Virus record (IMG/VR): IMGVR_UViG_3300050120_000437
Location: 1-22,034 of that record
Reading direction: 5' to 3' (one strand)
Length of the DNA stretch: 22,034 bases
Origin: a virus
Shown one piece after another: positions 1-22,034 of the stretch (position 1 is the stretch's first letter; each line of letters starts with the position of its first letter). Below the pieces are notes generated by a model. It did no database searches. It saw only the letters and a list, made by a program, of their open reading frames with translations, and was not told the DNA's origin. Made by a program: the position numbers and the translations under genes.

Positions 1-531
1 TTAATAGTCGCTATAGCTAATTCTGGTTACCTTGCCGCTATCGCTCAAATCATACTCCAGGTATTGATCGGTGGTGGAATCATGATTGGTAACGTCTAAC
101 AAAGCCGTTTGATCCTGAATTTTAAACCGCGGCAATTCAGACCGGAGATTGCCGATGGAATTGTACCGGTGGGTACTGGCCAGGCCAACTTTAAACTTAT
201 GCGATGTTATTTCGAAGTTGGCGAGCCTGTTGTGCACAAAATAAAATTTAGCGCCATTATAGTTTAACACAGTGCCTTGTTTGTAATCGGCCTGGGAAGA
301 ATAGGCTGCTATTTGTTTGGGCGTACCTAAGACCTGTATCAACGCATTTTGCGATGCGCCAATTTTTACCGAACTATTACCCGTAGGTAGCTTTATTTCC
401 AGTTCGCTAACCTCAATACTGTCTTTGGTTTTCAACAAGGCCCTGCCAATAAAGTAACCTACCGACAAAACAACTACCGTTGTTACCCCAAACACCACTA
501 CCACCGATCTTTTATTGTAAACCTTGTTCAT
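1..531 (-). CDS. Membrane-anchored protein of unknown function
   Basis: A complete 176-residue open frame. Residues about 8-31 form one hydrophobic segment rich in Val and Gly after a short basic N-terminus (MNKVYNKR), which suggests a single signal anchor with the rest of the chain outside the cytoplasm. The soluble part has alternating hydrophobic and polar residues and the motif IGASQNALIQVLGTPKQI near residues 57-75, similar in style to small periplasmic domains that begin with a helix and a G-x-P turn. I do not recognise the family. It lies outside the phage cluster and is transcribed away from the acyltransferase remnant, so it is probably ordinary host sequence. No clear promoter was found upstream. 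Confidence 0.7.
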   Translation of the reverse strand: MNKVYNKRSVVVVFGVTTVVVLSVGYFIGRALLKTKDSIEVSELEIKLPTGNSSVKIGASQNALIQVLGTPKQIAAYSSQADYKQGTVLNYNGAKFYFVHNRLANFEITSHKFKVGLASTHRYNSIGNLRSELPRFKIQDQTALLDVTNHDSTTDQYLEYDLSDSGKVTRISYSDY

Positions 532-999
532 AACAGTACGCTTTATGTCAACATGCCCTATTCCATTATCTGTTTGAACATAAAAATAGCGAAAGGTTTA
601 AAAATCAGCAAATAATAAAATCAATATAGTGTCAAAAACATACTGATTGGTCAGCAGGTAACGGTTTTTTGACTTTCGAAACAGATATTTACTGATTGGA
701 AGAGTTTGAGTAGGTTTTTGGAGTGGTTTAATTGGCCTGCTCTGTTGTGTTTTCTTGCGTAAGCAAATTGGTATTGTCTTAATTGGAAAACAAGACAATG
801 GAGTGTGTAAGTTGTAATTTTTAATTGAAAATTAAATTCACAACCGGTATTTAATAGTGAAATGTTAGTTTTTATGCGGTTTTTTATATTTTTTTTAATG
901 ATTTGTTAATACTGCTTAATTTAGAGGTGTTTAATTGCTTATTAAGCTGGAAAATCTTCATATTCTTTATATTATTGTGTGATATAATGAACTAATTGA
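532..999. other. AT-rich intergenic region with no gene seen
   Basis: This divergent intergenic stretch is very AT-rich. A 66-codon minus-strand frame at 598-798 has low-complexity Lys/Pro/Thr content and no recognisable domain, so I do not call it. The region probably holds promoters for both flanking genes, but no convincing TTTG / TAnnTTTG pair was found. Confidence 0.5.
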
Positions 1000-1270
1000 A
1001 TGAATGTATTAGTTGGGTTTAAAAACAAGCTATTTTCGGACGAATTTGCGATACCTGATTTTTTATCTCAAAAATACATCCCCTCATTAGATGGTTTAAG
1101 AGCCCTTTCTATACTTGTGGTAATAGTTGCTCATGTAAACACCAAATTTAGCAACTTAATAGTTAGGCACATTGTTAACGGTGGCCTTTTAGGCGTTCAT
1201 GTGTTTTTTGTGATAAGCGGTTTTTTGATCACAAGTTTGTTGATCAGAGAAAAAGTGGGCAATAAAAGGC
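1000..1270 (+). pseudogene. Acyltransferase-3 family protein, 3'-truncated
   Basis: The N-terminus of an integral membrane O-acyltransferase of the acyltransferase-3 (OafA/YrhL-like) family, which transfers acyl groups to surface polysaccharides or similar acceptors. The sequence shows PSLDGLRALSILVVIVAH, which contains the family's R-x10-H signature, then a second membrane segment with GVHVFFVISGFLITSLL, a strong family motif. About 85-90 residues are family-like, up to roughly LIREKVGNKR. Homologues are usually about 350-400 residues with around ten membrane segments. Here the frame enters unrelated sequence near 1270 and stops at 1326. The downstream sequence, on the other strand, is the 3' end of a phage connector gene, so the gene was cut by the rearrangement that placed the phage cluster here. 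The missing part is not in the window. Confidence 0.85.
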
Positions 1271-1720
1271 TACAGATTGAATCTCCTTATCAGATATTTG
1301 AGTTGAAAAATCAACCGTCTTTTTAACAAAGCCCGATTGGGTCGACCGCACATTATCGTTCCGCACAAACCTGGCGTAGCTTAAATAAACCAGCACCGGC
1401 TTTAACCCCGCGTATATTTTGGTGGTGATGCTTTGATCGGGCCAGGTGTAGTTGTAACTGGCGCCGTTCAATAGTTTTTGAAACCAAAGCTCATCGGTGC
1501 TGGCTTGGTATGGCGATTGATCTGTTTGCGCGGCGATACCCGCGTTATAGCTCGACAGGTATTTAATCATATCGAAATACAAACGTTTACCCAGCATGTT
1601 GCTCAGATCTATGCGCTGGGCCTCTAAAATAAAAGGCTCCAGGCGCTTACTATCGTCCATATTAACGGTTAGGTTGCGGTACGCCGCGAAGTCGGTTTTG
1701 GTTATGAGTAAGGATTCCAT
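1244..1720 (-). CDS. Phage head-tail connector-like protein (DUF6712-like), probably 3'-truncated
   Basis: A 158-residue frame directly downstream of the portal gene. It begins MESLLITKTDFAAYRNL and contains LEPFILEAQRIDLSNMLGKRLY and LKPVLVYLSYARFVRNDNVRST. This pattern resembles the DUF6712-type proteins of Bacteroidetes phages and prophages, which I take to be head-completion or connector proteins. The segment ending SDKEIQS looks native. The last nine residues, VAFYCPLFL, look foreign because they are the antisense of the acyltransferase gene. The protein therefore probably lost its C-terminal 40-60 residues at the junction and may not work. The family name is from memory of similar sequences, and the exact role is inferred from its position after the portal. 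Confidence 0.65.
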   Translation of the reverse strand: MESLLITKTDFAAYRNLTVNMDDSKRLEPFILEAQRIDLSNMLGKRLYFDMIKYLSSYNAGIAAQTDQSPYQASTDELWFQKLLNGASYNYTWPDQSITTKIYAGLKPVLVYLSYARFVRNDNVRSTQSGFVKKTVDFSTQISDKEIQSVAFYCPLFL

Positions 1721-1726
1721 TTTTTT

Positions 1727-1828
1727 AGCTGGTAGCTTGAAGCCAGAAGCTTGAAGCTTTTTTTATGTTTTTTATTTGTTTAGCTATAATTTTTTAGCTT
1801 CCGGCTTCGTGCTTCCCGCTTCCAGCTC
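1727..1828. repeat. Palindromic repeat family D, copy 1
   Basis: Blocks of GCTTGAAGC / GAAGC on the left (1727-1763) are matched by GCTTCCGGCTTC / GCTTCCAGC blocks on the right (1790-1828), giving an imperfect stem-loop. A second copy lies at 7175-7281. The right arm is inside the last codons of the portal gene, so the repeat is partly coding. The left arm fills the gap before the connector gene. Confidence 0.7.
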
Positions 1829-3091
1829 TTCCGGCTTCAGGCTCACCTCCGGGTATATCTTCAGCGCATCTTCTTCGGCGAGGCCGTAGAGTACGGTTAG
1901 GATATTGCGTTTGCTTTGATCGGTGATATACTGGTTGTTGAGCAGTTTAACGAGGCTCTCGGGCGGATCGGCCTTGCTGAGTTTAAACTCGATGGGGATG
2001 ATGGAGTAATCGCCCGATGGATTGATGCTTTGATGAAAGCCCTGGCCTAATTTTTTAAATATAGCTTCGAGCAATATGCGCTCTTCAATGGTTACCATGT
2101 TGTAGTACATGGTGGCGTCCCTAACCTGCTCCTGGTTAAAAAATCCCGAACCATCGGTTACCGATAACAGTATTTTGGGAATGAGCCAGTTGCGGATTAT
2201 TTTGTTGGTGATCTTGGTATCGGTATATTCAAAAACCTTGTCGTCGGCATTGTTGTTAACGGCTATCAGTTGCGGCACTTCTTCGTCGGTATCTACATCA
2301 ACCACAATAATATCCGCACCATCGGGGCCTATAAAGGCTTCTAAATCGCTTTCAAATTCCTGGCGGGCTTCGTCATCGGCAAATTTGCCTTTGTGTACCA
2401 TAATGGTTTTGGCGCTGAAATTGTTTTGCAGATTAGCGGTGGTGCGGATGTCCGACTGGATCTCGGCATACAAACTTTCTAACACGGCATCGCACGATGC
2501 GAGTGGATAACTGTTCTCATCCAAACTTACATACAGCAGCTGTCCCTTGTACGCATCCCAGCCGCCAACGCTTTCTACTTGTGCGGCAATGGCTTCTTTA
2601 CTCAAATCGAAGGCGTGGAACCAGGTGATGAGATCGGTGCGGATGTTGCTGCGCTTTTCGCGACTCCAATCGGCGTAGGTAGCGAAATCGAAACCCGAAT
2701 CGTTCTTCCTGTTCTCTGATGCCATGCGCACATGCTCAAACGGAACGTGGAAAATATCGGTTATCCTGGCTTCGGCGTTAACGTTTACATGCAGCGCAAA
2801 TCCCCGGAAACGGGCCATGTCTTTTTTAACCAGCAACAATATTTTATCCATTGTTTGGGATTCGCTGTTTACTATGGCCTGGTAAAAGGTTAAATCGGCA
2901 AAGCCCGCGCCACCAATAAAACGGCTGTAAGTATCAACACAGGTGCGTGCCGTAGGGGCGGAGTTGGTCATCAAATACACGCGCTGCGGGTAGGCATTGT
3001 CATCATCGTAATTTACGATGCCGTAAGTGCGGTTCTCGCGCTGCGTTATTCGCTGGGTGGTATCGCGCCGGGTGCTGGTTAGGAGTCTCAT
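1784..3091 (-). CDS. Phage portal protein
   Basis: A 435-residue protein fitting a Bacteroidetes-type portal, the dodecameric ring at one capsid vertex through which DNA is pumped and to which the tail attaches. Supporting features are the early segment MTNSAPTARTCVDTYSRFIGG (portal wing/clip region), a central acidic stretch DIIVVDVDTDEEVPQLI, and the long helical stretch TDTKITNKIIRNWLIPKILL followed by FFNQEQVRDATMYYN. The Q-x2-D-A element before a helix is typical of portal stems. It ends with a Lys/Pro/Glu-rich tail (KPEELEAGSTKPEAKKL) that is encoded by repeat family D, so the natural C-terminus may have been altered. It sits 51 bases after the small virion protein gene and 63 bases before the connector. 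The call rests on size, context and general similarity. Confidence 0.75.
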   Translation of the reverse strand: MRLLTSTRRDTTQRITQRENRTYGIVNYDDDNAYPQRVYLMTNSAPTARTCVDTYSRFIGGAGFADLTFYQAIVNSESQTMDKILLLVKKDMARFRGFALHVNVNAEARITDIFHVPFEHVRMASENRKNDSGFDFATYADWSREKRSNIRTDLITWFHAFDLSKEAIAAQVESVGGWDAYKGQLLYVSLDENSYPLASCDAVLESLYAEIQSDIRTTANLQNNFSAKTIMVHKGKFADDEARQEFESDLEAFIGPDGADIIVVDVDTDEEVPQLIAVNNNADDKVFEYTDTKITNKIIRNWLIPKILLSVTDGSGFFNQEQVRDATMYYNMVTIEERILLEAIFKKLGQGFHQSINPSGDYSIIPIEFKLSKADPPESLVKLLNNQYITDQSKRNILTVLYGLAEEDALKIYPEVSLKPEELEAGSTKPEAKKL

Positions 3092-3142
3092 TTTTTAATG
3101 ACTGATGGATTGAGTGATTGAAGGATTGAATGTGTGATTGAT

Positions 3143-3664
3143 TTAATTATTTTCAATCATGTCATCCTTAGCTATTTGTAATATTGCCTTGTTGCTCTGC
3201 TTTTGTGCGGTTGCCGCGCTATCGCTTGCAATGGCACTGGCTGCTGGGGCATCTGCCGGTGCTATTACTTTGGTTCCTGCCACTTCCCCCGAAGGGTATC
3301 GTTCAAAGTGTTGTATTAGCGCGGGGTAGGTTTTGAGTAGTTTTTTGGCGGCTTCGTCTGTTAGGTTATCGTTGGTGAGGGTATCGCCGCCGAAGGTTGT
3401 TTGCAGGCTGCGGCCGGGTTTTAGCAGGTACTCACGTTTGGTTAATGTCATGTTATTTAAGGGTTGGTTCTGTTGTTGCAGGTACAGGTATTTTTGTATG
3501 CGATAAAATGCTTTTTGATAGCAATTGCCGCAACCCTGCTGTATAGTTTGGTTAAACAACTCGCGGTAAACCTGGTTGAGCAGGCTAATGGCTTCGGGTT
3601 GGCGTTGCGCTATTTGCGATGCCGAGTTGAGCAGTTGGGTTACCTGGGTGCCGGGTGTTTGCAT
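3143..3664 (-). CDS. Small phage virion-cluster protein of unknown function
   Basis: 173 residues. The N-terminal half is helical and Gln-rich and contains GCGNCYQKAFYRIQKYL, with a Cys-x2-Cys pair that might bind metal or form a disulfide. The middle has TKREYLLKPGRSLQTTFGG, then NLTDEAAKKLLKTYPALIQHFERYP. The last pattern (asparagine-Leu-Thr-Asp-Glu, helix, hydrophobic end) recurs in small head-region proteins of Bacteroidetes and Mu-like phages. The C-terminus is an Ala/Ser-rich tail. The gene lies between the putative tube protein and the portal, which suggests a head or connector role, but I cannot name it. All start and stop features look intact. Confidence 0.55.
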   Translation of the reverse strand: MQTPGTQVTQLLNSASQIAQRQPEAISLLNQVYRELFNQTIQQGCGNCYQKAFYRIQKYLYLQQQNQPLNNMTLTKREYLLKPGRSLQTTFGGDTLTNDNLTDEAAKKLLKTYPALIQHFERYPSGEVAGTKVIAPADAPAASAIASDSAATAQKQSNKAILQIAKDDMIENN

Positions 3665-3697
3665 GGTTTTAATAATTGTGGCATTGCTTTCCCATTT

Positions 3698-3779
3698 TGT
3701 TATTGCGAGGTACGAAGCAATCGCGAACTCTGCAAGTTTACTCTGCTTCCGTGCGGTTGCTTCGTTCCTCGCAATGACA
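3698..3779. repeat. Palindromic repeat family B, copy 1
   Basis: Begins TGTTATTGCGAGGTACGAAG and ends in the inverse form CTCGCAATGACA, with GCAATCGCGAACT and GCGGTTGC as inner arms. It is one of five copies in the window (3698, 7392, 17055, 18456, 20577) and lies between genes. Confidence 0.85.
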
Positions 3780-3890
3780 AGGGGATAAATTGAGAGTGTT
3801 ATGCTACTTTCTGTACATTAACTGCCGGCAACCATGCCTGGTAACTTAGGGCCGTTGCTCAATAGCAGGAGCCGGGAGTAATGTGCAGAT

Positions 3891-3982
3891 GATTTAATGA
3901 TTGATTTATTGAATGACGGAATGATTGAATTCAATAATTGCTCTAACATTCAATCCTCCAATCACTCAATCCTTCAATCATT
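3891..3982. repeat. Family C GATTGAA-type inverted repeat between phage genes
   Basis: A left arm near 3897-3931 and a right arm near 3947-3981 are imperfect inverse copies (about 27 of 35 positions) built of GATTGAA-like units. The element abuts the stop codon of the 190-residue protein. The unexplained stretch 3780-3890, between family B and this element, shows no gene. Confidence 0.65.
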
Positions 3983-4553
3983 AAGGAGTGATCAGCGCCA
4001 GTAAGGCTGCTTTTGTAGTAGCGTAATCGGTTATGAAGAACGTTGCGGGCATGTGGGGTTCTTTGAAATTGGCGGGCGAGCCCAGGGTAATTTCGTAAGC
4101 GCCTTCGGAGTTGGCATCGTTCGGGTCTGATTTTACGGTGGTAAGCTCCAGGCCCAGGTCGGTACCAAAAATTTCGAAAGCTGAATCGCCCGATTTGTGG
4201 ATATTCTCGATAATGGCGACAACGCGGTTGGTGCCTAATTTTTCAACTTCGGCCTTTACCGCCGCGCCTTTAGCGAAGATCACAAAATCTAAAGTGTGAT
4301 CGTACCGTGGGCTATAATCTTTTTTTACAAAGCTTGTTTTTGGTTTTACTGATGTATTGTAACCTTCGTAGCTGTAACCCAGCGCGCTGGTAGCCAGCGT
4401 AATATCGGTTACTATTTGGGGGTTGTCGGTGTCTCTAACATAAGCAACAATATCGCTGCGGTTAAAAAGGTACACCGTTGCCTCAACGCCACCTATAATG
4501 GGGTTGGTGCAATCATAAAGCATGTTTTGGATGAGTTTTCCGCAGATGGCCAT
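3981..4553 (-). CDS. Phage structural protein, possible tail-tube protein
   Basis: 190 residues, directly downstream of the capsid gene in the same direction. It starts MAICGKLIQNMLYDC and ends with a segment of the form EPHMPATFFITDYATTKAALLALI. The chain is rich in beta-strand patterns, with a central IFGTDLGLELTTV segment and an acidic turn (DPNDANSEGAYEITL). A size near 190 residues, a beta-rich profile and a place among head-tail genes fit a major tail-tube or other abundant virion protein, and similar small proteins occur in Bacteroidetes prophages. A head-stabilising (decoration) protein is the main alternative. The call is inferred mostly from context. Confidence 0.5.
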   Translation of the reverse strand: MAICGKLIQNMLYDCTNPIIGGVEATVYLFNRSDIVAYVRDTDNPQIVTDITLATSALGYSYEGYNTSVKPKTSFVKKDYSPRYDHTLDFVIFAKGAAVKAEVEKLGTNRVVAIIENIHKSGDSAFEIFGTDLGLELTTVKSDPNDANSEGAYEITLGSPANFKEPHMPATFFITDYATTKAALLALITP

Positions 4554-4569
4554 GGGTGGTTAATTATTG

Positions 4570-4681
4570 AATGATTGACGGATTGAATTATTGAATTTTG
4601 GATGATTGATGGATTGTATAATTGATTCTTTTGATAGATTGATAGTATTCAATCCTTCAATAATTCAATCCATCAATCATT
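4570..4681. repeat. Family C long inverted repeat downstream of the capsid gene
   Basis: The arms 4570-4595 and 4656-4681 are inverse complements at 25 of 26 positions, with a loop of about 60 bases, all made of GATTGAA-like units. The element fills nearly all the gap between the capsid stop codon and the next start. In RNA it would form a long hairpin able to protect the capsid message or reduce read-through. Confidence 0.85.
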
Positions 4682-4683
4682 AT

Positions 4684-5757
4684 TTAATACGCCACCATAG
4701 TTAAATAATCTTCGGCTATTTTGGCATCGAGGTTGAAGCCATAGTCGACGATGTATTTTTTGGATGGTTTGTCGTAAAAAGGATCAAGCTCGCTTAGGTT
4801 GCTGCTTTCTTCGGTACCAATTTGCAGGTTGCTTTTGGTGGTGAAGATGGCGCGGTGCGGCTGGTTCCATTTGGTGCCGTTGTTTTCGTACCCGCGAATG
4901 TGGCGGTCTAAAAACTGGAACGGAATTACATCAATACCGTCAACCTGGAAGGTATCAATTCCGCTTTCGGTACGCTCGTAGGCTAACTCAACGTTGCTTA
5001 CGGCCTTACGTTCGCGGGCATACTGGTCAACCATTGATTGTGTGGCCACGATGATCTTGTCCTTAGCTCCGCGCAGGCGCAGGTCGGCATTGTAGATCAT
5101 GTTTTCGAAAGTACTGGTAACTACCTTGTTGGTCACATCATCGGCTGTAAAGCCCTGGGCGGCATAGCTTGCACCGGCGTTGTTGGCAATGGCTACGTGT
5201 TTGGTAGCATCCGCCGCAGCGATAGTTAATGCTTGCGACCAGAAACCGTTGAGCACGTTAAAGTACCCGGGATCAACCGTGTTGGCCAAATAGCCGCCAT
5301 TGGTGGCAATGTCGGCAGCGGTGTTGCCTAACCAGGCAAAGCGCAGGGCAGTTTCGTAAGCGGCAAGTGAGAAACGATCTTCGAGGAAGAGAGCGAAATC
5401 GGTATTGGTTAAATCGGGCTTTTGAACTCCGTTTTTTAATCCCCATACAAAAAAGGAGCTTAAAAGGTCGGAGTAGCATTGCTCAATGCGGTCGCCGATG
5501 TATTGGGGTTCCCAAAATTTTTCGACTGTGGGCAGGATAGCTGTACTTGGCGTGGCATCGCAGTCGGATAATTTTTTGCCCGTTAAACCAAACTGACCTA
5601 AAAATATCATTTGTTGTTTGGCCTTAACGCCGGTTACAACGGTATGAAACTGATCGATGGTTGGGTTTTGAAATACCGCCTGGTAAAACGCCTCGCGCAA
5701 GCTCATTACTTCGCTACCGTCGAAGGTAACTGTAGATAGATTAATGTTTGATGACAT
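4684..5757 (-). CDS. Major capsid protein (HK97-fold type)
   Basis: A 357-residue protein with the layout of a Bacteroidetes HK97-fold capsid protein. The N-terminal arm is followed by FHTVVTGVKAKQQMIFLGQF, then an Ala-rich helical body, LRGAKDKIIVATQSMVDQYA (the strand-helix pattern of the A-domain), VDGIDVIPFQFLDRHI, and a C-terminal block HRAIFTTKSNLQIGTE followed by a strongly conserved-looking DYGFNLDAKIAEDYLTMVAY. It has no long N-terminal scaffold (delta) domain. That agrees with the upstream protease gene carrying a scaffold-like C-terminus. It follows the protease by about 200 bases, the usual protease-capsid order, although the gap holds a repeat. The frame is intact. Confidence 0.85.
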   Translation of the reverse strand: MSSNINLSTVTFDGSEVMSLREAFYQAVFQNPTIDQFHTVVTGVKAKQQMIFLGQFGLTGKKLSDCDATPSTAILPTVEKFWEPQYIGDRIEQCYSDLLSSFFVWGLKNGVQKPDLTNTDFALFLEDRFSLAAYETALRFAWLGNTAADIATNGGYLANTVDPGYFNVLNGFWSQALTIAAADATKHVAIANNAGASYAAQGFTADDVTNKVVTSTFENMIYNADLRLRGAKDKIIVATQSMVDQYARERKAVSNVELAYERTESGIDTFQVDGIDVIPFQFLDRHIRGYENNGTKWNQPHRAIFTTKSNLQIGTEESSNLSELDPFYDKPSKKYIVDYGFNLDAKIAEDYLTMVAY

Positions 5758-5837
5758 GAGTTGGTTATTGAGTTAATGGTTATTGGTTTGATGGAAGATG
5801 TGGAAGGTAAGATGTGAGATGTGGGAAATTCCTACGA

Positions 5838-5937
5838 TGTCATTTCGAAACGAGGTACGAGTGAGAAATCTTTTACGAGCGGCCTTGTATGCGATTGTGT
5901 CTCGTGCAAAAGATTTCTCCCTACGGTCGAGATGACA
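5838..5937. repeat. Palindromic repeat family A, copy 1
   Basis: About 100 bases beginning TGTCATTTCGAAACGAGG and ending GGTCGAGATGACA. The inner arms GAGAAATCTTTT and AAAAGATTTCTC form the stem. Copies occur at 13852-13949 and, in the opposite orientation, 19424-19524. It lies between the protease and capsid genes. Confidence 0.85.
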
Positions 5938-5958
5938 TGGTGGGAGGGAGAGGCTTAA

Positions 5959-7149
5959 TTATGCTTTCCGGCTTTCGGACCTCTTCGCTTTCAATTCCGC
6001 TCTGCGGGCCTCCATTTTGTCGGCTAAATCGTGGTTGGTGGGTTTGGCAGCGCGGTTAAATTTGTTTTCGCGTTTTTCGGGGCGATAGGTTGATTTGGCC
6101 AGTTGTAACGCTTTTGATGCGCTTGCCATTACGGTTTCGCTTTGTGCCAGAGCAGTTTCCAGTTCCTGCTTTTCGGCTTTTAGGGTGGCTAACTTTTTGC
6201 GCAGGGCGGCCATTGTGGTTTTGCCTGATGGATCGTCGTTAGCGCCCGAGCCATCGCTGGGTTGGGTTACATCGGTTACTAAGCCTTGCGCTACGCTAAT
6301 GGCTGTGCCGTCTTCAAACTCGTAGTCGCCATCGGCAACCGGTACGGTCATGGCATCATCGCTAAAAACTGCTGTGCCTTCGGTTAGGTCGCCGTCAAAG
6401 TACAGGTCGCCATCGTCCCCGGTAAGGGTTTTATTGGCCGCCTGTATGGCCTGGGCATCGTTGTTAAAATCTTTCACCAGGTTTTTTAGTCCGGCAATAA
6501 GCTGGTTAAACCCGCCTGTTCGGCCGGCAAGCCTGTTGTTTTTGGTTTTGTCCATATTGGTGTTTGTTTGTTGGGTTACTTGGTAAGGGTTGTGTAGTTG
6601 GTTGCGGTACAGGGCCATTGCCTTTACGGTATCAATAATACCGGTGGCGAATTTTAGCTCAACGGCCAGCTCGGGGCTCATTAGTTTTTCGGCGGTCATG
6701 TAGCTTTGCAGTATTTGGCTGCTGGCGCCGGTTTGCTGTTTGTAAAAGTTTAGCAGGCGGCTTTGCTCGTCCTGCAACTCGTCGGCATACTGGCGGAAAT
6801 AGGCTGCATCGCCTTCGCCGTTTCCCCAAGGGTTGTGGATCAGGAACCGGGAGTTCTCGGTAAGCTTACGCTCGGTGCCGGCCATAAAAATAACGGTGGC
6901 TATGGAGCAGCACAAACCCTCAACTACGGTGGTGATCTTTTTGCCGGTGTTCACCAAAAAATCGTGAATGGCGAAGCCTTCGAACACGGAGCCACCATTG
7001 GAGTGGATGTGTACCACGACCTCGTCGCAGGCGCTGTTAGAGTTGTACGCATCCTTTACTGAGGTTAAGGACACAGCGCCTGCCTGGCCCAGGCCGGGCG
7101 CCTGAAGGCTGACGATATCGCCGTAGATGTAGATGTGACAGGTGGACAT
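5959..7149 (-). CDS. ClpP-type prohead protease with C-terminal scaffold-like region
   Basis: 396 residues. Residues 1-180 form a ClpP-like serine protease domain: IYIYGDI at the start, HIHSNGGSVFEGFAIHDFL (the oxyanion and active-site loop region), VEGLCCSIATVIFMAG with the nucleophile Ser near residue 82, and RFLIHNPWGNGEG with the catalytic His near residue 105. Such proteases cleave the scaffold during capsid maturation. Residues about 200-396 differ: acidic beta-hairpin units of the type DGDYEFEDGTAISVAQG, then a Glu/Lys-rich coiled coil near 312-345 and a basic tail. This resembles a scaffold, with Met199 as a possible internal start, as in lambda C/Nu3. The capsid gene follows. A promoter-like box lies upstream at 7315-7322. 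Confidence 0.85.
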   Translation of the reverse strand: MSTCHIYIYGDIVSLQAPGLGQAGAVSLTSVKDAYNSNSACDEVVVHIHSNGGSVFEGFAIHDFLVNTGKKITTVVEGLCCSIATVIFMAGTERKLTENSRFLIHNPWGNGEGDAAYFRQYADELQDEQSRLLNFYKQQTGASSQILQSYMTAEKLMSPELAVELKFATGIIDTVKAMALYRNQLHNPYQVTQQTNTNMDKTKNNRLAGRTGGFNQLIAGLKNLVKDFNNDAQAIQAANKTLTGDDGDLYFDGDLTEGTAVFSDDAMTVPVADGDYEFEDGTAISVAQGLVTDVTQPSDGSGANDDPSGKTTMAALRKKLATLKAEKQELETALAQSETVMASASKALQLAKSTYRPEKRENKFNRAAKPTNHDLADKMEARRAELKAKRSESRKA

Positions 7150-7174
7150 GAGGAGGGAGTTTTTTTAGTTTAAT

Positions 7175-7281
7175 GAGCTGGAAGCTTGAAGCAAGAGGCT
7201 TGAAGCTTTTTTATGGGTTTGGCTTCGCGCTTTCTGTTTTGCTGGTTTGGCTTCATGCTTCCAGCTTCTCGCTTCCGGCTC
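7175..7281. repeat. Palindromic repeat family D, copy 2
   Basis: GAAGCTTGAAGC blocks on the left and GCTTCCAGC / GCTTCCGGCTC blocks on the right face each other as in the copy at 1727-1828. It lies in the leader between the putative head promoter and the protease start. Confidence 0.7.
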
Positions 7282-7314
7282 GTTTTAATTATTACTTCTA
7301 TTGCTATTGTGATA

Positions 7315-7322
7315 CAAAGGTA
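7315..7322 (-). promoter_or_regulatory. Candidate -7 box for the head-gene operon
   Basis: On the minus strand the sequence reads TACCTTTG, matching the Bacteroidetes TAnnTTTG -7 element. No good -33 TTTG was found. About 25 bases upstream lies GTGTA-N8-TACAC (7345-7362), a possible operator half-site pair. The box is about 165 bases before the protease start codon. The call is tentative. Confidence 0.35.
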
Positions 7323-7391
7323 CAGCGGCTGGCTGGTTAAAGTGGTGTACGGGTTTTTACACTGGTTTTTTATTTGTTGATTTATTGAGTT

Positions 7392-7476
7392 TGTCATTGC
7401 GAGGAACGAAGCAATCGCACAGAAGCAAGATGGTTGTGCAAAGTTCGCGATTGCCACGCTATCGCTCGCAATGACA
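7392..7476. repeat. Palindromic repeat family B, copy 2
   Basis: Starts TGTCATTGCGAGGAACGAAG and ends CGCTCGCAATGACA. One of five family B copies. It lies between the HTH gene and the head-operon promoter box. Confidence 0.85.
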
Positions 7477-7519
7477 AAGTAGGGTACTTCGCAACGACAT
7501 AGGGGAGACGAGGTTCTGG

Positions 7520-7762
7520 TTACTCTTCCTCGGCTAACCGTTTAATTATTCTTAGCGCATTCCAGATGGTTTTTCGGCATACACCGAAGGTGATTTCGGC
7601 ATCGGTTACTATGGCGTTAAGGCTTTGCTGCGTTGTTTTGCTGCGGGCATCAACCCAAAGGTAGATCTCGAGATACATAAACACCTTGGACGACATCAGC
7701 CCGTTTAAAACCAGGTGCTTTAACGTGCCGTTGTTTTTAAGTTGGAGCAGGGTTTGAAACAT
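7520..7762 (-). CDS. Small helix-turn-helix protein
   Basis: 80 residues. The C-terminal half (about residues 45-75) reads VTDAEITFGVCRKTIWNALRIIKRL, a helix-turn-helix pattern in which the F-G-V-x-R-K-T-I-W segment would be turn plus recognition helix. The N-terminal part is helical and hydrophobic and may mediate dimer formation. Small proteins of this kind occur in Bacteroidetes prophages as regulators, and a DNA-binding packaging subunit is another possibility because no small terminase is otherwise visible. It lies upstream of the protease gene and has its own -7 box at 7873-7880. The function is inferred from the motif only. Confidence 0.6.
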   Translation of the reverse strand: MFQTLLQLKNNGTLKHLVLNGLMSSKVFMYLEIYLWVDARSKTTQQSLNAIVTDAEITFGVCRKTIWNALRIIKRLAEEE

Positions 7763-7872
7763 AGGCGTATTGCGATTTGAGTATTGCGATTTTTGAATAA
7801 CGAATATTGATTGTGGATATGTTGAATATCCGAAGATTTTAATCAGGAGTTTTGCTCCCTTTTTTTGTTATA

Positions 7873-7880
7873 CAAAGATA
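7873..7880 (-). promoter_or_regulatory. Candidate -7 box upstream of the HTH gene
   Basis: The minus strand reads TATCTTTG, a full match to TAnnTTTG. No TTTG was found at the proper -33 distance. Transcription would start about 100 bases before the HTH start codon, giving a leader that begins with an A run and GGGAGCAAAACTCC, a weak hairpin. The rest of the 7763-8127 gap is AT-rich and holds no gene. Confidence 0.4.
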
Positions 7881-8054
7881 CGGGTTTTATTACGTGTGGT
7901 ATAATTGTAATAAAAATTAAGTTGTTGATTTTTAGTTATTTGTATTTTGATAATTAACCAAATAAACCAGAATAATTAAAATAATCGTCGGATTTTGGGA
8001 GGTGGGTGTGAGAGTAATGAAGGGTAAGTAGTTAACGATGCGCATTTGATAAAA

Positions 8055-8091
8055 TACAAAGAGCCGACTTGTTTACGGGCGGCTCTTTGTA
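8055..8091 (-). terminator. Rho-independent terminator after the secreted protein gene
   Basis: A perfect 12-base stem (TACAAAGAGCCG at 8055-8066, its complement at 8080-8091) with a 13-base loop. On the minus strand it is followed by TTTTATC. It lies just past the stop codon of the 313-residue protein. Confidence 0.75.
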
Positions 8092-8127
8092 CGATGCGCT
8101 TCCTGATGCAGCAGGCTTTGCAATGAT

Positions 8128-9069
8128 CTACTTTAAATTTTCAACGCCATTTACCCAGGTGTTTACACTCAGGCCAAGGGTATTGTCTACCATAACGTCG
8201 GTATCGGCAATTTGAAATTTAATGATCTTCTTATTTTTAAAGTTTTGAATGTTGTCGGGACTCAAGGTAACTCCACAGGTATAAAGGTACTGGCCACGGC
8301 CTGCCTTTGAACAACTGCTTACGGCCGGGAAGTTTAATACTTTGCCATCGTCAAATTTTACATAAACGGTTTGTTGTTTATCATCCGGAATAGATTTATA
8401 GGCATAAAACCACACTGCTGTTAAAGGGCCCGATGAATCTATGGTTTTTATTACCTGTATGTTTTCGGTAGCAGGGCTGCTGTAGGTGGTGATATTCTTC
8501 ATGTCATCAAACTTTTTGCTTATCAGTTTAGCCGGATCTATTTCATCAGGGCTTGGGGTTAAAGCATCGAGGCAATTGGCATAAGCCTGAATCCTATCTT
8601 TAAAATTACACAAGGGAGGAGGAGCTCCGGTACGGCCCACTACGGTATAACGTGTAACTTTTTTAGTTTTTAATTTTTGTATATCGCTGTTAGTTAACGG
8701 CACAGTAGTGGTGTATAAATACCATTGAACGCCATATACAAAATTTCCGGGCCTAACGTTAAGTATTACATTTGAAAACGTTAATAACGAATCATTATCA
8801 AATTTGACCGAAACGTCGGTTGAGGTTTCATGAGGATTAGACGTATTGTAGGCTATGGTTAAGTACATTTGTGAACTGCCCGCCTGAACAACTTTAAACA
8901 AACTAAATTCCATAACATCTTTCCCGAATGGCCAGCCAGGTGTTGGAGCCGTGTAGGTAACAGTTGAGTTTTCAACGGTTTTTGTAATATCTTTACATAA
9001 TTTATCTTGCGCTTTGGCTGCTGTAAAAGCAGTAATAAGCAAAATAATAGGTAGTAATAGTTTTTTCAT
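8128..9069 (-). CDS. Secreted protein with two tandem related domains, function unknown
   Basis: 313 residues. The N-terminus MKKLLLPIILLITAFTAAKA followed by Q is a clear signal peptide with an AKA cleavage site. Two halves appear related. Around residues 105-150 the pattern VSVKFDNDSLLTF ... PLTNSDIQKLKTKKVTRY occurs, and around 240-295 the pattern VYVKFDDGKVLNF ... TLSPDNIQNFKNKKIIKF. Both look like beta-rich domains ending in a lysine-rich strand. Cysteines are present in each half and between them. This is host-type exported protein content, not virion content, yet it lies between the tape-measure gene and the head genes. It has its own terminator. I do not recognise the family. Confidence 0.8.
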   Translation of the reverse strand: MKKLLLPIILLITAFTAAKAQDKLCKDITKTVENSTVTYTAPTPGWPFGKDVMEFSLFKVVQAGSSQMYLTIAYNTSNPHETSTDVSVKFDNDSLLTFSNVILNVRPGNFVYGVQWYLYTTTVPLTNSDIQKLKTKKVTRYTVVGRTGAPPPLCNFKDRIQAYANCLDALTPSPDEIDPAKLISKKFDDMKNITTYSSPATENIQVIKTIDSSGPLTAVWFYAYKSIPDDKQQTVYVKFDDGKVLNFPAVSSCSKAGRGQYLYTCGVTLSPDNIQNFKNKKIIKFQIADTDVMVDNTLGLSVNTWVNGVENLK

Positions 9070-9121
9070 GTGATAATATTTTTTGATAAAAATAATAAAA
9101 CATTTTTAAAACGGAATACAA

Positions 9122-9523
9122 ATACTAAAAAAATTAGTTTCTTGTATTTTGCTCATGTTTTGCAGCATCACTTTGTTTTGCAGGCTGGCCTGTACATCTT
9201 CAACCACTAAAACCTGGCGGGCATGTTGGCAGCCATGGTTTTAACCATGTTGTTCATAGCGCGGGTATTGGCTAAATCGTTCGAGCCATCGTTTAGGGTA
9301 TTGCTGCCGTTAAACAATCCGCCCTGGGCGTAAGCGCCCGAGCCAACTGCGCTAAACGCCACCCCGCCGCCAGCCTGGTTAATAGCCGACAGGATAGGCG
9401 CGAACATTTGTGTAGAGCGGGCATTAATAACCGATTCGCCGTTGCTGAGGCGTGTATTAATGCTATCGCTTGTACCCGTACCCGGCCCGGTAAGGTAAGC
9501 ACCCATACCATCCGACTGGAATA
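9122..9523 (-). pseudogene. Second, frameshifted copy of the tape-measure 3' end
   Basis: This segment aligns along its whole length with 10168-10570, the 3' end of the tape-measure gene, at about 95% identity over its coding part. The only length difference is one missing G near 9230 (GGCGGG against GGCGGGG). It shifts the frame, so the chain ends ...NMPARF instead of continuing ...NMPRQVLVVEDVQ. The start of the matching part has no upstream tape-measure sequence, so it could be read only from the internal Met at 9506. With the shift repaired, the copy would end with a different C-terminus (MSKIQETNFF...) from the intact gene. Most of the roughly 15 substitutions are synonymous. Only Thr/Ala and Met/Ile changes are seen before the shift. 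Confidence 0.85.
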
Positions 9524-9530
9524 ATCAGTT

Positions 9531-10004
9531 TTAAAAATCATCATTGGCTGCTTTTTTGATACTATTCGCCAATGATGCCATTATGTTTTTGAAGCCAGCA
9601 TCAAATAAATATGCGTTTTGATGATCCATTTTGTTTTTTGATTTTTTAAGATCGTCGTTATATCCTTCTAAAGGCCAGGTATCATCATAGAGTATATCAT
9701 ACAGCCGTATTCTGTATTTATTGTCTTTGCAATCAATTTGTATTTTAAAAATAAACGTATAATCATTATTAACTCTAAAAAGGGCGCGAAATTCGTCAGA
9801 TTTTTGGAAACTGCCTTTGCCCAAAATTTGCCCTTGTTCCTTATCGGTACTCAGTATTCCCCCAGTTTTACTATTAAAATAATCAAGCATCCATTTATTA
9901 GCCGCATTAAAAATAAAGTCTTTGGTTTTTCCTGATACGTCAACTATACTTTCATAAGTTATCTTGCCATGTGTAATTGCGGTTTTAAATTCATAACAAT
10001 AACA
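9531..10004 (-). pseudogene. DUF4468-domain protein, 5'-truncated
   Basis: The open frame runs from just below a stop codon at 10005-10007 to the stop at 9531. The first Met is at 9890, but the frame upstream clearly encodes protein: YESIVDVSGKTKDFIFNAANKW continues into MLDYFNSKTGGILSTDKEQGQIL and GKGSF. This is the start of the DUF4468 (TBP-like fold) domain found in exported Bacteroidetes proteins, which normally follows a signal peptide. No signal peptide or start codon is present, and a strong terminator hairpin lies immediately upstream. The 119-residue reading from 9890 would lack the first strand and helix of the domain. I judge it a fragment brought in with, or cut by, the tape-measure duplication. 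Confidence 0.7.
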
Positions 10005-10015
10005 TTACTCAAAAA

Positions 10016-10052
10016 ATACAAAATGCCCGATGTTTAGTTGGGCATTTTGTAT
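10016..10052 (-). terminator. Rho-independent terminator downstream of the tape-measure gene
   Basis: A perfect 13-base stem (ATACAAAATGCCC at 10016-10028, complement at 10040-10052) with an 11-base loop. On the minus strand it is followed by a run of T (TATTTTTTG overlapping the stem end). It would end transcripts coming from the tail genes. The stretch 10053-10187 shows no gene. Confidence 0.75.
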
Positions 10053-10167
10053 TTATACACTTGCTTTATTAGGTTTCTGACCTATATTTGAAACAAGGGT
10101 ATGAAAAATATATTTTATCTGGTGTAAAGTAGTATGTCATTGCCACATTTTAATATCGCAATATAAA

Positions 10168-10570
10168 ATACTAAAAAAATTAGCTTTTTAAAAGTTGCTC
10201 ATATTTTGCAGCATTACTTTATTTTGCAGGCTGGCCTGTACATCTTCAACCACTAAAACCTGGCGGGGCATGTTGGCTGCCATGGTTTTAACCATGTTGT
10301 TAATGGCGCGGGTATTGGCTAAATCGTTCGAACCATCGTTCAGGGTATTGCTGCCGTTAAACAAGCCGCCCTGGGCGTAAGCGCCCGAGCCAACGGCACT
10401 AAACGCCACCCCGCCACCAGCCTGATTAATAGCCGACAGGATAGGCGCGAACATTTGTGTAGAGCGGGCATTAATAACCGATTCGCCGTTGCTGAGGCGC
10501 GCGTTAATGCTATCGCTTGTACCCGTACCCGGCCCGGTAAGGTAAGCACCCATACCATCGGATTGGAATA
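10168..10570. repeat. Direct repeat of the tape-measure 3' end (intact copy)
   Basis: 403 bases that match 9122-9523 in the same orientation, about 95% identical over the coding part, separated by about 640 bases holding the DUF4468 fragment. The homology starts in the A-rich sequence after the tape-measure stop and ends near codons for FQSDG. Confidence 0.85.
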
Positions 10571-11618
10571 TACCACCGCGGGCTTTACCTTGGGTTGGAA
10601 CACTTGGTACCGTGAGGCTATTAATTTTAGTTACTTGTTTAGCTCCATCGGCAATAGCGGTAGCAACTTCAACAGCGCCAATGGCAATATCAACGGCGGC
10701 CAATGCCGGCCCAATAATAGGCACCAGCATATCTTGATTTACAGCTGTAGCAGTAGCTGAAATATAAGATGATACCTGCTGCTCTGTATTAATAGCAATT
10801 TCGACGGCTGTGAACAGTTTTTTTGCCTGAACAGCCTGCTTGTTTGCCTCGGTATTTTTACCAAACAAGCCTATTATGGTATTAGTACTCTTTAGATAAG
10901 CAGAGTCTCTTGCAGAAAGGATTAGTGTTTCCTTATCAACCGCAACCTGTGTGGTTTTGACGTAGTTATTAAGGGCACCTTGTGTGTCTTTAATGGCACC
11001 TTGTACATCTGTAAGGGCGCGCTTAAACAAATTTGTTTTTGCAGTCTGAGCGGTAAGATCTACAGTTGGTAGATTTTGTTTAGAAGGATCATTGGTCGGG
11101 CTGCTTTGTGGAAAAGCAGAGGCTGGTACAGTACCTGCTAATGCCCCAGTAACTGAATCCGTAACATCCATAGGTGCCGCGGTTGATTGTAGCTGCGGCG
11201 ACCGTTGCGCATTCGGGTCTATACTCTGCGAAGTGTCAGTTGCCGATGTATCCTGCACACTCAAAGGCGGTAAAGCACCCTGAATCAACTGCGGCGACCG
11301 TTGATTGCTTGTACCATCACCCGGAGTTGCTCCAGCCCCTTGCTGTGTAACCTTGTTATCGGCCTGTTCGGCTTGTGTTTTTTTGGTTAGGGCGGCGGTG
11401 TAGGCTTGCAGGGCAGTGGTGCTGTTGGTTAAATCGGTGGTGGTGGTTTTAAGCTGATTGCTTAATGTTGTAAATGTGGGCGTGGTATCCTGCCCGGCAG
11501 CTTTCAGGGCCTTTAGCTGGTCGGTTAGCGCGCTTACGGCGGTTTTGGCGGTAGTCACGCTTTGGTTTAGCGCGGTGGTATCAATATCAATGCTGAGGGT
11601 TTTTTTTGTTTGATCCAT
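10188..11618 (-). CDS. Tail tape-measure protein
   Basis: 476 residues. The N-terminal 80 residues are Thr/Ala/Leu-rich helices (LSIDIDTTALNQSVTTAKTA and onward), followed by a Pro/Gln/Ser/Thr-rich linker (about 90-200) in which the unit QRSPQL occurs twice. A helical section and a hydrophobic stretch near 295-325 (IIGPALAAVDIAIGAVEVAT) come next, as in tape-measure proteins that insert into the host membrane. The C-terminal part carries TGPGTGTSDSINARLSNGES followed by VINARS, a version of the tape-measure motif DSI-x-A-x-LS-x-GE-x-VINA. The protein sets tail length and assists DNA entry. At 476 residues it is short, suggesting a fairly short tail. It follows the 665-residue tail gene by 136 bases. 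Confidence 0.75.
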   Translation of the reverse strand: MDQTKKTLSIDIDTTALNQSVTTAKTAVSALTDQLKALKAAGQDTTPTFTTLSNQLKTTTTDLTNSTTALQAYTAALTKKTQAEQADNKVTQQGAGATPGDGTSNQRSPQLIQGALPPLSVQDTSATDTSQSIDPNAQRSPQLQSTAAPMDVTDSVTGALAGTVPASAFPQSSPTNDPSKQNLPTVDLTAQTAKTNLFKRALTDVQGAIKDTQGALNNYVKTTQVAVDKETLILSARDSAYLKSTNTIIGLFGKNTEANKQAVQAKKLFTAVEIAINTEQQVSSYISATATAVNQDMLVPIIGPALAAVDIAIGAVEVATAIADGAKQVTKINSLTVPSVPTQGKARGGIFQSDGMGAYLTGPGTGTSDSINARLSNGESVINARSTQMFAPILSAINQAGGGVAFSAVGSGAYAQGGLFNGSNTLNDGSNDLANTRAINNMVKTMAANMPRQVLVVEDVQASLQNKVMLQNMSNF

Positions 11619-11619
11619 T

Positions 11620-11665
11620 TTTTAATGGTTGAAGGATTGAGTTATTGAAGGATTGAATGGCGGTT
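11620..11665. repeat. Family C GATTGAA-type repeat cluster
   Basis: Several GATTGA / GAAGGATTGA units directly upstream of the tape-measure start codon. They resemble the units at 3891-3982 and 4570-4681, here without a clear second arm. Confidence 0.55.
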
Positions 11666-11671
11666 AAATTA

Positions 11672-11749
11672 AATATCGAACACCGAACGCCCAATGTTGA
11701 ATGATGAAGTGTTTCGATATTCGATGTTCGAAATTCATTATTCGATATT
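11672..11749. repeat. Palindromic repeat family E, copy 1
   Basis: AATATCGAACACCGAAC at the left and TTCATTATTCGATATTC at the right face each other. A near-identical copy is at 17867-17945. It sits just past the stop codon of the 665-residue tail protein. Confidence 0.8.
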
Positions 11750-11754
11750 CTTTA

Positions 11755-13752
11755 CTACAGTCTGATCAGCTCCACCTGCACGGGTTTTACGCCGGTGAAA
11801 TCGGTTATTTTGCTGATGTAGAAGTAGCAGCCGAATTTTTGGATGTACACGGGTTTAAAAAAATCAAGCGTTTGTATATCCATCTCCGTAAGGCGCAGGG
11901 TGCAGGTTAGCTTACGCTGATCGCTGAGTACAGTAACCAGATCGGGATAGTGGTTTGTAAAAATGCTGGGCAGCGTTAAATCGGGCACAAAGGGACTGCC
12001 CGAACTAAAGTACGTGAGCGGGATGTTATCGCCTACAAGGGTACCTGCATCGCCATTGGCATTTTTATAGGTAATTTGCCCGCTTGTTTTGTTGAGCAGG
12101 CAAACGCGCTGTTCGGTTTGGGTAACCATTTGGTTGGCGGTAGTAATATCGGGTATTTTATTGATGAAGATGGTGCGGAAGGTATTATTGAGCCAGGTGG
12201 TTTCCATACTGGCGGCAAAAGGCAGGTCGTAAATATCCTGATAAAGGTCAAGGTTATCATCGGTTAAATAAAAGCTGCCGTTGGCATACGTATCCGGCGA
12301 TACCGTATCATCGTGCTGCCACTTGGCCTCGTTTTGCTGGCAGTAATCGCCCAACTGCACATCGTAGTCTTCGCTGTCGTTGGTTATTTTGCTGCTCCAG
12401 TCGAGCGCGTTGGGCAGGTTTTGTTTAATATAGCCAAAGGGCACAATGGTAACGGTTTGGTTAACGTTATCGGTTTGTATAATGGCGCAAAACATAAACG
12501 AAATAAACTTTAAAAAATCGGTAGTGGCCATATCGGGCAGCGCGCCTTCAATTTGTATCTGCTCGCCATACAGCACATCCTCGTTATTGGCCTTAATGGT
12601 TAAAACGGCGCCGCTATAAATATCAACGGTGGTGTTTACGCCGTGCCCGGCTGTTTCAACATCTAAATAGATCTGGTCGCCAACGTTAAGCGGTACCGCC
12701 GTTAACGACATCGTGAAGCCGTAGTAATCGGCATCGTTGCTGCCGCCGCTAAAGCCCAGGCTCTGCGCCTCGTACAGTTCCCGGGTTGATCCATCGGCGG
12801 CCGCTCTTACCATGATCTTAAAATAAGCGCCCTTAACGCTATCGTCGCTGCCGCCCGAGCCGCCCGGCCTGCTTAAGTGAATATGTGGGAAGGTGGCGCT
12901 CACATCAATCCGCATAATGCGGTTGGCGGTCCAGTTAACGCCATCAAACCGGTTGGCTACATCGGCAACCTTGGTATCAAACGGGATAGCGTTTTGGGTG
13001 CCGTTGGCGCTAATAAATTGCACCGTGTTACTGTTTTGCACCTCAATATCCTGCGGACTGTACAGATCAATATACCGTTGCGGGTGTATCAGCTGATCGT
13101 CGCTAAAGGGCAGCAGCAGGTTGTTGTATATGGGCGCGGTAACCGGGTCGGCGGTTATCAGGTTGGTGAGCGTGTAGCCTGCCGAGGCCACAATTTTATC
13201 AACAATGGTTTTGGCAAACACGGCGGGCCGCATATCGCGGGCGAAGATGGCCGTACCGTTTTCTTTGGTGGTGTCGTTTATCAGGTTGCCATAATTTACA
13301 ACGGGGTACAGGTAACCATCGGTATTCAGGCGCGAGGCGATTACGTTGTCCAGGTTCCAGATGTGATCGTACTCGCTCATATCCAGATCGCGTATTTTAC
13401 CCGTAAGCAGATCAAAGAAATCGGTATTGCCGCAGCTCACCACCACTTTAAGCACACCCTTTGATGCACCCACAATGCGCAGGTTTCCTTGCGGGATAAC
13501 ATCCACACCATTCTGCACATACCTGCAAGGCAACTTTTTGCGGATGATGTACGCCCCGTTAAAATTCAGATCCTCCGGATAACCCAGCGCCGCCCGGTTA
13601 TTGGCTGTATCGGGCAAACTAATGGAGTTAGAAATATTGCCCTGCACGGTTTGCAGATCGGCCAAAGTATTCACCGCGTACGACAGCGCCACAAGGCTGT
13701 CGGTAGGTAAATCAAGTTTAATGTCGTTAACGTATAGTTGTGCGTATTGCAT
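11755..13752 (-). CDS. Large tail protein, probably tail-tip or baseplate component
   Basis: 665 residues with no signal peptide or membrane segment. It begins MQYAQLYVNDIKLDLPTDSL, then a segment NISNSISLPDTANNRAALGY, followed by a long beta-rich chain with many Asp/Asn/Gly turns. It contains VVNYGNLINDT and GNLRIVGASKGVLKVVV. Similar large proteins lie near the tape-measure gene in many Bacteroidetes prophages and are thought to form the distal tail or hub. The call rests on size, composition and position, since I can point to no catalytic motif. The C-terminus ends with a segment ITDFTGVKPVQVELIRL. The frame is open throughout, which argues against general decay. Confidence 0.65.
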   Translation of the reverse strand: MQYAQLYVNDIKLDLPTDSLVALSYAVNTLADLQTVQGNISNSISLPDTANNRAALGYPEDLNFNGAYIIRKKLPCRYVQNGVDVIPQGNLRIVGASKGVLKVVVSCGNTDFFDLLTGKIRDLDMSEYDHIWNLDNVIASRLNTDGYLYPVVNYGNLINDTTKENGTAIFARDMRPAVFAKTIVDKIVASAGYTLTNLITADPVTAPIYNNLLLPFSDDQLIHPQRYIDLYSPQDIEVQNSNTVQFISANGTQNAIPFDTKVADVANRFDGVNWTANRIMRIDVSATFPHIHLSRPGGSGGSDDSVKGAYFKIMVRAAADGSTRELYEAQSLGFSGGSNDADYYGFTMSLTAVPLNVGDQIYLDVETAGHGVNTTVDIYSGAVLTIKANNEDVLYGEQIQIEGALPDMATTDFLKFISFMFCAIIQTDNVNQTVTIVPFGYIKQNLPNALDWSSKITNDSEDYDVQLGDYCQQNEAKWQHDDTVSPDTYANGSFYLTDDNLDLYQDIYDLPFAASMETTWLNNTFRTIFINKIPDITTANQMVTQTEQRVCLLNKTSGQITYKNANGDAGTLVGDNIPLTYFSSGSPFVPDLTLPSIFTNHYPDLVTVLSDQRKLTCTLRLTEMDIQTLDFFKPVYIQKFGCYFYISKITDFTGVKPVQVELIRL

Positions 13753-13851
13753 GGGTTAGATATGAGTATTGAGATGTGAGTATTGAGATTTCCTTTTGAG
13801 AAGTATGCGGATGATTGTGGCAATGGAAAATCATCTAAAACAAAATACCAT

Positions 13852-13949
13852 TGTCATTTCGAACGAGGTACGAGTGAGAAATCTTTTGCGTGCGATGAGC
13901 AGCTTGTTGTGTCCCGCGAAAAAGATCTCTCCCTCCGGTCGGGATGACA
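13852..13949. repeat. Palindromic repeat family A, copy 2
   Basis: TGTCATTTCGAACGAGGTAC at the left and CGGTCGGGATGACA at the right, with the GAGAAATCTTTT / AAAGATCTCTC inner stem. It marks the left side of the two-gene cassette at 13991-14755. Confidence 0.85.
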
Positions 13950-13990
13950 GGATATACCTACAGCCGTTGGAGTAATTTGTAATGGTAAAA

Positions 13991-14527
13991 TTAGAGTAAC
14001 AGATCCTCTAAAATTTTATCGGCCTCATTTTTAATATCGTAAACCGATTTGTTTTTATTGCTGATAGCTAAATAAACGCTGTACTTAGCATCGGCAAAAT
14101 GCGAGAATGTTTCTTCGCCAAAATAATTAAAAACAGCGTTTCTATAAATTTTAAATCTTTTGGTTTCTTCTTTGGGCTCAATAAACCTATTTGATCTATC
14201 AATTGTATTTGAACCTACGAAACCAAAACTGGCCAATGGGTTTTTAGCATATATATCCATAAATATACTAAAGCAAGTACCAATAATGCGAGAGCATTTA
14301 CCCTCATTGGTCATTAAATGAAATTTATCTTTATTGCCTTTGTGAATCCTCCGGTAAAATTTAAGCACATATATGTTGTGCTTGTATTGTTCTACTTCAA
14401 TTAGGTATGGATACGAATGAGTTCTGAAGCTATAAATTGTTAAGTGTTCAACATGTTTTCTATTGGTTGTTATCCCCGAATGGTCGCCTACTTTACAATA
14501 AGGATAGCTGGTAGAAATATCAAACAT
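13991..14527 (-). CDS. Cassette protein of unknown function (DUF6934-like pattern)
   Basis: 178 residues, soluble, Lys/Tyr/Phe-rich and AT-rich in codons, unlike the GC-richer tail genes on either side. The middle reads YVLKFYRRIHKGNKDKFHLM then TNEGKCSRIIGTCFSIFMDI, then NPLASFGFVGSN and TKRFKIYRNAVFNYF. This order (beta strands, a T-N-x-G turn, a helix ending in N-P-x-A, a F-x-G-S strand, R-x-x-I-Y-R helix) is reminiscent of the DUF6934-type accessory proteins of Bacteroidota. The start codon overlaps the stop of the preceding 54-residue gene by one base, so the two are probably translated together. A toxin-antitoxin or defence role is only an inference from layout. Confidence 0.75.
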   Translation of the reverse strand: MFDISTSYPYCKVGDHSGITTNRKHVEHLTIYSFRTHSYPYLIEVEQYKHNIYVLKFYRRIHKGNKDKFHLMTNEGKCSRIIGTCFSIFMDIYAKNPLASFGFVGSNTIDRSNRFIEPKEETKRFKIYRNAVFNYFGEETFSHFADAKYSVYLAISNKNKSVYDIKNEADKILEDLLL

Positions 14528-14691
14528 TAAGGCAGCAAATATTTATAAGCTGATGCTCTTTTTGATTTAATTTCTTCGGTTGTTATTTTTACTAAAGCAG
14601 GTTTTGTAGTACCCGTTGCGAGTTTAATATTAGACACATGGGCATAAGTGTCTTTTTTATTGTTAAGCTGGGTGGTGAGATTGTTTCCCAT
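14527..14691 (-). CDS. Small protein translationally coupled to the 178-residue gene
   Basis: 54 residues, MGNNLTTQLNNKKDTYAHVS continuing to a basic stretch TEEIKSKRASAYKYLLP. The stop TAA shares its last A with the next gene's ATG. A well-formed promoter lies 33 bases upstream of the start codon. The size, charge and coupling fit an antitoxin or small partner protein, but no family is recognised. Confidence 0.6.
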   Translation of the reverse strand: MGNNLTTQLNNKKDTYAHVSNIKLATGTTKPALVKITTEEIKSKRASAYKYLLP

Positions 14692-14723
14692 AATGCAACG
14701 TGCTAATCATTTAATAAACAATA

Positions 14724-14755
14724 CAAATATAACAAACATTGAAAAATATAACAAA
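14724..14755 (-). promoter_or_regulatory. Bacteroidetes-type promoter for the two-gene cassette
   Basis: On the minus strand a TTTG (14755-14752) is followed after exactly 20 bases by TATATTTG (14731-14724). Both match the -33 TTTG and -7 TAnnTTTG consensus of the main Bacteroidetes sigma factor. The start codon of the 54-residue gene is 33 bases further on. Confidence 0.7.
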
Positions 14756-14763
14756 TAAGGTTT

Positions 14764-14834
14764 AGTCCGGAAGATCATGTAGTCTAAATTTAACGACCAT
14801 AGTCCTCTTTTCCAAATTTTCGGTCTTCCGGACT
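14764..14834. repeat. Inverted repeat at the right edge of the two-gene cassette
   Basis: AGTCCGGAAGA (14764-14774) and its perfect inverse TCTTCCGGACT (14824-14834), 49 bases apart. It lies between the cassette promoter and the stop codon of the 597-residue tail gene. It may be a dispersed repeat or a terminator-like hairpin. Confidence 0.6.
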
Positions 14835-14840
14835 CATCCT

Positions 14841-16634
14841 CTACGCCCGCTGCACATTCACCTCGGGCAGTAAATAGGCAATTTCAAAGTCGCCGGTTTG
14901 GGCGGTGGTTTGGTATAGGGTGAGCGATTTGGTATCCATAATAACGCCCTGCCAGGTATTGGTGGCGGCATCAACCAGGCGGTAAACCTTGGGCGAGTAG
15001 AGGATGGTGGCCAGTGCCTCGGCTTCGTGGGCGTGGATGTCGTTTTTGCCCGCCGTTATCTTTTTTTGCGCGCTCATGCTGATGAGTTGCTGCGTACTGT
15101 CGGCGGTGGCGTAATCGTCAATGTAAAGCTCGGTTAGTACGGCATCGGTAGTGCTGATCTCGTGTATCTGGTTAACGCTGAGCAGGTAATATAGCCAACC
15201 GCCGCTGGGGCCCATCCATTTTAAATATTCGTAGGGCAGGGCGTTGCAGGGCGAGTTATCTAACAGCAAACGCCTGTTTTCCGTTACCTGGATGTTGTTT
15301 CCGTAGGTATCGGTGTAAAACAAAAACACATCTAACCAAATACTGTTTGTTGGAATGTTCTGGGTGATCTGCAAGCGGTTAACCCCTAACTGGCTCAGCA
15401 ATACACCCGGCGCTTGTTGTTCAATAAGCAGTTTAGAGCCGTCCTCGTTCAGTAAAACCGAACCGTCTTCGTTCAGCAGCATCAGTTCGCCTAAGGCGCC
15501 GCAAATGTTGGCGTTGATGTCGATACCGTTGCCGCCGAGTTTAATTTGATAACCGGCTATTTTTTCGGAGTAGATGAACGACAGGTCGAAAGGCAGATCG
15601 GTGTACAAAACCGGGGTCTTAAAATCGTTCAAAAACTTAGCCGGGTTGGCTTGACCCGGTGTTGGATAAGTTACATAAGGCGACATGTTGCCACCCGTTT
15701 TATTCCCTATCTGCATAGCCGAATAGGTGATGTAGAACGGATCGCCGGCGCTTATCCAATCGGTTTGGCCGCCATCCCAAACTTCCATGTAACGCACCGT
15801 GTACGACGCGCTGATGTTGGCATCGCGGTAGTTAAGGGTGGAGTAATCAAAATCATCTTTCGGTTGCAGCAGCGTGCGCAGGTATTTTGATATATCGGCG
15901 CGGCAATATCCCGTAAGGTTAGCATAATGCGTGGCGGTTATTACGTTAGTGGCGCCATCGTACCCACTGGTAATTTCGGTAATAAACTTGCGGCCCGGCA
16001 CCTGCTCGGGGCTTTGATACGCAAACACAACCGGGTTAAACAACGCCGACCAGCGCGATGCACCCACAGCCGGGGTACTCACCAACCGGTTAGGCTCGGT
16101 AACCACGGTATTGGTTGCCACAGTATAAGCCTGGTTAGCCGTACAAGCCAAATTATCCTTTACGTACACGGTGCCGCTGCCGGCTGGCAATGCCGTAAAA
16201 GTGTTACTGCTCGTCCAGCTCACGTTATCGATACTATACTGGATAGGTCCGTTTGATGAGCTTGCGCTGATGCTGATAGCGCCATCGTTAGCGCCCGTTG
16301 CGCTTTGGTTGGTAACCGCAATACTGCCGATGGTTAAATCGCAACCCGGGCCGCCGCCGCCGCCATCATCGCCGCCGCCATCACCCGGAGGTGTAAAGGT
16401 GAGGAAGGGGAACGCCAGCGTTGCAAAAAAGCTAATAGCATCGCCGGTGCTTGTGGTAATGGTATTCACAAAATCGCCTTCGCTGTAGCCGCCCCGGTCG
16501 GCGCTGGATAGTAGAACGGCTTCGTTGCTGCCGGTGTAATCCACATCTATGGCTACGGTGGTTTCGTTGTAACGCAACACATAGCTGCCGGTGCTGTTGC
16601 TGAATGAGTCGATTATGTTTGAGAGGATTGGCAT
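14841..16634 (-). CDS. Tail-tip or fibre protein with an SprB-type repeat
   Basis: 597 residues. An N-terminal beta domain (1-80) is followed by a glycine/aspartate-only linker (84-97), then one SprB-type repeat (98-172: CDLTIGSIAVTNQSATGAND, then an Ile-Gln-Tyr-Ser-Ile-Asp strand, and the end TVYVKD-x3-C). SprB repeats are known from the gliding adhesin of Flavobacterium and other Bacteroidetes surface proteins. The rest is a long beta-rich part with a duplicated short unit LLNEDGS-V-LLNEDGS-K near 395-412. The C-terminus is Thr/Gln-rich. A role in tail tip or host recognition is inferred from context. The family-typical flexible linker suggests an exposed domain. Confidence 0.7.
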   Translation of the reverse strand: MPILSNIIDSFSNSTGSYVLRYNETTVAIDVDYTGSNEAVLLSSADRGGYSEGDFVNTITTSTGDAISFFATLAFPFLTFTPPGDGGGDDGGGGGPGCDLTIGSIAVTNQSATGANDGAISISASSSNGPIQYSIDNVSWTSSNTFTALPAGSGTVYVKDNLACTANQAYTVATNTVVTEPNRLVSTPAVGASRWSALFNPVVFAYQSPEQVPGRKFITEITSGYDGATNVITATHYANLTGYCRADISKYLRTLLQPKDDFDYSTLNYRDANISASYTVRYMEVWDGGQTDWISAGDPFYITYSAMQIGNKTGGNMSPYVTYPTPGQANPAKFLNDFKTPVLYTDLPFDLSFIYSEKIAGYQIKLGGNGIDINANICGALGELMLLNEDGSVLLNEDGSKLLIEQQAPGVLLSQLGVNRLQITQNIPTNSIWLDVFLFYTDTYGNNIQVTENRRLLLDNSPCNALPYEYLKWMGPSGGWLYYLLSVNQIHEISTTDAVLTELYIDDYATADSTQQLISMSAQKKITAGKNDIHAHEAEALATILYSPKVYRLVDAATNTWQGVIMDTKSLTLYQTTAQTGDFEIAYLLPEVNVQRA

Positions 16635-16674
16635 GTGGGTGTTGGTTATTGGGTTAATGAGTTATTTGTTATTA

Positions 16675-16701
16675 ACGCTACCGCAAGTTTAGCGGTAGCG
16701 T
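16675..16701. repeat. Perfect small hairpin upstream of the fibre gene
   Basis: ACGCTACCGC and GCGGTAGCGT form a 10-base perfect stem with a 7-base loop. There is no T run, so it is not a typical terminator. It lies about 40 bases upstream of the 597-residue gene's start. Confidence 0.6.
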
Positions 16702-16764
16702 AACTTGTGGCTCTGCGCCATGTAGATTTGCATAGTTTGCTCTGTATAGTTCCCGCTCAATTGC

Positions 16765-17037
16765 CGCGGGGGCTTTGTTCTTTTTCTTGATAAAAAGAAC
16801 CAAAAATCAAGACATCAGATAGGCTTCTTTTGACACTTGGCCTTTGCGCGCGTGGGCCTGCGCTTGCCACTCACGCACAAGCAGGCAGAACCACGGCTGC
16901 CCATCTTCGCCGCCTTTTGCGCACAAGGCCATCGCTTCATGGCAAACCTGGAATGCCCTGCAGCCGCACTGGGCCACCATTGTTCTGCCTGCTTTGGCCG
17001 AAGCTTATCTGCTGTCGGGAGGAAAGAAAGAGAATTC
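16765..17037. repeat. Dispersed repeat-like region without a convincing gene
   Basis: The stretch starts with a perfect hairpin (GTTCTTTTT-CTTGAT-AAAAAGAAC) followed by CCAAAAATCAAG, a signature I associate with a repeat common in Bacteroidetes chromosomes. The GC-rich remainder holds overlapping frames on both strands, which lack protein-like composition and are probably not translated. Confidence 0.5.
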
Positions 17038-17054
17038 AAAATTCAAAAAAACCA

Positions 17055-17162
17055 TGTCATTGAGAGGTACGAAACAATCGCACGGAGGCAGAACGGACTT
17101 GCAAAGCCGATTTGCAGAGCTGCCTTGCACAGTTCGCGATTGCTTCGTACCTCGCAATGACA
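17055..17162. repeat. Palindromic repeat family B, copy 3 (longest)
   Basis: TGTCATTGAGAGGTACGAAA at the left and CGTACCTCGCAATGACA at the right, with an inner palindrome GCAAAGCCGATTTGC. The same internal part is found in copy 5 at 20577-20663. Confidence 0.85.
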
Positions 17163-17186
17163 TGCTTTTTATAAATCAACCCCCAC

Positions 17187-17672
17187 TTACATCAAATCAA
17201 AAATCTGCTCCGAAGCACTTTGCAGGTACTCATCGCCAATGCTATCAAAAACCTGATCCAGCCGGTCGGTGTTTAGGGGTACGCTCAGCACCTGCTTGTT
17301 GCCGCTTGGGCGGGATAGCCGTACCTGGTTTTTGTGGATGGTGCTGGCCGCGGCGTGCGGGTTAATGTTGAGTCCGCGGGCATCTAACCAATCGGCAATA
17401 ATTGCTGGCAGATCGGGGTTTGTTGCTGCTGCTCCGGGTTGGGCTGGTCGTCGGTGGTCTGGCTCTGTAAAATGGATGCCGCCGTTGGCTTTAAGTGTGT
17501 AACCGTTTTCGGTTTCGGCAATTTGCATGGAGGCTAAGGCTTTGGCGCTCATACCTTTTTGCGTGGCGGTGGCTATGATTTGATCTTTTACATTGCTGAA
17601 GTAGGCGAACAAAGCCCCCCGGCCCCCTGAAGGGGGAGGAATGGTTGCTTGAGTGGGTAGTTTAGTATTCAT
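17187..17672 (-). CDS. HK97-gp10-like head-tail joining protein
   Basis: 161 residues. The central part reads GYTLKANGGIHFTEPDHRRP followed by an Ala/Pro linker, then IIADWLDARGLNI, a helix, and TIHKNQVRLSR. This order (beta strand, P-x-H-R-R-P turn, I-x2-W helix, then I-H-K) matches HK97-gp10-like tail-completion proteins from Bacteroidetes prophages, which sit at the head-tail joint. The first 20 or so residues include PPPSGGRGALFAYF, encoded by a dispersed repeat (17612-17641), so the native N-terminus has been extended or replaced. The gene lies 285 bases after the 146-residue gene and before the fibre gene. Confidence 0.6.
   Translation of the reverse strand: MNTKLPTQATIPPPSGGRGALFAYFSNVKDQIIATATQKGMSAKALASMQIAETENGYTLKANGGIHFTEPDHRRPAQPGAAATNPDLPAIIADWLDARGLNINPHAAASTIHKNQVRLSRPSGNKQVLSVPLNTDRLDQVFDSIGDEYLQSASEQIFDLM
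17612..17641. repeat. Dispersed GGGGGAGG-type repeat inside a coding region
   Basis: A C-run / CCCCCTGAAGGGGGAGG palindrome of a type common in Bacteroidetes genomes. It lies within codons 10-21 of the gp10-like gene, in frame, and a related GGGAGG-rich element follows at 17717-17822. Confidence 0.6.
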
Positions 17673-17716
17673 GTCGGTTTTAGTTTAAATGTTCCCTTTT
17701 CTATTTAAGTGCTTTC

Positions 17717-17822
17717 CCTCCTCGGGGAGGGGTGCGTTGGGTTGTGTAATGGCAGGGAGGGGTTTATTCGCCTTGCTTTCGTAGATACCTCTCCCTACAC
17801 CCTCCCGTGGGGAGGGAATCGC
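17717..17822. repeat. G/C-run repeat element
   Basis: CCCTCCTCGGGGAGGGG at the left and ACCCTCCCGTGGGGAGGG at the right flank an inner GGGAGGGG / CTCTCCCT pair. The element fills most of the gap upstream of the gp10-like gene. No coding sequence is supported here. Confidence 0.6.
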
Positions 17823-17866
17823 ACAGGGCCAGGGCTTGTTAAGTTAAGAGTTGCAGCAGCTAAACT

Positions 17867-17945
17867 AATATCGAACACCGAACACCCAATTTTGAATAAT
17901 GAAGTATTTCGATATTCGACATTCAAAATTCATTATTCGATATTC
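17867..17945. repeat. Palindromic repeat family E, copy 2
   Basis: Nearly identical to 11672-11749 (AATATCGAACACCGAACACC ... TTCATTATTCGATATTC). It lies just past the stop of the 146-residue gene, as copy 1 lies just past the 665-residue gene. Confidence 0.8.
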
Positions 17946-17957
17946 TTATTCCCTTTT

Positions 17958-18398
17958 TCAGGGGATTAAGGGGCACACCGCATAGCCGCTCTTATCCCGT
18001 AAGGTTATCATGGTGAGTACGCCGCAAACGGCCATATCAAACTTGTAGTACAGGTGTTTGAATTGGATTTTGGACACCTCGTCGTACTGGCGGGTTTGGT
18101 TAATGCGGGCTACGTATTCGATGGCCAGGTCCTTCATTTGTTCGGCAATGGCGTCTTGCTGATCGGTGGTTAGGTCGATGTCGGCATTCTGACAAAAGAA
18201 CAGGAACAGCGGCCATGTTTTGCGTGCCGCGCCGGTGGTTGCCGAAAGTTCGGCGCCGGAGTTTACCACCGTTTGCACATGCAGCATCGGGAAAACGGCA
18301 TCATCGGCCTGCATGTTGGCCTCGTAATCGGTTCCGTAAAAAAAGGAGGCGATGGAGGTTTGGTTAGTGGCAATGGTTTGGAGGAAATCCTTTATCAT
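17958..18398 (-). CDS. Small head-tail protein, possible tail terminator
   Basis: 146 residues with a helix at the N-terminus (MIKDFLQTIATNQTSIASFF), then FPMLHVQTVVNSGAELSATT, a W-P-L-F-L-F-F strand, a long acidic helix (TTDQQDAIAEQMKDLAIEYV), and a C-terminal strand pair with two Cys. The alternation of helix, strand and long helix, about 145 residues, recalls tail-terminator or tail-completion proteins. Similar short proteins accompany gp10-like genes in Bacteroidetes prophages. It is followed by the gp10-like gene, the reverse of the usual order. The role is inferred from pattern and context. Confidence 0.5.
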   Translation of the reverse strand: MIKDFLQTIATNQTSIASFFYGTDYEANMQADDAVFPMLHVQTVVNSGAELSATTGAARKTWPLFLFFCQNADIDLTTDQQDAIAEQMKDLAIEYVARINQTRQYDEVSKIQFKHLYYKFDMAVCGVLTMITLRDKSGYAVCPLIP

Positions 18399-18455
18399 GA
18401 GAGAGTTGTTAGTTTATTGTTCTTATCGCTTTGAGTTGTTGGTTATTGTAAAACT

Positions 18456-18541
18456 GTGTGATTGTGAGGTACGAAGCAATTGCGAACTATGCAAATCCGC
18501 TCTGCTTCCGTGCGGTTGCCACGCTATCGCTCGCAATGACA
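18456..18541. repeat. Palindromic repeat family B, copy 4
   Basis: TGTGTGATTGTGAGGTACGA at the left (degraded end), CGCTATCGCTCGCAATGACA at the right. It lies between the chaperone extension and the 146-residue gene. Confidence 0.75.
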
Positions 18542-18566
18542 GAAAGGAAGCAATGACAGGGTGGGA

Positions 18567-18824
18567 CTAACCCTCTTTCGCCGCCTCCGCATATCGTTTT
18601 TGATACTCCATGCGTTCGCGGTTCATTAGTAGTTTGATGATGGTACGTTCGTACGATTGGCTCAGTACGGCGTTCCATTTGGTGATGTCGAAATTGGCCA
18701 GGGTATCGATGCTCAGCATCCAGCCAAACTGGTTTAGTTTTGATGCGTTGGCGCGCTGTTCATCGGGTGTGGCGGGGCGGTACAGCAGTTTGCTTTGCTC
18801 GGCTATAAGGCTGGATACTTCCGA
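18567..18824 (-). CDS. -1 frame extension of the putative tail-assembly chaperone
   Basis: An open frame of 85 codons that begins exactly where the 188-residue frame passes the T10 run at 18824-18833. It reads SEVSSLIAEQSKLLYRPATP, then NQFGWMLSIDTLANFDITKW, and ends EYQKRYAEAAKEG before TAG. It has no start codon suited to separate translation, and its protein-like character (Trp/Lys helix patterns, acidic end) fits a C-terminal part joined to the upstream frame by a -1 shift, as in the gpG-gpGT pair of lambda-like phages. The joined product would be about 267 residues. A one-base length change of the T run would have the same effect. Confidence 0.65.
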   Translation of the reverse strand, partial: SEVSSLIAEQSKLLYRPATPDEQRANASKLNQFGWMLSIDTLANFDITKWNAVLSQSYERTIIKLLMNRERMEYQKRYAEAAKEG

Positions 18825-19369
18825 AAAAAAAAATTGGCAATGGGTATGGCATCCGCTGCCGGCATGCTGAGTATTTGTTGCATGTAGGCTCCGTTCTCAA
18901 TTTTTTCGTCGTTGTAGGGCACGTCATCGCCCATTAGGGGCAACCAAAAATAATGCGCCAGCACTTGCGGAATGCTGTCGGTAGGGTCAAAGTCGGCGCC
19001 CGATTCGGCGCAGCGTTTATGCTCTTCGGTAATGATGTTGTGTACAGCTATAAAGGCACCTACGGGTTCAATTTTGAGATTTTTGGGTACCCGAACGTTT
19101 TTGCCGGCTATGGTGGTTTGTTTGGGCAACTTTTGGGTTGCTAAACCAAGCGCTAATTTTGAGCCCAGGTTGCCAAGTAGTACCTGGCATTTTTGCAAAT
19201 CGGCGCGGCCCTTAAAGTTCGAGATCGTTTCGCGGTCAATCCCCGTAAGGGTACAGATCTCGTCTAACACGCCTTTTGACTTGCGCAGGGCCAGGAATTG
19301 CTCAAGGCTGATCTCGTGAACCTCGGTAGGGAAGTTGTAAGGGGTTCCGTTTAGTTTAATGGGAAGCAT
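18803..19369 (-). CDS. Putative tail-assembly chaperone, N-terminal frame
   Basis: 188 residues, starting MLPIKLNGTPYNFPTEVHEI then SLEQFLALRK, LTGIDRETISNF and later DSIPQVLAHYFWLPLMG. The P-T-E-x-H-E-I-S-L-x-Q-F opening recalls Bacteroidetes-phage proteins that occupy the tail-assembly chaperone position. Such proteins are made in a short and a long form through a programmed frameshift. Here the frame reaches a run of ten T, reads Phe-Phe-Phe, then stops soon after (RKYPAL). The -1 frame continues for 85 codons. The gene is the first minus-strand gene after the terminase apart from the plus-strand island, and it does not adjoin the tape-measure gene, which is unusual for a chaperone. If it is not a chaperone it is still a phage protein of unknown role. 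Confidence 0.55.
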   Translation of the reverse strand: MLPIKLNGTPYNFPTEVHEISLEQFLALRKSKGVLDEICTLTGIDRETISNFKGRADLQKCQVLLGNLGSKLALGLATQKLPKQTTIAGKNVRVPKNLKIEPVGAFIAVHNIITEEHKRCAESGADFDPTDSIPQVLAHYFWLPLMGDDVPYNDEKIENGAYMQQILSMPAADAIPIANFFFRKYPAL

Positions 19370-19372
19370 TTT

Positions 19373-19399
19373 GATTTACGATTTACGATTTACGATTTT
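19373..19399. repeat. GATTTAC tandem repeat
   Basis: At least three consecutive GATTTAC units directly upstream of the chaperone start codon. Confidence 0.6.
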
Positions 19400-19423
19400 T
19401 GATTTGGGATTTATTTTTTGCCA

Positions 19424-19524
19424 TGTCATCTCGACCGTAGGGAGAGATCTTTTGCAAGCGATAGGTTTGCTGTAGATCAAGTCGCTTGTAAAGGATTTCT
19501 CCTCGTACCTCGTTCGAAATGACA
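19424..19524. repeat. Palindromic repeat family A, copy 3 (inverted)
   Basis: TGTCATCTCGACCGTAGGGA at the left and CGTTCGAAATGACA at the right, the reverse orientation of copies at 5838 and 13852. A partial family B end (GCTATCGCTCAGCAATGACA) follows near 19539-19557. Confidence 0.8.
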
Positions 19525-19638
19525 GCGTATTTTGTGCGCTATCGCTCAGCAATGACAATCTTTTTATTAATATTACATTGATTACAAAAGTAATAAAAAT
19601 TATTTTTATTCTGCAATTTAATTGTGCTTTTTTGTGGG

Positions 19639-19670
19639 TTTGCTTATGTGCCTGCGGATGTGTATTTTCA
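19639..19670 (+). promoter_or_regulatory. Candidate promoter for the PH-like membrane gene
   Basis: TTTG (19639-19642), 20 bases, then TATTTTCA (19663-19670), a partial match to TAnnTTTG. The start codon is 28 bases further on. The spacing is right but the -7 box is imperfect. Confidence 0.35.
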
Positions 19671-19697
19671 CCATACCAATACTTATAAATATTAAAC

Positions 19698-20144
19698 ATG
19701 ACATACTCCGGTAACAAGCTTTTTAACTGGAACAACCTGGGTATCATTTCATGGTTAGGATTAGGTTATTTATGGATATTTCATAACCCCGCCTTGTCTC
19801 CCAATGTTTATTGGGGTTGCGCCTGGCTGGTATCAACTTGTTTGCAAATTATCAGGATCTCGCGAAAAACTTTTTATTACGTTGTTGACGATGAGCAATT
19901 TACCATTAAAAATTACCTGTGGCCTTTTAGCAGTAAACACTACCGCCTGAGCGATATTGAAGGCGTGCAATTGATTAAAGTGGGCATGTTTAACAACTAT
20001 ATATTACGGGTGGTATGCTTGGGCAAACAATCGCGGCGTTATGCCAATACCATGTTAACAGCCAACGGCTGGCAAATGCTGGTAACCGATTTACAACAAC
20101 GTGGCGTTGTGGTTAGTATTGATTTGGGATTGGTTGTTGAATGA
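19698..20144 (+). CDS. Membrane-anchored PH-domain-like protein
   Basis: 148 residues on the strand opposite to all the phage genes. Two N-terminal membrane segments (about 13-30 and 37-55) are followed by FYYVVDDEQFTIKNYLWP, then SDIEGVQLIKVGMF and a stretch of strands ending in a helix (NGWQMLVTDLQQRG). This is the layout of small bacterial PH-domain (YdbT/EbsA-like) membrane proteins of unknown function. It is an orphan host-type gene between the terminase and the chaperone, flanked by family A and other repeats. Confidence 0.65.
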   Translation: MTYSGNKLFNWNNLGIISWLGLGYLWIFHNPALSPNVYWGCAWLVSTCLQIIRISRKTFYYVVDDEQFTIKNYLWPFSSKHYRLSDIEGVQLIKVGMFNNYILRVVCLGKQSRRYANTMLTANGWQMLVTDLQQRGVVVSIDLGLVVE

Positions 20145-20159
20145 ATGAATGACGTTAGC

Positions 20160-20201
20160 GCGAGGCTCTGCCTCGTGATTAATATTCTTAGGCCTCCGGC
20201 C
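20160..20201. repeat. Two short GC-rich hairpins
   Basis: CGAGGC-TCTG-CCTCG (20161-20175) and GGCC-TCC-GGCC (20191-20201) lie between the PH-like gene and the small membrane gene. They may be one dispersed repeat. Confidence 0.5.
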
Positions 20202-20239
20202 TTCGAAAGCAATGGGGCATTAAACTAAACTTACACAAA

Positions 20240-20380
20240 ATGGAAACCATGGTAACTCCACACGTGCTGCTGTTTCTAAGTATTAGCTGGCTGGGTATTT
20301 TCGCACTCATCTTAATATTGGTTTTGGTAGTGTATGTGATAAAGTGGATAATATACCTGTTAAGGAAGCTATTTCGATAA
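20240..20380 (+). CDS. Small single-pass membrane protein
   Basis: 46 residues. It starts METMVTPHVLLFLSISWLGI and continues through a single strongly hydrophobic segment (about 8-34) to a basic end (LLRKLFR). One membrane helix with a positive cytoplasmic tail fits a small regulatory or stress membrane protein. It lies downstream of the PH-like gene in the same direction, so co-transcription is possible. No family is recognised. The gene is short and supported only by its composition and frame. Confidence 0.5.
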   Translation: METMVTPHVLLFLSISWLGIFALILILVLVVYVIKWIIYLLRKLFR

Positions 20381-20432
20381 AGGCTCGTGCCCGTTCAAGC
20401 GTGGACGTATGAACAGGCGGATTTACCCCTTC

Positions 20433-20571
20433 GCTCCCGCATACGTCCTCGCTTGTGATATACATTAAACAGGTACTTCGAAGATAACTTGCAAGCCACA
20501 GGTGTACTTGCTTGTGGTTAAATATTCGGTCGCTTAGTCGCTTTGCCACAAGCGAGGACGCTTGCGGGAGC
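20433..20571. repeat. Large inverted repeat element (family G)
   Basis: The arms 20433-20457 and 20547-20571 are inverse complements at 23 of 25 positions (GCTCCCGC ... CTTGTG). A further 9-base perfect pair (GGACGTATG at 20403-20411, inverse at 20440-20448) overlaps the left arm. No coding sequence is supported in this stretch. Confidence 0.7.
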
Positions 20572-20576
20572 AGCGG

Positions 20577-20663
20577 GGAGGTACGAAGCAACCGCATGGA
20601 GGCAAAGCCGATTTGCAGAGCCGCCCTGTACAGTTCGCGGTTGCTTCGTACCTCGCAATGACA
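20577..20663. repeat. Palindromic repeat family B, copy 5
   Basis: GAGGTACGAAGCAACCGCAT at the left, GCTTCGTACCTCGCAATGACA at the right. It abuts element G, apparently having lost its TGTCAT left end there. It contains the same GCCGATTTGCAGAG inner part as copy 3. Confidence 0.8.
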
Positions 20664-20690
20664 GGGTGGCTATCCTTAAACATAATTCCC

Positions 20691-22034
20691 CTACCTCCTC
20701 ATCAACCTTTCCCTTTCCGGCAGCAGCCGCGGAACACTACGCACATCGGTTTTTTTGCGGAAACCGAAACGGGCGCGGCCGGTGATGATGCTGCCCGTGC
20801 CGAGGCAAAGTTCGGTGGCGGCCCATACCAGGGCATCGATCCGGTTGGGCGATTTTTTGGCGCGCCGGGCTTCCCAACTCGTCATCTCCAGTTCCAGCTC
20901 CAAAAGCTGATCGATGTGGTGGGCCTTGCCTTGCTCGTAAATGGCGGCAATGGGTTCGGCGCGGGTAAGTTTATCGCGCGTGGCGTGTACGCCTTTGTAG
21001 CTCACCCGGGTTTCTACGTTGCGCAGTACGGCCTCTATCAGGTCGCCACCGTTGTTTACTTCGCCAATGATGCGGTCGGCGCGGTAGTGGTTGTATAGGG
21101 CAATGGCCCGGTTGGCCCATTCGGTGGGGCTGTAGCTCCCGGTTGCATCGTCCAAAACATATAAATGATTGTCGAAACCTAATCCGGCCACGATAATGCC
21201 CGTTTCGTCTGATGTATCTTTGCTGCTCACGGCGGGGTCAATGGCTATCACAATGCGCTTTAAACTCACGGGCAGCGTGCCATCGGGGTTGCGTTGCAGG
21301 CGGGTTCCGTTCAGCAGGTCGTCTGTCCAGAGGGCGCCCTCGCTGTCATCGCTAAACTCCCCATCGCGAAAGCGTTGCCGTTTGCGCAGCGGCAGCGAAT
21401 CCAGCGTGTCCAAATAATCTTTACTAATGTTGGCTATGTTTTGGTCGGGATTCATTTTGAGCCATTGGTAGCGGGCAGGAGTGAGGGCGGTGTTGCTTTC
21501 CGGATCGGTATGCTCCACAAAAACCCGGTATAGCCAGTGTTTTTTTGATGGTGGATTGGCATCAATAAACAACTGCGGCTGCACCCTGCTTATTTTTTGC
21601 GCCAGCCGGGTTTTAATAATGGTGTAGGTATTGTACGAGATCTGACTGGCTTCGTTCAAAAACACGGTTAAAAATTCCATGCCGAGGATCTTCTCGGTAC
21701 GGTCCTTATCATCTAAGCCGGCAATCCAAATTTGCGATCCATTCTCTAACTCCAAATAATAATCGGTATTGCGCCACTTAATGTTCACATCCGGAAAGCA
21801 AAGGCGGGTTACTTTCTTCAGCGTATCTAACCAAATGGAGTTTTTGGCATGGTTAAACCTGAGCCGCGCAATTAAGTGCCGTGAGCCGGGATGCTTTACC
21901 GCCAGCTGCAACTGCTGGTATATAATAATGAACGATTTGCCGGAGCGGCTGCCGCCAACCAACAAAAACTCTTTGGCCTGGGTGCCGAATAGTTTGGTTG
22001 CTTCGGTTTGGATAGGGGTTTTTTTGAATGTCAT
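20691..22034 (-). CDS. terL: Terminase large subunit
   Basis: The motor and nuclease of DNA packaging, about 447 residues. The N-terminal ATPase has Walker A GGSRSGKS (residues 27-34), a Walker B-type strand LTVFLNEA (catalytic Glu near 129, with Asn at the usual Asp place), and a coupling motif LFIDANPP (near 157-163). The C-terminal RNase-H-like nuclease has acidic residues at IAIDPAVSSKDTSDETG (near 267), IIGEVNNGGD (near 326), and SPNRIDALVWA (near 401). The wording of these nuclease segments is close to terminase_6C proteins such as gene-transfer-agent gp2. The protein seems complete from the window's last base and would be the first gene of the cluster. No small terminase gene is visible. 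Confidence 0.9.
   Translation of the reverse strand: MTFKKTPIQTEATKLFGTQAKEFLLVGGSRSGKSFIIIYQQLQLAVKHPGSRHLIARLRFNHAKNSIWLDTLKKVTRLCFPDVNIKWRNTDYYLELENGSQIWIAGLDDKDRTEKILGMEFLTVFLNEASQISYNTYTIIKTRLAQKISRVQPQLFIDANPPSKKHWLYRVFVEHTDPESNTALTPARYQWLKMNPDQNIANISKDYLDTLDSLPLRKRQRFRDGEFSDDSEGALWTDDLLNGTRLQRNPDGTLPVSLKRIVIAIDPAVSSKDTSDETGIIVAGLGFDNHLYVLDDATGSYSPTEWANRAIALYNHYRADRIIGEVNNGGDLIEAVLRNVETRVSYKGVHATRDKLTRAEPIAAIYEQGKAHHIDQLLELELEMTSWEARRAKKSPNRIDALVWAATELCLGTGSIITGRARFGFRKKTDVRSVPRLLPERERLMRR

Follow-up and report, generated by a model that had tools for sequence, protein, structure and literature searches.

The stretch of DNA analysed here (hereafter, the window) is an IMG/VR virus record of 22,034 bp, in which a minus-strand gene changes reading frame at a run of ten T residues. 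The first-pass annotation of the window had described a 188-residue frame that passes through this run and ends six codons later, followed by a -1 frame that stays open, and had proposed a programmed -1 shift in a tail-assembly chaperone. The features under discussion are as follows.

18803 to 19369, minus strand: zero-frame ORF of 188 aa with an ATG start, the short form of a probable tail-assembly chaperone
18824 to 18833, minus strand: T10 slip site with two in-phase T_TTT_TTT heptamers inside it; T10 is conserved in L005, L008, L009, L010 and other loci
18567 to 18833, minus strand: -1 frame, encoding a C-terminal extension of 85 residues past the T run; stop codon at 18567-18569
18834 to 18893, minus strand: sequence 5' of the T run, with neither GGAGG at -19 nor significant structure (fold z-score -0.30)
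20691 to 22034, minus strand: terminase large subunit (Pfam PF04466 and PF17289), upstream of the frameshift gene
17958 to 18398, minus strand: next gene downstream, 146 aa, phrog_33245, syntenic across the family
10188 to 11618, minus strand: tape-measure protein, shortened relative to its homologues; not adjacent to the frameshift gene in the window, adjacent to it in L038 and L049

The T run and the stop codon lie exactly, to the base, where they had been described, and the zero frame at the slip site reads ...GCC AAT TTT TTT TTT CGG AAG TAT CCA GCC TTA TAG. Translation bore out the remainder: the -1 frame is open for 85 codons (SEVSSLIAEQ...AAKEG), and the zero and -1 frames joined give a protein of 267 aa. 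T10 is the longest homopolymer of the window, the runners-up being two runs of 8 nt.

The window also codes for a terminase, a ClpP-like head protease, a portal and a tape measure, and the order TerL - frameshift gene - g146 - g161 - g597 - g665 - tape measure - protease - capsid - portal is kept in most of the contexts examined. An acyltransferase-like N-terminal fragment, judged from its translation (1000-1326, plus strand), overlaps the end of a DUF6712 gene (1244-1720, minus strand), and positions 1000-1720 are likely a host/prophage junction. Because of this junction, and because no integrase or lysis genes were recognised in the window, we may be dealing with a remnant or a cut element. 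Several relatives have a tape measure of 719-1,055 aa; that of the window has only 476 aa, and an almost unaltered second copy of its C-terminal part lies at 9207-9506 (region 9207-11618). A 22-nt repeat, ATTGCGAGCGATAGCGTGGCAA, occurs in three minus-strand copies with 0-2 mismatches (3211-3232, 7451-7472 and 18516-18537), the last of them just after the frameshift gene.

Conservation of the split gene

Homologues were sought in 400 Sphingobacteriaceae genomes and in IMG/VR contigs. They were found in 89 of the 400 genomes, nearly all matching as two pieces in different frames that meet near residue 180, and split homologues were also present on more than 70 IMG/VR contigs. The direction is -1 in all 84 intact genome junctions and in all 71 viral split junctions; three loci (L052, L053 and L166) are decayed. 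The slippery heptamer T_TTT_TTT, noted earlier at the join in the window, is in phase there and in every distinct junction, comprising 135 with distinct flanks and four held-out ones (139 altogether). In each of 80 genes at no more than 95% identity, both slip-site Phe codons are TTT and the preceding codon ends in T, while TTC makes up 27% of the Phe codons elsewhere in the same genes.

A frame break at a homopolymer could also reflect a sequencing error or a recently fixed indel in a gene that is truly one frame, or in a pseudogene. Homopolymers are error-prone, and the window prophage looks incomplete, with its shortened tape measure and the likely host junction at its left end. However, T10 and the break recur in genomes that are independent of each other and far apart in synonymous distance, and both frames are subject to purifying selection. 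In the nearest relatives (62-71% identity), T10 and the frame break are the same; one of them is Mucilaginibacter sp. PPCGB 2223, which is 67% identical over the joined protein. Synonymous distances to these relatives are mostly near or beyond saturation. A comparison of five T10-clade members gave dN values of 0.15-0.28 and dS values mostly exceeding 1 for either frame; with dN/dS well below 1, purifying selection acts on both in the window's clade. The best-conserved part of the family is the -1 domain itself, with a mean column identity of 60% in the alignment. The error or indel reading, raised in the first-pass annotation and here rejected, is by these comparisons already refuted for the family, and we give it next to no credence.

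A second alternative is that the C-terminal part is a separate gene whose translation begins at a start codon of its own, through coupling, with no frame transition at all. The two ORFs do overlap, and translational coupling is common in phage operons; yet the junctions inspected show no conserved -1-frame start codon close to the overlap, homology starts at the T run, and distant relatives encode the domain within one ORF. We therefore regard two separate genes as very improbable.

The distant relatives comprise eleven loci (L111, L183, L190-L197 and L241) in which the C domain lies in one open frame of 176-262 codons that lacks the T run. One of them, in Elizabethkingia phage TCUEAP1, is a 180-aa ORF annotated as hypothetical that directly follows the terminase. 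This phage was the sole match to a C-domain query among phage GenBank records, and a tblastn search of these records with the joined protein gave no match. A fused form is thus found as an ordinary gene, and having two forms characterises the sphingobacterial branch. That these distant loci have the fused form alone is a point against the two-form explanation. A continuous frame was seen in distant relatives only; close homologues with one frame and no homopolymer, which had been named as grounds for abandoning the shift, were not encountered.

In most relatives, the slip is followed by a further 40-60 or so codons of zero frame, the beginning of which is conserved (YPNLSKPK..FW; alignment A2; L013-L036). 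This extended tail creates about 15 dual-coding codons, and it has been lost in the window's clade. Synonymous constraint downstream of the slip (codons +3 to +17) was considered as a possible signal and rejected, being accounted for by dual coding with the YPNLSKPK-type tail.

Because the split is conserved, is -1 everywhere and is accompanied by selection on both frames, error and pseudogene formation can be set aside, and the transition is almost certainly a programmed -1 event. The earlier proposal of a programmed -1 shift is thus strongly supported by conservation, the shift site and T run having been retained across Sphingobacteriaceae relatives when the joined protein was searched for in other prophages.

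Relationship to tail-assembly chaperones

The position of the tape-measure gene bears on function. At L038, a second copy in genome G307, the stop codon of the -1 ORF overlaps the ATG that starts a tape measure of 1,055 aa (TAATG); at L049 (G160) the tape-measure gene is directly adjacent, on the other side than in L038. In the window it lies about 7 kb from the frameshift gene, and it is non-adjacent in most relatives too. As in chaperones of the G/GT type, the gene consists of overlapping ORFs with a conserved frameshift, which by sequence is predicted to yield short and long proteins.

Profile and fold searches were less specific. No named chaperone family was among the Pfam or PHROG matches. 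The AlphaFold model of the 188-aa part has a mean pLDDT of 87, and that of the C domain is poor (pLDDT 65). A Foldseek search of BFVD with the 188-aa part returned mostly uncharacterised phage proteins, including one of Nonlabens phage P12024S, and a single "Tail assembly chaperone protein" as a weak match at rank 34 (E 2.3e-3, TM 0.34). The PDB fold search gave nothing at E<=0.001, and VIA-align no Z of 5 or more. Two-form expression and tape-measure adjacency at L038 and L049 therefore suggest a chaperone of the gpG/gpGT kind, and we consider this role probable. The earlier naming of the gene as a tail-assembly chaperone accordingly holds as regards its two-form behaviour and its neighbours in two relatives, while no sequence profile names it so.

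The comparison with lambda gene G extends to the layout of the products, a short zero-frame protein and a longer -1 protein with an extra C-terminal domain, and to the -1 ORF abutting the tape-measure gene in L038. Unlike lambda, the slip site here is all T, there is no match to a chaperone-family profile, and the tape measure is several genes away in the window's lineage.

Two classes of slip site

In the 135 junctions with distinct flanks, the T run has 7 T in 82, 8 T in 13, 9 T in 34 and 10 T in 6. All 95 runs of 7-8 T are preceded by a GGAGG element at a distance of exactly 19 nt, compared with three of the 40 runs of 9-10 T; the other 37, the window among them, are without it at that distance. 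Stated the other way, runs without the element are never shorter than 9 (37/37 at 9 or 10), and runs with it are 7 or 8 long in 95 of 98 cases. Another long run, that of L180, has GGAGG at a different place. Four distinct junctions obtained afterwards fit the same dichotomy.

Codon choice within the element was examined next to the amino acids it encodes. Codon -10, which supplies the first G, is ACG, ATG, GTG, CTG, AGG or GCG, always with G in third position for all six amino acids concerned, and the Glu codon within GGAGG is GAG in 95 of 95, where GAG makes up 30% of Glu codons. Across 84 genome loci, synonymous conservation is raised at codons -12 to -4. Judging from this codon usage, GGAGG is maintained at the nucleotide level.

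In the protein tree, many of the deep branches have long runs and no element, and the T7/T8 runs with the element fall into one clade. Inside that clade, L129 has gone back to T9 and lost the element. On the same tree, L095 has T9 with the element kept, and L178/L187 have T9 with a separately gained GGAGG. The coupling between run length and element is not statistically significant on the tree, because only about three character changes are implied.

Some loci, mostly of the T7/T8 clade (L042-L049 and L202-L207), lie in a compact element with TerS, TerL, the frameshift gene, and tail, head and tail-fibre-like genes, in some cases with a lysozyme-like gene, with what look like host genes on either side. 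Visual inspection of the flanks that were read revealed no integrase, and G301, G090 and G325 share an identical gene set on one flank. Such an element could be a domesticated prophage or a gene-transfer agent.

Candidate stimulatory elements

In the T7/T8 clade, the flanks of GGAGG can pair as GGGUA/UGCCC, which places GGAGG in a loop and ends the stem 11 nt before the heptamer. Pairing is possible in 97.6% of the alignment cells, and covariation from GC to AU is seen at one pair in four rows. The full stem is present in 86 of 98 sequences, compared with 9.4 when synonymous codons are shuffled, counts that are inflated by relatedness. Single-sequence folding of the hairpin was not significant. 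This moderate support is suggestive only of an upstream hairpin around GGAGG; to our knowledge, the upstream element of this clade has no lambda counterpart.

The 3' end of the hosts' 16S rRNA carries CCUCC, complementary to GGAGG; it was found by a covariance model search, after two pattern searches for the tail had given no match. Internal Shine-Dalgarno (SD) stimulators of bacterial -1 frameshifting share this complementarity. Unlike them, the element stands 19 nt from the run, outside the reported ranges of 9-14 nt (PMC5009743) and 6-17 nt (PMC4066793), and the anti-SD is sequestered in Bacteroidia ribosomes (PMC9976891). A classical elongation SD was rejected on account of this spacing.

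A stem-loop or pseudoknot downstream was also considered and discarded, as MFE z-scores in 69 sequences showed none just 3' of the site and RNAalifold found none. In the window, no stimulatory element was found either upstream (z -0.30, no GGAGG at -19) or downstream (z 0.62).

Discussion

The frame transition is secure; the machine that slips is not. Runs of Tn with n>8 have been described as sites of programmed transcriptional realignment, a threshold that does not come from Bacteroidota; such realignment can take the place of ribosomal frameshifting, and vice versa, dnaX being an example (PMC3711429). The window's T10 exceeds 8 T, as do the runs of at least 9 T in all 37 element-free junctions, and the window equally contains the in-phase heptamer of a -1 ribosomal frameshift (X_XXY_YYZ). 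Any T9 or T10 run contains such a heptamer, and the window by itself cannot separate the two mechanisms.

We propose that normal decoding would yield the 188-aa short form and slippage at the run the 267-aa form with the conserved C-terminal domain. As with lambda gpG/gpGT, the short form would act on the tape measure, which the long form would connect to the tail tube protein. In the window's lineage (T>=9, no element), RNA polymerase may add a U within T10, so that part of the mRNA reads into the -1 frame. In the T7/T8 clade, the run would be too short for the polymerase and the ribosome would slip on U_UUU_UUU, helped by the conserved upstream GGAGG, possibly in its hairpin loop. A hairpin behind the ribosome, for which the 5' stem-loop of gene 60 is a precedent (PMC5009743), would be one way round the 19-nt spacing problem; in the derived clade, a cis hairpin and/or GGAGG may stand in for the SD duplex on Bacteroidota ribosomes with a hidden anti-SD.

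The main competing explanation is ribosomal -1 frameshifting throughout the family, tRNA-Phe re-pairing on U_UUU_UUU and T9/T10 being merely slipperier and needing no stimulator. It agrees with the invariance of the in-phase heptamer, with the two such heptamers held by T10, and with the usual mechanism of this gene class (PMC5009743). Seven T would suffice for a heptamer, however, and yet element-free runs never have 7 or 8 (37/37 at 9 or 10), although the T7/T8 clade tolerates Tyr or a TTC-encoded Phe at the same place; and no downstream structure was found in the window or over the family. We consider a ribosomal mechanism throughout possible but doubtful. The first-pass annotation took the slip on the heptamer to be ribosomal; a lineage with T>=9 and no upstream element fits transcriptional slippage at least as well. 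For the window itself, transcriptional slippage is rather likely the main mechanism.

Since the run is never below 9 without the element, is mostly 7-8 with it, and the published threshold is n>8, one gene with one slip site may have used two machines: polymerase slippage at T9/T10 without the element, probably ancestral, and ribosomal slippage at T7/T8 with GGAGG in a derived clade, where the change was undone at least once (L129). This history is put forward tentatively. The explanation as a whole, a probable tail-assembly chaperone made in two forms by a programmed -1 transition at the T run, with slippage mainly by RNA polymerase where T>=9 and by the ribosome at T7/T8, seems to us reasonably likely.

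There are precedents for each component. For dnaX, one orthologous gene is reported to use ribosomal frameshifting in E. coli, where an upstream SD stimulates it, and transcriptional slippage in Thermus (A9) (PMC3711429, PMC5009743); here, in contrast, the change, if real, took place at one site in one phage gene family of one host family, and element and run length change together. A long T or A run likewise opens a second frame and gives two protein lengths in Shigella mxiE (Tn, n>8) and Citrobacter tssM1 (A11) (PMC3711429, PMC4256274), where slippage was demonstrated experimentally, whereas the present case is a phage tail gene known from its sequence.

Frameshifting tail chaperones are already known, and no report of this family was found in the papers searched. 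Its slip sites amount to a natural experiment, in which run length and an upstream element change together within one gene. They open two questions to direct tests: how one kind of slippage, transcriptional or ribosomal, takes over from the other, and whether Bacteroidota ribosomes can use an internal GGAGG during elongation despite a sequestered anti-SD. They also provide a rule for annotating both halves of the frameshift gene in many prophages.
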